A DNA stretch of 64,000 nt from Planctomycetota bacterium (GTDB taxonomy: Bacteria; Planctomycetota; UBA1135; GCA-002686595). The position numbers were made by a program, and so were the translations under genes. The notes beneath the pieces are model-generated. The model was not told the origin of the DNA and ran no database searches. It saw only the letters and a program-made list of their open reading frames with translations. The stretch covers positions 1 through 64,000 of the forward strand of contig JAJDET010000181.1 in assembly GCA_029259655.1 (NCBI GenBank). Reading direction: 5' to 3'. Positions 1 to 64,000 of the stretch are shown piece after piece (the stretch's first letter is position 1; every line of letters begins with the position of its first letter).

Positions 1-95
1 CGGCTCCTGCCGGCACTTTGCGCGCACCGGCGTCCTCGACGACCTGTTCAAGGTCGACTGCGGGGCCGGCACGCGCAAAGCACCAGCAGGAACCG
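1..95 (-). terminator. Long wobble-paired hairpin downstream of HTH gene
   Basis: Bases 1-31 pair with 65-95 over 31 positions with no unpaired base if read as minus-strand RNA. The apparent mismatches (4/92, 11/85, 14/82, 15/81, 25/71, 26/70) all become G-U wobbles on that strand but A-C clashes on the plus strand. The loop holds a second perfect hairpin (40-45 with 51-56). It starts 41 bases beyond the stop of the minus-strand HTH gene, so it is probably a terminator or 3' stabiliser of that transcript. The base after the stem is outside the window, so a U-tract cannot be checked. The stem may extend further left. Confidence 0.6.
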
Positions 96-136
96 ACTCG
101 AGGCGTTCTGGCTCACGACCCCGTGAGGGATGCGGG

Positions 137-454
137 CTAGGCCTCGTAGCCGAGTGCGGACCAGGCCTCGCGCATCTTCAGCTTGCTCACGCCGAACCAG
201 CGCTCCAGCTCGGCCGGCCGCGGTCTCGTGCGGCCTTTTTCCCAGTTGTAGATGGTGAGTGGGGACACACCCACGAGCTCCGCGTAGTCCGCGGCCGAGA
301 GCTCGAGCCGCTCGCGATGCTGCGCGAGCTCGTCCGCCGAGAACTTCCGGCTCTGGTCGACCTGGGTCTTCAGGCGAACGACCTCGGCTTCGAGCTCCGC
401 GATGCGTTCGTCGATCGGCCGGTTCGGCCCCCGTCGCCGCTGCCTCTTTGCCAT
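137..454 (-). CDS. Small helix-turn-helix DNA-binding protein
   Basis: A 105-residue protein. A basic N-terminus (KRQRRRG) is followed by a short predicted coiled coil (about residues 15-35, IAELEAEVVRLKTQV) and then a Cro/XRE-type helix-turn-helix (about 48-85), in which SAADYAELVGVSPLTIYNWEKG is the classic recognition pattern. It probably binds DNA as a dimer through the coiled coil. It is the last gene of a minus-strand run and starts 10 bases after the NAD synthetase stop, so it is likely cotranscribed with the NAD genes. The target is unknown. It could be a regulator of the run, or a plasmid/phage-type HTH protein. The domain call is firm and the role is open. Confidence 0.8.
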   Translation of the reverse strand: MAKRQRRRGPNRPIDERIAELEAEVVRLKTQVDQSRKFSADELAQHRERLELSAADYAELVGVSPLTIYNWEKGRTRPRPAELERWFGVSKLKMREAWSALGYEA

Positions 455-464
455 CGGGCGTATC

Positions 465-1286
465 CTACTTGCCCCAGTCGCGCAGGTAGCGGAAGTCCTG
501 GTTGATCGTCCGCCGCGAGAGCTTCGCGATCACGGGCGGGATTCGCTTGTACTGATTCCGCACGACGCGCTGCGCCACCTTGCGGACGAACTCACGGTCG
601 AAGCCCTCGGCCACGAGCTCTTCCGCGTCGAAGCGCTCGTCGACCATCCGATAGAGCAGCTCGTCCGCCTCCGCATAGGTGAACCCGAGATCGGCCTCGT
701 CGGTCTGACCTGCGACGAGATCCGCGGAGGGCGCCTTGTCGATCACTTCCGGGGGCAGCTCGAGGTACCGCGCGAGCTGGTAGACCTGATGCTTGTAGAG
801 ATCGCCGAGGGGATTCACGGCGTGCGCTGCATCGCCCCACTGGGTCGAGTAGCCGAGCAACATCTCCGTCTTGTTGCTCGTCCCGACGACGAGGCCGCCC
901 CAGTCGACCGAGAGGTCGTACAGGACCGTCATCCGGCAACGAGCCATCACGTTTCCGCGACGCGTCTCGTCGTTGACGACCTCGGGCTCGACATACCCGT
1001 CGACCATCTTGGAGATGTCGATCCGGCGGGTCGGGGTCCCGAGCCCCTCCGCGACGAGCTTGGCGTGGGCCTCGCTCTCGGGGTTCGAAGTCCGGTAGGG
1101 CATCAGGACCGAGAGCGTGTTCTCCGCACCCAGGGCGCGCGCCGAGAGTGACGCGGAGACCGCCGAGTCCACACCGCCCGAGAGTCCGACGATCGCGCGC
1201 GAGAAGCCCGCCGAGTGGAGCTCCTCCCGCAGGAAGCGGACGAGCAGATCGCAGACCAGCTCGGGCTGGATGTCGAGGCGGCTCAA
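465..1286 (-). CDS. nadE: NAD synthetase (ATP-PPase domain)
   Basis: This 273-residue protein corresponds to the synthetase half of NAD synthetase, which adenylates and amidates nicotinate adenine dinucleotide to NAD in the cytoplasm. The ATP-pyrophosphatase P-loop is SGGVDSA at residues 36-42. Further family motifs are LMPYRTSNP, the GTSNKTEMLLGYSTQWGD stretch and the PSADLVAGQTDE segment. The usual single-chain glutamine-dependent enzyme has a nitrilase domain fused in front. Here that domain is a separate gene immediately upstream, overlapping this start by four bases, so the two products probably form one glutamine-using complex. An ammonia-only enzyme is the alternative. The family assignment is secure. 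Confidence 0.93.
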   Translation of the reverse strand: MSRLDIQPELVCDLLVRFLREELHSAGFSRAIVGLSGGVDSAVSASLSARALGAENTLSVLMPYRTSNPESEAHAKLVAEGLGTPTRRIDISKMVDGYVEPEVVNDETRRGNVMARCRMTVLYDLSVDWGGLVVGTSNKTEMLLGYSTQWGDAAHAVNPLGDLYKHQVYQLARYLELPPEVIDKAPSADLVAGQTDEADLGFTYAEADELLYRMVDERFDAEELVAEGFDREFVRKVAQRVVRNQYKRIPPVIAKLSRRTINQDFRYLRDWGK

Positions 1287-2149
1287 GAGACCTCCTCGGC
1301 GTCGCCTCGGGCGCGGTGGCGCTCGAGCTCGCCGGCGAGGACCCAGGGCTTCTCGTCGCGCCGGAGCGGCGTGACCCCGCGCGCCCGGTGGAGGGCCGAG
1401 GTCGTGAGCCGCGCCTCGGTCCTACCCGGGTCGAGCCCGTCGATCTTCGCGATCTCCACGCCGAAGGGATCGACGACGCGTGACCCGCCGGCGAAGGCGA
1501 CGCCGTCCTCGAACCCGACGCGGTCCACGTAGACGATGAAGGTCTGCGTGAAGAGTGCGGCGGCGTCGAGCATCGACTCCCACGTCCTCGCGGAGGAGAA
1601 GCCGGTGACGGACGCCTCGGCTCCGCGCGCCGGTGCGCAGCTCGGCACGAGGATCGCGTCGCAGTCGTTCACGAAGTGCGCGTAGAGGCCGCCCAGATGC
1701 CAGAAGTCCTCGCACAGGAGCACGCCGAAGCGTCCGTGGCGGCTCTCGATCTGCCGGAAGCGCTCGCCCGCCGCGAGGTCACGGCTCTCCTCGAACATGC
1801 CGTAGCTCACGAGGTGCACCTTGCGGTGCACGGCGACGAGCTCGCCGTTCTCGAAGAACCCGTAGGCGTTGTAGATCCGGCCCTCGCGGCTGCGCTCCAC
1901 GAAACCCGCCCCGATCGAGATGTCCCGGGAGAGCCGCGCCAGGCCGCCGAGCGCGGGCGCGCTCGTCGGGAGTGCGAGCTCGAGTGCCATGTCCTTCAGG
2001 AAGTAGCCGGTGAGCGAGAGCTCGGGGAAGAGCACCACGTCGCTCCCCTCTTTCGCGACGTCGCTCGCGATCTCCAGGTGTTCGGTGAGGTTCGAGCGCA
2101 CGTCTCCGAGCACCGGGTTGGTCTGGGCGAGCGTGACGCGGCAATCCAT
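1283..2149 (-). CDS. Nitrilase-family amidase, probable glutaminase subunit for NAD synthesis
   Basis: A 288-residue carbon-nitrogen hydrolase. The Glu-Lys-Cys triad is visible as E43 (FPELSLTGY), K110 (HRKVHL) and C146 (LLCEDFWH). The sequence style (FPELSLTGYFLKDM, AGFVER, RIYNAYGFFENG) matches the glutaminase domain of glutamine-dependent NAD synthetase. It lies directly upstream of nadE, overlapping it by four bases (ATGA). I infer that it releases ammonia from glutamine and passes it to NadE as a separate subunit. A stand-alone omega-amidase role cannot be excluded. There is no signal peptide, so it should be cytoplasmic. Confidence 0.85.
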   Translation of the reverse strand: MDCRVTLAQTNPVLGDVRSNLTEHLEIASDVAKEGSDVVLFPELSLTGYFLKDMALELALPTSAPALGGLARLSRDISIGAGFVERSREGRIYNAYGFFENGELVAVHRKVHLVSYGMFEESRDLAAGERFRQIESRHGRFGVLLCEDFWHLGGLYAHFVNDCDAILVPSCAPARGAEASVTGFSSARTWESMLDAAALFTQTFIVYVDRVGFEDGVAFAGGSRVVDPFGVEIAKIDGLDPGRTEARLTTSALHRARGVTPLRRDEKPWVLAGELERHRARGDAEEVS

Positions 2150-2153
2150 GGCT

Positions 2154-3143
2154 CTACCGTACGGCGTCGAGCGCTTCCTGGACGAGCTCGTCCGGATGGA
2201 TCCCGCTCGCCTCCGCCTCGTAGGACCGGACCAGGCGGTGTCGCAGGGCCGGTCTCGCCAGCTCCCGGACGTCTTCCTCGTTCACGTGGAGTCGCCCCTG
2301 GAGCAGCGCCCTGGCCTTGGCGAGGAGCAGGATGGCCTGGCCTCCCCGCGGGCTCGCTCCGTAGCGCACCATTCTCCGCAGGCGCTCGGGGGCCTCGGCG
2401 GAGCGGGGCTCGGTCGCGCGGAGCAGTCGCGCGACGTGGCGGACGATCTCCGACGACGCGGGCACCTCGCGCACGAGCTCGCGGAGGCGCAGCACTTCTG
2501 CGCGCGCGATACACGGCACGACCGTTGCCGTATCGGGTCCGGTCGTCGCCGTGAGGATCGACACCAGGTCGGCCTCGCTGGGCGGGTCGAGCTCGATCTT
2601 GCACAGGAAGCGATCGAGCTGGGCCTCGGGCAGTGGGTAGGTGCCCTCCATCTCGACGGGGTTCTCGGTCGCGATCACCAGGAACGGCGGTTCCAGCGCG
2701 AGCGACTCGCCGTGGACGGTGACCTGGCTCTCCTGCATCGCCTCGAGCAGCGCCGACTGCGTACGCGGTGTGGCGCGGTTGATCTCGTCGGCCAAGAGGA
2801 CGTGGGTGAAGATCGGACCGCGCTGGAAGCTGAAGGCGCGCTGCCCCGTCGCGGGGTCCTCCTCCAGGATGCGCGAGCCGAGGACGTCAGCCGGCATCAG
2901 GTCCGGCGTGAACTGGATGCGCTGGAACGAGAGGTCCATGGCCGAGGCCAGTGCGCGCACGAGCGTCGTCTTGCCGAGCCCCGGCGCACCCTCGAGGAGC
3001 ACGTGGCCGCCGGCCAGCACGCTCTGCAAGAGGAGGTCGACGACATCCTCGTGGCCGAGGAAGACGCGCGCGATCTCCTCGCGCAGGCGCTTGCAGGTAC
3101 CGCGCAGCGCGTCGATCTCGTTCTGGGTCGACTCGAGGGTCAT
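2154..3143 (-). CDS. MoxR-family AAA+ ATPase
   Basis: A 329-residue AAA+ ATPase of the MoxR class, whose members act as chaperone-like remodelling factors, often with von Willebrand-A or DUF58 partners. Walker A is GAPGLGKT (52-59). Walker B is HVLLADEINRA (Asp119-Glu120). The sensor region reads VIATENPVEMEGTYPLPEAQLDRF, which is diagnostic of MoxR. A C-terminal helical lid follows, with SPRGGQAILLLAKARAL. The usual DUF58/VWA partners are not downstream. Instead the nitrilase gene begins four bases later, so this is likely the first gene of the NAD set. A link between the ATPase and NAD metabolism is not established. Confidence 0.9.
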   Translation of the reverse strand: MTLESTQNEIDALRGTCKRLREEIARVFLGHEDVVDLLLQSVLAGGHVLLEGAPGLGKTTLVRALASAMDLSFQRIQFTPDLMPADVLGSRILEEDPATGQRAFSFQRGPIFTHVLLADEINRATPRTQSALLEAMQESQVTVHGESLALEPPFLVIATENPVEMEGTYPLPEAQLDRFLCKIELDPPSEADLVSILTATTGPDTATVVPCIARAEVLRLRELVREVPASSEIVRHVARLLRATEPRSAEAPERLRRMVRYGASPRGGQAILLLAKARALLQGRLHVNEEDVRELARPALRHRLVRSYEAEASGIHPDELVQEALDAVR

Positions 3144-3241
3144 GGAAGGAACAACGCCCGGTCCCGGTCCCCGGTTCTCCTGTCCGCAGGATAGAGATCC
3201 CGTCTCCTCCGTGCCCGAGCCCGTGCTCGGCGGCGCCCCCC

Positions 3242-3940
3242 CTACCCCGCCAGCCTCGCCCCGAGCAGCCCCCGCAGCTCCTCGAAGCTCGTCACCCGCG
3301 CGAGCTCCGTCCCCCGGTGCTTCCCGAAGTGGTCGAGCAGCACGAAGTCGATGCCGACCTCGCGCGCCGCGCCGTCCTTCTCCGGATTGTCTCCCACGTG
3401 GAGCGCGGCCGCCGCCGGGACCGCCAGGCGCTCGATTGCCGCGGCGAAGATCGCCGGATCGGGTTTCTCGAGCTTCTCGGTGGCCGAGCAGAGGACCTCG
3501 TCGAAGAGAGCCGCGAGGTCCAGTCCCTCGAGCACCTTGGGCAGCCGCTCGCTCCAGTTCGAGACCACGGCCAGACGCACTCCCTGCGCCTTCAGCTCGT
3601 CGAGCAACTCGCGGGCACCCGGGAAGACGCGGAAGGTCGCCGGGTCCTCGAAGCGGGCGAACAGCTCGTCGGTGATCGACGCGACCTCGGTCGGCGCGAG
3701 GCCCAGGTTCTGGCAGAAGATCCGGTGGATGTAGGCCCGGAACCAGGGGTCGGAGTAGCGGAACGCGCCCCGCGTGCGCTTGGGCACGTCCTCGTGCGCC
3801 GTCCGCATCAGGCGCTCCATGGTCTGGGCCGTGATGTTGCGGCCGCGACTCCGGGCCGCCTGCGCGTAGATCTCGAACCGCGGCGGCTCCTCGTGGAGCA
3901 GCGTGTTACCGACGTCGAACAGGAGAGCGGACAGGACCAC
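3242..3940 (-). CDS. HAD-superfamily hydrolase (phosphatase-like)
   Basis: About 232 residues from a GTG start chosen because the first HAD motif lies only a few residues in (LLFDVGNTLL, nucleophile Asp9). A longer open frame reaches upstream but encodes non-conserved sequence. Motif II is VVSNWSERL, motif III the Lys of EKPDPAIF, and motif IV HVGDNPEKD. The helical cap lies between motifs I and II. This pattern fits HAD-IA phosphatases such as YjjG-like nucleotidases or haloacid-dehalogenase relatives. The substrate is unknown. The gene diverges from the TPR lipoprotein gene, with about 115 bases between starts, and lies 98 bases upstream of the MoxR gene. Confidence 0.85.
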   Translation of the reverse strand: MVLSALLFDVGNTLLHEEPPRFEIYAQAARSRGRNITAQTMERLMRTAHEDVPKRTRGAFRYSDPWFRAYIHRIFCQNLGLAPTEVASITDELFARFEDPATFRVFPGARELLDELKAQGVRLAVVSNWSERLPKVLEGLDLAALFDEVLCSATEKLEKPDPAIFAAAIERLAVPAAAALHVGDNPEKDGAAREVGIDFVLLDHFGKHRGTELARVTSFEELRGLLGARLAG

Positions 3941-4055
3941 GGCGTCGGATCGTAGCCCGCGCGTTCGCGACCACGAAATCCGTTCCCTGTGCTGTGGAGC
4001 GCCGAGGCCTGCGTACGATAGGTATCTGGTGAGGGGGAGAGACCGACACCTGGAA

Positions 4056-5054
4056 ATGACGCTCCCCCGAACACGACCCCCGAGCGCGTCCGGCGCCTCG
4101 TGCCTGCTCCTCGGAGCGATTGCACTGACCGGTGCCTGCATCTCGTCCACACCGAGCCTCTCGGAGGGCGAGGACGTCCAGCAGGCGGCCGAGTCAGCCA
4201 CCCGGCGGGGCGACTGGCGGTCCGCCGCGCACTACTGGAACCAGGCCCTTCTCGAGGGGGAGTCGAGCGGGCCGCGCCCCTACCTCGAGACCGCGCGAGC
4301 CCTGGACGAGCTAGACGACCCGGAAGGGGCTCAGGTCCTGCTCGACCGCGGAATCGAGCTCTTCCCCGACGACGTCGAGCTCCACTTGATGCGCGGCCGG
4401 CTACTCCGGCGACGCGGATTCCGGAGGGCCGCCGAGCTCGACTTCCGCGAGGTGACGGAGATCGCGCCGGAGAACCGCGAAGCCTGGTTCCAGCTCGGTC
4501 GCGTCCTGGTCGAGCTCGACCTTCCGGCGCGCGCGGCGATCTGTCTGCGCGAGCACATGAAGCTGGTGGGAGCGGACCCCGAGGCGCAGTTCCTGCTGGG
4601 TCGGGCCTGGGCCGATCACGGGGAGCTGGCCCTCGCAGTCGAGAGCTTCTCGGCCGGGTTGGCCGACCCCGACTGCGATGTCGAGTTGCTCGTGGCGGCC
4701 GCGTCGCGCGTAGCGGAAGACCGTTTCGCGCGCGTTTGCGAACCCCACCTCGCCTGCGCGCTCGACTGGGTCGACCGCGCCCTCGAGATCGATCCGCAGT
4801 ACGCGGAGGCGAGCCACGTCCGCGGCTGCCTGCTCACGCTCTCCGGTGAGGACGAGCTCGCGATCGAGGCCTTCGAGCGCGCCGTCGAGCTCGACAACTT
4901 CCACCTGCCTGCCATGACGCGCCTGGCCGAGCTCTACGCTCGCCGCGGAGACGTCGCCCGAGCAGACGGCGTGATCGACCGCGCCCTCGACCTCAACATC
5001 GCGTCCGGCCGGCGCCTGATGCTCGAACGCCTGCGCGCGAGCTGGCACCGGTAG
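4056..5054 (+). CDS. TPR-repeat lipoprotein
   Basis: 332 residues from ATG. A hydrophobic N-terminus ends in a lipobox (LTGAC, Cys28), so export and lipid anchoring are expected. The rest is made of tetratricopeptide-like helix pairs, seen as repeated A-x-W/Y, L-x-L-D-P/E and A-x-x-x-F/L units (AAHYWNQALLEG, AELDFREVTEIAPENREAWFQLG, AVESFSAGL, AIEAFERAVELDNFHLPAMTRLAELYARRGD). Such proteins are scaffolds, so the partner is unknown. The purine stretch at 4031-4040 is rather far for a ribosome-binding site, leaving the start slightly uncertain. The gene is convergent with the sigma-fusion gene. A GGACCC/GGGTCC palindrome lies at its stop. Confidence 0.8.
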   Translation: MTLPRTRPPSASGASCLLLGAIALTGACISSTPSLSEGEDVQQAAESATRRGDWRSAAHYWNQALLEGESSGPRPYLETARALDELDDPEGAQVLLDRGIELFPDDVELHLMRGRLLRRRGFRRAAELDFREVTEIAPENREAWFQLGRVLVELDLPARAAICLREHMKLVGADPEAQFLLGRAWADHGELALAVESFSAGLADPDCDVELLVAAASRVAEDRFARVCEPHLACALDWVDRALEIDPQYAEASHVRGCLLTLSGEDELAIEAFERAVELDNFHLPAMTRLAELYARRGDVARADGVIDRALDLNIASGRRLMLERLRASWHR

Positions 5055-5070
5055 GACCCCGGGTCCGCAT

Positions 5071-7449
5071 TCAGAGTCCGAGCTCGACGAGCCGAGCCGG
5101 GTCCGCGCGGAACGGTATCTCGTAGCTCTCGCCGCTCTCGAGGGTCACGGCCACACGCGCGACCCGCTCGTCGACGAAGAGCAGCTCGGGCTCACCGTCG
5201 CTCGGGTGTACGTGGATGTTGGTCTCGGTCTCCCGGGACGAACCGGACAGGGAGTGGAGCTCCGTCCCCTCCGCGTCGAGGAAGCGCACCGCGGTGACCG
5301 CGGCGGCGGGATCCACCGAGAGCCGCACCGAACACCGTCGCGGGACGACGATGTCACGCTCCCCGCGCACTTCGTCCAGGTGGTGGAAGCCGTCGAGAAT
5401 CGCTTCCCCGCTGACGAAAAGCAGGGCGTGGTCGGTCGCGATTCCCTCGAAGCGGAACCGCCCGTGCGCGTCGGTCACGCCGACGCGAAGGCCGAAGAGC
5501 GAGTCCCGGCGATCCGTGGCGACGACAGTGCGGAGACTCCGCCCGACCGTGAGCTGGATCCCGGAGAGCGGCGTTCCGTCCGGCGCGACGACGCGCCCCG
5601 CGACGCGGTCGTCCGGACCGACACCACGGAACCGCACGGTGAGCGGAGTCGTTCCCGGGCGGACGGCTTGCACCTCGGTCAGCTCGAGGGTCTCGGGATG
5701 AACAATGCACAGCGTGTACGGTCGATGGCCCAGGCCGGCGAGGACGAAGCCGCCGTCCGCATCGGTCCGGAGGAACGGTCCGTCCGTTCGCGCGGTCGAG
5801 TGCCCGGCCCGGCTCATGTCCTCGACCGTCGTGTGTCGCGCGAGGCGCAGGCCCCGATGGGGAGCCGTGACGACGCCGAAGGGCTCGGCGTCGGGGACGT
5901 AGAGTGTCGCCGACGCCACGGGCCGGCCCCTCTCGTCGAGCACGCGACCGCGCAGGGACGACGTCGCTGTGTCGAGGACCAGGAGCAAGGAGCCGTCGGC
6001 TTCGTCCGCGGAGACCGCCGAGGGCGCGAAGCCGGGCGCGACCGCGGTCACGACGCGCTCGGCGAGGATCTCGGCCGACGCGAGAACGAAGCTCCCGTCG
6101 CTCTCCGTCGGAACCGCCCAGCCGCCGCCCGAGACCCAGGCGCCGGGGATCGGGTCGCCGAGCACACCGACGACGCGGCCGCGCACGTCGGAACCGCGCT
6201 CGGCAGGTCGCGACAAGACGACGTGTACCGGTCCGGCCTCGGGGCGTGCCATCGGCCTCTGTTCGGATATCCAGCCGGCCTTCGAGATCGTCAGCGTCAC
6301 CCCCCGGTCCCATGCCACGCCGTCGAGCAGGAACGTTCCGTCCGGCCCCGTCTGCATTTCGTGAGTCGAGGCCTCGTATCTGCTCGAGCTCGGACGGATC
6401 TCCTCCCAGCGCGAGTCGGCGATGGAGACGTGCACGACGGCGTCCTCGAGCGGCTCTCCGGAGTCGTCCCTCACCGTTCCGCTGACGCGAACCCTCTCCG
6501 CGACCACGAGGTGGACGACGTCCGTGTCGGACTCGTCGGATGGACTACCGAGGAGTGGATGCGCCACGGCCGCGAACCGTTCGTCGTCGACGACGAGACG
6601 ACCCGTCTCGTCCGGACGAGGAAAACCGAGCTCGCCCCGCTCGTCCGTCACGAACCGTCTCCCCCCGTCGTCGCGATAGCCTCCCCACCGGTGCCCGCGG
6701 GGATCGCTCGGCTCCCAGCGGACCGAGATGTCGGCGATCGGCTTCCCCGTCGTGTCGATCGCCCGCACGCGCACGAGGTCGTCCTCTTCCTCCGTCGCGA
6801 CACGCGAAGCCACGACCTTTCTGCCGGAGGGGAGCGGGACGCGCCCCTCCAGGCTCTCCGGCTCGCTCCCGACGACAGCGGTCGGGCGTGTGGGTTCGGC
6901 GACCACCGCTGTTCCTTCCAGGGAGATCCACGTGAGTGAGAGGACGGCGATGCCCACGGCCGCCCACGCGAATCCGCCGCGGACGCGGGGCGTTCCCCAT
7001 CCGGGACGGAGCACGAGCAGCAGGGTGAGCGCGAGCTCCCAGTAGCCTCGGAGCCTGTGCCGCAGCACCGGACGGCACCGGTCGAGCCGCGTGTACACGG
7101 TTCGCAACGGCACGCCGAGCTCCTCGGCGATCGCGCGCGGTGAGAGCCTGGAGAGGATCCACAGCGCAGCCGTCGTCCGGTAGGGCTCGCGCAATGTCTC
7201 GATTGCGCGCGAGACTTCCTCGCGGAGGTGCTTCGCGATGAGCTCGTCGAGCGAGGACGGCGCGATCTCCAGAGCTTCCACGTCGACGTCGGCTCCGTCC
7301 GGGAAACGGCGCCGCCGTCGGAGGAAGAGTCTGCGGACGATCCCGGCGAGCCACGACCGAGACGGGGTCGGCTCGTCGTGGCCTTCCTCCAGCGCGACCA
7401 GAATCGCGTCGTGGGCGAGGTCTTCGGCGCTCCCCGGCTCGGCGCTCAC
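5071..7449 (-). CDS. Sigma-70-like protein fused to carboxypeptidase-regulatory (beta-sandwich) domains
   Basis: 792 residues from a GTG. Residues about 76-133 are a sigma-70 region 4 with helix-turn-helix (LSPRAIAEELGVPLRTVYTRL). The first 45 residues resemble the end of region 2 (SAEDLAHDAILVALEEG). After a hydrophobic segment (about 160-178) come several repeats of carboxypeptidase regulatory-like domains (for example VRVSGTVRDDSGEPLEDAVVHV, DVRGRVVGVLGDPIPGAWVSGG, SLRGRVLDERGRPVASATLYV, VAGRVVAPDGTPLSGIQLTV). The reading frame stays open upstream to about 7602 and encodes more region-2-like sequence (CYEWLYLYAEQ) without an ATG or GTG. The true start may therefore be a rare codon such as CTG at 7536. 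Predicted topology: cytoplasmic sigma part, one membrane pass, extracytoplasmic domains. Confidence 0.75.
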   Translation of the reverse strand: MSAEPGSAEDLAHDAILVALEEGHDEPTPSRSWLAGIVRRLFLRRRRRFPDGADVDVEALEIAPSSLDELIAKHLREEVSRAIETLREPYRTTAALWILSRLSPRAIAEELGVPLRTVYTRLDRCRPVLRHRLRGYWELALTLLLVLRPGWGTPRVRGGFAWAAVGIAVLSLTWISLEGTAVVAEPTRPTAVVGSEPESLEGRVPLPSGRKVVASRVATEEEDDLVRVRAIDTTGKPIADISVRWEPSDPRGHRWGGYRDDGGRRFVTDERGELGFPRPDETGRLVVDDERFAAVAHPLLGSPSDESDTDVVHLVVAERVRVSGTVRDDSGEPLEDAVVHVSIADSRWEEIRPSSSRYEASTHEMQTGPDGTFLLDGVAWDRGVTLTISKAGWISEQRPMARPEAGPVHVVLSRPAERGSDVRGRVVGVLGDPIPGAWVSGGGWAVPTESDGSFVLASAEILAERVVTAVAPGFAPSAVSADEADGSLLLVLDTATSSLRGRVLDERGRPVASATLYVPDAEPFGVVTAPHRGLRLARHTTVEDMSRAGHSTARTDGPFLRTDADGGFVLAGLGHRPYTLCIVHPETLELTEVQAVRPGTTPLTVRFRGVGPDDRVAGRVVAPDGTPLSGIQLTVGRSLRTVVATDRRDSLFGLRVGVTDAHGRFRFEGIATDHALLFVSGEAILDGFHHLDEVRGERDIVVPRRCSVRLSVDPAAAVTAVRFLDAEGTELHSLSGSSRETETNIHVHPSDGEPELLFVDERVARVAVTLESGESYEIPFRADPARLVELGL

Positions 7450-7589
7450 TTGCTCCGCGTACAGGTAGAGCCACTCGTAGCACGTGAGGATGAAGATGCC
7501 GGCGCGGCGACTCGAAGCGGGTTCGTGCGGGGTCAGATAGGACTCCGGGGTCGACCCCCGATCCTCGCACCGTCCCCGGAAGAGGGCGT

Positions 7590-7625
7590 AAGAGCTGTGT
7601 CATGAGAGCCCACGACACAGCTCTT
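7590..7625 (-). terminator. Perfect 12-bp stem-loop between two minus-strand genes
   Basis: The arms 7590-7601 and 7614-7625 are exact reverse complements (AAGAGCTGTGTC and its complement) around a 12-base loop. It begins 10 bases beyond the stop of the secreted beta-helix gene and upstream of the sigma-fusion gene. There is no T-run after it on either strand, so it is a U-less terminator, an RNA stabiliser or a leader element of the sigma-fusion gene. Confidence 0.55.
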
Positions 7626-7635
7626 CGCCTTTCGC

Positions 7636-8871
7636 TCAGAAAGCGGGGTCGAGGACCGAGATGTGCGACAGCGTGCCCACCAGGAGCCGTCCGGTCGTCG
7701 GGCTGAACTGGATGGGCTGCAACAACACGTTGACGACGTCCAGGCCGGGGAATGCGGGCATGGGGAACGAGAAGGAGAGCGTTCCCGACGCGCCGATCGG
7801 ACCCAGGCCCTGACGGGCGAACGGCGGGCCGCCGAGATGGACGTGGCCGTCGAAGTTCAGGGAGTTGGCGAACGGCGGACCGATGTCGAGGGCCACGAAG
7901 AACCAGAGGATCGCAGACGGCTCGCCTTCGAAGTCGAACGTCGTCGCCTCGCCGCTCCTGACCGGAGAAGGCGTCTTCGCCGTCAGAGCCGGCCCGCTCG
8001 GGTTCGTCATGGACGAGCTCGCGTCGAGGACGAGCGCGTCGCCGGAGACTCCCGCGGTGCAGGTCGGTTCGAAGGGCGGAGCGGGGTCCCCGCCCGCTCC
8101 CGGTACGAGGGTCGTGTCGAGGACCGTGGCCTGCGAGGCGGTCATGACGAGCGCGTCGCCACCGCGCTGACCGTTGCAGAAAGGCGGTGGCGAGAAGAAC
8201 GCTCCGTCTTCCCCCCCGCCGCCGGAGACGGCGCAGCCCGAGAGGAAGATCTCGGAGCTCACCGCCGTGAGGCCCGCCGTCGCCCCCAGGGACGAATCGC
8301 CGCGCAGTTCCGTGTCGTAGAACCACGCGCTGGAGCCGTCGACGAGGACCTCGGACGCCACCGGATAGCCCGAGGCCGAGTAGATGTCGCTCCCCGAAAC
8401 GATCACCTGGTCGCAGTTCTCGATGCGGAGGTTCGCGCCGAAGTCGAAGTCCGTGTGCTCGAGCGTGCAGTCCTCGATCAACACGGGACCCTGATTGTCC
8501 GACAGGGTGAGGACCGCGCCGATCGACGAGATCTTCAGGCCGCGGAGCACGACCGCCTGGTCAGCCGCGAGGTTCGAGACCGTTGTCGCGCCGAGGCCGG
8601 GCTCGAAGATCGTCACGCCGCTGCCGTCGGCCACGATCGTGAGGCCCTTTCCGTCGACGGTGAGCGGGCCGACATAGACGCCGCCCCGGATGAGGACCGT
8701 GTCCCCGTCGGACGCCGCCGCGATCCCCGCGAGATCCGTGTAGTCCGTGCCGGGCCCGTTCGCCGCATCGATGACGACGACCTGGGCTCGCGCCGTGAGC
8801 GGCGCGGTGAACATGAGGGCGAACGCGAGGATCCCGGTACCTCGCGAGCGTGTCGTGAATCGTCTGAGCAT
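7636..8871 (-). CDS. Secreted right-handed beta-helix protein
   Basis: 411 residues with a clear Sec signal (LAFALMFTAPLTARAQ). The mature N-terminus (IDAANGPGTDYTDLAGIAAASDGDTVLIRGGVY) is the typical opening of pectin-lyase-like proteins. It is followed by short repeats such as LTIVADGSGVTIFEPG, VLRGLKISS, PVLIEDCTLEHT and LRIENCDQVIVSG that suggest parallel beta-helix coils. About residue 300 onward is a distinct beta-rich C-terminal domain, common in exported proteins of this type of genome. No catalytic residues were recognised, so polysaccharide binding or a surface role is as likely as lyase activity. A hairpin lies just beyond the stop. Confidence 0.75.
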   Translation of the reverse strand: MLRRFTTRSRGTGILAFALMFTAPLTARAQVVVIDAANGPGTDYTDLAGIAAASDGDTVLIRGGVYVGPLTVDGKGLTIVADGSGVTIFEPGLGATTVSNLAADQAVVLRGLKISSIGAVLTLSDNQGPVLIEDCTLEHTDFDFGANLRIENCDQVIVSGSDIYSASGYPVASEVLVDGSSAWFYDTELRGDSSLGATAGLTAVSSEIFLSGCAVSGGGGEDGAFFSPPPFCNGQRGGDALVMTASQATVLDTTLVPGAGGDPAPPFEPTCTAGVSGDALVLDASSSMTNPSGPALTAKTPSPVRSGEATTFDFEGEPSAILWFFVALDIGPPFANSLNFDGHVHLGGPPFARQGLGPIGASGTLSFSFPMPAFPGLDVVNVLLQPIQFSPTTGRLLVGTLSHISVLDPAF

Positions 8872-9009
8872 GGTGTTCCTTTCCCGGCCACGAGGACCGA
8901 ACCAGGAACACCCTAGATCTCCGCCGGCGGATGGAACCGACCTCGCTCGTAAGAGAGGTCCGCGCTCTTCGGACTCACGATTCGCTCGGAAAAGATCGGC
9001 GCGGCGATC

Positions 9010-9252
9010 TCAGAGATCGGTCAGCTTCTTCACGAGGGCATCGAGCTCGTCCTCGATCTTCTCGCGGAACTCCTCGCCGAAATCGAGCTCGAGTACGGAG
9101 ATCTCCTCGAACGCGTAGCGACCCGTTTCGCGACTGAAGGGGATGCCGTACTCCCACACGTGCCCGTCGGTGGAGTGGATGACCAGCTCGACCTGGTCGT
9201 CTCCCTCGACGCGCTTGATGTGGTAGTTCTTGGCGTAGTAGTTCTCCTCCAT
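9010..9252 (-). CDS. Small acidic protein of unknown function
   Basis: 80 residues, cytoplasmic by sequence, not recognised. The first half predicts beta strands (YHIKRVEGDDQVELVIHSTDGHVWEYGIPF). The second half is a long acidic amphipathic helix ending EKIEDELDALVKKLTDL. It begins 35 bases after the stop of the exported methyltransferase gene on the same strand and could be cotranscribed. A codon-like composition with consistent third-position GC and a plausible purine-rich site upstream support it as a real gene. No function is proposed. Confidence 0.6.
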   Translation of the reverse strand: MEENYYAKNYHIKRVEGDDQVELVIHSTDGHVWEYGIPFSRETGRYAFEEISVLELDFGEEFREKIEDELDALVKKLTDL

Positions 9253-9287
9253 CTGCGGGCCTTTCTATGGGTGCGCGAGGCGCGACA

Positions 9288-10022
9288 TCATAGCCGCGTC
9301 GATGCTCCGCCGAGGCGCCAGACCTCGAAGTCGTGCCAGCGATGCACGTCGTCGAAACGCGCCGCGAGCTCGAAGCCCGCACGCGAGAGCTCGGCCGCGC
9401 GAACCGCGGGCTCGACCTTGTGGTCCGCCGGTGGACCCACGGGCAGGTCGCCGGGCAGGTACTCGACGATGGCCAGCCCGCCGCCCGGTACGAGCGCCCG
9501 CGCGAGCCGTCTGAAGTAGGCCTCGCGATCCTCGATGTGGTGGTAGGTGTCCGCGATCAGGATCAGGTCGATCCGCCCCGGCGGGAGGTGCGCATCCGCG
9601 TAGGAGGCCAGCACCGGGACGACGTTTCGCACCCTCGTTGCCGCGATGGTCTCGCGCACGAGGTCGAGCTGGCCCGGCTCGACGTCGACGGCGTAGACGA
9701 CCCCGCGGGGCACCGCCTCGGCCAGCGCGAACGTGAACACGCCAGGCCCGCAGCCGAGGTCCGCCACGACGGCGTCCGGGGCGAGCTCGAGGTGCGTTGC
9801 GACGACCGTGGGCCGCAGCTCACGGATGCGCTCCTCGGAGCGCAGGCGTTCCACGTAGGCGTCGAGCTGCGGCGGACCGTGCCGGTCGCGGTGGTCGCGC
9901 TCGACGGTCCCCGCGTCGTGATCGTGCGCCGGGTGGGCGTGGAGCGCAGCCCCTTCGGTCGAGCGGCAGGCCCAGGCGGTGCTCGCGTGGAGCGCGGCGA
10001 GCAGGAGTCTTCGGTGGATCAT
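9288..10022 (-). CDS. Class I SAM-dependent methyltransferase with export-like N-terminus
   Basis: 244 residues. The core is a Rossmann methyltransferase: motif I VADLGCGPGVFTFALA (about 88-103), the acidic end of strand 2 at VVYAVDVEP, and a later motif with DLILIADTYHHIED. The first about 20 residues (RRLLLAALHASTAWAC) look like a signal or lipobox sequence. They are followed by a His-rich linker (HAHPAHDHDAGTVERDHRDRH). If the protein is exported, supply of the methyl donor outside the cytoplasm is a puzzle. A later start would remove the leader, but no strong alternative was seen before the conserved core. The gene is divergent from homoaconitase, 59 bases away. Confidence 0.8.
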   Translation of the reverse strand: MIHRRLLLAALHASTAWACRSTEGAALHAHPAHDHDAGTVERDHRDRHGPPQLDAYVERLRSEERIRELRPTVVATHLELAPDAVVADLGCGPGVFTFALAEAVPRGVVYAVDVEPGQLDLVRETIAATRVRNVVPVLASYADAHLPPGRIDLILIADTYHHIEDREAYFRRLARALVPGGGLAIVEYLPGDLPVGPPADHKVEPAVRAAELSRAGFELAARFDDVHRWHDFEVWRLGGASTRL

Positions 10023-10050
10023 GGCCCGGCGAGGATATCCCGCCGCCCGT

Positions 10051-10056
10051 TAGAAT
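10051..10056 (+). promoter_or_regulatory. Possible -10 element for homoaconitase gene
   Basis: TAGAAT matches five of six bases of the sigma-70 -10 consensus and stands out in a GC-rich gap of 59 bases between divergent genes. It would start the transcript about 20 bases before the ATG, leaving room for the GAGGAG ribosome-binding site at 10070-10075. No convincing -35 box is visible at 17 bases. Confidence 0.3.
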
Positions 10057-10081
10057 TCCCCGCCATCCCGAGGAGCGAACC

Positions 10082-12037
10082 ATGCCCCAGAACTTCGTCG
10101 AAAAGATCGCCCAGGCCCACGCCGTGGACCTCCCCGCCGGCCACGAGGTCCACACCGGGGACTTCCTGACCGTGCGTCCGGCCCACGTCATGACCCACGA
10201 CAACACCGCGCCGGTGATGTCGAAGTTCCAGACGATCGGAGCCACCGCCGTACGCGATCCGCGCCAGCCGGTCTTCGCGATGGACCACGACGTCCAGAAC
10301 GAGAGCCCCGAGAACCTCGCGAAGTACGCGAAGATCGAGGCCTTCGCGGCGACGCACGGCGTGACGTTCTATCCGCCGAAGCGCGGGATCGCGCACCAGG
10401 TCCTGTGCGAGGAGGGTTTCGTCCTGCCCGGGACGATGGTCGTCGCGAGCGACAGCCACTCGAACCTGTACGGCGGGCTCGGAGCGCTGGGAACGCCGGT
10501 CGTGCGCACCGACGCGGCGGCGCTGTGGGCGACGGGAACGACCTGGTACCAGGTGCCGCAGGTGACGCGCTGCGTGCTGGTGGGCGAGCTGCGGCCCGGC
10601 GTCTCCGGCAAGGACGTGATCATCACCCTGTGCGGTCGCTTCAACGCGGACGAGGTGCTGAACCACGCGGTCGAGTTCGCGGGCGTGGGCGTCCTCTCGC
10701 TCGGCGTCGAGGAGCGGCTCACGATCGCGAACATGACCACCGAGTGGGGCGCGCTGGCCGGTGTCTTCCCCTGCGACGAGCGGACGGTCGCGTGGCTCGC
10801 AGCACGGCTCGACCTGCTCGAGCGTGAGAACCGGAACAGGGGCGACCTGACGGGCGAGCGCCTGACCGCTCTGCGCGACGATCCGCCGGGCGCGGACGAG
10901 GGCGCGCGCTACGCGCAGACGATCGAGCTGGACCTGTCGCGCGTCGAGCCGTCGATCTCCGGCCCCGACCACGTCAAGGTCATGACGTCGCTCTCGGAGA
11001 TGCGCGCGCGGAAGCAGGCGATCCAAAAGGCGTACCTGCTCTCCTGCGTGAACGCGCGCGTCCAGGACTTCGCCCAGGCGGCCGACGTCGTTTCCGGGAA
11101 GCAGGTCGCCGACGGCGTCGAGTTCTACATCGCCGCGGCCTCGTCCGAGGTCGAGGAGGAGTCGCGCCGGCGGGGTGACTGGCAGAAGCTGGTCGAAGCC
11201 GGTGCCAGGGCGCTGCCGGCCGGTTGCGGACCGTGCATCGGGCTCGGGACGGGGCTGCTCGAGGACGGCGAGGTCGGGATCAGCGCGACGAACCGCAACT
11301 TCAAGGGGCGCATGGGGTCGCGCGACGCGAAGGCGTACCTCGCGAGCCCGGCGGTCGTCGCCGCGAGCGCCGTCGCCGGCTTCATCACGGGCCCCTGGGA
11401 GGAGTCGGAGGAGTCGACTGACGGGGACGTGGCGACGATCGCCGCGTCCGACGCGCCGCCGCTCGAAACGGACGCGGTGGCGATCCGGGACGGCTTCCCG
11501 CGCTCGATCGAGGGCGAGATCCTCTTCCTCGACGCCGACAACCTGAACACGGACGGCATCTACTCGAAGGACTGGACCTACAAGGACGACGTCCCGAAGG
11601 AGCAGATGGCCAAGGTCGCGATGGAGAACTACGACCCCGAGTTCCAGGCGAAGGCGGCCGAGGGCGACATCCTCGTCTCCGGGTTCAACTTCGGGTCCGG
11701 GTCTTCCCGCGAGCAAGCCGCGACGTGCCTTCTGTACCGGGGCATCCGGCTCGTCGTCGCGGGTTCGTTCAGCGAGACCTACAAGCGGAACGCGTTCAAC
11801 AACGGCTACATCTGTCTCGAGTGCCCCGACCTCGTGCGCGATCTGCGCGCGCGCTTCGCCGGAGCCCCGAAGGAGGCGACGCGGCGGGCCGGGATGTCGC
11901 TCACGATCGACTTCGAGCGCTCGAAGGCGACCGCCGACGGAAAGAGCTACGCGATCGCGCCGCTCGGCCGCGCAGCACAGGACCTCGTGCTCTCGGGCGG
12001 CCTCGAGGCGCAGGTGCAGAGAGCGCTCGAGGCGTAG
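10082..12037 (+). CDS. Homoaconitase, single-chain fungal Lys4 type (aconitase family)
   Basis: 651 residues from ATG, with GAGGAG 7 bases upstream. It is an aconitase-family [4Fe-4S] dehydratase with large and swivel domains in one chain. Cluster ligands are Cys322 (LLSCVNAR) and Cys382/Cys385 (GCGPCIG). The N-terminus (NFVEKIAQAHAVDLPAGHEV, then HTGDFLTVRPAHVMTHDN) and the swivel start (NLNTDGIYSKDWTYKDDVPK, then GFNFGSGSSREQAATCLLYRG) closely resemble fungal Lys4 from memory, more than AcnA or LeuCD. Lys4 converts homocitrate via homoaconitate to homoisocitrate in alpha-aminoadipate lysine synthesis. No other gene of that pathway is in the window. A general aconitase or isopropylmalate-like activity remains possible. 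Confidence 0.8.
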   Translation: MPQNFVEKIAQAHAVDLPAGHEVHTGDFLTVRPAHVMTHDNTAPVMSKFQTIGATAVRDPRQPVFAMDHDVQNESPENLAKYAKIEAFAATHGVTFYPPKRGIAHQVLCEEGFVLPGTMVVASDSHSNLYGGLGALGTPVVRTDAAALWATGTTWYQVPQVTRCVLVGELRPGVSGKDVIITLCGRFNADEVLNHAVEFAGVGVLSLGVEERLTIANMTTEWGALAGVFPCDERTVAWLAARLDLLERENRNRGDLTGERLTALRDDPPGADEGARYAQTIELDLSRVEPSISGPDHVKVMTSLSEMRARKQAIQKAYLLSCVNARVQDFAQAADVVSGKQVADGVEFYIAAASSEVEEESRRRGDWQKLVEAGARALPAGCGPCIGLGTGLLEDGEVGISATNRNFKGRMGSRDAKAYLASPAVVAASAVAGFITGPWEESEESTDGDVATIAASDAPPLETDAVAIRDGFPRSIEGEILFLDADNLNTDGIYSKDWTYKDDVPKEQMAKVAMENYDPEFQAKAAEGDILVSGFNFGSGSSREQAATCLLYRGIRLVVAGSFSETYKRNAFNNGYICLECPDLVRDLRARFAGAPKEATRRAGMSLTIDFERSKATADGKSYAIAPLGRAAQDLVLSGGLEAQVQRALEA

Positions 12038-12055
12038 TGGCCGAGCTCGCCGGCC

Positions 12056-12844
12056 TCAGCCCGGTCCCCGTGCGACCCAGACCTGGTGCCGTGAGGACTC
12101 GTCGAACGGCGTTCGGTCGAACGAGCCCCAGAGCGTCTCGACCTCGAAGCCCGTCTCCTCGAGCAGGCGGCGCGTGTCCTCCGGGTCGATCCAGCTGAAG
12201 TCGATGTTCCGGTAGCGCCGCTCGGCGACACGGCCGTCGTCCTCGAGCTCGTCGGTCCAGGACACGATGCGCATCGACTGCGCGTCGAAGTCGTAGGAGG
12301 TGGCGATCCAGAGCAGCGTCTCGCGTCCGGTCCGTGTATTCCGGTACTCGGCGCGCAGCGCGGGCACGCCGTTGTTCCGCAAGGCGTAGTCCATGTCGCA
12401 CACGAAGTGGTCGAAGACGAGCTTGCCGCCGGGAGCGAGCGCCCCGTATATGCGCGCGAAGAGCTCGCGCTTCGCCTCGAGCCCGACGAGGGCGCCGATC
12501 GTGTGGAAGGGGATCGCGACGAAGCGCGCCGGTTCATCGAGCTCGAACTCGAGGAAGTCCGCTTCTACCAGGCGCAGATGGTCGGCGAGCCCCTCGCGCT
12601 CGAAGCGCTCGCGGCACAGGGCCAGCATCTCGCGCGAGGAATCGACGCCCGTCACGTCGACGCCGGCCCGGCCGGCCTCGATCGCGACGCGCCCGTCGCC
12701 GATCCCGAGCTCCACCACCGGCGTGCCGGCGCGCGCGTACTCCTCGCCGTAGAAGCGGCGGTTCGCATCGGTGACCGGCGCTGCCGACGAACACCAGACA
12801 TCGTAGATGTCGGCGAAGTCGTCGAAGGGGACTCGGTCCGTCAT
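12056..12844 (-). CDS. Class I SAM-dependent methyltransferase
   Basis: 262 residues, cytoplasmic. The Rossmann core shows motif I VVELGIGDGRVAIEAGRAGVDVTGVD (about 40-65), followed by SREMLALCRERF and LVEADFLEFEL. A C-terminal beta region (FVCDMDYALRN, YDFDAQSMRIVSWTDELEDDG, FEVETLWGSFDRTPFDESS) is like small-molecule or sugar methyltransferases. The substrate is unknown. It starts six bases after the MltA stop and is the last gene of a five-gene minus-strand run beginning with transketolase. Its stop is 18 bases from the convergent homoaconitase stop. Confidence 0.85.
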   Translation of the reverse strand: MTDRVPFDDFADIYDVWCSSAAPVTDANRRFYGEEYARAGTPVVELGIGDGRVAIEAGRAGVDVTGVDSSREMLALCRERFEREGLADHLRLVEADFLEFELDEPARFVAIPFHTIGALVGLEAKRELFARIYGALAPGGKLVFDHFVCDMDYALRNNGVPALRAEYRNTRTGRETLLWIATSYDFDAQSMRIVSWTDELEDDGRVAERRYRNIDFSWIDPEDTRRLLEETGFEVETLWGSFDRTPFDESSRHQVWVARGPG

Positions 12845-12850
12845 GGCCGG

Positions 12851-14041
12851 TCAGGGCGTGAGCTGCCCATCCTTCAGGAAGAAGTAGTAGAGCTGTCCCT
12901 CCGACTGGACGCGCCCCGCGCGCGCCTCGGCCTCGGGTCCGATGCCGAGATAGATGTCCGCGCGGCCGGGCGTGCGGATCGCACCGCCCGTGTCCTGGTC
13001 GAGGAGGAACTTCCGGAACTGGACGGCCTCCGGCGTGTGGCCCGGAACCTCGGTGTCGACCAGAACGAGTGCTCCGCGCGGGAAGATCGTCTTGTCCGTC
13101 GCGAGCGAGCGCTCGGCGGTCACCTCGACGTCGAGGCTCCCGTGCGGGTTGCCGTCGATCGGCTGGAAGAAGACGTAGGAGTCGTTCCCGTGCAGGCGCT
13201 CGAGGACGCGCTCCTCCGACGTCCCTGCGGCCCAGGTGCGGATGGCGGCCAGATTCATGCCCTCGGCAGGCGCGTCGCCGGAGCGGATCAGCGCCTTGCC
13301 CAGCGACGAGTAGCGCCGCCCGTTCTTGGCGGAGTAGCCGAGGCGGAAGAGCTCACCCGTTTCGAGCTCGATGAACGCGGACCCGTTGACGTGCGCGATG
13401 TACGCGTCGATCGGATCCTCGAGCCACACGAGCTCCAGGTCTCGGCCCTCGAGGAGTCCGCCCGCCTCGATCGCGCGCCGCGTCGGGAAGGGCACGAGCC
13501 CGCCGTCCGTGCGCCACCCGAGCGTCCTGCCCTCCGAATCCTTCTCGAGGTCGTGCGGCTTCGCGTAGAGCGGGTAACGGAAGCGCGCCGAGCGCTCGAG
13601 GCTGCCGCGCAGGAGCGGCGTGCAGTAAGCGGTGAAGAGCACTCCGCCCCCGCGCCCGTCCCAGCCGGCGCTCACGTACGGATCGAACTCGCCGGCGAAG
13701 CGCCGCGCGAATTCGGATGCGTCGCGGGATTCGACGAGCAGCTCGCGGAAGCGCTCCAGGCTCGCCAGCGCACGGGCGTGCCCGACCCCGGCGATGGGGA
13801 AGTACTGCTCGGCGTGCTTGCGCTGCGTCCAGCGGATCGAGCTCTCGAGTGCGGGAAGGAGCGATTCGCGTGCGTGCCACTCCGCCTCGAGGGGAAGGTC
13901 GAGGTCCTCGAGCTCGACCCGGATCAGCGCGGGCTCGCCGGGTCCGAGCGGTCGCGTGTAGTCGGGCGTCCGGCAGGCACCGGTAGCCGCGGCGAGCAAG
14001 AGGAGTGTGCCGAGGTGCAGAGTCGTGAGTGCGCGCTTCAT
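12851..14041 (-). CDS. mltA: MltA-type lytic murein transglycosylase (lipoprotein)
   Basis: 396 residues. A signal with lipobox (LLLAAATGAC) anchors it to a membrane facing the periplasm. The MltA barrel region includes VLFTAYCTPLLRGS, the LVWLEDPIDAYIAHVNGSAFIEL segment and YSSLGKALI. The C-terminal 3D domain has FLLDQDTGGAIRTPGRADIYLG, which carries the catalytic Asp of the family. MltA enzymes cleave the glycan strand of peptidoglycan to 1,6-anhydromuropeptides. Its presence argues that the organism has a peptidoglycan wall. It lies 38 bases after msrA on the same strand. Confidence 0.92.
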   Translation of the reverse strand: MKRALTTLHLGTLLLLAAATGACRTPDYTRPLGPGEPALIRVELEDLDLPLEAEWHARESLLPALESSIRWTQRKHAEQYFPIAGVGHARALASLERFRELLVESRDASEFARRFAGEFDPYVSAGWDGRGGGVLFTAYCTPLLRGSLERSARFRYPLYAKPHDLEKDSEGRTLGWRTDGGLVPFPTRRAIEAGGLLEGRDLELVWLEDPIDAYIAHVNGSAFIELETGELFRLGYSAKNGRRYSSLGKALIRSGDAPAEGMNLAAIRTWAAGTSEERVLERLHGNDSYVFFQPIDGNPHGSLDVEVTAERSLATDKTIFPRGALVLVDTEVPGHTPEAVQFRKFLLDQDTGGAIRTPGRADIYLGIGPEAEARAGRVQSEGQLYYFFLKDGQLTP

Positions 14042-14079
14042 GGCCCGAGGGTAGCTCCCGGGCCCGCCGTCTCAACCGG

Positions 14080-14607
14080 TCAGCCTTCGAGCCCGAGCTT
14101 CCCGAGCTTCGGCGCGATCACCATGCGGCAGTAGGGCTGCTCGCGGTTCAGCCGGTAGTAGTCCTGGTGGTAGTCCTCGCCCGTCCAGTACTGCGCAGCG
14201 GGCGTGATCTCCGTCACGATCGGGTCCGAGAACGCGCCGGACTCGTCGGCCGACTTCTTCGACGCCTCGGCCGTCCCGCGCTGCTCCTCGGAGTGATAGA
14301 AGATCGCCGAGCGGTACTGCGTGCCGACGTCGTTGCCCTGGCGGTTCGGCGTCGTCGGGTCGTGCAGGCGCCAGAACCACTCCAGGAGGTCGGCGTAGGA
14401 GAGCACGTCGGGGTCGAACGTCACCTGCACGACCTCGGCGTGCCCGGTCGTCCCGTTGCAGACCTCCTGGTAGCTCGGGTTGTCGAGCTGTCCGCCCATG
14501 TAGCCGGAGGTCACGCCGTGCACTCCCTCGACCTGTTCGAGCACCGCCTCGACGCACCAGAAGCACCCCGCCCCGAGCGTCGCGACCTCATTGCGTGTTC
14601 CGCTCAT
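14080..14607 (-). CDS. msrA: Peptide-methionine (S)-S-oxide reductase
   Basis: 175 residues with the MsrA signature GAGCFWCVEAVLEQVEGV at the N-terminus (catalytic Cys within GCFWC), then GVTSGYMGG, CNGTTGHAEVVQVTFDP and the YRSAIFYHSEEQ segment. It reduces methionine-S-sulfoxide in oxidised proteins, drawing electrons from thioredoxin. No signal peptide was seen, so it is cytoplasmic. The start overlaps the stop of the DUF3052-like gene (ATGA), indicating translational coupling. The C-terminus is short (LGKLGLEG), with no extra resolving-cysteine tail visible. Confidence 0.95.
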   Translation of the reverse strand: MSGTRNEVATLGAGCFWCVEAVLEQVEGVHGVTSGYMGGQLDNPSYQEVCNGTTGHAEVVQVTFDPDVLSYADLLEWFWRLHDPTTPNRQGNDVGTQYRSAIFYHSEEQRGTAEASKKSADESGAFSDPIVTEITPAAQYWTGEDYHQDYYRLNREQPYCRMVIAPKLGKLGLEG

Positions 14608-14801
14608 CGCTTATTCCTGTCCTTCGATCGATAGACGAACTTCAGTCCCGACCAGGTCTCGTCGATCACGCGGACGTCGCCGGGGAGCGCGCCCAGTGTC
14701 TGCGCGAACTCCTTCGGCGCGCCCGGGAACGTGCAGCGGAACCTCGGCCGGATCCCGAGCTTCTTCGGGAGCGGCGTGCCGGAGTAACCCGCGGGTGCCA
14801 T
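14604..14801 (-). CDS. Short DUF3052-like protein
   Basis: 65 residues. The opening MAPAGYSGTPLPKKLGIRP followed by an FPGAPKEFAQTLG stretch is the hallmark of DUF3052, and the end (VIDETWSGLKFVYR) resembles that family's C-terminus. Family members as I remember them are about twice as long, so this one seems to have lost the middle and kept both ends. It is placed between transketolase (one shared base, TGATG) and msrA (four-base overlap), so it is surely translated in a coupled run. Function is unknown. The family is small, soluble and uncharacterised. Confidence 0.75.
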   Translation of the reverse strand: MAPAGYSGTPLPKKLGIRPRFRCTFPGAPKEFAQTLGALPGDVRVIDETWSGLKFVYRSKDRNKR

Positions 14802-17137
14802 CAACCCGTGAACGAGATCTCCGCCAGCCGCTTCGAGCGCTCGCGCGCGAATCTCTCGATGCCGGCCCAGATCGACTCCGGATCGATGTGGGCTTCGCGC
14901 TTCAGCTCGTCGACGCTGCCGCCGGTCCGCCAGCGGTCGTCGAAGTCGGGCGTCATGGCGTAGCGCTCGGCCGTCTTGTGCGGGAGCCAGTCGTGCATCA
15001 AGCGACGCGCCTGGTTCGAGATCACGGTGGAATCGAGCCAGTGCTCGCGCGGCAGCACCTCGTTCCGGTAGCTCTCGGGCTGCATCCGGAAGAGCTCGGG
15101 CGAGACGAGCTGGACGATCTTCACGTTCGGCCCCTCGCCGGCCAGCAGCCGCGGCAAGATCGCGTAGACCGAGTCCGTGGTGCTCGTGCCCTGCACGAGG
15201 AGGGTGCCCTCGACCGGCCGGCTCTTGTCGTGCGGCTTCATCACGTACGCACCCCTGGCCGCCTCGCGGAAGGACGGTACGCCGAGCTTCTTGCGGTCCG
15301 GGATCTCGACGTTGGGACGCGTGAGGTGCAGCGCGACGATCGGGACGTCGCTCATCAGCGCTGCGGCCAGCGCGGGCGCGACCTCGTTGTGCTCCCACGG
15401 ATGCAGGTTGATGGCACGGCCATCCGGGAAGAGCTGCGTGACACCGGGCGCGAAGATGCCGAAGTGCGTTCGACTGTCCTCGGCGGTCTCGGGGCCGGAG
15501 TGACCGGCGACCCAGATCACCTTTCCGACCCGGAGCTCGCAGTCCTGCGCGAGCTGGCTGAAGAGGCGCATCAGCCCGTACTTCAGGTACGAGAACGATC
15601 CGTAGGTCGAGCAGGCGCCCCAGTAGCCGACGAACTCGTTCTCCGGATCGCGCGACATGTTCACGGTCGCGAGGCCGACCGAGATGCCGGAGTTCGTGAA
15701 CTCGGTGATCTGCTGGGGGAGAAGGCTGCCGCCGGGGCGCTCGTTCCGCTCGTACCAGCCGAAGCCCTCGAAGTCGCCGAGTCCCTTCGCGAACCCGGAG
15801 ATATTCGTCGAGTCCGCGAGGTCGGCCGAACAGGCGAGCACCAGGGGACGGCCCATCTCCGCGAACGCGCGCGTGTTCGCCCAGGCGGCGAAGGTCGAGA
15901 ACCCCTTGCGGTTCGGAGCCTTCTCGCCGGCCGCCGCGAAGAGCTCGTCCGGGAGCTCCTCGGGCGTGAGCCAGGTGCGGTCCTGTGCGAGGTTGACCGA
16001 CGACGTGAGGCGGAAATCCTCCGTCTTCTCGGGCACCGACTCGCCCAGGTCGACGAGCGTATCCGACAGGTACTCGACGAGCTCGGGGTCGTCGCGCATG
16101 ACGCTGAAGACGGTCTCGTACCACCCGCGCGTCTGCTCGCGGCATGCGTCTTCACCCGGGTCGGTCGTGTCCCCGTAACCCGCGAATTCGACTCCGTACT
16201 TCTCCTGGAAGTCGCTGCGGCACTTCCAGAACAGGTCGCTGTTCCGCTTGTGCGCCGCGCCGTGCGAGGCGTAGTCGAACTTGTGATAGCCGCGCCCCTT
16301 GCGCGTCTTGAACCAGACCATGCCCGGTCGGCCGTCGGTGTCGTCGGCGTGGACCACCTCGAGCAGCGCCCTGGTGATCTCCGCGAAGTCTTCACCCTCG
16401 TCCGTCCCGGCGACGCGCCATCCGTACGGCTCGTACCAGTCGCGGGGGTTCCCGTGGACGACACTCGAGTTCTCGAAGAAGTCGATCCCGTGGTCGTTCC
16501 AGTCGAAGAGCACGGTCAGGTTGTCGAGCCCGAGTCCGTACGCCGAGTTCTTCGACTCGTGGTGCGCGCCGGCCGTGTGACCGCCCTCGCCCTCCACGGC
16601 GAAGACGCGCACGCCGTCGGCTCCGGCGTGCTTGAGAGCGAGCGCTTCCCCGACCGCCGCCGGCATGCCGTGGCCCGAGGGCCCGGTGTTGAACTTGAAG
16701 AAGAGCGTCTTGCCCTCCATCTCGGCGTGCCCCGCCAGGTGTCCGTTGTGGCGCAGCCAGAGGAGGTCCTCCCACGTGAGCTGTCGGTCCGCGCCCCCGG
16801 GGACGAGGTAGCGCGCGTCCCCGGTCTCCTTGTGACGGATGCGCAGCGCCTCGTTGTAGACCGCGAGCATCCCGTAGATCACCGGGCAGCAGTGCCCCGC
16901 GACGAGCACGTAGCGGTCACCGAACGCCAGCTCGGGTCGGCGCACGTCCCAGCGCATGCCGGCGCCGAGCGTCGCAGCGACCATCATCGGGACCTTCGAC
17001 CGCGAGCCACCGGGGTGCCCGCTCTGTCGCAGGTTGAGCGACAGATCGATCGACTGGTCGATCAGATCGCCGATCTTCTGCCAGTGATGGAAGCTCTTGG
17101 AGAGTGTCTCGAGGTCGGGTCTCACGAGGGTTTGCAT
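14801..17137 (-). CDS. Long transketolase-family enzyme
   Basis: 778 residues from the ATG at 17137; an ATG 39 bases upstream would add a non-conserved segment. It is a thiamine-diphosphate enzyme with all three domains: N-terminal GHPGGSRSK (substrate/cofactor) and GPSGHGMPAAVGEALALKHA, a pyrimidine-binding domain with LVLACSADLADSTN, and a C-terminal domain with VSPELFRMQPESYRNEVLP. Transketolases move two-carbon units between sugar phosphates. It is over 100 residues longer than usual transketolase. The cofactor motif reads GEGGHTAG in place of the usual GDG, so the exact substrate may differ. It is the first gene of a run with DUF3052, msrA, mltA and a methyltransferase. Confidence 0.85.
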   Translation of the reverse strand: MQTLVRPDLETLSKSFHHWQKIGDLIDQSIDLSLNLRQSGHPGGSRSKVPMMVAATLGAGMRWDVRRPELAFGDRYVLVAGHCCPVIYGMLAVYNEALRIRHKETGDARYLVPGGADRQLTWEDLLWLRHNGHLAGHAEMEGKTLFFKFNTGPSGHGMPAAVGEALALKHAGADGVRVFAVEGEGGHTAGAHHESKNSAYGLGLDNLTVLFDWNDHGIDFFENSSVVHGNPRDWYEPYGWRVAGTDEGEDFAEITRALLEVVHADDTDGRPGMVWFKTRKGRGYHKFDYASHGAAHKRNSDLFWKCRSDFQEKYGVEFAGYGDTTDPGEDACREQTRGWYETVFSVMRDDPELVEYLSDTLVDLGESVPEKTEDFRLTSSVNLAQDRTWLTPEELPDELFAAAGEKAPNRKGFSTFAAWANTRAFAEMGRPLVLACSADLADSTNISGFAKGLGDFEGFGWYERNERPGGSLLPQQITEFTNSGISVGLATVNMSRDPENEFVGYWGACSTYGSFSYLKYGLMRLFSQLAQDCELRVGKVIWVAGHSGPETAEDSRTHFGIFAPGVTQLFPDGRAINLHPWEHNEVAPALAAALMSDVPIVALHLTRPNVEIPDRKKLGVPSFREAARGAYVMKPHDKSRPVEGTLLVQGTSTTDSVYAILPRLLAGEGPNVKIVQLVSPELFRMQPESYRNEVLPREHWLDSTVISNQARRLMHDWLPHKTAERYAMTPDFDDRWRTGGSVDELKREAHIDPESIWAGIERFARERSKRLAEISFTG

Positions 17138-17214
17138 GGGTTTCGGGCCTCGGGGATTCGCGAAACGAGCGGGCATGATACCGCGCGGCCCGAGCGAGGG
17201 GCCCCGAAGTGCGG

Positions 17215-17247
17215 GCGGCCCCCCTCGGACGTACCGAGAGGGGCCGC
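17215..17247 (-). terminator. Strong 14-bp hairpin after subtilase gene
   Basis: 17215-17228 pairs with 17234-17247 around a five-base loop. The only mismatch (17223/17239) is a G-U wobble in minus-strand RNA. It begins 26 bases past the subtilase stop, as expected of a terminator, but there is no U-run after it. It also insulates the transketolase run that starts downstream. Confidence 0.6.
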
Positions 17248-17272
17248 GTGTACGAACATCAGCTCCAGGAGA

Positions 17273-19591
17273 TCAGTTCCAGGCCACGTCCTCGACGACG
17301 GACCGATACCAACCACCTGTCGGTCCGGTCGAGCCGTCGGTGGCGATCTGCATGTACATCCGGAAGCCGGCGAAGGCCGGATCGTCGATCGAGATGGACG
17401 CGATCGTGGGGGTGCTGTACCCGGTGTGCGTCCCGAGCAGGATCTTGATCGGGTTGGCGAGCTCGAGGTCGAACCCGACGACGGTGGGGATCGTGCCCAG
17501 GGATGCACTCGCGATGAACGCGTAGGGCATGCCGGCGGGTCCGGTCACGACGAGGTCGGCGAACTCACCGATGAGGTTCTCCTGCGGAACCGCCGTGATG
17601 AGTCCCCGGATCCTCAAGGCCGCGTCGTACACCTGGATCTTCCCGGCGCCGTACCGGGTGTCCTTCCCGGCCGGCCCGAGGTCCACGGCGGTCTGTTGCA
17701 GCGCTTTGCTGATCTGGCGCGGAGGCGCCTCCGGATTCGCGTCGACCATCAGGCACATCGCTCCGCCGAGGTGCGGCGTGGCCGCGCTCGTGCCGCCGAA
17801 CGACAGGTCGTAGCTGCTCGACCCGTTCGTCGTCTTGACCTCCGTATAGGTGCAGACGTCGGGCTTGAGGAGCCCGGGCAGGACCCCGCCGCGCCACAGG
17901 TAGTCCCAGTAGCTCGGGTCCTGCGGGTGCGGCCAGTTCGTGAAGTTGTCGAGGTCCTCCCACACGGACGGGCCCCGCCCGGAGCTCGTGTAGAGGGCGT
18001 CGCCGCCGAGGAGGATGCCGGCGCAGGCCATGACCGAGCCGACTCCACCCGACTGGATCTGCTCCTCGTGCCGCCACGGACCCGGGCAGTTGCCCGGCGT
18101 GGAGATGTTGAACGGGACCGGGTGGGAGCTCGTCGAGTTGCCCTGGTTGCCGATCGAGTTGGCGTGGATCACGCCCGCCGCCAGCTCGACCTCGGAGGAA
18201 GCCCGCATGAGGTGGTAGTCCGGCTTGCTCGGCCACTTGAACGAGTGGCTCGACGTGATGACGTCGCAGCCGATGTCGATCGCGTACTGGTACGAGGCCA
18301 GCGCATCGCCTTCGCCGGAGATCTCCGTGACGGCCTGGGTCGTCCCGGGGGCCATGCCCGTGCACACACCGCCGTTGTTCGTTCCGTCTCCGGCGACGAT
18401 CCCGGCCGTGTTCGTCCCGTGGCCCGTCCCGTAGGGGTTGTTGTTGTTGCCGGCGAAGTTCCAGCCCCAGGTGTCGTCGACGAAGCCGTTGCTGTCGTCG
18501 TCGATCGAGTTGCCGGCGATCTCGCCCGGGTTGGACCAGATGCCATTGGCGAGGTCCGGGTGGTCGTTTGCGACGCCGCTGTCGACGTTGAGGATCAACA
18601 CTCCGCTGCCGTCGATGCCTATCGCCCAGAGCTGGTCGGCTTGATGACCGACGATGTTCGGCTCGGCGGCGAGCGACGAGAACTGGGTCGTGATCTCGAC
18701 GTCGTCGATCGAGACGCCCGACCTCGGAGCGGGACCGTTCGCTGTCCAGCGGAAGGAGACCGTCACGTTCGACGTGAGCGGGATCCCCTTCGCCGCGGCC
18801 GTCGCCGCCAGGTCGATCGAGTGCGTGTCGTACGAACGAGAGGCCGGGATCTCGAAGACCTGGAAGAACTCGACCCCGTTGACCGAGAGCCAGACCCCGT
18901 CACCCTCGGCGCACGCGCCCGACGTCAGTGCGTCGAACGTGAGCATCGCCTTCTCGGCTCCCGACAGGTCGACGTGGAGGTCGGCGGTGATCGTGCCGAC
19001 GCCCTCGTTCGAGTCCATCACGAGGTGGAAACGGCCGTCCTTGGACCGGCCGTCCTGGCGCACCTCGACGCGTCCGTTGCCGGTCGTCTCGACGTCGAAC
19101 TCGGGCGGGATCACCGAAGTCTCGAAGGAGCTCCGGTAGGGACCCCGGCTGATCTCGTAGTCGCGCGGCGGGGCGATGTCCTGCGTCTCGCTCGGCATCA
19201 GGACCGGGTCCCACTTGATGCGATCCACGCCGGGGAGCTCTGCCACCGCTTCGATCGCCGTCTTCGTGGCCCAGAGCCGCTGGGCGTTGACGGTCCACAG
19301 ACGGTGACTGCGGTCGACGTGTCCTTGCTGGCGGAGGTTCCCGACGAGCGCGTCCAGGCCGGCCTGGCTGTTCTCTGCGAGGGGTAGGAGCCGCGCCTTG
19401 ACGGCCGCGCCGCGCTCTCGGCGCGGAAGCCGCTCCATGTCGTCGTGCAGGCGAGCGGTGTCCGGTCGGTCGCGCATCACGACGATGACGCGGATCCGTT
19501 CGTCCGGCGTCGCTTCGTCGAGCACGCTCTGCAGGCGGTCGGAAATGACTGCCTGCAACGGTAGAGCAAGGAGCAAGGTCGCAGCGATCAT
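17273..19591 (-). CDS. Secreted subtilisin-like serine protease (S8)
   Basis: 772 residues with a short signal (MIAATLLLALPLQAVIS). An I9-like propeptide region follows (IRVIVVMRDRP to about 125). The S8 triad is Asp337 (LNVDSGVANDHPDL), His391 (GTGHGTNTAGIVAGDG) and Ser602 (SFGGTSAATPHLGG). The oxyanion Asn is in HANSIGNQGN. An inserted beta-sandwich domain (about 150-305, SSFETSVIPPEFDVETTGNGRV) sits between propeptide and catalytic domain, and a beta-rich tail follows from about 680. Acidic repeats NSIDDDSNGFVDD suggest calcium binding. It probably degrades extracellular protein. It diverges from the first sulfatase-like gene. Confidence 0.92.
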   Translation of the reverse strand: MIAATLLLALPLQAVISDRLQSVLDEATPDERIRVIVVMRDRPDTARLHDDMERLPRRERGAAVKARLLPLAENSQAGLDALVGNLRQQGHVDRSHRLWTVNAQRLWATKTAIEAVAELPGVDRIKWDPVLMPSETQDIAPPRDYEISRGPYRSSFETSVIPPEFDVETTGNGRVEVRQDGRSKDGRFHLVMDSNEGVGTITADLHVDLSGAEKAMLTFDALTSGACAEGDGVWLSVNGVEFFQVFEIPASRSYDTHSIDLAATAAAKGIPLTSNVTVSFRWTANGPAPRSGVSIDDVEITTQFSSLAAEPNIVGHQADQLWAIGIDGSGVLILNVDSGVANDHPDLANGIWSNPGEIAGNSIDDDSNGFVDDTWGWNFAGNNNNPYGTGHGTNTAGIVAGDGTNNGGVCTGMAPGTTQAVTEISGEGDALASYQYAIDIGCDVITSSHSFKWPSKPDYHLMRASSEVELAAGVIHANSIGNQGNSTSSHPVPFNISTPGNCPGPWRHEEQIQSGGVGSVMACAGILLGGDALYTSSGRGPSVWEDLDNFTNWPHPQDPSYWDYLWRGGVLPGLLKPDVCTYTEVKTTNGSSSYDLSFGGTSAATPHLGGAMCLMVDANPEAPPRQISKALQQTAVDLGPAGKDTRYGAGKIQVYDAALRIRGLITAVPQENLIGEFADLVVTGPAGMPYAFIASASLGTIPTVVGFDLELANPIKILLGTHTGYSTPTIASISIDDPAFAGFRMYMQIATDGSTGPTGGWYRSVVEDVAWN

Positions 19592-19667
19592 GAGATGGGT
19601 CTCCTGAGGGGTGGAACGCCCTCAATGTTATGAAGTGTTCGCGGGCCGTGGGTAGAATCCGCGGGAG

Positions 19668-21659
19668 ATGCAGGCGAGCGCGGCCAACCACGCGGTTGCG
19701 GTGCCCGGGCGCCCCCGCCGGCCGCAGGCGATCTCTGCGATCGCGGTGTTCGCCGCGGGGCTGCTTCCGGCGTGCGACGACGCCGAACGGCCGGAGAAGA
19801 TGGTCGTCCGGGAGGTCGTTCGCGAGCTGCTCGTGGGCGAGGGCGACTGGACCGTCACGCGCGAGCGCACGGACTCGTCAGCGCGCGTCGACATCCTGAC
19901 GCCGTCGATCTCCTGGCGCGTCGACGGCGGCGACCTGCCCGCGCTCGTGCTCCCGCCGCCGTCCGCGGTCGAGCTCGTGGTCGATGAGACGCTCGGTCCG
20001 GTCGTCCTGCGCGTCTCCGCGGGGATCGATCGTGCGGCCTGGGAGACGAAGGGCATCCCGGACGTCGGCTTCCGCGTCAGCAAGAACGGCAAGGTCGTCT
20101 TCGACGAGCGCGTCCCCGTGCCGCGCGACGACAAGGGCAAGAAGAACGCCTGGCGGCACGTCGGGGGGGACGGTGGCCTCTTCGTGAGCGGCGGCGACCG
20201 GATCCTGCTCGAGACCCTCGCGCCGCCGTCGGCACCCGCGATCGATGCGGGGTACGGGCGCATGTGGCTCGAGCGGCACACCGGACGACCTCGCGCCGAG
20301 GCGACCGCGGAGCGGCCGAACATCGTGGTCGTGGTCATGGACACGCAGCGGCGCGACCGCATCTCGGCGCTCGGACACGCGCGCGAGACGACCCCGAACG
20401 TCGACCGGCTCGCCGCCCGCGGGATCTCCTTCGAGCGCGCGTACGCGACGTCGAGCTGGACCTGGCCGTCGACCGCGTCGATCCTCACAGGGCTCCTCCC
20501 GCAGCGTCACGGCGTGCTCGACTACTCGTCGTGCACGCTCCCCAACGCGCTCCAGACCCTGCCCGAAGCCCTGCAACAGGCTGGATACACCACGGCCGGC
20601 TTCTCGGGGAACCCGCTCATCAGCGCGGACAAGAACTTCGGTCAAGGGTTCGAGACCTTCCGAGCTTCGCGCCGCTTCGAGAAGTCCGAGGAGTTCGTCG
20701 GGGAGGCTCTCGAGTGGATGCAGTCGAACAGCCGTTCGCGCTTCTTCCTCTACCTGCAGCTGGTCGAACCGCACATGGAGTACCTCCCCTCCGACGCCGC
20801 GCGCGCGGCGATCGTGGGGGAGCGCCCGGCCGACTTCCCGCCGGAGACGGGCGACGCGATCGAACGCTACGGCGCGCGCCTCTTCGAGGGCGAGGGGCGC
20901 ACCGAGGACGGGTGGGCGACCGACCACGTCGTACCGGCCGACCACCAGCGCTACATCGACGAGCTCTACGACGCGAGCGTGCGGACCGGTGACGAGTGGG
21001 TCGGGCGCGTTCTCGAAACGCTCGCGAGTCTCGACCTCCTCGACACGACGGTCGTCGTCTTCACGAGCGACCACGGAGAGGAGCTCTTCGACCACGGCTT
21101 CTTCGAGCACGGGCACTCGCTCCACGCGGAGCTCGTCGGCGTCCCGCTCGTCCTCGCCGGACCTCGGGTCCTGCAGGGGAAACGCGTGAAGACTCCGGTC
21201 TCGAACCGCCATCTCGCGGCGACCCTGGCGCGGATCGGCGGCGCGACGATGCACGGCATCGACGACCCGCTCGACCTGTGCGGGCTCGTCGAGGAGCGCC
21301 CCGTGTTCCTCTCGACCCGCCACGGCTGGTGGGACGGCTGGGTGGATCAGCCGATACGCGGCGTCGTCGTGGACGGCTTCGTCCTGCACCACGCGCCCGA
21401 GGCAGGTGCGTGGAACGCGAGCGAGCCGACCCCCGGCGGCGAGTCCCGTCTCTACCGTCTCGACGACGACCCGAGCGAGCTCGTCGATCGCGCGGCCGAG
21501 AACGAGGAGCTCGTGCGCGCTCTCGTGCGAGCGATCGAGGAGCGTTTCGAGCGCGAGGCCGAGCAACGCGTCTCGATGGCGATCCCCGCCGGAGCCGCGA
21601 CCGAGGCCATGCTGCGCGACGTCGGCTACCTCGGCCAGGATGAGGACGACGACGACTAG
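19668..21659 (+). CDS. Sulfatase-like alkaline-phosphatase-superfamily lipoprotein 1
   Basis: 663 residues. A hydrophobic leader ends in a lipobox (LLPAC, Cys36). A roughly 150-residue beta-rich N-terminal domain shared with the next two genes is followed by an alkaline-phosphatase-fold domain. Metal-binding Asp225 is in VVMDTQRRD. TSDHGEELFDHGFFEHG supplies further ligands. At the nucleophile site the sequence is SSWTWPSTASILTG, so the sulfatase Cys/Ser of C/S-x-P-S-R is Thr265 and the Arg is Thr269. Formylglycine formation is therefore impossible, and a Thr-nucleophile phosphatase, phosphodiesterase or transferase is more likely. First of three tandem paralogues. Confidence 0.82.
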   Translation: MQASAANHAVAVPGRPRRPQAISAIAVFAAGLLPACDDAERPEKMVVREVVRELLVGEGDWTVTRERTDSSARVDILTPSISWRVDGGDLPALVLPPPSAVELVVDETLGPVVLRVSAGIDRAAWETKGIPDVGFRVSKNGKVVFDERVPVPRDDKGKKNAWRHVGGDGGLFVSGGDRILLETLAPPSAPAIDAGYGRMWLERHTGRPRAEATAERPNIVVVVMDTQRRDRISALGHARETTPNVDRLAARGISFERAYATSSWTWPSTASILTGLLPQRHGVLDYSSCTLPNALQTLPEALQQAGYTTAGFSGNPLISADKNFGQGFETFRASRRFEKSEEFVGEALEWMQSNSRSRFFLYLQLVEPHMEYLPSDAARAAIVGERPADFPPETGDAIERYGARLFEGEGRTEDGWATDHVVPADHQRYIDELYDASVRTGDEWVGRVLETLASLDLLDTTVVVFTSDHGEELFDHGFFEHGHSLHAELVGVPLVLAGPRVLQGKRVKTPVSNRHLAATLARIGGATMHGIDDPLDLCGLVEERPVFLSTRHGWWDGWVDQPIRGVVVDGFVLHHAPEAGAWNASEPTPGGESRLYRLDDDPSELVDRAAENEELVRALVRAIEERFEREAEQRVSMAIPAGAATEAMLRDVGYLGQDEDDDD

Positions 21660-21669
21660 CGACGGCCCC

Positions 21670-23586
21670 ATGCGGATCGAAGCAGAGCTCTTTCTCCTGC
21701 TCGGACTCGGCCTCCCGGCCTGCGGCGGGCCGAGTGGTGCGACCGTGCCCGTCAGCGTGCGGCACGTTCTCGCGGACGAGGACTTCGACGTCGTCTCGTC
21801 CCACCCGTCCCTCGCCCCGCACGTGGCCGAGCTCCATCCCTCGCACACATCGGGCGGCGACGGTGCGGGACTCCTCTCGCTCGTGATCGCGCCGCCGGGC
21901 TCCGCCGGCTTCACGGTCGGCGACGAGGGCCCTTGCCTCCTGATCGCGGCCGCCGGCGTCGGCGTGCAGGCCTACCGACAGCTCCCCCCCGAACGCCCGG
22001 AGGTCGAGGTGCGTTTCGAGGTCAGCGTGAACGGCGAGCGCGTCTTCGAGCACGCGACGAAGCTCGTGCGGCGACCGGATCCGACCGGCACCGAGTGGGC
22101 GTGGCTCGGCGGATCTCGAGAGACGGGCCTGATGCTCGCGCGCGGTGACGAGGTCGTGCTCTCGACGCGTGTCGCCGACGGCGGTGCGGAGTTCGTGCCC
22201 GAGCTCCCGCTCCCCGTCGGGTTCGCGATCGTCGAGCTCGCGCGCCCGCGAGAGATTCGCATACCGCCGCCGACGCCGAAGCGCCCCAACATCGTCGTCG
22301 TCGTGCAGGACACCCAGCGCCGGGACCGCCTCACGCCCTACGGCTACGCGCGCGACGTCTCCCCGAACCTCGCCCGCGTCGCCGAGCGCGGGACCGTCTT
22401 CGACAACGCCTACTCGACGTCGAGCTGGACCTGGCCCTCGACCGCTTCGCTCCTGACGGGGATGCTCCCCGCACAGCACGGCGTCCACTCGGATCGTTCG
22501 TGCTACCTCGACCGGCGGTTGCGCGTCCTGCCCGAAGCCCTGCGCGAAGCCGGCTACCGCACGGCGGGATTCTCCGGGAGCCGGATCGTGCTCCCCGGCA
22601 AGGGTTTCGACCAGGGCTTCCAGCGCTTCGACTCCTTCCGCGGGACCTTCCGGAAGTCCGCGGACCTCGTTCCGCTCGCGCTCGACTGGATGCGCGAACA
22701 CGCCGACGAACGGTTCTTCTGCTACCTGCACCTCGTCGATACGCACGGCCCTCACCTGTTCGGCGAAGAGGCGCGGGCTCGCTTCGCCCCGGGCGCACCC
22801 GAGGACTGGGAGCCGGCGCTCTTCCAGGAATACACACAGCTCCTCAGGACCGGATCCGGGCGACGGGCGGACGGCACGCTCGACCCGTCGCTCGTCGTTC
22901 CCGCTGCGCACGCCGAGCACCTCTCCGCGCTCTACGACGCCAGCGTCTTCGAGGGCGATCGATGGCTCGGCGAGATCGTGAGCACCCTGGAAGAGCTAGG
23001 GCTGGACGATCGGACGGTCGTCGTGTTCACGAGCGATCACGGCGAGGAGCTCTTCGATCATGGAAAGCTCGAGCACGGGCACACGCTCCACGGCGAGCTG
23101 GTCCGGGTGCCGCTCGTGATCGCGGGTCCGGGCGTTCCGGCGGATGCGCGCGTCGATACGCCCGTCTCGAACCGCCACATCGCGCCGACGCTTGCACGGC
23201 TCGCCGGCGCGGAGTTCGGAGGTGCGCCCGACGGGATGGACCTGCTCGGCGTGCTTCGCGAGCGCCCTGTCATCTTCTCGACGGATCACGGCGTCTGGCG
23301 CGACGGCAAGCGCGAGATGGTGCGAGGCATGCGCTCGGGGCAGTGGCTGCTCCACAGCCGCTGGACCGGGCCCGACGACCGGCTCTTCGACCTCGCGCGC
23401 GATCCCGGAGAGCTCGAGGACGTCTCGAGTGCGAACGCCGAGCATGCGCGAGCGCTGCGCGTCGAGCTCGGGAGCTACACGGCCGGACTCGAGGCGCTTC
23501 GCTCGAACCCGGGGCGTGAGGCCGACGAGGACACGCTCGAGACGTTACGGGATATCGGCTACCTCGAATCGGTCGAGGACCAGTAG
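21670..23586 (+). CDS. Sulfatase-like alkaline-phosphatase-superfamily lipoprotein 2
   Basis: 638 residues, starting 10 bases after the first paralogue. The leader ends in LGLPAC (Cys18), a lipobox. The N-terminal accessory domain (about 25-190) is divergent but alignable by GERVFEH and MLARGDEVVLSTRV with those of its neighbours. The catalytic domain has Asp214 (VVQDTQRRDR), the same nucleophile block SSWTWPSTASLLTG (Thr254) and TSDHGEELFDHGKLEHG. It should be lipid-anchored and periplasmic or surface-exposed. Substrate unknown. The conserved replacement of the Cys and Arg across paralogues argues that it is functional and not decayed. Confidence 0.82.
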   Translation: MRIEAELFLLLGLGLPACGGPSGATVPVSVRHVLADEDFDVVSSHPSLAPHVAELHPSHTSGGDGAGLLSLVIAPPGSAGFTVGDEGPCLLIAAAGVGVQAYRQLPPERPEVEVRFEVSVNGERVFEHATKLVRRPDPTGTEWAWLGGSRETGLMLARGDEVVLSTRVADGGAEFVPELPLPVGFAIVELARPREIRIPPPTPKRPNIVVVVQDTQRRDRLTPYGYARDVSPNLARVAERGTVFDNAYSTSSWTWPSTASLLTGMLPAQHGVHSDRSCYLDRRLRVLPEALREAGYRTAGFSGSRIVLPGKGFDQGFQRFDSFRGTFRKSADLVPLALDWMREHADERFFCYLHLVDTHGPHLFGEEARARFAPGAPEDWEPALFQEYTQLLRTGSGRRADGTLDPSLVVPAAHAEHLSALYDASVFEGDRWLGEIVSTLEELGLDDRTVVVFTSDHGEELFDHGKLEHGHTLHGELVRVPLVIAGPGVPADARVDTPVSNRHIAPTLARLAGAEFGGAPDGMDLLGVLRERPVIFSTDHGVWRDGKREMVRGMRSGQWLLHSRWTGPDDRLFDLARDPGELEDVSSANAEHARALRVELGSYTAGLEALRSNPGREADEDTLETLRDIGYLESVEDQ

Positions 23587-23597
23587 CCTCGGGCCGC

Positions 23598-26012
23598 ATG
23601 GACGACACACACGCGGAACGGTCGGAGAGCGGCGGGCTCCTCGCGCTCGCTCTCTGGATCGGGATCGTCCTGTGCGTGTTGCGGGCCGCCATCGCGTTCG
23701 GGATGGATCACGTCGCCCACGGGATGGACCGACCGACGAGCCTGTGGCGCGTCGCGCGGCTGCTCGGTCCCACGCTGCTCGGCGTGGGGGCGACGGCGGG
23801 CGTCCTGATGGTGCTCGTGTCCCGCGCCGGCCGCCCCGGTCGTCTCGGGGCCGGCGGCATGCTCGCCCTGCTCGCGTCGGCGGCGATCGCCTTCGTCGTG
23901 CTCGCCGGGTTCGGGGTCGACGTTCCCTCGCGCGTGCCCGACCTGAGCGGTGGTAGCGGCTTCCTCGCCTTCCTCGTCCTGGCGGGTCTGTCCGTCGTCG
24001 TCGCGGGCGCCGGCCTCCTGGCCACGCGAGCGAGACCGCGCTTCTCGAGGGGGCGACTCGCGCCGATCGCGGCCGTCGTTGCCGGGGTCGCGCTGTGGCT
24101 CGGACCGGAGGCGCTCGGAATCGGACCCTCGCCGATGCGCGTGCGCGAGGTCGTGCGCGCCCTGCTCGAGGAACCCGAGCACTTGACGGTCACCTGCGAG
24201 AATCCCGGCCGCGAACCGCACGTCGATGCGATCACCGCCGTGACGCACTGGCGCACGCGCGGCGGCGAGCGGCCCGCGCTCGTCATGCCACCCGGCTGCG
24301 AGGTGCGCTTCGAGATCCCGCCCGAGCTCGGCCCGGTGCGACTGCGAACGGCCGCGGGGATCGATCAGAGCCTGCTCGCGAAAGCCAGTCCGTCACGCGA
24401 CGCCGTCCGTTTCCGGTTCGAGGTGCTCGTCGACGACGCCCCCGTGTTCGACAAGGTGATCACGCTCGATTCCGAGCGCGACAAGCTGGAGTTCGGCTGG
24501 CGTCCCGTGGGCGGGGACGCGGGCCTCGCGCTCGAGCCGGGGAACGTCGTCACGTTGCGCACGTCCGTCAACAAGGCCAGATCGCGACCCCACGCGCTCC
24601 TGTACCGGATCGGGTTCTCGGACCTCTTGCTCGAGCGCGATCGGGAGAGGCAGCGCGAGCTCTCGAGCCCCGATGCTCCCAACATCGTGCTCGTGCTGAT
24701 GGACACCTTGCGCCGCGACAGGCTTGGGACCTACGGCAACCCGCGCGGCCTCACGCCGAACCTCGACGCGCTCGCCGAGCGCGGGATCGTGCACGAGAAG
24801 GCCTTCGCACCGTCGAGCTGGACGTGGCCGTCCACGGCCTCCGTGCTCACGGGCCTCGAGCCCGAGACGCACGGCGTTCTCGACGACTCGTCGTGCCACG
24901 TCGCACGCGGCATCGAGCTCCTGTCCGAGGCCCTGCAGCGCCGCGGTTACACGACGGCCGCCTTCTCCGCGAGCCCCCTGATCGTGCCGGACAAGAGCTT
25001 CGACCAGGGGTTCGAGTTCTACGACGCGGATGCGCGCGGCTTCCGCAAGTCGGACATGATCGTGCCACCCGCGATCGAGTGGGTCCGGACCTTCGCCGGC
25101 CAGCGCTTCTTCCTCTACATCCACCTCGCCGACACGCACGACCCGCATCGGCCGCTCGCCGAGCTCCGCGACCGGTTCGCCGGCGATCCACCGAAGGGTT
25201 TCGACCGCGGGACGTTCACGGGCTACACGAAGCGCCTGCGAGATGGCGAGGCCTACGCGGACGACGGCGGATCCTGGGACGTCTCGAGCATCGTCCCGCC
25301 CGAGCACCGGCGCTACCTCGACCTGGTGTACGACGCGTGCGTTGCGACCGGCGACCACTGGGTCGGGGAGCTGCTCGACGGCCTCGCCGGTGCGGGCATT
25401 CTGGACGAGACCGTGGTCGCGTTCACGAGCGACCACGGCGAGGAGTTCTTCGAGCACGGCTTCCTCGAGCACGGGCACTCCCTTCACCCCGAGCTCGTCG
25501 GTGTGCCGTTGATCCTCGCCGGACCCGGGGTCGCCTCCGGTGCACGTTCGACCGCTTCCGTGTCGAACCGCCACCTCGCCCCGACGCTGGCGAGGCTGGG
25601 CGGGACCCGACTCGCCGCGGTGGAAGACGCGATCGACCTCGCCCGACCCGAGGAACGGGAGCTCGCGCCGATCGTCCTCGGGACACACTTCGGCTGGTGG
25701 AACCAGTGGCACCGCACGCCCATCCACGGACTGCGCGCCGGGCGCTGGGTGCTCCACTGGGCTCCCGAAGCCGGTGACTGGGGAGCCGAGGAGCCGACCC
25801 CGGGCGGGCAGTGGCGTCTGTACGACGTCGAGCGCGACCCTGACGAGCTCGTCGACCTCGCGGCGCTGGAGCCGGAGCGTGCCGAGGAGATGCTGGCCGA
25901 GCTGCGCCGGCGGCTGGAGGAGCTCACCGCGCGGCGCTCGTCTCCGGCCATCGGCGGAGCCGGTACGCGCGAGCTCCTCGAGGGCATCGGCTACCTCGAC
26001 TCGGGAGAGTGA
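23598..26012 (+). CDS. Membrane-anchored sulfatase-like alkaline-phosphatase-superfamily protein 3
   Basis: 804 residues, beginning 11 bases after paralogue 2. Instead of a lipobox the N-terminus has about five hydrophobic segments (roughly 12-34, 55-74, 86-106, 121-142, 154-172), so the catalytic part is held on a membrane domain. The accessory domain (about 182-325) and catalytic domain then match paralogue 1. Asp369 is in VLMDTLRRDRLG, the nucleophile block is SSWTWPSTASVLTG (Thr409), and TSDHGEEFFEHGFLEHG follows. Its architecture recalls membrane phosphoglycerol or phosphoethanolamine transferases, which also use Thr, but the fold details are those of the sulfatase branch. Substrate unknown. 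Confidence 0.82.
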   Translation: MDDTHAERSESGGLLALALWIGIVLCVLRAAIAFGMDHVAHGMDRPTSLWRVARLLGPTLLGVGATAGVLMVLVSRAGRPGRLGAGGMLALLASAAIAFVVLAGFGVDVPSRVPDLSGGSGFLAFLVLAGLSVVVAGAGLLATRARPRFSRGRLAPIAAVVAGVALWLGPEALGIGPSPMRVREVVRALLEEPEHLTVTCENPGREPHVDAITAVTHWRTRGGERPALVMPPGCEVRFEIPPELGPVRLRTAAGIDQSLLAKASPSRDAVRFRFEVLVDDAPVFDKVITLDSERDKLEFGWRPVGGDAGLALEPGNVVTLRTSVNKARSRPHALLYRIGFSDLLLERDRERQRELSSPDAPNIVLVLMDTLRRDRLGTYGNPRGLTPNLDALAERGIVHEKAFAPSSWTWPSTASVLTGLEPETHGVLDDSSCHVARGIELLSEALQRRGYTTAAFSASPLIVPDKSFDQGFEFYDADARGFRKSDMIVPPAIEWVRTFAGQRFFLYIHLADTHDPHRPLAELRDRFAGDPPKGFDRGTFTGYTKRLRDGEAYADDGGSWDVSSIVPPEHRRYLDLVYDACVATGDHWVGELLDGLAGAGILDETVVAFTSDHGEEFFEHGFLEHGHSLHPELVGVPLILAGPGVASGARSTASVSNRHLAPTLARLGGTRLAAVEDAIDLARPEERELAPIVLGTHFGWWNQWHRTPIHGLRAGRWVLHWAPEAGDWGAEEPTPGGQWRLYDVERDPDELVDLAALEPERAEEMLAELRRRLEELTARRSSPAIGGAGTRELLEGIGYLDSGE

Positions 26013-26065
26013 GCGAAATGGTGGCCGACGCTATCGGGGCCTCCCCGGCGCCGTATTCTCTTGGC

Positions 26066-26491
26066 ATGTCCGCGAACCGCATCGCGCCGCTCGCCCTCGG
26101 GATCCTCGGGGCCTTCGCCTCGTGCGGAGTCGAGACGGCCGGTCCCGACCCGGGCGTGACGCTGCTCGACGTCATGATCCAGATCGACCACGCCTACAAG
26201 TCGATCGAACCCAGCCTCAGGAACCCCGCCGCGTTCCGGGGCACTGCGCGAGCCGCTCGCCAGATCCTGGACTGGGCGGCGGACCCCGAGATCGAGGAGT
26301 TCATCGAGGAGGACCGCTTCATCGGTGGTGACAGGGAACGGTACTTCGCCCTGCGCGATCGGATGGCGGGCGGAGCGCAGCGCGTGCTCGACGCGACCGA
26401 GAGCGGGGACCTCGACGACCTGCGGCAGGGCTTCATCGAGATGAAGACGAGCTGCATCGCCTGCCACAAGCGCTTCTCACCCTCGTTCTGA
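26066..26491 (+). CDS. Cytochrome c'-like monohaem lipoprotein
   Basis: 141 residues. The leader ends in GAFASC (Cys20), a probable lipobox. The mature part is largely helical and ends with a single haem motif CIACH (Cys130, Cys133, His134) close to the C-terminus, the layout of cytochrome c'/c556 four-helix proteins. It should be periplasmic and carry electrons or bind small gases. An upstream in-frame ATG exists at 26018, but the start used here gives a proper signal sequence. It lies 53 bases after the third sulfatase-like gene and 3 bases before deoB, so it is likely part of the same transcript. Confidence 0.82.
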   Translation: MSANRIAPLALGILGAFASCGVETAGPDPGVTLLDVMIQIDHAYKSIEPSLRNPAAFRGTARAARQILDWAADPEIEEFIEEDRFIGGDRERYFALRDRMAGGAQRVLDATESGDLDDLRQGFIEMKTSCIACHKRFSPSF

Positions 26492-26494
26492 GTC

Positions 26495-27664
26495 GTGCGC
26501 AGGGTCTTCCTGATCGTCCTCGACTCCCTGGGGGTGGGAGCACTCCCCGACGCAGCCGAGTTCGGCGACGCGGGCACGCACACGCTGGACCACCTCCTGG
26601 CGGAGGCCGGGGAGACGAGCCTCTCGCGTCTCTCCGAGCTCGGACTCGGCAACGTTCCGGGTGTGAACGGGCTCGCGCCGAGCGCGGCCCCGATTGCGGC
26701 CTTCGGGCGCTGCGCGGAGCTCTCGCCGGGAAAGGACACCTCGACCGGGCACTGGGAAATGATGGGGTGCGTGCTCGCAGAGAGCTTTCCCGTGTATCCC
26801 GACGGTTTTCCCGACGCCTTGATCGCGGAGCTCTGCCGACGCGCCGCCATCGACGGCGTGCTCGAGAACCGACCGGCGTCGGGGACGGAGGTGATCGCCC
26901 GCCTCGGTGTCGAGCACGTGCGGACCGGAAAGCCGATCGTCTACACGAGCGCCGACAGCGTGCTCCAGGTCGCGGCCCACGAGGAGCACTTCGGGCTCGA
27001 GCGCCTGTACCGCGTGTGCGAGGTCGCGCGCGAGCTCACCCGCCCGCTCGGGCTCGGTCGCGTGATCGCACGGCCGTTCGTCGGCGAGGAGCCGTTCGAG
27101 CGGACCTACAACCGCCGCGACTACTCGCTCGAGCCTCCCGCGCCCACGGTCCTCGACCGGCTCGTCGCAGCCGACGTGCCGGTGGTCGGCGTGGGCAAGA
27201 TCGGGGACATCTTCGCAGGACGTGGCGTCACGCGTTCGGTCCACACCGAGGGCAACAGGGACGGGATGCAGGCCGTCCTCGCGGAAGCGCGCTCGCTCGA
27301 GCACGGGCTCGTCTTCGTGAACCTGGTCGACTTCGACATGCTCTACGGGCACCGCCGCGACGCTTCCGGGTACGCGCGGGCGCTGGAGGAGTTCGATACC
27401 GACCTCTGCGAGCTGGAGACGGCGTTGCGCCCCGACGACGTGGTCGTGCTCACCGCCGACCACGGGAACGATCCGACCTTCACCCGGACGACCGATCACA
27501 CGCGCGAGTACGTCCCGGTGCTGGCCTGGGGCGAGCGCACGCGGCGCGGCGTCGCGCTCGGGACCCGCGCGAGCTTCGCGGACGTGGGAGCGACGGTGGC
27601 CGAGCTCCTGGGGCTGGAATCCGGAGGAGCCGGCGTCTCGTTCGCCGGCGAGCTCGTCGCCTGA
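26495..27664 (+). CDS. deoB: Phosphopentomutase
   Basis: 389 residues from GTG, three bases after the cytochrome stop. Motifs of DeoB are present: LIVLDSLGVGALPDA at the start, GKDTSTGHWEMMG (metal-bound, phosphorylated Thr of the family), VGKIGDIFAGRGVT, and ADHGNDPTFTRTTDHTREYVPVL near the end. It interconverts ribose-1-phosphate or deoxyribose-1-phosphate with the 5-phosphates, the step after nucleoside phosphorolysis. The enzyme is itself an alkaline-phosphatase-superfamily member. The permease and purine nucleoside phosphorylase of the same route lie 2-4 kb downstream, separated by two other genes. Confidence 0.95.
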   Translation: MRRVFLIVLDSLGVGALPDAAEFGDAGTHTLDHLLAEAGETSLSRLSELGLGNVPGVNGLAPSAAPIAAFGRCAELSPGKDTSTGHWEMMGCVLAESFPVYPDGFPDALIAELCRRAAIDGVLENRPASGTEVIARLGVEHVRTGKPIVYTSADSVLQVAAHEEHFGLERLYRVCEVARELTRPLGLGRVIARPFVGEEPFERTYNRRDYSLEPPAPTVLDRLVAADVPVVGVGKIGDIFAGRGVTRSVHTEGNRDGMQAVLAEARSLEHGLVFVNLVDFDMLYGHRRDASGYARALEEFDTDLCELETALRPDDVVVLTADHGNDPTFTRTTDHTREYVPVLAWGERTRRGVALGTRASFADVGATVAELLGLESGGAGVSFAGELVA

Positions 27665-27679
27665 CGAGGAGTCCCCGCG

Positions 27680-28879
27680 ATGTGGGCCCGCCTGCGCCTC
27701 GACCTCTCTCCGACCGATCTCCTGGCAGGTGCTCTCGCGCTCGGCGCGCGTGATCCGACGGGTCGCGCGCGCGACCTCGAGCAGGGCTTCGCGGCCGACG
27801 CACTGGCGTGTCTCTCGGTGCGCTCGGCCTTCGACCTCTTCCTCGCCGCCGCCGCGTTTCCACGCGGGAGCGAGGTGCTGGTCTCGGCGCTGACGATCGC
27901 GGACATGGCGCGCATCCTCGAGCTGCACGGGCTGGTCGCGGTACCGCTCGACGTCGATCCGGAGACGCTCCTCCCTGAGCCGGAGACGCTCGGCGCGGCG
28001 ATCAGCGCGAAGACGCGCGCCTGCGTCGTCGCCCATCTGTTCGGCGCGCGCTCCGAGCTCGAACCGCTGGCACGCGTCGCCCACGCGCGCGGCGTCCTCC
28101 TCGTCGAGGACGCGGCTCAGGCCTTCGACGGCACCAGCTGGCGGGGATCGGACGAGGCGGACCTCGTGCTCTTCAGTTTCGGCACGATCAAGACGGCGAC
28201 GGCGCTGGGAGGCGCGCTCGCGCGGGTCCGGGACGACTCGCTCCGCGAGCGCATGCGCACGCTGCGCGACGCCCAGCCGCTCCAGCCGCGCGCCGCGCAC
28301 GCGCGACGGCTGGCGAAGGGCGCACTCCTCTCGTTCGCCGCGACGCGCCTCGCGTTCGGCTTGCTCGCGCGCGTCGCGGGTGCTCTCGGAGCCGACCTCG
28401 ACGGAATCCTCCACGGCGCGTCGCGGGGATTCGCGGGCTCGGAGCTCGTCCATGCGATCCGACATCGTCCCTCCGCCCCGCTGCTCGCGCTTCTTGCGCG
28501 TCGGGTCGCGGACGCGACGGCTGCGTCCCGGATCGCGCGCCGGGCCGCGTTCGGAGAGGCCTTCGCCGCCGCGATCCCCGAGCCGGCGCGGGTCGGCGCG
28601 ATGGCCGACGTGCGGACGCACTGGGTGACTCCGGTCCGCAGTCGGTGGCCCGACGAGCTCGTGGCCGGCCTGCGCCGCGCGGGTTTCGACGCCTCGCGCC
28701 GCTCCAGTCTGGTCGTTCTCGAACCCGTCTCGGACCACGCGCCCGCCGCGCGGGTCGGCGAGCTCCTCGCGGAGCTCGTCTTCGTTCCGTGCTACCCGGC
28801 GCTCGGCGACGTGCGCATGCGCGAGGTGGCGAAGCTCGTCCGGGCAGCGAGCCCCGACCCCGCGCCGATCACCGCTTGA
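27680..28879 (+). CDS. DegT/DnrJ/EryC1-like PLP-dependent aminotransferase
   Basis: 399 residues. The fold-type-I core is visible: SVRSAFDLFLAAAAFPRGSEVLVSALT (cofactor region), VVAHLFGA, VLLVEDAAQAFDG (Asp for the pyridine nitrogen) and FSFGTIKTATALGGA, where Lys is the probable PLP Schiff base. These motifs match sugar aminotransferases of the DegT/ArnB group. The nucleotide-sugar or lipid substrate is not evident. The C-terminal half is rich in Ala/Arg and more divergent. It starts 15 bases after deoB, and its end overlaps the convergent YHS gene by 11 bases. Confidence 0.78.
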   Translation: MWARLRLDLSPTDLLAGALALGARDPTGRARDLEQGFAADALACLSVRSAFDLFLAAAAFPRGSEVLVSALTIADMARILELHGLVAVPLDVDPETLLPEPETLGAAISAKTRACVVAHLFGARSELEPLARVAHARGVLLVEDAAQAFDGTSWRGSDEADLVLFSFGTIKTATALGGALARVRDDSLRERMRTLRDAQPLQPRAAHARRLAKGALLSFAATRLAFGLLARVAGALGADLDGILHGASRGFAGSELVHAIRHRPSAPLLALLARRVADATAASRIARRAAFGEAFAAAIPEPARVGAMADVRTHWVTPVRSRWPDELVAGLRRAGFDASRRSSLVVLEPVSDHAPAARVGELLAELVFVPCYPALGDVRMREVAKLVRAASPDPAPITA

Positions 28880-29738
28880 TCGGGACGCTGTCCTTGCTCC
28901 AGTTGAGCTCGGCGCGCTTGAAGCTTCCCGCGGGACTCTCCGCCCACGACGTGCGCGTGTCGGTCCCGCCCTCCCGGAAGAACACGAGCAGGCGATCGTC
29001 CTGGATCAGGAAGGCGGTCGGATCCACGCGGTACCGGTAGCCCTGAGACATCGCGTAGGCGCACCAGCCGCCGAAGGCGGGCTCGTGGCGGGTGGGATCC
29101 TCCACGAACCTCAGCCGGTTCTCCCGCGTCGCGAAGCGGTAGCGTATTCCGTGGTAGAGCGTCTCGTTCTCCAGCTTGCCCGCGGTCGGGCCGCCCTCCT
29201 CGAAGTAGCTGATTGGATCGTGTCCGGCGAGCGCGAGCTCGTGCTCACCGAGGTTGTGCATCGTCGCGTCGCGCCGGGTCGTCTTCGAGATCCTCGTCCA
29301 CTCCCCGTCGGCCTTCACTTGCAGCCCGTCCGCGTCCTTCAGCCACTTCTTGCGCGTGTTGGCGAGGAAGCTCTTGTAGAAGACGTAGAGCCGGCCCTTC
29401 TGGACCAGGAACGACTCCGGGTCGATCGCGACCTTGTCCCCACTGGCCATCGCGTAGGCGCACCAGCCGCCGTAGTCGGGCTCGAAGCGGGTCGGGTGTG
29501 CGAGGAAGAGCGCGCGGTTCTTCTCCGTGGCGAAGCGGTACGTGATGCCGTCGAAGCGAACCGTCCGCTCCTTCGCGCCCTTGCGCGCCTGGCCGCCGCC
29601 TTCCGGGAAGTAGGCCACGGGGTCGTAGCCCTGAAGAGCGAGGGCGCCCTCGAGGTTGAGGTCGGAGAGGTCGGACCGCTGTGCGGCGAGCGGACCCGCG
29701 AGCGAGGCGATTGCGAGAAGAACGAGCGTGTGCTTCAT
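28869..29738 (-). CDS. Exported tandem YHS-domain protein
   Basis: 289 residues with a signal peptide (MKHTLVLLAIASLAGPLAAQ). Two YHS units follow: the first has LQGYDPVAYFPEGGGQARKG and GGWCAYAMASGDKVAIDPESF, the second AGHDPISYFEEGGPTAGK and GGWCAYAMSQGYRYRVDPTAF. Both end in hydrophobic LYVFY or LLVFF strands. YHS domains bind metal (copper in some studied cases), and the conserved Cys of GGWCAY in each repeat would suit this. It should be periplasmic. The two repeats suggest internal duplication. The gene is convergent with the aminotransferase and divergent from the nucleoside permease. Confidence 0.85.
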   Translation of the reverse strand: MKHTLVLLAIASLAGPLAAQRSDLSDLNLEGALALQGYDPVAYFPEGGGQARKGAKERTVRFDGITYRFATEKNRALFLAHPTRFEPDYGGWCAYAMASGDKVAIDPESFLVQKGRLYVFYKSFLANTRKKWLKDADGLQVKADGEWTRISKTTRRDATMHNLGEHELALAGHDPISYFEEGGPTAGKLENETLYHGIRYRFATRENRLRFVEDPTRHEPAFGGWCAYAMSQGYRYRVDPTAFLIQDDRLLVFFREGGTDTRTSWAESPAGSFKRAELNWSKDSVPIKR

Positions 29739-29893
29739 GGGGGAGTTCCCTGGTCGGACGGTCTTTCGGTGCCGATGGGCGGCGCGCCTACGATACAGGC
29801 CCGAGCCGGGGACGGACCGAAGCTCGGTTTTCGTGCGGCCACGAGCTGCCCTCCCTTGCCGACGGACGCGACGCGGGCTCTGATGCGCGCCTC

Positions 29894-31165
29894 GTGATCC
29901 TCCTGCGCGCTCTCCTGGGCCTCGTGTTCTTCTGCGTGATGGCCTGGATGCTCTCCAGCCACCGCCGTCGGTTCCCCTGGCGCGTCGTCGCCACGGGCCT
30001 CGGCCTCCAGCTCGGGCTCGGCTGGTTGCTCCTCGAGTCCGCGGTCGGCCGCGGCTTCTTCGAGGGGATCGCCGCCTTCGTCTCGAAGCTGACCTCTCTG
30101 AACGAGCCCGGCGCGAAGCTCGTCTTCGGGGTGCTGGCCGACTGGGACAAGATGGCGGAGACGTTCGGGCCCGAGTCGGGCTTCGTCTTCGCATTCGCCG
30201 GCAAGGGGCTCGTCCTGATCCTCTTCTTCTCGGCCCTGATGGCGGTGCTCTACCACCTCGGGATCATGCAGGTCGTGATCTGGGCGCTCGCGCGCGTGAT
30301 GACGTTCACGATGGGCGTCTCGGGTGCGGAGGCCATGGCGATGGCGGCGAACATCTTCGTCGGAAACACCGAGGCGCCGCTGGTCGTGCGGCCCTACGTG
30401 CCGCGCATGACGACGTCGGAGCTCAACGCGCTCATGACCGGCGGCTTCGCGACGATCGCGGGGACCGTGCTGGCGGTGTACATGGGGATCCTGGGCGAGG
30501 AGCTCGGTCCGCACCTCCTGACGGCGTCGGTGCTGTCGGCGCCGGCGGCGTTCGTGCTGGCGAAGATCATGCGGCCGGAGGTCGAGGCGTCGGAGACGGC
30601 GGGTCGCGTGGAGCTCCGGATCGAACGCACCTCGAGCAACCTGGTCGAGGCGGCGACCGACGGCACGACGACGGGGTTGAAGCTCTGGCTCAACGTGATC
30701 GCGATGCTGATCGCGTTCATGGCGCTGGTCGCAGTCGTGAACTGGCCGCTGGGCTGGATCGGCGAGCTCTTCGAGCTCGACGGCGGCCTCTCGCTCCAGC
30801 GCCTCTTCGGCTGGGTCTTCGCGCCGGTCGCATGGGTGATGGGCGTCGACGGCTGGCACGACAGCCAGCTCATGGGGACGTTGCTCGGGACGAAGGTCTC
30901 GGTGAACGAGTTCGTCGCGTTCTCGGAGATGACGAAGTTCCTCCCCGGCACGGCCAACCCGTTCGATCACGAGCGCACGGCCGTGATGGCGACCTACGCG
31001 CTCTGCGGTTTCGCGAACTTCGGTTCGATGGGCATCCAGATCGGCGGCATCTCGGTGCTCGCGCCCGACCGCAAGGCCGAGATCTCGAGGCTCGCCTTCC
31101 GCGCGATGATCGGGGGAGCGTTCGCGTCGTGGATGACGGCAACCGTGGCGGGGATCTTCGTGTGA
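29894..31165 (+). CDS. Concentrative nucleoside transporter (CNT/NupC family)
   Basis: About 423 residues from a GTG chosen because the first membrane helix (LLRALLGLVFFCVMAWML) begins there. CNT landmarks are KLVFGVL, GFVFAFAGKGLVLILFFSALMAVLYHLGIMQ, the Gly-Ser/EAM loop SGAEAMAMAANIFVGNTEAPLVVRPY, LLGTKVSVNEFVAF and CGFANFGSMGIQIGG. These proteins import nucleosides with sodium or protons. It ends by overlapping the purine nucleoside phosphorylase start (GTGA), so uptake and cleavage are made together. A TACGAT box at 29789-29794 is a candidate -10 sequence. Confidence 0.93.
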   Translation: MILLRALLGLVFFCVMAWMLSSHRRRFPWRVVATGLGLQLGLGWLLLESAVGRGFFEGIAAFVSKLTSLNEPGAKLVFGVLADWDKMAETFGPESGFVFAFAGKGLVLILFFSALMAVLYHLGIMQVVIWALARVMTFTMGVSGAEAMAMAANIFVGNTEAPLVVRPYVPRMTTSELNALMTGGFATIAGTVLAVYMGILGEELGPHLLTASVLSAPAAFVLAKIMRPEVEASETAGRVELRIERTSSNLVEAATDGTTTGLKLWLNVIAMLIAFMALVAVVNWPLGWIGELFELDGGLSLQRLFGWVFAPVAWVMGVDGWHDSQLMGTLLGTKVSVNEFVAFSEMTKFLPGTANPFDHERTAVMATYALCGFANFGSMGIQIGGISVLAPDRKAEISRLAFRAMIGGAFASWMTATVAGIFV

Positions 31166-31938
31166 GCCTGGCGCAGGAGCTCGAGGGGCGCGGTCTGGGC
31201 GGTGCGGAGCTCGCGATCGTGCTCGGTTCGGGGCTCGGCGCGCTCGCGGACGCGCTCGAGGACGCGACGGCGGTCGCTCACGACGAGCTCGACGGCTGGC
31301 CCGCGAGCACGGTCCCCGGCCACGCCGGCCGCTTCGTCTCCGGGACGCTCGAGGGCCGCCGCGTGCTCGTGCAGCAGGGCCGCATCCACCTGTACGAGGG
31401 CCACTCGCCCCGCGCGGTGACGGCGGCCGTGCGCGCGTTCGCGGAGCTCGGCGTGCCGCGCCTTCTCCTGACGAACGCCTCAGGCGGTCTCGTGCCGGAG
31501 TGGACGCCCGGCACGCTGATGCGCATCACCGACCACATCAACTTCCAGGGCGCCGCTCCCCTCGAGCGCGGCGAGTCCGGCGGCGGCTCACCCTACGACG
31601 CGGAGCTGGGTGAGACCCTCGCGCGCGCCGCCGCGAAGGCCGATATCCCGCTCGAGTCCGGCGTCTACTTCGCGACCTCGGGCCCTGCCTACGAGACCCC
31701 TGCCGAGATCCGCGCCGCGATCGCGATGGGCGCGCACGCCGTCGGCATGAGCACCGCGCTCGAGGCGATCGCCGGCCACGCGCTCGGAATGCGTGTCGGC
31801 GCCGTCTCCTGCATCACGAATCTCGCCGCGGGATTGAAGGAGGATCCGCTCTCGCACGCGGAGGTAGTGGAGGCAGGTTCGCGAGCCTCGGCACAGTTCG
31901 CTTGTCTGTTGCGAGGAACCGTGTCCGAGCTCGACTAG
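31162..31938 (+). CDS. Purine nucleoside phosphorylase (trimeric class)
   Basis: 258 residues from a GTG overlapping the transporter stop. The PNP/MTAP fold shows VLGSGLGAL (phosphate loop), GRIHLYEGHSP, LLTNASGGL, TDHINFQG, YFATSGPAYETPAEIR (base and ribose site, Glu) and VGMSTALEA. It splits inosine, guanosine or their deoxy forms with phosphate to base and pentose-1-phosphate, which DeoB (26.5 kb) would feed into central metabolism. The length and motifs fit the low-molecular-mass trimeric class, not the hexameric DeoD. Confidence 0.93.
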   Translation: MSLAQELEGRGLGGAELAIVLGSGLGALADALEDATAVAHDELDGWPASTVPGHAGRFVSGTLEGRRVLVQQGRIHLYEGHSPRAVTAAVRAFAELGVPRLLLTNASGGLVPEWTPGTLMRITDHINFQGAAPLERGESGGGSPYDAELGETLARAAAKADIPLESGVYFATSGPAYETPAEIRAAIAMGAHAVGMSTALEAIAGHALGMRVGAVSCITNLAAGLKEDPLSHAEVVEAGSRASAQFACLLRGTVSELD

Positions 31939-31980
31939 CGCGCCGCAGTCAGTCCGCCCGCGATTCTGGAGCGCGCCGCA

Positions 31981-33570
31981 CTACGGCAGCAAGACCGGCT
32001 CCACGCGCACGCCGTCCGCGTCCACGCGCAAGAGCCCCATGTCGCGGAAGAGCGCCAGGCCGGCGAGCGTGTAGTCCGTCAGCGCCTGCGTCGCACGGTT
32101 CTCCGCGGCGACCAGGTCCTCCTGGGCCTCGAGCACGTCGCGCGTGTCGGCGCGGCCGGCTTCCTGGTTCAGGAGCGTGGACTCGACGCGGCGTTCGGCG
32201 AGCTCGACGGCGCCGGTCTGGATCTCGAGGCGCTCGCCCTGCGCGATGAGGTCGCGCAGCTCGGCGCGGATGTCGGCCGTGAGCGAGTCGCGGAAGTCCA
32301 CCTCGGCACGACGCGCGGCCTCGAGGCCGATCAGCGACGAGCGATAGGCGTTGCGCTCCGGCAGGTTGTCGATCGGGAGGTCGATCACGGCGCCGACGGT
32401 CCAGTTGGCCCCCTCGGAGCCCGTCGTGAGCGGTTGGCCCTCGCGCGACGTCGCGGACAGGTTTCCGGTCAGGTCGAAACGCGCCCGCAGGTCGTCCTCG
32501 GCGACGAGAACATCGCGCTCCGCGTCGTCCACGCGCTCGACCACCGTGTGATAGTCGAGCCGTTGGGTGAGCGCGGTCGTGACGGCCAGGCCCTCCGGGA
32601 CGTCGTTGTCGATGAGAGACTGGATCTGGAGCTCGTCCGCCGAGGACGCGGCGAGCGCGAGCGGCGTGTCGATCGGCAGGCCGAGGAAGAGCTTGAAGTC
32701 GTCGAGCGACGTCTCGAGGCGCTGCTCCGCCGCGACGACGCTGTCGTCGGCCGCGAGCTCGTTCTGGCGCGCCTGGTCGACCTGGATGTCCGACAGCCGC
32801 CCGGCTTCGGCGAAGGCCTCGTTCCGCTCGCGCAGCCGCCGCAGGCTCTCCTGGTTCGCGCGCTCGTTCCGCAGCGTGTCGCGCTGCCCGAGGATCCGGA
32901 AGTACAGCGACGCGACGTCGAAGGCGAACGTGCGGCGGAAGCGCTCGTAGGCCCGCGCCTCGTAGAGCACGTCGCGCTCGGCCTGCGTCAGCGGCTCGAG
33001 CGTGATCTCGTCGCCGAAGTCGCGCAGCAAGGGCTGCGTGATGTCGAGCGTGAGGCCGCTGATGGCGTCCCAGCCGTCGCCTTGCGACAGGCTGCGCGTG
33101 AACTCGAGCGAGATGTCGGCGAAGAACTGCGCGCCGCTCGCGAAGAGCTTCGAGATGCCGAGCCCGCCGATCCCGCTCCCCGTGTTCGCGTCGTCGAAGT
33201 CGCCGGTGACCGATGCGTTGCCGGTCGCCGTCTCCTGCCAGTCGAAGTCCCAGCGCGTGCGCGTGAGATCGAGTGCCTCGAGGAAGAGCGATTCTCGCCG
33301 GTCCTGGTAGGCGCGGCTGTTCTCCGCGGCGATCCGCAGGCAATCGACGAGCGTGAGTCCCTCGAGCTCCGTCACCTCGCCGGCGAGGATGCGCGCGCGC
33401 AGGCTCCCCTCTGGCGGGACGACTTCGAAGCCGTCGGTCGCGCCGAGCTCCGCGCGCCGCGCGGCCAGGATCCCCGTGACCTCGCGGTCCGCGTCCTCCT
33501 GATAGTCGGCCGGGCTCTTGCACGCCGGCAGCGCCAGGGCGAGGCCCGCGAGCCACGCACGCCTACTCAT
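31981..33570 (-). CDS. TolC-like outer-membrane factor (lipoprotein)
   Basis: 529 residues. A signal with lipobox (LALALPAC) precedes the outer-membrane efflux protein fold, which has two similar halves of long helices and beta segments. Recognisable parts are SLTLVDCLRIAAENS-like LTLVDCLRIAAENSRAYQ, GLTLDITQPLLRDFG, ANWTVGAVIDLPIDN and RVESTLLNQEAGRADTRDVLEAQEDLVAAENRATQAL. It should form the outer-membrane tunnel for the exporter encoded by the three genes upstream. Its ATG lies inside the last codons of the permease (eight-base overlap). Confidence 0.87.
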   Translation of the reverse strand: MSRRAWLAGLALALPACKSPADYQEDADREVTGILAARRAELGATDGFEVVPPEGSLRARILAGEVTELEGLTLVDCLRIAAENSRAYQDRRESLFLEALDLTRTRWDFDWQETATGNASVTGDFDDANTGSGIGGLGISKLFASGAQFFADISLEFTRSLSQGDGWDAISGLTLDITQPLLRDFGDEITLEPLTQAERDVLYEARAYERFRRTFAFDVASLYFRILGQRDTLRNERANQESLRRLRERNEAFAEAGRLSDIQVDQARQNELAADDSVVAAEQRLETSLDDFKLFLGLPIDTPLALAASSADELQIQSLIDNDVPEGLAVTTALTQRLDYHTVVERVDDAERDVLVAEDDLRARFDLTGNLSATSREGQPLTTGSEGANWTVGAVIDLPIDNLPERNAYRSSLIGLEAARRAEVDFRDSLTADIRAELRDLIAQGERLEIQTGAVELAERRVESTLLNQEAGRADTRDVLEAQEDLVAAENRATQALTDYTLAGLALFRDMGLLRVDADGVRVEPVLLP

Positions 33571-34840
33571 GTCGAAGCGCCTCCACCGGATCCATCTCCG
33601 CCGCGCGCCAGGCCGGGTACAGCCCGAAGATCACGCCGACCCCGGCCGAGATGCCGAACGCGATCATCGGGGCCGCGGGCGTGACGATCGTGCGCATGTC
33701 CGCGAACTCCTCGACGAGTAGCGGAATGGCGAGCCCCAGGCCGACACCGAGCGCGCCGCCGCCGACCGAGAGCAGCACGCACTCGACCAGGAACTGCGAG
33801 ACGATGTGCCGCCGCTTGGCGCCGAGCGCGCGCCGGATGCCGATCTCGCGCGTGCGCTCGGTGACCGTCGCGAGCATCACGTTCATGATCCCGATGCCGC
33901 CGACGAGCAGGCTGATGCCGGCGATCGAGCCCAGCACGATGTTGAAGATGCGCTTGGTCTCCTCCGCGCGGGCGAGTAGCTCGAGCGGGACGATGAGGTC
34001 GTGGTCGCGCTTGTCGTGGAAGCGCTCGAGCATCGTCCGCGCGGCGGCGGCGACCATCGGGACGTCCTCGCCCCGACCCACACGCGCGATGATCTCGTGG
34101 AGCTCGACCTGCTCCATGTCGCGGCTCCCCGCGCGCATCTTGACCTGGATCTCGCCGAACCAGCGCATGGCGGTCTGGTAGGGCACGAAGAGCTCGCCCG
34201 TCACCTCCTCGCCGGCCGGCGCGGGATCGTCCGCCGCCCGCATGCGCGGGGCGACCGTCCCGACCACGTCGAAGTAGTCGGGTCCGATCTTCACACGCTT
34301 GCCGACCGCCGACTCGAGCGGGAAGTAGTAGCGCGCCAGCTCCGTCGAGAGCACGCAGACGTTGTTCAGGCTGCGGTCGTCCTCTTCGGTGATGAACCGC
34401 CCTTCCCAGACCATCCGCCCCGTCACGTCGATGTAGGCGGGCTCGGTCGCCAGGACGCGCGGATTGGCGGAGCGGTTCTTCACGCGCACTTCCTGCTGGA
34501 TCTCGCGCACCGCCACGACCTTCTCGATCCCGACGAACGTGTCTTCCACGCGCTCCCGGTCCATGCGCGTCAGACCGTAATTCACGACGCGCGAGGTCTG
34601 GTTCGTGTCGTTGGGCGAGTCCGGCGGTTTGACGCTGCGCAGGATCACGTTCTGGCTGCCGAGCTGCTTGATCTGCTCCTGTGCCTCGTAGCTCGCGCCC
34701 TCTCCGATCGCGAGCATGGAGATGACGCTGCTCGTCCCGAACAGGACCCCGAGCGTCGTGAGCAGGCTGCGCAGCTTGTGTAGCGCGAGGCTGCGCACCC
34801 CGGCGCGCAGCGAGCGCGTGAAGACGCGGGTCGCCGTCAT
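33563..34840 (-). CDS. MacB-like ABC exporter permease
   Basis: 425 residues from ATG. It has one N-terminal membrane helix ([25 protein letters not shown]), a large periplasmic domain (about 50-290), then three membrane helices ([68 protein letters not shown]). The cytoplasmic coupling motif [19 protein letters not shown] and the end [10 protein letters not shown] are typical of the MacB/FtsX-type family. It works with the separate ATPase whose gene overlaps it by four bases. Cargo could be peptides, lipids or small toxins and is not shown by the sequence. Confidence 0.9.
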
Positions 34841-35535
34841 CGCTGGACCTTTACTTCTTCGATGCGCCCGTCGCGCATGCGCAGGATGTGGCTCGCCCGC
34901 TCCGCGACGTGCGCTTCGTGCGTGACGAACACGATGGTCTTGCCCTCGGCCGAGAGCTCGTCGAAGAGGTCCAGGATCTCGGTCGCCGTCTGCGTGTCGA
35001 GGTTCCCCGTCGCCTCGTCGGCCAGGATCAGGTCCGGGTCGTTGACGAGCGCGCGCGAGATGGCGACGCGTTGCTGCTGACCGCCGGAGAGCTCGGGCGG
35101 GCGGTGATCGAGCCGATCGGACAGCCCCATGCGGTCCGCCAGCGCGCGCGCGCGATCCTCTGCGTCCGGCGCCGGCTCGTCCTGGTAGTAGATCGGGACG
35201 AGGATGTTCTCGAGCACGTCGAGCTGCGGAATCAGGTTGTAGGACTGGAAGATGAACCCGAGGTGCGTCGAGCGCAGGTCGGAGAGGTCGTCGTCGTCGA
35301 GGCTCCCGGTGTCCCTCCCCGCGAGCCAGTAGGTGCCGGTCGTCGGCCGGTCGAGGCAGCCCATCAAGTTGAGCAGCGTCGACTTGCCGCTCCCCGACGC
35401 GCCCATGATCGACCAGTACTGGCCGCGCTCGATGTCGAAGGAGACACCGTCGAGGGCGTGCACCTCGTTGGACCCCATGAGGTAGGTCCTGCGCACGTCC
35501 TCGAGGGCCGCGACCGTGTCCGTCCCGGTGATCAC
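34837..35535 (-). CDS. MacB/LolD-like ABC transporter ATPase
   Basis: 232 residues from a GTG, which gives a normal LolD-size protein; the longer open frame upstream belongs to the adaptor gene region. Walker A is GASGSGKST, the Q-loop is in [18 protein letters not shown], the signature is LSGGQQQR, and Walker B is [12 protein letters not shown], followed by the switch His in [13 protein letters not shown]. It powers the permease encoded immediately downstream (ATGA overlap). The start is five bases after the adaptor stop. Confidence 0.93.
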
Positions 35536-35540
35536 GGCGA

Positions 35541-37226
35541 TCAGTTCGTGGAGCCGGTCGTTCCCGCACCGCTGCGCGGACGCGACGCGCCCTCGCCCGG
35601 TTTCCCGCCGCCACCGCGACTCTCGAGCCACTTCGCGCGTTCCTCGGCCGAGGGCATTCCCTTCTGGTCCTTCGGATCGTCCTTCTTCGGAGTGCTCTCG
35701 CCGCCGGCGTACTCGCTCGCGGCCGGCCACTCGCCCGTGCTCTCCTCCATCGCCTCGCGTCGCAGGTTCGCGCCGGGCGGTTCGGACAGGAGGACCACTT
35801 CGCCCTCCTCGAGCCCCGATCGGACCTCGACCCACTTGCCGTCGTTCAGGCCCGACTCGATCGAGCGCATCTCGAAGCCCTCGCCGCGCTCGACGAATGC
35901 GACCGTCGAACCCGCGTCGAGGAAGATCGCCTGCAGCGGGATGAAGAGGGTTTCGTCGAGCTCGTCGACCACGATCTCGACGCTGCACGACATGCCGGGT
36001 CGCAGGCGTTCGTCCGAGCCGTCGAGGACGATCTCCGTGCGGTAGACACGCAGGTCGGGGTTGACCCAGCGGCTGACCTGGTCGGGGAGCACGGCCTTGA
36101 AGCCGACGCGGCCGCGGAACGTCAGGTCGGGGACCGCGTCCACGGTGACGAGGCACGGCATGCCGAGCCGCACCTGCTCGAGCACGGACTCGTGCAGGCT
36201 GGCCTGCGCGACCATCGTTCCGGCAGAGGGCAGCGTGATCAGCTCCTGGCGCTCGCGAACCTCCGCGCCCTCCTGCAGCGGATCGTCGCTCCCGCCCCAG
36301 CGATTGCTCTCCTGCCAGTACACGACCATGCCCGGGCGCGGGGCGAAGATCTTCGCGTTGGCGATCTGGGTGTCGAGCTTCGTGAGCTTTTCGCGCTCGA
36401 GGTCGAACTGCGCTTCGCTGGTGCGCACCTCCGCCTCGTAGTCGACGATGCGCGCCCGAGCGCGCAGCTTCACGCGTTCGAGCTCGCGCTGGGCTTCCTC
36501 GACGTCGGCGTCGAGCTCCTCGAGCTGACGCGGGTGCTCGTACTCCTTCAACAGGACCAGCTCACGCTTCTCCTGGTTGAGCTTGGCCTCGGAGCGGTTC
36601 TTCGCGATCCGGTCGGCATCGAGCTGCGTGCTCTCGAGGAACCCCTTCTCGGCCAGGCGCTTCGACCACTCGAGGTCCTGCGCGGCGAGCTGGAGCTCCT
36701 CTTCGGCGATCAGGATTCCCTCGTCGTGCGCCTGGAGGTCGAGCGGGTGGTCGCCCTCGAGATACTTCGTCCGATCGAGGATCGCGAAGCGCAGCTTGCG
36801 CTCCGCAGCAGCGATGTCGCTCTCGTTCGAGCTCACCTGGATCGCGTGGTTCTGTTTCGCCTTGACGTGCGCCGCCTCGCGGTTCTGGACCGAGATCTCC
36901 TGCGAGACGCGCTGTTCCTCGAGCTCACTCGTGTCGAGCTCGCACAGGAGGTCTCCCTCGTCGACCCAGGTCCCCTCCTCGATCAGGAAGAGGATCGTCG
37001 TGCGTCCCTCGATCTGGCTCTTGAGCACGACGCTGTCCGCCGCCTGGAGGTTCCCGCGCTCGAGCACGCTGATGCGCAGCGGCCCGCGCTGGACGGTCTG
37101 GCCGCGAACGCTCGTGGACTCGTCTCCGGACGAATCGAAGCCACCGGTGGCCACGACCACGAGCGCGAGGGCGAGGAGGGCGAGGACGCCCCAGACGAGT
37201 CCGCGTCCTCGGGAGGTTTTCTTCAT
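35541..37226 (-). CDS. HlyD/MacA-type periplasmic adaptor
   Basis: 561 residues. One N-terminal membrane helix (LVWGVLALLALALVVVATGG) is followed by a half-lipoyl/barrel part (RGPLRISVLERGNLQAADSVVLKSQIEG). A long coiled-coil hairpin follows (about 105-275, heptads such as QEISVQNREAAHVKAKQNH and LEELDADVEEAQRELERVKLR), then the second lipoyl and beta-barrel halves (DLTFRGRVGFKAVLP, GSTVAFVERGEGFEMRSIESGLNDG). The Gly/Arg/Ser-rich tail after about 500 is low complexity. First gene of the exporter run, it would bridge the permease to the TolC-like factor. The hairpin is longer than in MacA. Confidence 0.88.
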   Translation of the reverse strand: MKKTSRGRGLVWGVLALLALALVVVATGGFDSSGDESTSVRGQTVQRGPLRISVLERGNLQAADSVVLKSQIEGRTTILFLIEEGTWVDEGDLLCELDTSELEEQRVSQEISVQNREAAHVKAKQNHAIQVSSNESDIAAAERKLRFAILDRTKYLEGDHPLDLQAHDEGILIAEEELQLAAQDLEWSKRLAEKGFLESTQLDADRIAKNRSEAKLNQEKRELVLLKEYEHPRQLEELDADVEEAQRELERVKLRARARIVDYEAEVRTSEAQFDLEREKLTKLDTQIANAKIFAPRPGMVVYWQESNRWGGSDDPLQEGAEVRERQELITLPSAGTMVAQASLHESVLEQVRLGMPCLVTVDAVPDLTFRGRVGFKAVLPDQVSRWVNPDLRVYRTEIVLDGSDERLRPGMSCSVEIVVDELDETLFIPLQAIFLDAGSTVAFVERGEGFEMRSIESGLNDGKWVEVRSGLEEGEVVLLSEPPGANLRREAMEESTGEWPAASEYAGGESTPKKDDPKDQKGMPSAEERAKWLESRGGGGKPGEGASRPRSGAGTTGSTN

Positions 37227-37327
37227 TTGGATGGGTCTTCGGCGGTCGAGCGCCGGATGCGCGATCCATCAGTGTATCGCTTGCGGCTCTACGCCGCGGG
37301 TGCTCCCCCGGAGAGGGGTAATCCGGC

Positions 37328-37825
37328 CTACCAGCCCTCCGTTCCCGGCTCGCCCTTGAACGGCCCCGCGAGGTCGGAGGTCACCCAGCCCCCGTAGAAC
37401 CCGCCCGGCTGCGGCCGAGCCTCTTCCTCGTCCACGTAGCCCGCATCGACCCGGGAGAGGAAGAAGGCGACCGAGCCGCGGATCACACGGAAGCTCGGGT
37501 GCGGGTCGGGATAGGACCAGGCGACGTTGCGGTGGCGGGTCTCGCCGATCACAGCGTCGAGATAGGTGGCGCGGCCCTTCCATTCGCAGAACGAGGAACC
37601 GGTGCCCAGGCCGAGGAGCTCCGTCCGGACGTCCAGGGGAGGCAGGTAGTAGGTCGGAGGATGGCTCGTCTCGAGCACCCGGAAGGCGTTCGAGCTGTCC
37701 GCGATCGTGACCCCGCCGATCACCACGCGAACGCGGCTCGCGCAGGCCTCGATACGGGGCGGACGGGGGTAGTCCCAGACCGACTCCTGGCCGGGCAGGA
37801 CGGGAGCTCGTCGTTGGTTGTGCAC
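37328..37825 (-). CDS. DUF427-domain protein
   Basis: 165 residues, no signal peptide. It shows the DUF427 pattern: VWDYPRPPRIEACASRVRVVIGGVTIADSSNAFRVLETSHPPTYYLP split into short strands, then FCEWKGRATYLD and VAWSYPDPHPSFRVIRGSVAFF. Members are compact beta-barrel proteins without a settled biochemical role, often near metabolic genes. The gene stands alone between the exporter run (start 101 bases away) and the DNA-repair fusion. The 197 bases after 37825 hold no recognisable feature. Confidence 0.8.
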   Translation of the reverse strand: MHNQRRAPVLPGQESVWDYPRPPRIEACASRVRVVIGGVTIADSSNAFRVLETSHPPTYYLPPLDVRTELLGLGTGSSFCEWKGRATYLDAVIGETRHRNVAWSYPDPHPSFRVIRGSVAFFLSRVDAGYVDEEEARPQPGGFYGGWVTSDLAGPFKGEPGTEGW

Positions 37826-38022
37826 GCAGGGGGATTCGCCGCCCCTCGTCCGGGAGATGCAGGCTCGAGCCGGATTCGCGATGGCGCGGCCTGTTCCGGC
37901 ACTCGAGGCGCTCTCGAAGCCGTCAGCGGTGTGTGGCTGCGACTTCCCCCAGGACTCTCGTTCATCCGGTACCGGAGGCCGTCATGAAGGCCCGGTCTCC
38001 GTCAGCTCGACCGCGAGGGCTC

Positions 38023-39183
38023 CTAGCGCGCCAGCGGGAACACGATCCCGAGGCCGAACCGCGTGCCGCGCGTGACGCGCGTCATCCCGTGGCGGAGCTC
38101 GACCTTGCGGCGGCGGGAACCCGTGCGGTCAATGCGGGCCGTCGTGGCGAAGACGACCAGGTCGCCGCGGTCGACGGGTATCGCGCGGTGGCGGAGCTCG
38201 ATCCCGTGCTCCTCCGCGAGAACGAACTCGCCGCCCTCGAAGTCTCGACCGCGATGCGAGAGGCAGACGAGGGCCTGGTAGGGGAAGCGGACCTCGCCGT
38301 AGACATCGCGGTGGAGGTGGTTCACCGCGTCTGCGCCGCAACACAAGAGGATCGACGACGAGCGCCGCTGGCCGGCCGCGCGCGACCGGCGCCAGAGCTC
38401 GTCGAGCGTGCGCGGGAACTCGCCGTGGTCCGCGGCGACGGCCTGCAGCCGCGCGTAGAGCGCCGTGCGCAGAGTCAGCGCCGGTTCGGGGAGTGGCTCC
38501 GCGATGTAGTGGTAAGCGCCGCGACCGTAGCCGAAGCTCGCCATGTCGATCGAGCGCTCGAAGCGCACGGCGCCGGCCAGGATCGACGCGCACTCGTTCG
38601 CGGTCAGGAGACCGGCGGCGCGGGCGACCCCGCTCGCGGCGAGCTCGGCGCGGAAGGCGTCGTCGACTGCGCGATCCAGACGCTCGAGCACCGCATTCGG
38701 GTCGACCGGAGAGCGCGGACGGACGCCCACCCCGGGCGGCTCCGGGATCGGCGACGGGCCGCGGTCGAGGTCGTGGTAGCCGCGCTCTCGCGCCGATTCC
38801 TCGTCGCGAAACGGCTCGAGCGCGTGGGCGGGCCACTGCATCGCGCGCGGGTCATCGGCCGGAAGGAACGTTCGCTTCGCGACGTTTCCGACGAGCCGTG
38901 CGTTGCGACGTCTCGCCCACGCGGCGATCTGCTCGCGCTCTCTCGGTCGGGCGCCCTCCGTGCGCAGGCGCTCGAGCTGCTCTCCGGCTCGGCCGTCTTC
39001 CGGCGGCAGGGCGCCGCGCGCCGGAACGACCCGGTGCCAGGGCGCATCGTCACCCGCCAGCCGCAGGGCGCGCGAAACGGCGCGGGCGGCACCGGACCGC
39101 CCCACCTGCGCCGCGATCTCCAGGTACGTTCGCGTCTCGCCGCGCCGGATCCCGCGCGCCGCTTCCACGTATCGGTTCGACAT
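38023..39183 (-). CDS. Alkyltransferase-like/2-oxoglutarate oxygenase fusion
   Basis: 386 residues. Residues about 1-95 are the DNA-binding domain of O6-alkylguanine alkyltransferases, with RGETRTYLEIAAQVGRSGAARAVSRAL and PWHRVVP (48-54). The reactive Cys of PCHRV is Trp49, as in alkyltransferase-like (ATL) proteins that bind but do not repair the lesion. Residues about 165-386 are a 2-oxoglutarate/Fe(II) oxygenase: His291-x-Asp293 (NHLHRDVYG), distal His365 and an Arg at 372 or 375 (MTRVTRGTRFG). The linker spans about 95-165. I infer lesion recognition joined to oxidative dealkylation of DNA. Cytoplasmic; the gene is divergent from the lipoprotein gene, 54 bases away. Confidence 0.82.
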   Translation of the reverse strand: MSNRYVEAARGIRRGETRTYLEIAAQVGRSGAARAVSRALRLAGDDAPWHRVVPARGALPPEDGRAGEQLERLRTEGARPREREQIAAWARRRNARLVGNVAKRTFLPADDPRAMQWPAHALEPFRDEESARERGYHDLDRGPSPIPEPPGVGVRPRSPVDPNAVLERLDRAVDDAFRAELAASGVARAAGLLTANECASILAGAVRFERSIDMASFGYGRGAYHYIAEPLPEPALTLRTALYARLQAVAADHGEFPRTLDELWRRSRAAGQRRSSSILLCCGADAVNHLHRDVYGEVRFPYQALVCLSHRGRDFEGGEFVLAEEHGIELRHRAIPVDRGDLVVFATTARIDRTGSRRRKVELRHGMTRVTRGTRFGLGIVFPLAR

Positions 39184-39237
39184 GGCTCGGGTTGCGCCCC
39201 CCGCGAAACGCACTACTCTCGACTGCGGAGGAGAACG

Positions 39238-39768
39238 ATGAGTATGCACGGAACGCGCCCGCTCGGACTCCTGGTCGTCGCGCTCGCGCTCGGCTGTCAC
39301 ACGCCGTTGATCCGCACCGAGGCCGGCAGCCTCGAATCGGACGGCGAGACGGCCCGCGACGTCCACGAGCGGCCCGGAATCGGCAAGCAGATCCTGCTCT
39401 ACCTTCCGAACCGCATCGTCGACCTCGTCGACACCGTCCACTTTCCGATCGTTCCACTGAGCGTCGGAGTCGGGCCCGACATCCGCATCACGCGCTGGCT
39501 CCAGCTCTCGGCCCAGGTGGGGGCCGGCGCCGCAGTCGGCCTCGACGACCGCTCCCACGAGTTCTTCTGGGTCAACACGTCTGCGACCGCCGCACTCGGT
39601 CCCTGGCGTACGGGTGTCGGGATCGGAACGGCGCCGAGCCTGGGGGACTGGGAGGTCGGTGTGGCGGGCGGCGCGACCAAGTTCGCGATCGACCTGGCCG
39701 AGATCGTCGACTTCGTACTGGGCTGGTTCTTCATCGACGTGCGCAAGGACGACTACGGCTGGGAATAG
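39238..39768 (+). CDS. Small lipoprotein of unknown function
   Basis: 176 residues from ATG with a strong GGAGGAG ribosome-binding site. The leader ends in VVALALGC (lipobox). The mature protein has an amphipathic/hydrophobic region ILLYLPNRIVDLVDTVHFPIVPLSVGVGPDIRIT and beta-rich repeats (LSAQVGAGAAVGLDDRSHEF, TAALGPWRTGVGIGTAPSLG, DWEVGVAGGATKF) that suggest a small beta-barrel or surface-associated lipoprotein. It ends with an acidic-aromatic tail (FFIDVRKDDYGWE). No family was recognised. The 221 bases to the next gene contain no confident motif. Confidence 0.7.
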   Translation: MSMHGTRPLGLLVVALALGCHTPLIRTEAGSLESDGETARDVHERPGIGKQILLYLPNRIVDLVDTVHFPIVPLSVGVGPDIRITRWLQLSAQVGAGAAVGLDDRSHEFFWVNTSATAALGPWRTGVGIGTAPSLGDWEVGVAGGATKFAIDLAEIVDFVLGWFFIDVRKDDYGWE

Positions 39769-39989
39769 TTCTCCGCTGCCGTAAGTGAAGCGTGAGGACG
39801 CGGAAGCACCGGCGCCCACGCGAGCAGGGGGGCTCCACCCTCCAGGGCCGACGAGGGCGTCCGTAGCCGGATCGCGGCCCCAGACCCTATCCTGTTGCGC
39901 TCGCCCGCATCCGCGGCCGCCTCCCATCCCCCGTGCGGCTCGGCTCCACCTCCGCGACGGTGGTGCGGAGACCCTCTCGGAGTTCCCCC

Positions 39990-41312
39990 ATGATCGTGTG
40001 TCTCGGGCTCATCGCCCTCTCGTCCCTGGCCCAGGAGAGCACTGCGCTCTTCGTGCGGGCCGATCGGATCCTCGTCCAGCCGGGCGAGGAGACCACCGGC
40101 GCGGTCCTCATCGAGAACGGCATCATCGTCGCCGTCGGACCCGGTGTCGCAGCGCCCGAAGGCGCGCGTGAGATCAGCGGAGCCGTGGTCTGTGCCGGCT
40201 ACCTCGACGCGTGGTCGAGCCTCGGTGTGGAGCCCGCCTCCGTCCGCGACGGCAAGACGAGCCCCGCAACGAGCGTGCTCGACGGGCTCGACCTCTTCTC
40301 GAACGATCACCTGCGGCTGGATTCCCTCGAATCCGGCGTGACCGCGCTGCGCATCCAGTCCGGAGTCGAGGCCGAGGTGGGCGGCCTCTCCGCCGTCGTG
40401 CGCAACGATCCGGGCCAGGACGGGCCCGGGGCCGTCCTCATGGAGGACGCCTGCGTCGCCGCGACGATCGGAGTCACCCGCAACGGGAAGACAGTCGACG
40501 TCTTCGACCGGGTGGACGAGGTCGACGACATCGCCGACCTCGTCGAGGCGGGCCTCGCCTATCGGGAGTCGTGGCTCGACTACGAGGAGAAGCTGGCCGA
40601 GTGGGAGAAGGAGATCGCCGAGAAGGAAGAGGAGCTCGAGAAGGACTTCAAGAAGGCGAAGAAGAAGCGCGACGAGGACATCGAGGAGGCGGAGGAGAAG
40701 GGCAAGGAGCACAAGGAGAAGAAGTACAAGGAAGACAAGAAGCCCAAGCGGCCGCGGACCGACACGGACAAGGAGACCATGGCCCGCGTCGGATCGGGCG
40801 AGATCCCGCTCGTGGTCGAGGTCCACCGCTATCCGGAGATCCGCGAGCTCCTGGACCGGACGGAGTCGTTCGACCGTCTGCGGTTGATCCTGGCGGGTGC
40901 CACGGAGGCCAAGCCCTTCGCGGACGAGCTCGCCATGCGCCGCATCCCGGTCATCGTCTGGCCGACCCCGATGGGCGTGACCCGTCCCGACGAGTTCCGC
41001 ATGCACGATCTGGAGCTCGCGGCCACGCTCGACGATGCAGGTGTCCAGGTGCTCTTCGGGAGCGGCGGCCACGGAGCCGCCCGGGACCTGCCCGCTCTGG
41101 CGGCGCTCGCCGTCGGCCACGGTCTCGACCGCACGGCGGCCTTCGAGGCGCTGACCCTGGGTCCCGCGCGGAGCTTCGACGTCGCGCAGCGCATCGGTTC
41201 CGTCGAGCGCGGCAAGGACGCCGACCTGCTCGTCCTCGACGGGGACCCGCTCGACGTCGCGACACGTGCCCGCTTCGTGATCCTGCGCGGCGAGGTCGTC
41301 GTCGAGCGCTGA
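39990..41312 (+). CDS. Exported amidohydrolase-like protein 1 (degenerate)
   Basis: 440 residues from an ATG with GGAG seven bases upstream and a signal (IVCLGLIALSSLAQ). The amidohydrolase frame is clear: N-terminal beta-sandwich ADRILVQPGEETTGAVLIENGIIVAVG and the C-terminal block RIGSVERGKDADLLVLDGDPLDV. The HxH metal site after the first strand is absent (CAGYLDAWSSLG), and the Asp position reads FGSGGHGAAR. About residues 195-260 are a Lys/Glu-rich helical insert (EKLAEWEKEIAEKEEELEKD, then KKAKKKRDED). First gene of a nine-gene block. It is probably a non-catalytic or altered member. Confidence 0.82.
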   Translation: MIVCLGLIALSSLAQESTALFVRADRILVQPGEETTGAVLIENGIIVAVGPGVAAPEGAREISGAVVCAGYLDAWSSLGVEPASVRDGKTSPATSVLDGLDLFSNDHLRLDSLESGVTALRIQSGVEAEVGGLSAVVRNDPGQDGPGAVLMEDACVAATIGVTRNGKTVDVFDRVDEVDDIADLVEAGLAYRESWLDYEEKLAEWEKEIAEKEEELEKDFKKAKKKRDEDIEEAEEKGKEHKEKKYKEDKKPKRPRTDTDKETMARVGSGEIPLVVEVHRYPEIRELLDRTESFDRLRLILAGATEAKPFADELAMRRIPVIVWPTPMGVTRPDEFRMHDLELAATLDDAGVQVLFGSGGHGAARDLPALAALAVGHGLDRTAAFEALTLGPARSFDVAQRIGSVERGKDADLLVLDGDPLDVATRARFVILRGEVVVER

Positions 41313-41329
41313 CCCCGGAGATCCAAGAA

Positions 41330-42421
41330 ATGATCACGACACTCCTCGTCTCGTCGCTCGCGCTCTCCGGCGCCGCGGTCGCGCCCCAGCCGAGCTTCGC
41401 CGTCCGCGCAGCCGCCGTTCACCTCGCCGACGGGACGACCCTCGAAGACGGCGTCCTGTGGGTGGAGAACGGCACGATCCGCGCCGTGGGTCGGGGCGTC
41501 GAGCCGCCCGCCGGCACGCCCTTCATCGAGCACGACGGCGCGCTCTCGGCCGGGATCGTCGCCGCCCACACGCACATGGGGGGTGGCGACGGGCTCCAGG
41601 ACTCGACGCGCGCGTTCCTGCCGGAGGCCCGCGTCCTGCACGCGTTCGAGCCGAAGCACAGCGACTTCGAGCGCGCGCTCGCAGCCGGGATCACGACCGC
41701 CGTCCTCGCGCCGCGCGAGACGAACGTCGCCGGAGGCCGCATCGCGGTCGTGAAGACGTCCGGCGGCACCGTGCTCGAGCGAGACGGACACCTGCACCTC
41801 TCACTGCACACGACGGCGCTCTGGGGCTGGCGCGAGCCCACCTCGTGGCCCGGTGCCCTGGCTCACCTCGAACGCCGTCTGGAAGAGCGCGAGGGACCCT
41901 TCGCCGAGATCGCCTCCGGCGAGCGCTCCGTCATCATCGAGGCCTGGGATCGCCACGAGGTCTCGCGCGCGCTCGAGTTCGCGACGAGCCACGGCCTGCG
42001 AGGGGCGCTGCGCGGCGGACATCGCGCGGGCGAGCTCGCCCGCCGCGTGCGATCGAGCGGGCTCTCGATGATCGTCGGACCCTTCGCGCCCGGCGAGGAT
42101 CGCGAGCACCTGCGCTCGGTCGTCGCGCTCGCCGAAGCGGGCGTCCCGCTCGCCTTCGGTCTCGACGCGCCGGCCAGCGACCCGGAAGCGTTGCGCCTCT
42201 CCGCCGCGCTGTGCGTGCGCGAGGGTCTCGAGCCGCAGACCGCATGGCGCGCCCTCACGAGCACCGCGGCGCAGGTCGCGGGCGTCGCGGACCGCGTCGG
42301 GAGCCTGGAGCGCGGACTCGACGCCGACTTCGTCCTGTGGAGCGGCCCGCCGCTCGAGCTCACGAGCCGCGTCGAGGCGGTCTACATAGGCGGCGAGCTG
42401 GTCTTCGGAGGTGCGCGATGA
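41330..42421 (+). CDS. Exported amidohydrolase-like protein 2
   Basis: 363 residues, signal LLVSSLALSGAAVA, 17 bases after gene 1 with GGAG upstream. It has the imidazolonepropionase-like frame: VHLADGTTLEDGVLWVENGTIRAVG, HTHMGGGDG (His80, His82 kept), GITTAVLAPRETNVAGG, and the C-terminal RVGSLERGLDADFVLWSGPPLEL. The later metal ligands are less clear: candidates are the His of ALRGGHRAGE and the Asp of AFGLDAPASDPE. It may retain one metal. It is the shortest member, lacking the charged insert. Its last base triplet overlaps gene 3 (ATGA). Confidence 0.82.
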   Translation: MITTLLVSSLALSGAAVAPQPSFAVRAAAVHLADGTTLEDGVLWVENGTIRAVGRGVEPPAGTPFIEHDGALSAGIVAAHTHMGGGDGLQDSTRAFLPEARVLHAFEPKHSDFERALAAGITTAVLAPRETNVAGGRIAVVKTSGGTVLERDGHLHLSLHTTALWGWREPTSWPGALAHLERRLEEREGPFAEIASGERSVIIEAWDRHEVSRALEFATSHGLRGALRGGHRAGELARRVRSSGLSMIVGPFAPGEDREHLRSVVALAEAGVPLAFGLDAPASDPEALRLSAALCVREGLEPQTAWRALTSTAAQVAGVADRVGSLERGLDADFVLWSGPPLELTSRVEAVYIGGELVFGGAR

Positions 42422-43629
42422 GAAACGTACTCTCGACCGTCTGCGTCCTCGCGCTCGCGAGCTCCGCGACCGCCCAGGACGACGCCGGGCCCTGGGTCAT
42501 CCGCGCCGATCGCGTCTACACCGCCGCCGGAGAGGTGTTCGAGGGCGGCTTCGTCGCCGTCGCGAACGGGAAGATCGTCGGTGTCGGCCCCGGTGGCGGG
42601 GGGGCGGGCGACGAGCTCGAGGCCGTGTGCGTGACGCCCGGCATGGTCGACCTCGGAGCGCGTGTCGTCACGCACCCCGACGCCGTCGAGCAGTCGACCG
42701 AGGTCGCGGCCTCGATGCGCGTGGCTCACGCGCTCGACCTGTTCGACCCGCGCTGGAAACGCGAGCTCGAGAGCGGCGTGACGACCGTGCTCGCGACACC
42801 GCCCGACAGCAACGTGATCGGCGGTCTCTGCATCGCGGTCAAGACAGGCGGGCTGACGGACGTCGCCTCGCGCACCGTTCGCGCGGACGTCGCCCTGCGT
42901 GGCTCGTTCGGAACCCAGCCCAGTCAGGGCAACCAGAGCTCGTCGGGCACCCCCCAGACCTTCTACGTGCGGCGGCCGACGACACGCATGGGGGTCGAAT
43001 GGACGATCCGCAAGGCGTTCTACGACGCGCTGGCCGGTGCGCAGGATCCCGAGCGCGACTTCGAGGGCGCCGACGTCCTGCGCCGCGTGCTCGACGGCGA
43101 GCTCGTCCTCGGTGCGCAGGCCTGGTCGACCCAGGACATCCGCACGGCGATCTACGTGAAAGAGGAGTTCGGGATCGAGCGGATGTTCGTCGATGCCGCC
43201 GCCGAGGCCTGGAAGGAGCCGGACCTCCTGGTGCGCTCCGGGATGGCCGTGGTCCTGCCGCCCCTCTCGTTCGACGGCCGCGTAGGGCCCGAGAACGCCT
43301 TCTTCTCCTGGCACAGCGCGCGCGAGCTCGACGAGCTCGGCGTGCCGTTCGCCCTCTCCGGACACGGCGCGGCGGACCCGGCCGCGCGCCTCGCCTACCA
43401 GGGCGGACTCGCGATGCGCGGCGGTCTCTCCCTCGAAGCGGCCCTCGCGGCCGTGACCCTCGCGCCGGCGCGAATGATCGGTATCGACGATCGCGTCGGC
43501 AGCCTCGAGGTCGGCAAGGACGCCGATCTCCTCCTCTGGAGCGGAACACCCTTTCAACCGACGTCGCGCATCATCGGCGTGATGCTCGACGGTCGGCTCG
43601 TCGTCGATCGGCGTGAAGCGAGCGAGTGA
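42418..43629 (+). CDS. Exported amidohydrolase-like protein 3 (degenerate)
   Basis: 403 residues with a signal (VLSTVCVLALASSATAQ). The start overlaps gene 2 by four bases. The family frame is IRADRVYTAAGEVFEGGFVAVANGKIVGVG, GVTTVLATPPDSNVIGG and RVGSLEVGKDADLLLWSGTPFQPTSRI. After the first beta-alpha unit the metal motif is replaced (MVDLGARVVTHP), and the Asp position reads ALSGHGAADPA. Most catalytic ligands therefore look lost. A Gln/Ser-rich loop (TQPSQGNQSSSGTPQ) is inserted after the third strand. Likely a structural partner of the intact members. Confidence 0.8.
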   Translation: MRNVLSTVCVLALASSATAQDDAGPWVIRADRVYTAAGEVFEGGFVAVANGKIVGVGPGGGGAGDELEAVCVTPGMVDLGARVVTHPDAVEQSTEVAASMRVAHALDLFDPRWKRELESGVTTVLATPPDSNVIGGLCIAVKTGGLTDVASRTVRADVALRGSFGTQPSQGNQSSSGTPQTFYVRRPTTRMGVEWTIRKAFYDALAGAQDPERDFEGADVLRRVLDGELVLGAQAWSTQDIRTAIYVKEEFGIERMFVDAAAEAWKEPDLLVRSGMAVVLPPLSFDGRVGPENAFFSWHSARELDELGVPFALSGHGAADPAARLAYQGGLAMRGGLSLEAALAAVTLAPARMIGIDDRVGSLEVGKDADLLLWSGTPFQPTSRIIGVMLDGRLVVDRREASE

Positions 43630-43642
43630 CAACGATCCCGAA

Positions 43643-45028
43643 ATGAACATGAAGAAGCACAGCCTGATCGCCGCTCTCGCGACGATCCTCCTCGCGCCCT
43701 CGGTGCCCGCCCAGAGCGGGAACCTCGTCATCGAAGCCGGCCGCATCATCACGCAGGCCGACGGCGAGATCGCCGACGGCGTGATCGTGATCGAGAACGG
43801 CCGGATCGCGGCCATCGGCCCCGCCGACTCGACCGAGCGCCCGTGGGACGCCCCGGTGGTCGGCGGTGAAGACCTGGTCGCTTTCCCCGGGTTCGTCGAG
43901 GCGCACACGTTCCGCGGCATGGACCGCCCGAACGAGTCGATCGACGTCGCGGCCTTCCTCGACATCCGAGACTCGATCGATCCCGTGAGCTTCTTCTTCG
44001 AGAACTCGGTCAGGAACGGCATCACCACGCTCGGTGTCCAGCAAGGCAACAGCTGTGTCGTCGGCGGCCAGGGAATGGTCGTGCGCCCCGTCGGGATGAC
44101 CGTCGAACAGATGATGGTGCGCCAGCCGTTCGGCCTGAAGCTCTCCGCTGCGCCGAAGAGCGGGAAGTCCCGCACGACGCAGGCGCAGGCGCTGCGCAAG
44201 GCGTTCGCAGACCTCCGCGAGTACCTCGAGACGCTCGTGCAGGACGAGCGCGACGAGAGCGGCAAGGCGCGACGCGAGGCGCTCTTCCAGGGTCGCGACG
44301 TCGACGAGGAGGAGAACCAGGGCCGCGCCATGACGGGGCTCGCGTGGACGGTCGACGGGCTCGACATCGTCCCGCGCGGAGGCGTCGACCAGAAAGAACG
44401 CCCGCTGCTGCAGCTCGTCGAAGGCCGCTGGGACGCGTTCTTCTACTGCGGGGCTCCGATGGACGTGCACCTCGCGCTCGAGGTCGCCCGCGACAACGGC
44501 TTCCTGCACAGGACCACGCTCGTCCTCGACGACTCGTGCTGGAAGGCCGCCGAGATCATCGCGGAGGCCGGCGTGTCGGTCGTGCTCGACAACGACATGA
44601 TCCACATCGAGCGTGATCCGCGCACCGGTGACGAGATCGAGACCTTCGTCCCCGCCGTCTTCCAGGAGCGGGGAGTGCGCTTCGCGCTCTCCTCGAGCAA
44701 CGACACCAACCGCTCGCTCTGGTACCAGGCCGCCTTCGCGACAGGACAGGGCCTCGACCGCCGCGACGCCCTCGACGCGGTGACCGTCGTACCGGCCGAG
44801 ATCCTCGGTCTGGGTGACCGTGTCGGCAGGTTGGAGGCAGGCTACGACGGCAACGTCGTGCTCTTCTCCGGCGACCCGCTGGACGTCTCCTCGTGGGTCG
44901 AGCACGTCATCATCGAGGGCGTTCACGTCTACGACCGGAGCGAGGACGTGCGCATTCAACACCTTCACGAGGGCGTGGATCCGCGCAAGTCGCGCGGCAC
45001 GTCTGCGGCCCTTCGCTCGGAGCGCTGA
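43643..45028 (+). CDS. Exported amidohydrolase-like protein 4 (partly degenerate)
   Basis: 461 residues with signal LIAALATILLAPSVPAQ, 13 bases after gene 3; ATGs at 43643 and 43649 are both possible. Frame motifs: VIEAGRIITQADGEIADGVIVIENGRIAAIG, GITTLGVQQGNSCVVGGQG and RVGRLEAGYDGNVVLFSGDPLDV. The metal site is HTF (EAHTFRGMD), keeping only the first His. FALSSSNDTNRS keeps an Asp. A charged helix (ALRKAFADLREYLETLVQDE) occupies the same place as the Lys/Glu inserts of genes 1, 5 and 8. Weak or altered catalysis is possible. Confidence 0.8.
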   Translation: MNMKKHSLIAALATILLAPSVPAQSGNLVIEAGRIITQADGEIADGVIVIENGRIAAIGPADSTERPWDAPVVGGEDLVAFPGFVEAHTFRGMDRPNESIDVAAFLDIRDSIDPVSFFFENSVRNGITTLGVQQGNSCVVGGQGMVVRPVGMTVEQMMVRQPFGLKLSAAPKSGKSRTTQAQALRKAFADLREYLETLVQDERDESGKARREALFQGRDVDEEENQGRAMTGLAWTVDGLDIVPRGGVDQKERPLLQLVEGRWDAFFYCGAPMDVHLALEVARDNGFLHRTTLVLDDSCWKAAEIIAEAGVSVVLDNDMIHIERDPRTGDEIETFVPAVFQERGVRFALSSSNDTNRSLWYQAAFATGQGLDRRDALDAVTVVPAEILGLGDRVGRLEAGYDGNVVLFSGDPLDVSSWVEHVIIEGVHVYDRSEDVRIQHLHEGVDPRKSRGTSAALRSER

Positions 45029-45029
45029 G

Positions 45030-47828
45030 ATGATCCGGACTGCGATCTGCCTGGCGATCTTCGCTGCGTCCCCGGTCCTCGCCGGCGATGTCGTCGTTCG
45101 AGCGGGCACGATCCACTCGATGGATCCCGCGCTCGGAACGATCCACGGCGGTGCCCTGCTCGTCCGCGACGGGCGCGTGGTCGAGATCGGCGAGAGCGTG
45201 GCCGTCCCGCCGGGCGCGCAGGTCGTCGACTACGGCCCCGACGCCGTGCTCGTCCCCGGCTTCGTCGCCGCGACCACGAGCTACGCGATGGGGCGTCCGT
45301 CACCCCGGACCGCGGCGCCCTCACTGTCCGCGATCGACGGGTTCAGCTTCTACGGACGCTACGACACGGCGCTCTCCGCCGGCGTGACGTCCGCGTACAT
45401 CGCGCCCGCACGCGGTCGGCTCATCGCCGGTCAGGGCGCCGTCGTGAAGCTCGGGGGTGAAGACCCGGCACGTCGTGTGCTCGCCGCGCCTTCCGTCCTG
45501 CACGGTTCGATCGCTGCCGACGCGCGGTCGGTGCCGGGGTTCTGGGAGCCGCCGGTTCCGCCCTCCGTCGACGTCGGGCTCGGGTACGCCAAGCCCCAGC
45601 TCCCGCGCACCGCCATGGGCGCAATCGTCGCGCTCGGAGAGCTCCTCGACGGGCTCGGCGAGGTCTCCGAGGAGTACGGCGACGCGACGCGCGATCTCGC
45701 GGAGCTCGTCCAGCGCGGGACCCCCTGGCGCATGCGCGCCGGGACCGAGGGCGAGATCCGCGCCCTGCTCGAGTTCGCCGCACAACGCGGGCTCGCGCTC
45801 GTGGTGGAGGGCTCCGACGTCACGGCTCTCCTCGCTGACGAGCTTGCCGCGGCGGGGGTCTCGGTCGTGTACGAGGTGCCTTTCCGACCCAACGTCCGCG
45901 GCATCGACCGCGGAAAGTCACGTGACTCGCGCTGGCCCGATTTTTCCGCTCCCGCCGCGCTCGATGCCGCCGGCGTGCGCTTCGCGATCGCCCACGACGG
46001 GTCGGCCCGCGACCTCCTCTTCGCCGCGCGCCTCGCCATGCGCGGCGGTCTGACTCCCGAGGCGGCGCTCGCCGCGATCACGATCGCTCCGGCCGAGATC
46101 CTCGGCGCCGCGGCGCGCGTGGGGAGCCTCGCACCGGGCAAGGACGCCGACCTGGCCGTCTTCCACGGCGAGCCCCTCGAGGGCGGTGTCGCCGCGGCGA
46201 CCTGGCTCGACGGAGAGCTCGCCTGGGAAGAGAAGACGGGAGACACGGCCGTCGTGCTCGAGGTGGACGAGCTCCACGTCGGCGACGGTCAGGTGCTGCG
46301 CCCCGGCGCGCTCCTGATGAAGAACGGACGGCTCGTCGAGGTCGGCCGCCGCGTCTCGCGCCCGGCCGGCGCGAAGGTGGTCCGCGGCTCGACGGCCATG
46401 CCCGGAATGATCGACGCGCTCGGACACCTGGGACTCGAGGGCTCGAAGAAGAGCGCGCGCACCGACGACGCGCTCGCGAAGATCATGGGCCCCGGTGACC
46501 ACGTCGACCGGCGCGTCGCCCTGGCCGGCGTCACGACGGTCGTGCTCTCGCCGCGCGGAGGCTCCGACTCCGGTATTCCGATGAGCGCCTACAAGCCCGC
46601 CGCGAGCGGAGAGCGCCAGGTCGTGGCCGATCCCGCGACGCTGCGTGTGCAGTGGACGCAGCCCAACCGACTGAAGTCGGGAAAGAGCGTGCGCGACACG
46701 CTCGAGAAGGTCGCGAAGTACCGCGAGAAGTGGGCCGAGTACGAGCAGAAGCTGGCCGAGTGGATGGCCGCTCCGCCGAAGGCCGAGAAGGAGGAGGACG
46801 AAGACGAGGAAGGAGAGGACGAGGAGGCGGAGGAGGAGCCCGAGGACGACAAGAAGAAGAAAAAGAAGAAGAAGAAGGACGACGACGAAGAGGAAGAAGC
46901 CGACCCGGTGACCGGCGTCTGGGAGGCGACGCTCGTCCGCCCGCCCATGACCGATGCGGTTCCGATCCGGATCCAGCTCGTGAACACGGACGGTGCCGTC
47001 CAGGGCTCCATTCGCTGCAGCGCGCTCTCCGAGGACCTGATCGAGATCGAGGGGCGCTTCGACGACGGCGCGCTGCGCGCCAAGGGGCTCGGAACCCAGG
47101 GCTGGGTCACGCTCGCGGGCGAGCCGAAGAAGGGCGAGCTCGAGGCGACCCTCACGGTCGCCGGTACCGAGCTCCAGTTCGAGGCCGAGCGCACGCGGCC
47201 CGACGTGCCGCGCGCCAGCCGCCCCAAGCGCCACTCCGCGACCGAAGAGGAACAGGAGAAGGGCAAGCCCCAGCCGCCGAAACGCGACGGGAAGCTCGAG
47301 CCGTTCCTGCGCGCGATCGACGGTGAAGGATCGATCGTCGTCGCAGTCGACCGCGAGGACGAGATCCTCGCCTGCGTCGACGCCTTCGCCGAAGCCGGCA
47401 TCGCGCCGGTGCTCTACGGAGCCGACGGCATCCGGTACGTCGCCGACCAGGTCGCCGACCGGATCGCGGGTGTGATGCTGCGACACCGGATCGTGGAGCA
47501 CGAGTACGAGCAGGGGCTCGTCTTCCGCAACCGCTACGCCGAGCTCCAGGGCGCCGGCATCCGCATCGCGTTCCACTCGATGGCCGAGGAAGGAGCCGCC
47601 GACCTGCCGGCGATGGCGAGCTACGCCGTCGCGAACGGGCTCTCGGGCGACGGTGCGCTGCGAGCGCTCACCACGGACGTCGCCGACATGTTCGGAATCG
47701 CCGACCGGGTCGGACGACTGCAAACGGGCCTCGACGCGGACGTGCTCCTGCTCGACGGTCCCCCGCTCGACCCCGCGACCCGCGTGCTGCGCGCATGGGT
47801 CAACGGGAAGGAGATCCTGCGCCGATGA
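45030..47828 (+). CDS. Exported double amidohydrolase-like fusion 5
   Basis: 932 residues, signal AICLAIFAASPVLAG. Two complete amidohydrolase frames lie in tandem: module A (to about 400, ending RVGSLAPGKDADLAVFHGEP) and module B (from about 410, ELHVGDGQVLRPGALLMKNGRL, ending RVGRLQTGLDADVLLLDGPPLD). Neither keeps HxH (VAATTSYAMG and MIDALGHLG). Module B carries an acidic-then-Lys tract (about 580-625, nine consecutive Lys) followed by an extra beta-rich domain of roughly 100 residues (GVWEATLVRPPMTDAVPIRI to AGTELQFEAERTR). It starts one base after the gene 4 stop and ends overlapping gene 6. Probably a scaffold-like pseudo-enzyme. Confidence 0.82.
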   Translation: MIRTAICLAIFAASPVLAGDVVVRAGTIHSMDPALGTIHGGALLVRDGRVVEIGESVAVPPGAQVVDYGPDAVLVPGFVAATTSYAMGRPSPRTAAPSLSAIDGFSFYGRYDTALSAGVTSAYIAPARGRLIAGQGAVVKLGGEDPARRVLAAPSVLHGSIAADARSVPGFWEPPVPPSVDVGLGYAKPQLPRTAMGAIVALGELLDGLGEVSEEYGDATRDLAELVQRGTPWRMRAGTEGEIRALLEFAAQRGLALVVEGSDVTALLADELAAAGVSVVYEVPFRPNVRGIDRGKSRDSRWPDFSAPAALDAAGVRFAIAHDGSARDLLFAARLAMRGGLTPEAALAAITIAPAEILGAAARVGSLAPGKDADLAVFHGEPLEGGVAAATWLDGELAWEEKTGDTAVVLEVDELHVGDGQVLRPGALLMKNGRLVEVGRRVSRPAGAKVVRGSTAMPGMIDALGHLGLEGSKKSARTDDALAKIMGPGDHVDRRVALAGVTTVVLSPRGGSDSGIPMSAYKPAASGERQVVADPATLRVQWTQPNRLKSGKSVRDTLEKVAKYREKWAEYEQKLAEWMAAPPKAEKEEDEDEEGEDEEAEEEPEDDKKKKKKKKKDDDEEEEADPVTGVWEATLVRPPMTDAVPIRIQLVNTDGAVQGSIRCSALSEDLIEIEGRFDDGALRAKGLGTQGWVTLAGEPKKGELEATLTVAGTELQFEAERTRPDVPRASRPKRHSATEEEQEKGKPQPPKRDGKLEPFLRAIDGEGSIVVAVDREDEILACVDAFAEAGIAPVLYGADGIRYVADQVADRIAGVMLRHRIVEHEYEQGLVFRNRYAELQGAGIRIAFHSMAEEGAADLPAMASYAVANGLSGDGALRALTTDVADMFGIADRVGRLQTGLDADVLLLDGPPLDPATRVLRAWVNGKEILRR

Positions 47829-49102
47829 TCCTCGCACTCACACTCGCTGTCCTCGCTTCCGACACGCCCGCCGCGCCGGGACAGGTCGGCGGATCCGGGC
47901 TCGCGATCCGGAGCGCCAAGATCCTGACCTGCGCCCGCGAAGGAGCCGGCGTCGTGGACCGCGGCGTCCTCCTCGTGCGCGACGGAAAGATCGAGGCGAT
48001 CGAGCGGGCTCGCGACCTCGAGATCCCGGCGGACTACGAGCTCGTCGACGTCGGCGACAAGTGGCTCATGCCGGGCATCATCGACCTGCACTGCCACGCC
48101 GGCGCCATCGAGTCGCTCTTCATCAACGACCTGAACGACGTCGTCTACCTGACGAACCCGGGTCTGCGAGCATGGACGGGGACGAAGCCGGGCAACCCGC
48201 GCCTGCTGACGGGGCTCCAGGCCGGCGTCACGACAGTGCTCGTGATCCCGGGCTCGGGAAGCAGCATCGGCGGGTGGGGCGTGCTCCTCAAGACCGGACA
48301 CGACCGCTACGAGGAGATGCTGCTCCGCAACCCCGGCTCGATGAAGATCGCGCAGTGGGGCAACCCGGAGAGCTGGGGACCGGGGGTCGCGAAGACCTTC
48401 GAGACCTACGCGATCCGCGACGCGTTCACGCGCGGGCTCGCCTATGCCCGGCGCTGGCACGCGTTCGAAGAGGGCAGCGGCGAGGAGCCCGAGTTCGACC
48501 CGCAGTGGGAGATCTTCCGCCACCTCCTCGAGAAGGACACGCAGGCCTCCGTCCACACGCAGGTCTACCAGGTCGTGCTGAAGACCATCACGCAGATCAA
48601 GGGCGAGTTCGGCGTCGACGTGTACATCGATCACGGGTCGATCGGCGCGTGGCGCGCCGGCGGCATCGCACAGGAGATGGGCGTGCCCGCGATCCTCGGC
48701 CCGCGCAACGCCGACACTCCGGCGCGCGGCTTCATCAACTGGGGACAGCTCGACACCGAGGGCTTCAAGGGGATCGCGGCGGGCTACCAGGAGATGGGGC
48801 TCGAGCTCATCGGCTTCAACACCGACTCACCGGTCATTCCCCAGCAGGAGCTTCCGGTCCAGGCCACGATCGCCGCCCGCCTCGGGTTCGACGACAGCGA
48901 GATGCAGGCCGTGCGCGGGCTCACGATCGTGCCCGCGATCGCGGCCGGGATCGACGACCGCGTCGGGAGCCTCGAGGTCGGCAAGGACGCCGACGTGCTG
49001 GTCATCAGCGGCCATCCGGCCGACCCGCGCTCGTGGGTGCAGCGCGTGTGGCAGGACGGTGAGGTCGTGTACGACTCCGAGACCGAGAGGCGTCGCTGGT
49101 GA
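47825..49102 (+). CDS. Exported amidohydrolase 6 (complete metal site)
   Basis: 425 residues with a weak signal (ILALTLAVLASDTPAAPG). This member keeps the whole binuclear-metal set in sequence: DLHCH (His89, His91), SVHTQVYQ (His), YIDHGSIG (His) and GFNTDSP (Asp). These are flanked by the normal frame AKILTCAREGAGVVDRGVLLVRDGKIEAI and RVGSLEVGKDADVLVISGHPAD. It is most like the imidazolonepropionase/prolidase-type amidohydrolases, which cleave C-N bonds in small amides or dipeptides. The substrate cannot be told. ATGA overlap with gene 5 and GTGA overlap with gene 7. Confidence 0.88.
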   Translation: MILALTLAVLASDTPAAPGQVGGSGLAIRSAKILTCAREGAGVVDRGVLLVRDGKIEAIERARDLEIPADYELVDVGDKWLMPGIIDLHCHAGAIESLFINDLNDVVYLTNPGLRAWTGTKPGNPRLLTGLQAGVTTVLVIPGSGSSIGGWGVLLKTGHDRYEEMLLRNPGSMKIAQWGNPESWGPGVAKTFETYAIRDAFTRGLAYARRWHAFEEGSGEEPEFDPQWEIFRHLLEKDTQASVHTQVYQVVLKTITQIKGEFGVDVYIDHGSIGAWRAGGIAQEMGVPAILGPRNADTPARGFINWGQLDTEGFKGIAAGYQEMGLELIGFNTDSPVIPQQELPVQATIAARLGFDDSEMQAVRGLTIVPAIAAGIDDRVGSLEVGKDADVLVISGHPADPRSWVQRVWQDGEVVYDSETERRRW

Positions 49103-50346
49103 GAGCCGTCCTCGCACTGCTCGCCACGTTCGCCTGCATCGGCTGCCGGTCGGCTGCGGCCGAACCGGCGCGAGCGCCCGCGCCGATTCCCGCCCTCGCG
49201 GCGGAGGAGACCGGCCTCGTCGTCCTCGTCGGACGCGTCATCACGGCCGGCGATACGGATCTGGTGCACGCGCCGGGCATGCTGGCGATCCGCGACGGGA
49301 AGATCACCTACGTCGGGCCGCCGGTCGACGTGCCCGAGGGCTACGAGCTCCTCGAGTCCGACCGCGCGTGGGCCGTGCCGGGTATGGTCGACCTTCACAC
49401 GCACGTCCACACCGGTACCTGGGGCGACATCAACGAGGGCATGCACCACGTCGCGCCCGAGTTCTCCGTGGCGCCGACCATGGTGCCCGCGAACGATCTC
49501 CTGCGCCTCGCCTGCGCGTCGGGAGTCACCACGCTGCTCGGTATCCCCGGCAGCTCGACGAGCATGGGCGGGTTCGGCGTGCTCTACAAGGCGAAGACGA
49601 GCGGCGGGTTCGAGGACGTCGTGCTCGCGAACCCCGGCGGGCTCAAGGTCGCGCAGACGCACAACCCCGACCGCAACAACAACCTCGTCCTGCACAGCTG
49701 GGCCGGGCTCGGCTGGGTCCTCGAGGACATCAACGACAAGGCCGTCGCCGCGCTCGAGCAGGACCGCTTCGATCCCCAGCTCGAGAACCTGAAGAAGGTC
49801 CACGCCGGCGAGATCCCCGTCCTGATCCACTGCGCAGGCGGCGAGGGCGTCGCGGCGACCGCGCGCATGTGGCGCGTCACCTACGACACACAGAGCGTCG
49901 TCTCCCACGGGAGCTTCGACGGCTACAAGGTGGCCGACTGGCTGGCCGAGCTCGGGATGCCGGTCAACCACGGGCCGCGCCTGTTCGATTACTTCTCGTC
50001 GCGCACGGGCCGCGTCGAACCCTCGGCTCACATCTTCGAGTCGGCGGGGACGCCCAACTTCTCGCTGAACACCGACTCGCAGATCATCCCCGAGCACGAG
50101 TTCTTCCTGCAGGGCGCGATGGCCGCGCGGCAGGGGATCGACGGCTACCAGGCGCTGCGCGCCCTGACCATTCACCCCGCGAAGGCTTTCGGCATCGCCG
50201 ATCGCGTGGGGAGCCTCGAGACCGGAAAGGACGCCGATATCGTCCTGTGGACGGGCGACCCGCTCGATCCCCGCAGTCGCGTCGAGCTCGTGCTGATCGA
50301 CGGCGAGGTGCAATACGACCGCAAGGAGGACGGACAGTGGTCCTGA
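49099..50346 (+). CDS. Exported amidohydrolase 7 (lipoprotein, complete metal site)
   Basis: 415 residues from GTG. The leader ends in ATFACIGC, a lipobox. The metal ligands are complete: DLHTH (His100, His102), VLIHCAGG (His), VVSHGSFDG (His) and SLNTDSQ (Asp), with RVGSLETGKDADIVLWTGDPLDP at the C-terminus. It is closely similar to gene 6 (GVTTLLGIPGSSTSMGGFGVLYK against GVTTVLVIPGSGSSIGGWGVLLK), so the pair probably arose by duplication. As the lipid-anchored, intact member it may hold the other secreted members at the membrane. Confidence 0.88.
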   Translation: MRAVLALLATFACIGCRSAAAEPARAPAPIPALAAEETGLVVLVGRVITAGDTDLVHAPGMLAIRDGKITYVGPPVDVPEGYELLESDRAWAVPGMVDLHTHVHTGTWGDINEGMHHVAPEFSVAPTMVPANDLLRLACASGVTTLLGIPGSSTSMGGFGVLYKAKTSGGFEDVVLANPGGLKVAQTHNPDRNNNLVLHSWAGLGWVLEDINDKAVAALEQDRFDPQLENLKKVHAGEIPVLIHCAGGEGVAATARMWRVTYDTQSVVSHGSFDGYKVADWLAELGMPVNHGPRLFDYFSSRTGRVEPSAHIFESAGTPNFSLNTDSQIIPEHEFFLQGAMAARQGIDGYQALRALTIHPAKAFGIADRVGSLETGKDADIVLWTGDPLDPRSRVELVLIDGEVQYDRKEDGQWS

Positions 50347-50357
50347 CCCCGAAACCG

Positions 50358-51638
50358 ATGAAGCGCATTCTCATGACGACCGCGGCCGTGGCCGCGCTGG
50401 CGACGACGACTCTCGCGGCTCCCGGCGGCGAGCTCGTCGCGATCCGCGTCCGTGCCGCCGAGACGATCGGCCAGGGCCGCATCGAGCACGCCGTGATCCT
50501 GATCGAGAACGGCAAGATCGCGACGATCGGCCAGGACTTGCCGATCGACCGCGGGATCCGGGTCATCGACGCCAGGGACCTGACCGTGATGCCGGGCCTC
50601 GTGAACTGCTGGTCGCGAGCCGGGATGGACTCGCAGGGCGGGAGCGGATCGCAGCCCCAGGAGCTCGCTTCTGCCGAGCTCTATCCGCGCGACAAGAGCT
50701 ACGAGGAGCTGCTCGAGTTCGGCGTCACCACGCTCGGGCTGTATCCCTCGGGCCAGGGCATTCCGGGACAGGCCGTGGCCGTGCGCCCGCACGGCGCGAC
50801 CGTCGGCGAGATGATCGTGCGCGACAACGCCTACCTCCGTGTTCAGCTCGTCTCGGATTCGGGCTCGAAGAAGATGCTCCGCGACGGGTTCGAGAAGGTC
50901 GACAAGTACGACGAGAAGGAAGCGAAGCGTCTCGAGAAGTGGGAGAAGGACCAGGAGAAGAAGAAGAAGAAGAAAAAAAAGAAGAAGAAGGACGAGGACG
51001 AGGAAGACGAGGACAAGGAAGAGGAGAAGGAGAACGGGGAAGAGGAAGACGACGGCGTCTACGTCCCCGAGGAGCCCGATGCCGACGTCGTCCCCTTCAT
51101 GCAGCTGCGCTCCGGCGTGCTCACGGCGCTGATCGAGATCCGGAACTCGGCCGCCTACCTCCATCTCCTCGACGCGATCGACGAGGAGGAGTTCGGCTGG
51201 AACGTGCGCGTTCCGCTGCGCAACGACATCGACCTGTACGAGGTCGCCGAGAAGATCGGCGAGCGCGAGCTGCGCCTCGTTCTGGAGCCGCGCGTCACGC
51301 TGTTCCCCGGGACCCGTCGCGAACGCAACCTGCCCCGCGAGCTCGTCGCTGCGGGAGCGAAGGTCGCCTTCGTCCCGCGCTCGGACTCGATCCGCTCACA
51401 CGAGACCTGGCGCGTCGACGTCGGGGAGCTGGTCGCGGCGGGCTTCGACCGCCAGCTAGCCTTGCGCGCGATGACGCTCGAGCCGGCCGAGGTGCTCGGG
51501 CTGGCCGACCGCGTCGGCAGCCTCGAGCCCGAGCGGGACGCGAACCTCCTGTTCCTCGACGGCGATCCGCTCGAGGCCTCGACACGCGTCGTGGCCGTGA
51601 TGCTCGAAGGCCGCCTCGTCCACGGAGAGGTGGATTGA
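50358..51638 (+). CDS. Exported amidohydrolase-like protein 8 with poly-Lys/acidic insert
   Basis: 426 residues, signal LMTTAAVAALATTTLAA. Frame motifs: VRAAETIGQGRIEHAVILIENGKIATIG, GVTTLGLYPSGQGIPGQ and RVGSLEPERDANLLFLDGDPLEA. The metal site is gone (GLVNCWSRAGMD). At about residues 190-235 a basic helix runs into eleven consecutive Lys and then an acidic tract (DEDEEDEDKEEEKENGEEEDD). The coding strand there is 40 bases of pure purine (50953-50992) and holds an A AAA AAG heptamer in frame. Start 11 bases after gene 7. Probably non-catalytic. Confidence 0.82.
   Translation: MKRILMTTAAVAALATTTLAAPGGELVAIRVRAAETIGQGRIEHAVILIENGKIATIGQDLPIDRGIRVIDARDLTVMPGLVNCWSRAGMDSQGGSGSQPQELASAELYPRDKSYEELLEFGVTTLGLYPSGQGIPGQAVAVRPHGATVGEMIVRDNAYLRVQLVSDSGSKKMLRDGFEKVDKYDEKEAKRLEKWEKDQEKKKKKKKKKKKDEDEEDEDKEEEKENGEEEDDGVYVPEEPDADVVPFMQLRSGVLTALIEIRNSAAYLHLLDAIDEEEFGWNVRVPLRNDIDLYEVAEKIGERELRLVLEPRVTLFPGTRRERNLPRELVAAGAKVAFVPRSDSIRSHETWRVDVGELVAAGFDRQLALRAMTLEPAEVLGLADRVGSLEPERDANLLFLDGDPLEASTRVVAVMLEGRLVHGEVD
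50973..50981 (+). promoter_or_regulatory. In-frame A AAA AAG slippery sequence
   Basis: Eight A followed by G; read in the gene frame the last seven bases are A|AAA|AAG, the same heptamer that drives -1 frameshifting in E. coli dnaX. An AGGAG that could act as a stimulatory Shine-Dalgarno lies at 50953-50957. The -1 frame is open from 50939 through to the end of the next gene (53185). In GC-rich DNA such openness is common, so function is unproven. Confidence 0.4.
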
Positions 51639-51640
51639 TC

Positions 51641-53185
51641 ATGCTGCGAATCACACATCTGTTCCTCGCCGTCCTGTTCGGCGCCGCGCCCGCGCTCTGG
51701 GCCGCTCCCGTTTCCCCTGTCGCCTTCGACGACGACGAGGAAGAAGAGGAAGCGGAGGAGGACGAGGACGAGGACGAGAAGGACCACTGGATCGCCGTCG
51801 TCGGCGGCGACGTCCACACCGGGACGGGCGCCGTACTGCGCGGCGCAACCGTCGTCGCCAAGAACGGCGTCATCGAGGAGATCGGGTGGGACCCCTGGTT
51901 CCCCGAGGAGGCCGAGATCGTGGACGCGGCGGGGTACTTCGTCTATCCGGGCCTGATTGCGATGGAGGCGGCGCCGGGCATCGTCCAGGGCGGCGGTGCC
52001 GTCGAGGAGGAGGACACGCACGGGCCGCACGGGCTCGATACGCAGGAGATCGCGAACCACCTCGCGCGCTTCGCGACCGAACCGCAGCCCACCCAGGCGG
52101 CGATTGAGGACTCCTACGACCCCTTCGGGCAGAACCTCATCCTGGCGCTGGCGACGGGCATCACCACGACGGTCAACGGCGACGCTGCGATCAAGCTGAA
52201 GCGGCGCGAGATCGACGACATCGTGATGAGCGAGGGGAGCCTCCAGTCGTTCACGTGGAGCCGGAGGAACCCGGCCGGCAAGCGGGCGCTGCGCGAGAAG
52301 TTCGAGCGGGCCTCCGAGTACACGCGCGAGCTGCGCGAGTTCGAGCAGACCAAGAGCAAGGACGACGAGGAGAAGGGCCCGAGCGACAAGGGCGTGGACA
52401 AGCAGGTGCTCGCGGTCCTGGGCGGCCAGACGCGCGCCAAGTTCACGGCAAACGACCGCACGGACCTGCTCTCCCTCGCGCGCTTCGCGCAGGAGTTCGA
52501 CTTCCGCCCGGTCATCGAGGGCTGCCAGGAAGGCTGGACCGTGGCCGACGAGCTCGGCCGCGCCGGCGCGACGGCGATCCTGACACCGCGTGACACGAAG
52601 CGCGCGCGAGAGGAGCTCCAGCTCGAGACGGGCTCGACGATCGAGAACGCCGCGATCCTCTACCGCCACGGTGTGCAGATCGCCGTGGTCCCCGGTTCGC
52701 CCGACGTCAACCTGGGCGGGATCATGGGACGCGACCTCCTGGCGCTACCGATCGAGGTCGGTTTCGCGGTCCGTGGAGGACTTCCGGAGGAAGCCGGCCT
52801 CGCGTCGGTCACGACCGTGCCCGCGCGCCTGCTCGGCATCTCGCACCGCGTGGGAACTCTCGAAGAGGGCAAGGACTGCGACCTGATCGTCACCGACGGC
52901 GACTGGATGCACTACGAGACGTTCGTGCAGTACACCGTCGTCGCGGGCAAGCTCGCGTACGACAAGCAGGAAGAGGTCTTCTTCTCGCACATCCGGCCGC
53001 GCCCCGTGGTCGAGGTGGAGGAGACCGAAGACGAGACGGAGCCCGCGGAGACGCCCGATGAGGAGACCGAAGAGGTCGACGACGACGACGACGACGACGA
53101 GGGCGAGAACGACGACGAAGCCGCAGGGGACGACGAGGAAGGCGCGGATGAGGGAGAGGACGAGGAGTCCGAGGACGAGGGCTGA
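51641..53185 (+). CDS. Exported amidohydrolase-like protein 9 with acidic ends
   Basis: 514 residues, signal LFLAVLFGAAPALWAAP. The mature N-terminus is immediately acidic (FDDDEEEEEAEEDEDEDEKD), and the last about 55 residues are almost all Asp/Glu (EVDDDDDDDEGENDDE). Between them lies an amidohydrolase frame, VGGDVHTGTGAVLRGATVVAKNGVIEEIG to RVGTLEEGKDCDLIVTDGDW. The metal site is absent (GLIAMEAAPGI), and the Asp position reads VVPGSPDVNLGG. It starts two bases after gene 8. The acidic ends could pair with the Lys tracts of genes 5 and 8 or bind cations. Last gene of the block. Confidence 0.82.
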   Translation: MLRITHLFLAVLFGAAPALWAAPVSPVAFDDDEEEEEAEEDEDEDEKDHWIAVVGGDVHTGTGAVLRGATVVAKNGVIEEIGWDPWFPEEAEIVDAAGYFVYPGLIAMEAAPGIVQGGGAVEEEDTHGPHGLDTQEIANHLARFATEPQPTQAAIEDSYDPFGQNLILALATGITTTVNGDAAIKLKRREIDDIVMSEGSLQSFTWSRRNPAGKRALREKFERASEYTRELREFEQTKSKDDEEKGPSDKGVDKQVLAVLGGQTRAKFTANDRTDLLSLARFAQEFDFRPVIEGCQEGWTVADELGRAGATAILTPRDTKRAREELQLETGSTIENAAILYRHGVQIAVVPGSPDVNLGGIMGRDLLALPIEVGFAVRGGLPEEAGLASVTTVPARLLGISHRVGTLEEGKDCDLIVTDGDWMHYETFVQYTVVAGKLAYDKQEEVFFSHIRPRPVVEVEETEDETEPAETPDEETEEVDDDDDDDEGENDDEAAGDDEEGADEGEDEESEDEG

Positions 53186-53212
53186 GGCCCGTTTTCCGCC
53201 CTTTCCGTGAAC

Positions 53213-53241
53213 GCCCTCCGGTCCCCGCCGGACCGTAGGGC
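53213..53241 (+). promoter_or_regulatory. Hairpin covering the ribosome-binding region of the sigma gene
   Basis: 53213-53217 pairs with 53237-53241 and 53219-53224 pairs with 53230-53235, with one internal mismatch (53218/53236) and a five-base loop. The 3' strand contains the AGGG that would serve as ribosome-binding site and ends exactly before the ATG. It would block translation of the sigma factor from long transcripts reading in from the amidohydrolase block. No T-run follows, so it is not a standard terminator. Confidence 0.55.
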
Positions 53242-53775
53242 ATGACCGATCCCCGCCGGGACCTCGCCGACGAGCTCCTGGTCCTCGCTTGCCTGGAGGG
53301 CCGGACGGACGCGTTCCGCGAGCTCTTCGAGCGCTGGAACGAGCCGCTCTGGCGGCACGCCTACCGGCTGCTCGGGCGAGACGACGGCGCGTCGGACGCG
53401 CTCCAGGACGCCTGGATCGCGATCGCGTCGGGCATCGGCCGGCTGAGAGACCCCGGGAGCTTCCGGCGCTGGGCGTACAAGATCGTCACGCGGCGCGCCG
53501 CGGACTGGCTCGGCGCGAACAGGAACAGCGCCGAGAGCGCGCTCGACGATGAGATCGAGGCCGACACCGAGCCGGAGAGCGCGGTCGAGGCCCTGCGCCT
53601 CGCGCTTCGCCGGCTCCCGCGCGACCGTCGCGTGCTCCTGACGCTCCGCTACCTCGACGGATTCGAGCTGTCCGAGGTCGCAGAGATCCTGGGCGTCCCC
53701 GAAGGGACCGTGAAGTCGCGACTGCACCACGCACGCAACGAGCTGCGCGCGATTGTCGAAAGGATGGAACGATGA
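53242..53775 (+). CDS. ECF sigma-70 factor
   Basis: 177 residues. Region 2 spans about 22-85 (LFERWNEPLWRHAYRLLGRDDGASDALQDAWIAIASGIGRL, with promoter-melting region FRRWAYKIVTRRAADWL). Region 4 is at about 118-172 (LRRLPRDRRVLLTLRYLDGFELSEVAEILGVPEGTVKSRLHHAR). It directs RNA polymerase to a specific regulon. It follows the amidohydrolase block by 56 bases and overlaps the membrane-protein gene by four bases (ATGA), the usual sigma/anti-sigma arrangement. Whether it controls the amidohydrolase block is an inference from position. Confidence 0.92.
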   Translation: MTDPRRDLADELLVLACLEGRTDAFRELFERWNEPLWRHAYRLLGRDDGASDALQDAWIAIASGIGRLRDPGSFRRWAYKIVTRRAADWLGANRNSAESALDDEIEADTEPESAVEALRLALRRLPRDRRVLLTLRYLDGFELSEVAEILGVPEGTVKSRLHHARNELRAIVERMER

Positions 53776-54134
53776 GCGAGTTCTACGAGATGCTGAAAGA
53801 GGCGATCGTCGGCGCCGAGCCGTATCGCCCCGACCCCGGGGGCGCGGCGCTCGAGGCGTCGGTCAAGAAGTTCGAGGCGCGTCTGCGCACCGTTCGCTTC
53901 ATGGCGATCTTCGCCGTGACGTTCGGAAGCGTCGCGTCGATCGCCGGAGTCGTGCTCTTCCTCGGCACCGACGACATGGCGAGCACGCGCGAGCTCCTGC
54001 TCTGCGCAGGGCTCGTCTGGTTCGGCTCCTCCATCGTCGGCTTCGCCAAGATGTGGTACGCCCACATGCTGAACCACCTCTCCCTGATGAAGGAGCTCAA
54101 GACCGTGCAGCTCCGGATCCTCGAGCGAGGATGA
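53772..54134 (+). CDS. Small two-helix membrane protein, possible anti-sigma partner
   Basis: 120 residues. A soluble N-terminal part (about 1-40, YEMLKEAIVGAEPYRPDPGGAALEASVKKFEARLR) is followed by two membrane helices (about 42-66, RFMAIFAVTFGSVASIAGVVLFLG; about 74-95, LLLCAGLVWFGSSIVGFAKMWY) and an amphipathic C-terminal helix (LNHLSLMKELKTVQLRILERG). It is not a recognised zinc-binding anti-sigma factor: no HxxxCxxC is present. Overlap with the ECF sigma gene strongly suggests the two work together. Confidence 0.75.
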   Translation: MSEFYEMLKEAIVGAEPYRPDPGGAALEASVKKFEARLRTVRFMAIFAVTFGSVASIAGVVLFLGTDDMASTRELLLCAGLVWFGSSIVGFAKMWYAHMLNHLSLMKELKTVQLRILERG

Positions 54135-54613
54135 GCGCGGGGGATGAGTGCCGGGAGGGCCGGCGGGGCGAGAGGGAACTCCTTCACCGCCGGGACGAGA
54201 GGAAGAGCGTCTGGAAATAGGGAGGAGAGAGGCTTGGGTCCCGGGGGCGTCTCCTGAGGAGTGGAGATAGCGGTTTCGCTGAGGTAACCGACCAGGGTCG
54301 CCCGCGGCCGGCCCCTCCCGGCAAGAACCGTCGTAGGGAGCCCGCAGGTCGAGTTCCACCGAGGTCGGGCCGAACTCCGCCGGCGCCGCGCAATTCCTTG
54401 GCTGGAACCGAGTTGGAACCGTCCCACGAGGGAGAGAGGGGTTCCGCTCGAAGACCTCCCGACCGCTCGACCCCATTCAAGGACCGTCGTGCAGTCTCAC
54501 GGCAACCCGGCGTTGCCCCCCCGCGAGCCCGTGTCGTAAGCTAACGCCCATCGGGACAGGGATTTAGGTTTGCCGGCGTCGACCGCCTCCCCTCTCCTAT
54601 TCCCCCCCCTTAC
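54135..54613 (+). other. 479-base region without a convincing gene
   Basis: Short open frames here have skewed, Arg/Ser/Gly-rich translations and no codon signal. A small perfect hairpin (GGCAAC 54501-54506 with GTTGCC 54512-54517) lies 97 bases before the next ATG, and the 20 bases before that ATG are almost pure pyrimidine with no ribosome-binding site. Nothing else was identified. Confidence 0.5.
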
Positions 54614-55678
54614 ATGATCCTCCGCGACCTCTTGCGCGTCCTGGGCTCCAGCCACCGGGACGGGCGGAACCTCACTGAAGACGAGGCCTTCCGGGCCTTC
54701 CAGATGATGTTCGCGGGGACGGAGAGCGAGATCCAGGTGGGTGCGTTCCTGATCGCGCTGCGCTGGAAGGGCGTCACGGTCGAGGAGCTCACCGGCTTCG
54801 CGCGCGCAGCGCGCGAGCGAGCCACGATCCCCTGCGTCGGGATGGCGGGACTCGTCTGCGTCTGTCCTCCGCACGACGGCCTCGAGGAGAAACCGCCGCT
54901 CGAAGTCGCGTCGGGACTGATCGCCGCGGCGGCAGGTGCGCGGGTCATGATCATCACCGACCGCTGCGTGCCGCCGAAGCGCGGGCTCACCGCCGCGAGC
55001 GTGCTCGAGCACCTCGGCGCCGGTCTCACTTGGGATCCGCGCGAGGTCGAGGAGTGGGTCCTGCGCACGCGCTTCGGCGCGATCGCCGCGCCGGGCATGA
55101 TCCCGAGCATCCTCGGTCTGCGTCGCGTCCGCGGCGACGTCGGTGTACGCACACCGCTGGCGACGGTCGAGAAGCTGATCGCACCCTGCACGGCGGCGAT
55201 GGTCGTCGGAGCGCAGACCGGCCCCGTGCTCGGAACCGCGGTCGAGGTGATCCAGGCGCTCGGTCATCCGCACGGCATCGCGGTGCAGGGCATCGGCGGC
55301 GGCGTCGTGCCGACGATCACGAAGCGCTCGCGCGCGATCGAGCTCGAGGGCCCCCACATCGCGCCGCTCACGATCGACCCGGAGGACTTCGGTCTCGACG
55401 GCGTGCGCGACGAGGAGCTCCCGATGTACATGCCCGCCGAGGATTCGCAGGGCACGGGCGACAACCCGGCGCTCGTGCACGACGCCGGCGAGATCACGCG
55501 CAAGATCCTCGCGGGCGAGGACGGCCCCGCGCGCAACGCGGCCCTGCTCGGCTCGTCGCTCATGCTCAAGGCCGCGGGCCGCTGCATGACGATCGCCGAG
55601 GGCGTCGACGCCTCGATCAACGCGCTCGATTCCGGCGGCGCGTCCGAGGTGCTGGAGCAGCTCCGCTCGCTGACGTGA
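54614..55678 (+). CDS. Anthranilate phosphoribosyltransferase-like (TrpD2/YbiB type)
   Basis: 354 residues from ATG. The helical N-domain (LTEDEAFRAFQMMFAGTESEIQVGAFLIALRWKGVTVEELTGFARA) and the Rossmann-like core match the nucleoside phosphorylase-III/TrpD fold. However the TrpD glycine loop GTGGDG is CPPHDG, and the HGNR-SSxSG block reads TDRCVPPKRGLTAASVLEHLG. It therefore belongs with TrpD-like proteins such as YbiB, some of which bind nucleic acid, and not with the tryptophan enzyme. The lack of a Shine-Dalgarno sequence is notable. Its stop overlaps the GTG of the next gene. Confidence 0.8.
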   Translation: MILRDLLRVLGSSHRDGRNLTEDEAFRAFQMMFAGTESEIQVGAFLIALRWKGVTVEELTGFARAARERATIPCVGMAGLVCVCPPHDGLEEKPPLEVASGLIAAAAGARVMIITDRCVPPKRGLTAASVLEHLGAGLTWDPREVEEWVLRTRFGAIAAPGMIPSILGLRRVRGDVGVRTPLATVEKLIAPCTAAMVVGAQTGPVLGTAVEVIQALGHPHGIAVQGIGGGVVPTITKRSRAIELEGPHIAPLTIDPEDFGLDGVRDEELPMYMPAEDSQGTGDNPALVHDAGEITRKILAGEDGPARNAALLGSSLMLKAAGRCMTIAEGVDASINALDSGGASEVLEQLRSLT

Positions 55679-56202
55679 AGCGTACTCGCCGGGCGATTCT
55701 CGCCACTACGGCCGCGTCTCTCTGCCTCACCGGAACGGCGTGCACGCCCGGACTCCGTCCGCAGGAGGAGCCATCGACCCCGCGGGCATCATCTGAAGAA
55801 CTCAGTCCCGAGCAGAGGGAGCGGTGGGAGAGGATCATCGCGGCCGGACCCGAAATCACCGAAGAGGACTACAACTGGGCCTGGGGGGACGTCTTCGGTC
55901 ATTGGTGGGTCTTCGACCTGCCCTTCGATCGAGAGGCTTGGCTCGAGTCCTATGGCGACATGGACTCCCAGCGGTATCGCATGGTCGTCGATCTCGCGCA
56001 GAACCACCTCCCGGGCCTGACGCGTTCCGAGGTCCGTGCACTGCTCGGTGACGCGACAGAGATGTCGGTCTGGGAAGACGATGCCTATCCGCCCGACGCC
56101 TGGTTCTACTGGGTTGAGCACGCGTTCCTCGACAGCGCGTGGCTCGTCGTCATCTTCGACGAGCGCGGGATCGTCGTCGACTGGTCCCATTTCGTGGATT
56201 GA
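55675..56202 (+). CDS. Lipoprotein with possible BamE/SmpA-like domain
   Basis: 175 residues from GTG (GTGA overlap with the TrpD-like gene). Twin basic residues and a hydrophobic stretch end in LCLTGTAC, a lipobox. The region FDREAWLESYGDMDSQRYRMVVDLAQNHLPGLTRSEVRALLGD resembles the helix pair of BamE-like domains, and the end (WFYWVEHAFLDSAWLVVIFDERGIVVDW) resembles their beta strands. An outer-membrane or envelope role fits but is not proven. Function is otherwise unknown. Confidence 0.68.
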   Translation: MKRTRRAILATTAASLCLTGTACTPGLRPQEEPSTPRASSEELSPEQRERWERIIAAGPEITEEDYNWAWGDVFGHWWVFDLPFDREAWLESYGDMDSQRYRMVVDLAQNHLPGLTRSEVRALLGDATEMSVWEDDAYPPDAWFYWVEHAFLDSAWLVVIFDERGIVVDWSHFVD

Positions 56203-56314
56203 CCTACGTGCTACCCGAGGCCCTTGCAACAGCTGGGGGGGGGGCGCTGCCCTCCCGTAGTCGCAGCCAAATTCCTGCCTGAAGCGCCGGGTGCGGCCTT
56301 TTTCTCTGCGCCGA

Positions 56315-56343
56315 TTAACCTTCGTGCTCTCTTGACCTAGGAT
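56315..56343 (+). promoter_or_regulatory. Sigma-70-like promoter of the DUF433/PIN pair
   Basis: TTAACC (56315-56320) and TAGGAT (56338-56343) with exactly 17 bases between them, each matching four of six consensus bases. The start codon lies 28 bases beyond with GGAGG at 56364-56368 in front of it. The segment from about 56300 is visibly less GC-rich than the flanks. Confidence 0.45.
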
Positions 56344-56371
56344 CCCTCTTGCTCCGCGATCACGGAGGATC

Positions 56372-57082
56372 ATGACCGCCGAGGATACAACCATCTACGC
56401 TGGGCGAGACCCTGTCGTGGCACCTGCGTACGCGTTCTCTGACGCTGCTCGGCTCGTGCGGGTGCCGCGCTCGACTGTTCGAGCTTGGTGCCTGGGCCAG
56501 GGAGAGCAATCCAACGAAGACCGACGGCGGTTCGAGGCGGTAATCGAACTCGACGACCCTGACCGCCGCCATGTCTCGTTCCGGAATCTCGTCGAACTCC
56601 ACGTGCTGGTTGCGATTCGTCGGCAGTACCGGATTTCGCTGCAGAACACGCGTCGCGCGGTGACCTTCATGCGTGATCACCTCGGGGGAGAACACCCCTT
56701 GGCGAGTCATCGCATGTTGACCGATGGGAGGGACCTCTTGGTACGGGAGGGGAGCCAGCTTCTCAACGCCTCTCGTTCAGGTCAGGTCGAGATGGATATT
56801 GTGTCGGCTTTCTTAAACAGGATTGAGTTCGATCCCGAAGGGGCACTACTTCGCCTCTTCCCTTTCACGACTTCATCCATTGACGAAGCTACCCGCCCCG
56901 TCGTCGTAGATCCGCGCGTGCAGTTCGGGCGACCTTGCGTGCTCGGCACCGGTGTCCCCACAGACGTGTTGTTAGAGCGTTTCCTCGCGGGCGAACTGAT
57001 CGACGACATCGCCACTGACTACGACGTCGATCGCGGACTCGTTGAGGGAGCGATTCGCTTCGAGAGGGCGAGTGCCGCATAA
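56372..57082 (+). CDS. DUF433/HTH antitoxin-like protein
   Basis: 236 residues. Residues about 20-60 form a MerR-like helix-turn-helix (YAFSDAARLVRVPRSTVRAWCLGQ). A dimer or linker region follows, with FRNLVELHVLVAIRRQYRISLQNTRRAVTFMRDHLG. The C-terminal DUF433 domain is at about 170-232 (VVVDPRVQFGRPCVLGTGVPTDVLLERFLAGELIDDIATDYDVDRGLVEGAIRFE). DUF433 proteins act as antitoxins that bind DNA and a PIN-like partner. The next gene overlaps by 11 bases and encodes such a partner. The region's lower GC content suggests acquisition by transfer. Confidence 0.82.
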   Translation: MTAEDTTIYAGRDPVVAPAYAFSDAARLVRVPRSTVRAWCLGQGEQSNEDRRRFEAVIELDDPDRRHVSFRNLVELHVLVAIRRQYRISLQNTRRAVTFMRDHLGGEHPLASHRMLTDGRDLLVREGSQLLNASRSGQVEMDIVSAFLNRIEFDPEGALLRLFPFTTSSIDEATRPVVVDPRVQFGRPCVLGTGVPTDVLLERFLAGELIDDIATDYDVDRGLVEGAIRFERASAA

Positions 57083-57470
57083 GCAGGTCGTCCTCTTTCT
57101 CGACCGATCGGTTGGAAAGCGCGCTGTAGCGACGGAGCTTCGCGCAGCAGGGGCGAGCGTTGAATTGCACGACGATCACTTCGCGCCTGATACACCGGAC
57201 AGGGACTGGATCTTCGAGGTAACGCGACGGGGTTGGGCCATCATCACCAAGGACAGCCGGATTCGCTATCGACCGCTTGAGCGGAGCGCGGTCAAGGCGG
57301 CGAAAGCGCAGCTGTTCGTTCTGGCCAGCGGCAATACCTCTGGGCCGGAGATGGCGCAGATGCTTGTTCGCCATCTTTCGAGAATCCAGAGAATCGCGGT
57401 CGGTGAGCGTCCCCCCTTCATCGCTCTGGTCTCTCGGTCACGCGTTTCTATCAGCCGGCTCCGACAGTGA
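57072..57470 (+). CDS. PIN-like (DUF5615 type) toxin
   Basis: 132 residues from a GTG with GAGAGGG just upstream; a TTG at 57042 is a longer alternative. It has the PIN-like fold pattern VVLFLDRSVGKRAVATELRAAG (first Asp), DDHFAPDTPDRDWIFEVTRRGWAIITKDSRIRY (catalytic Asp pair region) and QLFVLASGNTSGPEMAQMLV. DUF5615 members are nucleases of toxin-antitoxin pairs with DUF433 antitoxins. Overlap of 11 bases with the antitoxin gene gives coupled translation. The acidic site appears intact, so the toxin is probably active. Confidence 0.82.
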   Translation: MPHKQVVLFLDRSVGKRAVATELRAAGASVELHDDHFAPDTPDRDWIFEVTRRGWAIITKDSRIRYRPLERSAVKAAKAQLFVLASGNTSGPEMAQMLVRHLSRIQRIAVGERPPFIALVSRSRVSISRLRQ

Positions 57471-57483
57471 CGATGGAAGTCCG

Positions 57484-59328
57484 TTAGACCGTCGGGACCA
57501 GCCTCGGCATCGGCACGTCGTCCGTTCTTCGCGGGCGCAGCACCAGGTCCTCGCCTTCGCTCCGGTCGCGGAAGACGTGCAGGATTCGCGCGCGGCCGAT
57601 GTCCTCGTAGTCGGGCTCGGGGAAGCCCGTCAGGTCGGCCGTCCCGGTCGGGTCGTCGGGTGTGATCTCGTCGATGGCGACGCGCAGGCCGTTGAGGCCG
57701 CGGAAGTGGCGCTCCTCGGCGCGCTGGCCGCCGGCGTGGACGTCGTAGACCTCGAACAGGATCCCGTAGACGCGGCGGAGCTGCTTGAAGCTGACGGAGC
57801 GCTCGACGAAGAGGAGATCGACCTCGAGTGCTCGCATCACGCGGTGCGCGTGGCTCCGCGAGGCGAGCGGCAGGACGTCCCGGAAGGACGGCCCGACGGC
57901 GTAAGCGGTTTCGTCGCCCCCCGGCTCGAGCAAGAGGGAGCTGGAGAGCGCCTGGTGCGGATCGACCCAGAAACCCACGGCGTGCTCGAGCTCGGAGCGC
58001 CGCACCTTCCGGAACGCGCGCCGCAGACCGCGCAGCAAGTGCCGGCGACAGAGGACCTCGTGACGCCGCGCGAGCTTCCAGGCGAGCGTGTCGCTCTCGA
58101 GCTCGTTCGGGACGACCTCGATGGGCCAGCGTTCGGAGAGCGCGAAGGCATCTTGCGGAGCGACCTCGTCCACCAGAGCGATTCGCACGTCCGTCGGCGC
58201 TCCGCCGTCCCGATCGCCGAAGAGGACCCGGAACCCACGTGAGCCGAGCCCCGTCCTGGCCTGCCGTCGCACGCGGCCATCCTCGGTCGCGAGGCGGACG
58301 ACCGGACGCCGTCGGCGCTCCGGGTTCCCGGCGACGGCGCGCACGGCCCGGACCGTGTCGGCGAGCATCCAACCGGAGAACAGCACACACGTCGACCAGG
58401 CGAAGAAGGCCGAGACCATCCCCGTGAACGGCATCGTCGTCGTTCCCGAGGTGTCGACCGACATCCGCTCGCCCCCCGAGACGAGCGCGACGGAGAGAAT
58501 CGTGCAGCCGAGGAGGACGCTCTTCCAGATGCCGTAGAGGCCGAGGTCGAACACCGCGGGAGCCGCCGATCGGTCGCCGGTCGGGCGCCAGATCATCGCG
58601 AGCGATGGACGGCCCGGCAGCACCCGCGCAACGGATGCAACGACCAGCGCGCACGCGGCGACCGCGAGCGGTACCCAGCTCGGAAGCGCGTACGAGAGCG
58701 CCGCCAGGAGCACGAGGTAGCCCGCGACGAGGTGCCCCATGATCAGGAGCGACGGACCCGATGAACGCTTGCGGTCCTGGAGCCAGGTCAGGAGCATCAT
58801 CGGAGGGGCGAACACCGAGAACGAACCCACGAAGAGCAAGACCCAGAGCGGCGTGAGCAGGAGGAAGTAGAGCGCTCCGCTCACCGTCGTCACCACGGCC
58901 CGGGCGTCGCCCGGCAGGTGCGCTCGGAAGAGGAACAGGACCGCCGTCGTGGCCAGCGCGAGGAGCGCGGATCCGAGGAGGATCGGCGGGATGCACCGCG
59001 GCAAGGGCGGCTCCCGCCGGAGGTCGCTCCCGGCCTCGAACCCGAGTCCCTCCAGTCGCGCGAGGAGCCCCTCGAGCGGCCGCACCACCACGGCCTCGAC
59101 GAACGCCAGGGGCTCGAGCGTGTGCTCGCGCCACGTGAAGGCGCCGAGGGCGATCAGCATCAGGATCACGGCCGAGTCGCCGACGTCGGAGGTCGACGTG
59201 CGACCGAACACCTCGAGCGCGACGAAGACCCCGATCCACAGGGCGGCGAGGGCCTGCCCGCGCTCGGGCCGGAAGCCCGGGAGCGACCGGGAGAGGAGCT
59301 GCGTCAGGGGCTTCGTGGACCAGGCCAT
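57484..59328 (-). CDS. Multi-pass membrane protein of unknown function
   Basis: 614 residues. About seven to eight hydrophobic segments occupy the first 370 residues (ALAALWIGVFVALEVFG, AVILMLIALGAFTW, ILLGSALLALATTAVLFLF, ALYFLLLTPLWVLLFVGSF, LVAGYLVLLAALSYAL, VPLAVAACALVVASVA, VLLGCTILSVALVSG, FFAWSTCVLFSGWML). A soluble C-terminal domain (about 385-614) with several strand-like stretches (FRVLFGDRDGGAPTDVRIALVDEV, EVYDVHAGGQRAEE) follows. No family or catalytic motif was recognised. The gene is convergent with the toxin gene, 13 bases away. Confidence 0.72.
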   Translation of the reverse strand: MAWSTKPLTQLLSRSLPGFRPERGQALAALWIGVFVALEVFGRTSTSDVGDSAVILMLIALGAFTWREHTLEPLAFVEAVVVRPLEGLLARLEGLGFEAGSDLRREPPLPRCIPPILLGSALLALATTAVLFLFRAHLPGDARAVVTTVSGALYFLLLTPLWVLLFVGSFSVFAPPMMLLTWLQDRKRSSGPSLLIMGHLVAGYLVLLAALSYALPSWVPLAVAACALVVASVARVLPGRPSLAMIWRPTGDRSAAPAVFDLGLYGIWKSVLLGCTILSVALVSGGERMSVDTSGTTTMPFTGMVSAFFAWSTCVLFSGWMLADTVRAVRAVAGNPERRRRPVVRLATEDGRVRRQARTGLGSRGFRVLFGDRDGGAPTDVRIALVDEVAPQDAFALSERWPIEVVPNELESDTLAWKLARRHEVLCRRHLLRGLRRAFRKVRRSELEHAVGFWVDPHQALSSSLLLEPGGDETAYAVGPSFRDVLPLASRSHAHRVMRALEVDLLFVERSVSFKQLRRVYGILFEVYDVHAGGQRAEERHFRGLNGLRVAIDEITPDDPTGTADLTGFPEPDYEDIGRARILHVFRDRSEGEDLVLRPRRTDDVPMPRLVPTV

Positions 59329-59529
59329 GGGGAGCGTGGAGCCGATCGGCCCCGTTCCACCCCGATCCTAAGCCCGGGAGCTCTCGAGGAGCCCTTTTCT
59401 CGGCCGTCCGAAACCATCCCGCCCGAGCGGACACGAACGGCGGGGGCGTCCCGGTCCGGCTCCGTGACGCCCGGTCCCTACCATTTCAAGCCGCGGGCCC
59501 GCTTTGGCCCGCCGATCGAGGAGACGGGC

Positions 59530-62500
59530 ATGTTGATGAGATCGAAGTGCGTCCTCCCCCGGGCCGCCGCCGCCATCCTGGCCGGCGGGCTCCTGGCGAA
59601 CATCTCCGCTGCGCAGATGCAGTCGGCGCTCAACCCGGCGGCCGGGAAGGCGCCCCTGCAGAAGCCCGTCAACGAGGGCAGGGGCCTCGACACCGCGGAC
59701 CCGCTCATCGTCACCAAGGAGCCGCTCCCCGCGACGGCCGACTACGACGTCGTCGACAACGTCGAGGGTCCCTGGGTGGACATGCACTTCGCCTCGGTCG
59801 ACCCGATGATGCTCGTGAACGGGCCGACGCTCTCGCTCTATGCGCTGAACACGCACGGTTCCGAGCTGCTGCGATTCAGCAACCTGAACGGACAGCCTCA
59901 GGGCCGCGTGGCACTGCCCTGGGGACCCGTGTCTCTGGCTTCCTGGATCGACGGAGGCGGCAAGGAGTACGTGCTGGTCACGTGCCGCGGGAACTACTGC
60001 CTCGTGTTCGTCGACCCCGTCTCGGAGCGCATCGATGCGATCATCGAGCTGCCCGACGAGCCGGCGGACATCGAGGTCATCGACGAGCTCGGTATCGCGC
60101 TCGTGGCCTGCGCCTCGGTCGACAGCGTGGTGCAGGTGAACCTCGTTACGCGCGAGATCGAGGCCACCTATCCGATCCGCTCGAAGGCGCCGACCTTCCT
60201 GACGCGCGGCCCGGGGAACACGGTCCTCGCGGCGCCGATGCTCTCGGGCAACAACAGCACCGTGCACGTCGACGGGATCTTCCCGATCTTCGCCGGCTTC
60301 CTCGGCATCATGGACGGCGCCAACGGGCCGTGGATCAGCGTCGGGTTGCCCGACGAGGACCTGTTCCTGATCGACCCCGCGGCCGGGACCGTCACGCCGC
60401 AGGGGCGCGAGATCGGCACGATCCTCTTCGACCTCGAGGTCCATCCCGTCACCGGCGACGTGTGGATGCTCAACATGGAGGCCGACAACAAGGATCCGAA
60501 CAAGATCGGCGAGGCTGCACTGCAGGGCGACTTCATCGCGAACCGGATGTCGATCGTGACGCTGCCTACCGGCAGCACGCTGTCGGAGCCCAACAAGATC
60601 ACCGACCTCGACGCCCTGACCGTCGGCGAACCGATCGGGCAGCCCTACACGCTCGAGTTCTCGGCCGCCGGCTTCGCCTTCGTGGGCGGCGTCCTGACCG
60701 ACAACATCGTCGTCCTGGACCCGAACGGGGACGAGTTCGTGTACCTGGACGAAACCGACGGGATCCCGGACGGTGCGATCATCCGCGACATCGAGCTCGG
60801 GCTCTCCGAGACCACGCTGTTCGTCTACTGCTGGGGCACGAACACGATCGAGGTGATCCTCGTCAACCAGGTGCCGTTCCTGCACGTCGCGACGCTCGAC
60901 CTCGGCCACGACCCGTCGCCGTTCAAGCGCGGACGCGAGATCTTCTTCGACGGGAAGAACTCGGCCAACAAGAACTCGTCCTGCGCGAGCTGCCACATCG
61001 AGACGCGCACCGACATGCTCCTGTGGGACCTCTCCGACCTCCAGAAGGACGACAAGGGCCCGCTCGTCACGCAGACCCTGGCCGGCATCGACAAGACGCC
61101 GCCCTTCCACTGGCGCGGTGAGCGCCCGGGGTTGATCGACTTCAACGGAGCGTTCGACGGCCTGCTCGGCGGGGCGGAGCTCGACGAGACGCCCGGCGGC
61201 GACTTCGACGCCTTCCGGGACTTCGTGTTCTCGGTCCAGAACCCGGCGAACCCGAACCAGGACGACCGCCGGGTCCTGAACACCGAGCTCGCGGAGCCGC
61301 TGCGCAACGGCGGGATCGGTGACCCGATCCAGGGCCAGGAGTTCTACTTCACCGACGCGTCCGTCGGCCCGGAGACCTGTCAGGACTGCCACACCCTCCC
61401 GACCGGAGCGAGCGGCGACAGCTTCGGCGACCTCGGGACGAACCCCAACCCGCGCCGCACGAACCTCGACGTTCCGCACTACCAGGAGATCCACAAGAAG
61501 GAGCAGGAGATCGTCGAGATCACCTTCATCAACAACGCGACGCGCGACGTCGCGCTGCTCGGTTCCGGACTGGCCCACTCCGGGATCTTCGACGATCTGC
61601 TCGACTTCCACACGGCGGGCTTCGGCATGCCGTTCGCCGTCGAGAACTCGATCTTCGAGTTCGTGAACCAGATCGACCAGGGCATCGCGCCCGCCGTGCA
61701 CAAGGCGTACCTCGTCGACGAGGGAACGCTCGCGGAGGTCAAGCCGTCGATCGAGAAGTACCTCTTCTTCCAGGCCCAGAAGCGCAACTGCGACATCGCG
61801 GTCTGGGGCGAGGTGACGCACGGGAGCGACGCCGGCCCGAACCGCTGGTTCTACAACCGCGACACGGGGCTCTTCGAGTCGGAGGACTCGAGCTCGCCGG
61901 ATCGCAACATCGGTTTCTTCGTCGACGAGCGCGTCGTGCGAAACGGGACGTGGTTCACGTTCGTGGGGATGCCGGTCGGCTCGGCCGAGCGCTTCGCGGT
62001 CGACTACGACTCGGACGAGCTCCGCAACGTCGACGAGCTCGCCCTGGGGACGGATCCGATCGATTCCGACTCCGACAACGATCGCTGGCGCGACGGGCAC
62101 GAGGTGACCGAGGGCGGAGACCCGCTCGACGACCAGGTCGTGCCGAACGACACCACGCCGCCCGTCATCTCGAACGTGCGCGTCCTGTGGAACTCCGCGA
62201 AGCACGCCCGTGTCCAGTGGGAGACGGACGAGCCGACGGAGTTCCAGATCGAGTACTCGACGAACGTCCAGGAGGAGGTGCCTGCGGCCCCCGGGGGCGG
62301 AGGTGCGGCACCGGGCGTCCAGTTCGACGTGCGGACGGCGTTCCTTCCGCCGCTCGGTCCGAGCGGTCGCTACGTGAAGACGCACAGCGTGATGCTCACG
62401 GACCTCTTGCCGAGCACCGATCGCGTGCGCGAGTTCACCTACACGGGCGAGATCCGCGCCACGGACCTGGGCGGGAACACGACGATCGCCCAGCTCCCCG

Positions 62501-62997
62501 CCTTCACGACGCAGCGCTTCATCGTGTTCTCGGAGGACCAGGTGAAGCTCACGCGGTCCGAGGTCGAGAACCTCGCTCCTGACACGAGCTCCCTGAAGGG
62601 CGAGCTGGTCGTGGACGTCGTGCGCAAGACGCACGGCCCGCCGCACCCGCCGAAGGCGGGCTGGGTCGTCGCAGCGACGATCCACGTGAACGGCACGCAG
62701 ATCGACACCTGGACCGATCCGAGCGGGAACCCGACGGACTTCACGATCGCGGGGGTCGCCCCGGTGCTCGACGGTCCGTTCCTGACCGCGGTGACCGGCG
62801 CCGACGGTAGGGCGCGCGCCACCTTCGACATCCCGGGCCTCACGACCGGTGACGAGATCCTCTTCGTCATCGAGTACGTGATGGACCCGCCCCCCACGTG
62901 GCCGATCGACACCGACTTCGAGACCATCATCCACCAGCAGCGCTGGGACTTCACCGTGACGCCGAAGGAGGCGCGCACGGCGGAGACGACTTTCTAG
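59530..62997 (+). CDS. Secreted beta-propeller/dihaem cytochrome with calcium-binding and Fn3-like domains
   Basis: 1155 residues, signal ILAGGLLANISAAQ, ATG preceded by GAGGAG at 59518-59523. Residues about 70-460 are YVTN-like propeller repeats (LSLYALNTHGSELLRFSNLNG, YCLVFVDPVSERIDAIIELPDEPADIEV). Two haem sites follow: CASCH (Cys485, Cys488, His489) and CQDCH (Cys617, Cys620, His621), in a layout like dihaem peroxidase/MauG relatives. Asp-rich repeats DSDSDNDRWRDGHEVTEGGDP (about 855) suggest calcium binding, and a fibronectin-III-like domain is at about 880-1010. It may be an extracellular redox protein. A terminator follows. Confidence 0.85.
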   Translation: MLMRSKCVLPRAAAAILAGGLLANISAAQMQSALNPAAGKAPLQKPVNEGRGLDTADPLIVTKEPLPATADYDVVDNVEGPWVDMHFASVDPMMLVNGPTLSLYALNTHGSELLRFSNLNGQPQGRVALPWGPVSLASWIDGGGKEYVLVTCRGNYCLVFVDPVSERIDAIIELPDEPADIEVIDELGIALVACASVDSVVQVNLVTREIEATYPIRSKAPTFLTRGPGNTVLAAPMLSGNNSTVHVDGIFPIFAGFLGIMDGANGPWISVGLPDEDLFLIDPAAGTVTPQGREIGTILFDLEVHPVTGDVWMLNMEADNKDPNKIGEAALQGDFIANRMSIVTLPTGSTLSEPNKITDLDALTVGEPIGQPYTLEFSAAGFAFVGGVLTDNIVVLDPNGDEFVYLDETDGIPDGAIIRDIELGLSETTLFVYCWGTNTIEVILVNQVPFLHVATLDLGHDPSPFKRGREIFFDGKNSANKNSSCASCHIETRTDMLLWDLSDLQKDDKGPLVTQTLAGIDKTPPFHWRGERPGLIDFNGAFDGLLGGAELDETPGGDFDAFRDFVFSVQNPANPNQDDRRVLNTELAEPLRNGGIGDPIQGQEFYFTDASVGPETCQDCHTLPTGASGDSFGDLGTNPNPRRTNLDVPHYQEIHKKEQEIVEITFINNATRDVALLGSGLAHSGIFDDLLDFHTAGFGMPFAVENSIFEFVNQIDQGIAPAVHKAYLVDEGTLAEVKPSIEKYLFFQAQKRNCDIAVWGEVTHGSDAGPNRWFYNRDTGLFESEDSSSPDRNIGFFVDERVVRNGTWFTFVGMPVGSAERFAVDYDSDELRNVDELALGTDPIDSDSDNDRWRDGHEVTEGGDPLDDQVVPNDTTPPVISNVRVLWNSAKHARVQWETDEPTEFQIEYSTNVQEEVPAAPGGGGAAPGVQFDVRTAFLPPLGPSGRYVKTHSVMLTDLLPSTDRVREFTYTGEIRATDLGGNTTIAQLPAFTTQRFIVFSEDQVKLTRSEVENLAPDTSSLKGELVVDVVRKTHGPPHPPKAGWVVAATIHVNGTQIDTWTDPSGNPTDFTIAGVAPVLDGPFLTAVTGADGRARATFDIPGLTTGDEILFVIEYVMDPPPTWPIDTDFETIIHQQRWDFTVTPKEARTAETTF

Positions 62998-63029
62998 GGC
63001 GGCAGGCCCTCTCTCCCTCGGTTCTCCTG

Positions 63030-63061
63030 GGGCGGCGGACGTGTAGTCCGTCGCCCTTTTT
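63030..63061 (+). terminator. Rho-independent terminator of the cytochrome gene
   Basis: 63030-63040 pairs with 63046-63056 over 11 positions (one G-U wobble) around the loop GTGTA, followed by five T. It begins 33 bases after the stop. It is the only classic hairpin-plus-T-run terminator seen in the window. Confidence 0.88.
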
Positions 63062-63571
63062 CGTGGCGCGCGCGGCACCTGTGGAGAGGGCCAGGAGCTG
63101 CGGCCCCTGGCCCCCGAGAGTGGCCGGGTCCCCCCGCCTACTTCGCGCACCTCGCTCCCTGCAGCGGGCGCGCACGGGGGGACCCCGCACGGTTTCTCGT
63201 CACCCGCTTCTATCCCCGCACCCGCGTGAAGTTGCGCCGTGAAATCGGCGAAGTCGGGCGGCGCGCGTAGCGACCCCGAGAGGGCTGGGGAGGATGACCC
63301 CTTTTAAGTCGCGACGTAACCGTAGACGTCGTCCGCGGGTAGAAGGGGCGTACCGGAATTCGAATCCGCGGAAACGCGAAGGTCGCCTCACCTCGATCTC
63401 GGATTCCGGAACAGGGTCGGTCTCCGCCGGCCGCTCGCTCTCGAAGAACTGGGACCCGCACCGAGGCCGGAGCGTTGGGCCTTCCTCAACCCCTCGGCCT
63501 GCCTACTCCTCTCCTCCTTCAGCCGACTCCTTCCTCGGCGCGGGTCTCTCCCTCCAACACCTCGGTTCCGC
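63062..63571 (+). other. About 510 bases without a supported gene
   Basis: A 93-codon open frame (63294-63575) overlaps the next ATG as ATGA but is Arg/Ser/Pro/Gly-rich and carries no family signal. A TTCGAAT like a tRNA T-loop at about 63357 is not flanked by pairing arms. Nothing else was identified. Confidence 0.5.
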
Positions 63572-63814
63572 ATGAAGCGCCATCCCGACTTTCACGTCTC
63601 CGCCAGCTCGCCGCTCGGCGACCGCGACTCGTTTCTCGAGCTCCTCCTGAGTGAGGACCTCGACGCACTCTCGGCCGAGATCGGTGTCTCGGCCCGGACC
63701 CTCTCCCAGTGGCGCGGTACCGAGCTCCGGCGCGTGATGGCCGTCGTCGGCGGGCTGCCCGGCGAGGACCAGATCGTCGATCGCGACGTCTTCGAGCGCC
63801 GTCGGGCCGGCTAG
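63572..63814 (+). CDS. Small HTH-like protein of unknown function
   Basis: 80 residues. The centre (EDLDALSAEIGVSARTLSQWRGTELRRVM) has the spacing of a helix-turn-helix like those of transposase OrfA or Cro-type proteins. The C-terminus (GLPGEDQIVDRDVFERRRAG) is unremarkable. It has no clear ribosome-binding site and no neighbours to give context, so it may be a small regulator, a remnant of a mobile element or not a gene. I favour a real small gene because the helix pattern is specific. Confidence 0.45.
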   Translation: MKRHPDFHVSASSPLGDRDSFLELLLSEDLDALSAEIGVSARTLSQWRGTELRRVMAVVGGLPGEDQIVDRDVFERRRAG

Positions 63815-63883
63815 CCCCGTTTTCGGGAAGGCCGGGGACCCGGTCCCTGGAAAGGCCGCCGCTGCGGAGCTACGCAGGGTCGG

Positions 63884-63960
63884 CAGGGAGGGCGCCTTCG
63901 TCGGTCCGAGGTTGGAGTAGGAGCATGCACCACTCCCGGTCAGGCCAGATGCCCTCCCTG
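63884..63960 (+). repeat. 10-bp perfect inverted repeat with inner stem
   Basis: CAGGGAGGGC (63884-63893) is the exact reverse complement of 63951-63960, extendable by a G-U pair and a G-C pair in plus-strand RNA. Inside the 57-base loop GGAGT (63914-63918) can pair with ACTCC (63932-63936). It could be a structured RNA, a leader for a gene beyond the window, or chance. Confidence 0.35.
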
Positions 63961-64000
63961 TCTTCAGCTAGCGAAACGTGCCCGGGCTCCCGACGGGTCA

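Follow-up and report, generated by a model that had tools for sequence, protein, structure and literature searches.

A fixed-order gene block in Planctomycetota in which predicted amidohydrolases are accompanied by eight kinds of degenerate paralogue

The ochratoxinase subtype of binuclear site in the amidohydrolase superfamily has a bridging carboxylated lysine, and the ochratoxinase of A. niger is a homo-octamer whose closest structural relatives cleave dipeptides (PMC11342369). The genes analyzed here share both the superfamily and the bridging-lysine binuclear subtype with ochratoxinase and with the Cc2672/Sgx9260 dipeptidase/carboxypeptidase group, but each of those enzymes comes from one gene and has all of its subunits intact. 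The best sequence match in the PDB for two of our genes, g7 (E 2.4e-35) and g5 (E 1.6e-21), is the Thermotoga maritima amidohydrolase 3OOQ (TM0814), for which we know of no function. In the alignment it carries the HxH/K/H/H/D set of g6 and g7, but 3OOQ is a structural-genomics entry for a single intact protein of one kind.

The locus occupies positions 39990–53185 of a 64,000-nt stretch of planctomycetote DNA (the window), and consists of nine plus-strand genes, g1 to g9, with ten amidohydrolase modules, two of them in g5, exactly as the original prediction had placed and counted them. The g2/g3, g5/g6 and g6/g7 junctions are 4-base overlaps and the other junctions are gaps of 1 to about 20 bases. 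It had been claimed that the products are made in fixed proportion, which does not follow from such close packing. Every gene passes the Pfam cut-offs for PF01979 and PF07969 through its C-terminal part, and pairwise identity among the ten modules is 22–34%. The VENGxIxxVG-type and RVGSLExGKDADxxxxxGDPL signatures, earlier singled out as a common frame, are indeed present, but both are ordinary features of the superfamily, from its N-terminal sandwich and its C-terminal strand.

The six metal-ligand columns (H,H,K,H,H,D: HxH, Lys, His, His, Asp) were read after alignment on the family profile. Within the window the full binuclear set HxH/Lys/His/His/Asp is found exclusively in the first and second intact modules, g6 (47825–49102) and g7 (49099–50346), which both read H,H,K,H,H,D and are the predicted catalytic subunits; each other module keeps at most three of the six. 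The Lys column of g6 and g7 corresponds to the bridging lysine of the ochratoxinase subtype, and this residue may be carboxylated here as well. Among the degenerate modules upstream, g1 (position 1, 39990–41312) reads W,S,A,E,A,H and has a charged Lys/Glu-rich insert and an export-type N-terminus. The shortest module, g2 (position 2, 41330–42421; 363 aa), reads H,H,H,E,R,D: HxH and Asp are present, and the bridging Lys and both later His are gone. The columns of g3 (position 3, 42418–43629) are G,R,R,Q,D,H, of which R,R,Q,D recurs across the window's family, and those of g4 (position 4, 43649–45028, with an alternative ATG at 43643) are H,F,K,Y,V,N, one His and the Lys being kept. The two fused degenerate modules of g5 (45030–47828) are 5a (45033–46238; T,S,H,R,E,D) and 5b (46239–47819; L,H,R,A,Y,E), the latter with a charged insert and an inserted all-beta domain. 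Downstream of the intact pair, g8 (position 8, 50358–51638) reads W,R,R,E,R,S and has a Lys/Glu-rich insert, and g9 (position 9, 51641–53185) reads E,A,Q,T,E,G and has an acidic N-terminal stretch and a long acidic C-terminal tail. Because only g6 and g7 have the full ligand set, the block, as judged from these residues, is a combination of two putative enzymes and eight pseudoenzyme modules, and not the ten amidohydrolases that the original prediction implied. The Xaa-Pro dipeptidase model NF051886 gives the window's proteins a best score of 69.5 bits, far under the NCBIfam cut-off of 500.

With g7 as the query, each of the 41 genomes in a first set gave matches, and we read the regions of about 20 kb surrounding the best of them. 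The analysis covers 50 blocks, chosen because they contain a fused gene for 5a=5b and seven or more modules. In these blocks the complete ligand set is present in 92 of 100 modules at the intact position, and the four His and the Lys in all 100, whereas it is present in none of the 396 modules at the eight other positions, where a mean of 0.10–1.88 of the six ligands is kept. At positions 1, 2, 5a, 5b and 8 the former ligand columns vary freely from genome to genome. Each degenerate position has conserved residues of its own, in part at columns that once held ligands: position 3 has R,R,Q,D in the window's family, and position 4 has one His (kept in 42/50) and the Lys (45/50).

All nine positions are present in 47 of the 50 blocks, the window included, and every one of these complete blocks has the order 1-2-3-4-5a=5b-[1 to 4 intact]-8-9. 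The number of intact modules per complete block is one in 23, two in 10, three in seven and four in seven. More than one intact gene was seen only within the window's taxonomic order, and complete blocks outside it have exactly one intact and eight degenerate modules; the multiple intact genes look like a later expansion. The same layout was found in further stretches from across the phylum. Since the 50 blocks had been selected for the fused gene and a minimum number of modules, we re-tested the order free of that selection, running position-specific profiles from the first set on 15 new stretches. Eight of these show the full series of nine in that order, with position 1 broken in two in one case; two contigs from a single genome complement each other, and the stretches cut by a contig end agree with the order. 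In one family, f26 (two genomes, four stretches), positions 1-5b and intact-8-9 lie at two separate loci. That the block is conserved as a unit with a fixed module order is thus borne out both by the 47 complete blocks and by the new stretches read with profiles.

Counted by hand from family codes, the block, whether complete, split or cut by a contig end, is present in about 22 families, and it is absent from other families of the phylum, some of them with complete genomes. Modules 5a and 5b are fused in all, and 1=2, 2=3, 1=2=3, 4=5a or 8=9 fusions are found in some families. As markers for the two ends we used position 4 (E up to 1e-30) and position 9 (E up to 1e-26), with cut-offs placed by eye so as to separate genomes with the block from those without it. 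By hand count the two markers occur together in 49 of one sample of 199 genomes of the phylum and are discordant in five (position 4 only in three, position 9 only in two); in most of these five the assembly is fragmented or the block lies at the end of a contig. This near all-or-none retention of both ends, together with the presence of eight degenerate positions in every complete block, is the main indirect evidence that the modules work together. A binning artefact is ruled out, as the block lies on single contigs in many independent genomes. One genome carries two complete nine-position blocks, on contigs C63 and C339. No relative was found on viral contigs, and the plasmid collection gave distant single genes or pairs only.

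The origin of the modules was analyzed in a FastTree phylogeny of 518 modules, including 12 unlinked pairs of an intact and a degenerate gene. Positions 3, 4, 5a, 5b, 8 and 9 and the intact class each form an exact clade with a support of 0.98–1.0, and positions 1 and 2 are near-clades that collect 46 of 48 and 49 of 50 rows, respectively. Because the intact label came from the ligands, the intact clade is an independent check of that label. An IQ-TREE check of 104 rows under a mixture model recovered seven of the nine classes with starred support, positions 1 and 2 being disturbed by long branches; deep branching among the positions has weak support. Each module is most closely related to its counterparts at that position in other families, so the modules were already distinct before the sampled families split. 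The same position-specific clades reject recent tandem duplication, and with it the serial duplication of the original prediction, if that is taken as a recent or local event. The intact module averages 42.3% identity between genomes, and two degenerate positions are equally conserved, position 4 with 41.6% and position 9 with 41.5%. The other degenerate positions average 30–37%, and different positions within one genome 24%.

Three degenerate modules (5a, 5b and g9) have the amidohydrolase fold in AlphaFold2 models, with a mean pLDDT of 89.2 and pTM of 0.70 for g5 and a mean pLDDT of 81.4 and pTM of 0.75 for g9. The best fold match of both models is again 3OOQ (E 2.6e-25 for g5 and 2.9e-26 for g9). 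The all-beta domain inserted in 5b comprises about 95 residues (g5 residues about 629–723; 46914–47198) and has no Pfam match; a DPxTGxW motif that is conserved in orthologues adjoins it. An alignment of a natural 8=9 fusion protein with separate position-8 and position-9 proteins was dropped, as the position-8 rows fell on the position-9 half.

All nine window genes start with a hydrophobic N-terminal segment. Across the 50 blocks, with hydrophobicity as the sole basis for the export call, such a segment is found in 71–96% of the genes at each gene-start position, compared with 3% of internal control stretches. The products are probably located outside the cytoplasm, to judge by their N-termini. 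Of the earlier claim that each gene has a signal or a lipobox, the first half stands and the second does not hold in general: g7 has a borderline motif, and among relatives a minority carry lipobox-like ones.

We found no non-amidohydrolase neighbour common to all 50 blocks. The commonest is a phosphoribosyltransferase-family gene, TrpD2/YbiB-like by eye, located at 54614–55678 in the window and downstream of the block in 21 of 50 cases. A sigma-70-like sigma factor gene (ECF-type by eye) at 53242–53775, 57 bases after g9, is not a conserved neighbour. Elsewhere in the window's genome, on contig C174, lies an unlinked two-gene pair in which an intact module (HHKHHD) accompanies a degenerate one (HVATDY), and the same kind of pair occurs in many relatives. 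Contig C176 of that genome has a three-module arrangement, also seen in three other stretches, in which an HHKHQD module is found with degenerate, partly fused modules (the last column is unread in the C176 copy). Intact-plus-degenerate pairs also occur in two Sphingomonadales, and single genes in Bacillota and Actinomycetota. One of the pairs, on a plasmid of Qipengyuania citrea, adjoins genes for a peptide MFS transporter and an FKBP-type prolyl isomerase, and the peptide transporter gene beside this Sphingomonadales pair is a weak hint at peptide substrates. Taken together, these sequences suggest a graded habit of this amidohydrolase group, in which an intact member is accompanied by at least one dead paralogue.

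Joint function of the block's products is the best reading of these observations. Broken copies that keep their order in about 20 families must have some role, most likely as parts of a joint enzyme. Specifically, we lean toward a hetero-oligomeric amidohydrolase that is exported and is probably a peptidase; of its paralogous subunits one kind would be catalytic and eight would not. The catalytic kind would be g6 and g7 here, and one gene in most families, with a binuclear HxH/Lys/His/His/Asp site that may hydrolyse amides, the likeliest substrates being peptides or N-acyl amino acids. The products of g1–g4, 5a, 5b, g8 and g9, having lost the metal site, would give the catalytic subunit its shape, its position or its regulation, with no catalysis of their own, and the block as a whole would represent a homo-oligomeric amidohydrolase after its subunits specialised. 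Behind this proposal stand gene content, degeneracy, order, divergence, joint retention, hydrophobic N-termini and the fold of three modules, all of which are observed, and from which we infer the contacts, stoichiometry, substrate and location. The fusions of neighbouring modules, the unlinked intact-plus-degenerate pairs and the homo-octamer of ochratoxinase also speak for it. Counting against it are the split loci of f26, the variation from one to four intact genes, and the pTM of g5, which leaves the packing of its two halves unfixed; joint retention, moreover, might be the mark of a pathway and not of a complex. A single transcript is in any case unnecessary, because f26 has the two parts of the block at different loci. 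A stronger reading has slightly less than even odds: that nine distinct paralogous barrels, only one kind of them catalytic, form an obligate hetero-oligomer that is exported and widespread and that evolved from a homo-oligomer as eight of the nine kinds became conserved pseudoenzymes, the whole being encoded in one colinear operon.

The chief rival to a shared complex is that the degenerate modules are free exported binding proteins, which would use the old pocket for substrate capture, sensing or delivery beside the intact enzyme. The residues conserved separately at each position, some at former ligand columns, fit this explanation, as do the export-type N-termini and the two loci of f26. 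We nevertheless consider it unlikely, because all eight modules are kept together almost without exception, and because neighbours are fused in several families, which is not required of free binding proteins. A little less likely again is a multi-step exported pathway in which some degenerate modules are enzymes with new chemistry, using other ligands or a mononuclear or metal-free site. In its favour, position-specific conservation is strong, g2 still has HxH and Asp, and position 4 mostly retains its His and Lys. However, the freely varying ligand columns of positions 1, 2, 5a, 5b and 8 are unlike those of a working site, and no other enzyme gene is common to the blocks.

Two simpler explanations fare much worse. 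A single fold in tandem, with an intact gene in one to four copies within the window's taxonomic order, might reflect ordinary local family expansion, i.e., recent tandem copies with no joint role that drift after losing catalysis. This is very improbable given the fixed order and position-specific clades across about 20 families, the open frames that have been kept, and the two positions conserved equally to the intact gene. Least probable is that the block encodes ten active amidohydrolases, each with its own substrate: all nine genes do pass the Pfam cut-offs, but the metal ligands are missing from eight modules in every genome examined. The three outcomes that the original prediction had named as speaking against it were not observed either: the genes are not scattered in relatives, apart from the two loci in one family; the modules are related by phylogeny, position by position; and not every module has its own intact site.

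If the complex exists, the shared enzyme that we favour would let the question of how homomers become heteromers be studied in bacteria, where the same genomes also hold the smaller pairs, and it would explain what many genes annotated simply as 'amidohydrolase family protein' are for. The block is also an extreme and widely replicated natural case of paralogues that lose catalysis and yet stay, in order, over deep divergence. Searches for the block, for TM0814/3OOQ and for amidohydrolase pseudoenzymes in the open-licence literature, which leaves most subscription journals outside, turned up no description, and to our knowledge eight conserved pseudoenzyme modules per intact one, in a colinear block across much of a phylum, have not been described.

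A parallel in composition is provided by the two-gene pairs of C174, other Planctomycetota and the two Sphingomonadales, which likewise place an intact HHKHHD gene beside a degenerate paralogue. They have two modules, however, compared with nine to twelve in the block, and the block modules form clades separate from both pair A and pair B in the 518-module tree. Amidohydrolase-fold pseudoenzymes that act as structural partners include the pseudo-dihydroorotase partner of Pseudomonas aspartate transcarbamoylase and the CRMPs, but these are partners of another enzyme or of themselves, whereas the block has eight kinds accompanying an intact paralogue. Rings of paralogues, some catalytic and some not, are found in cyanobacterial ClpP/ClpR and in the beta ring of the eukaryotic proteasome. 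The likeness is one of working principle: a homomer whose duplicate subunits have specialised, some of them free of catalysis. These rings differ from the block in that their fold is unrelated, they have fewer non-catalytic kinds per catalytic kind, and their assembly is known, whereas that of the block is a prediction. The fold, the idea of non-catalytic paralogous subunits and the smaller intact-plus-degenerate pair are thus already known.
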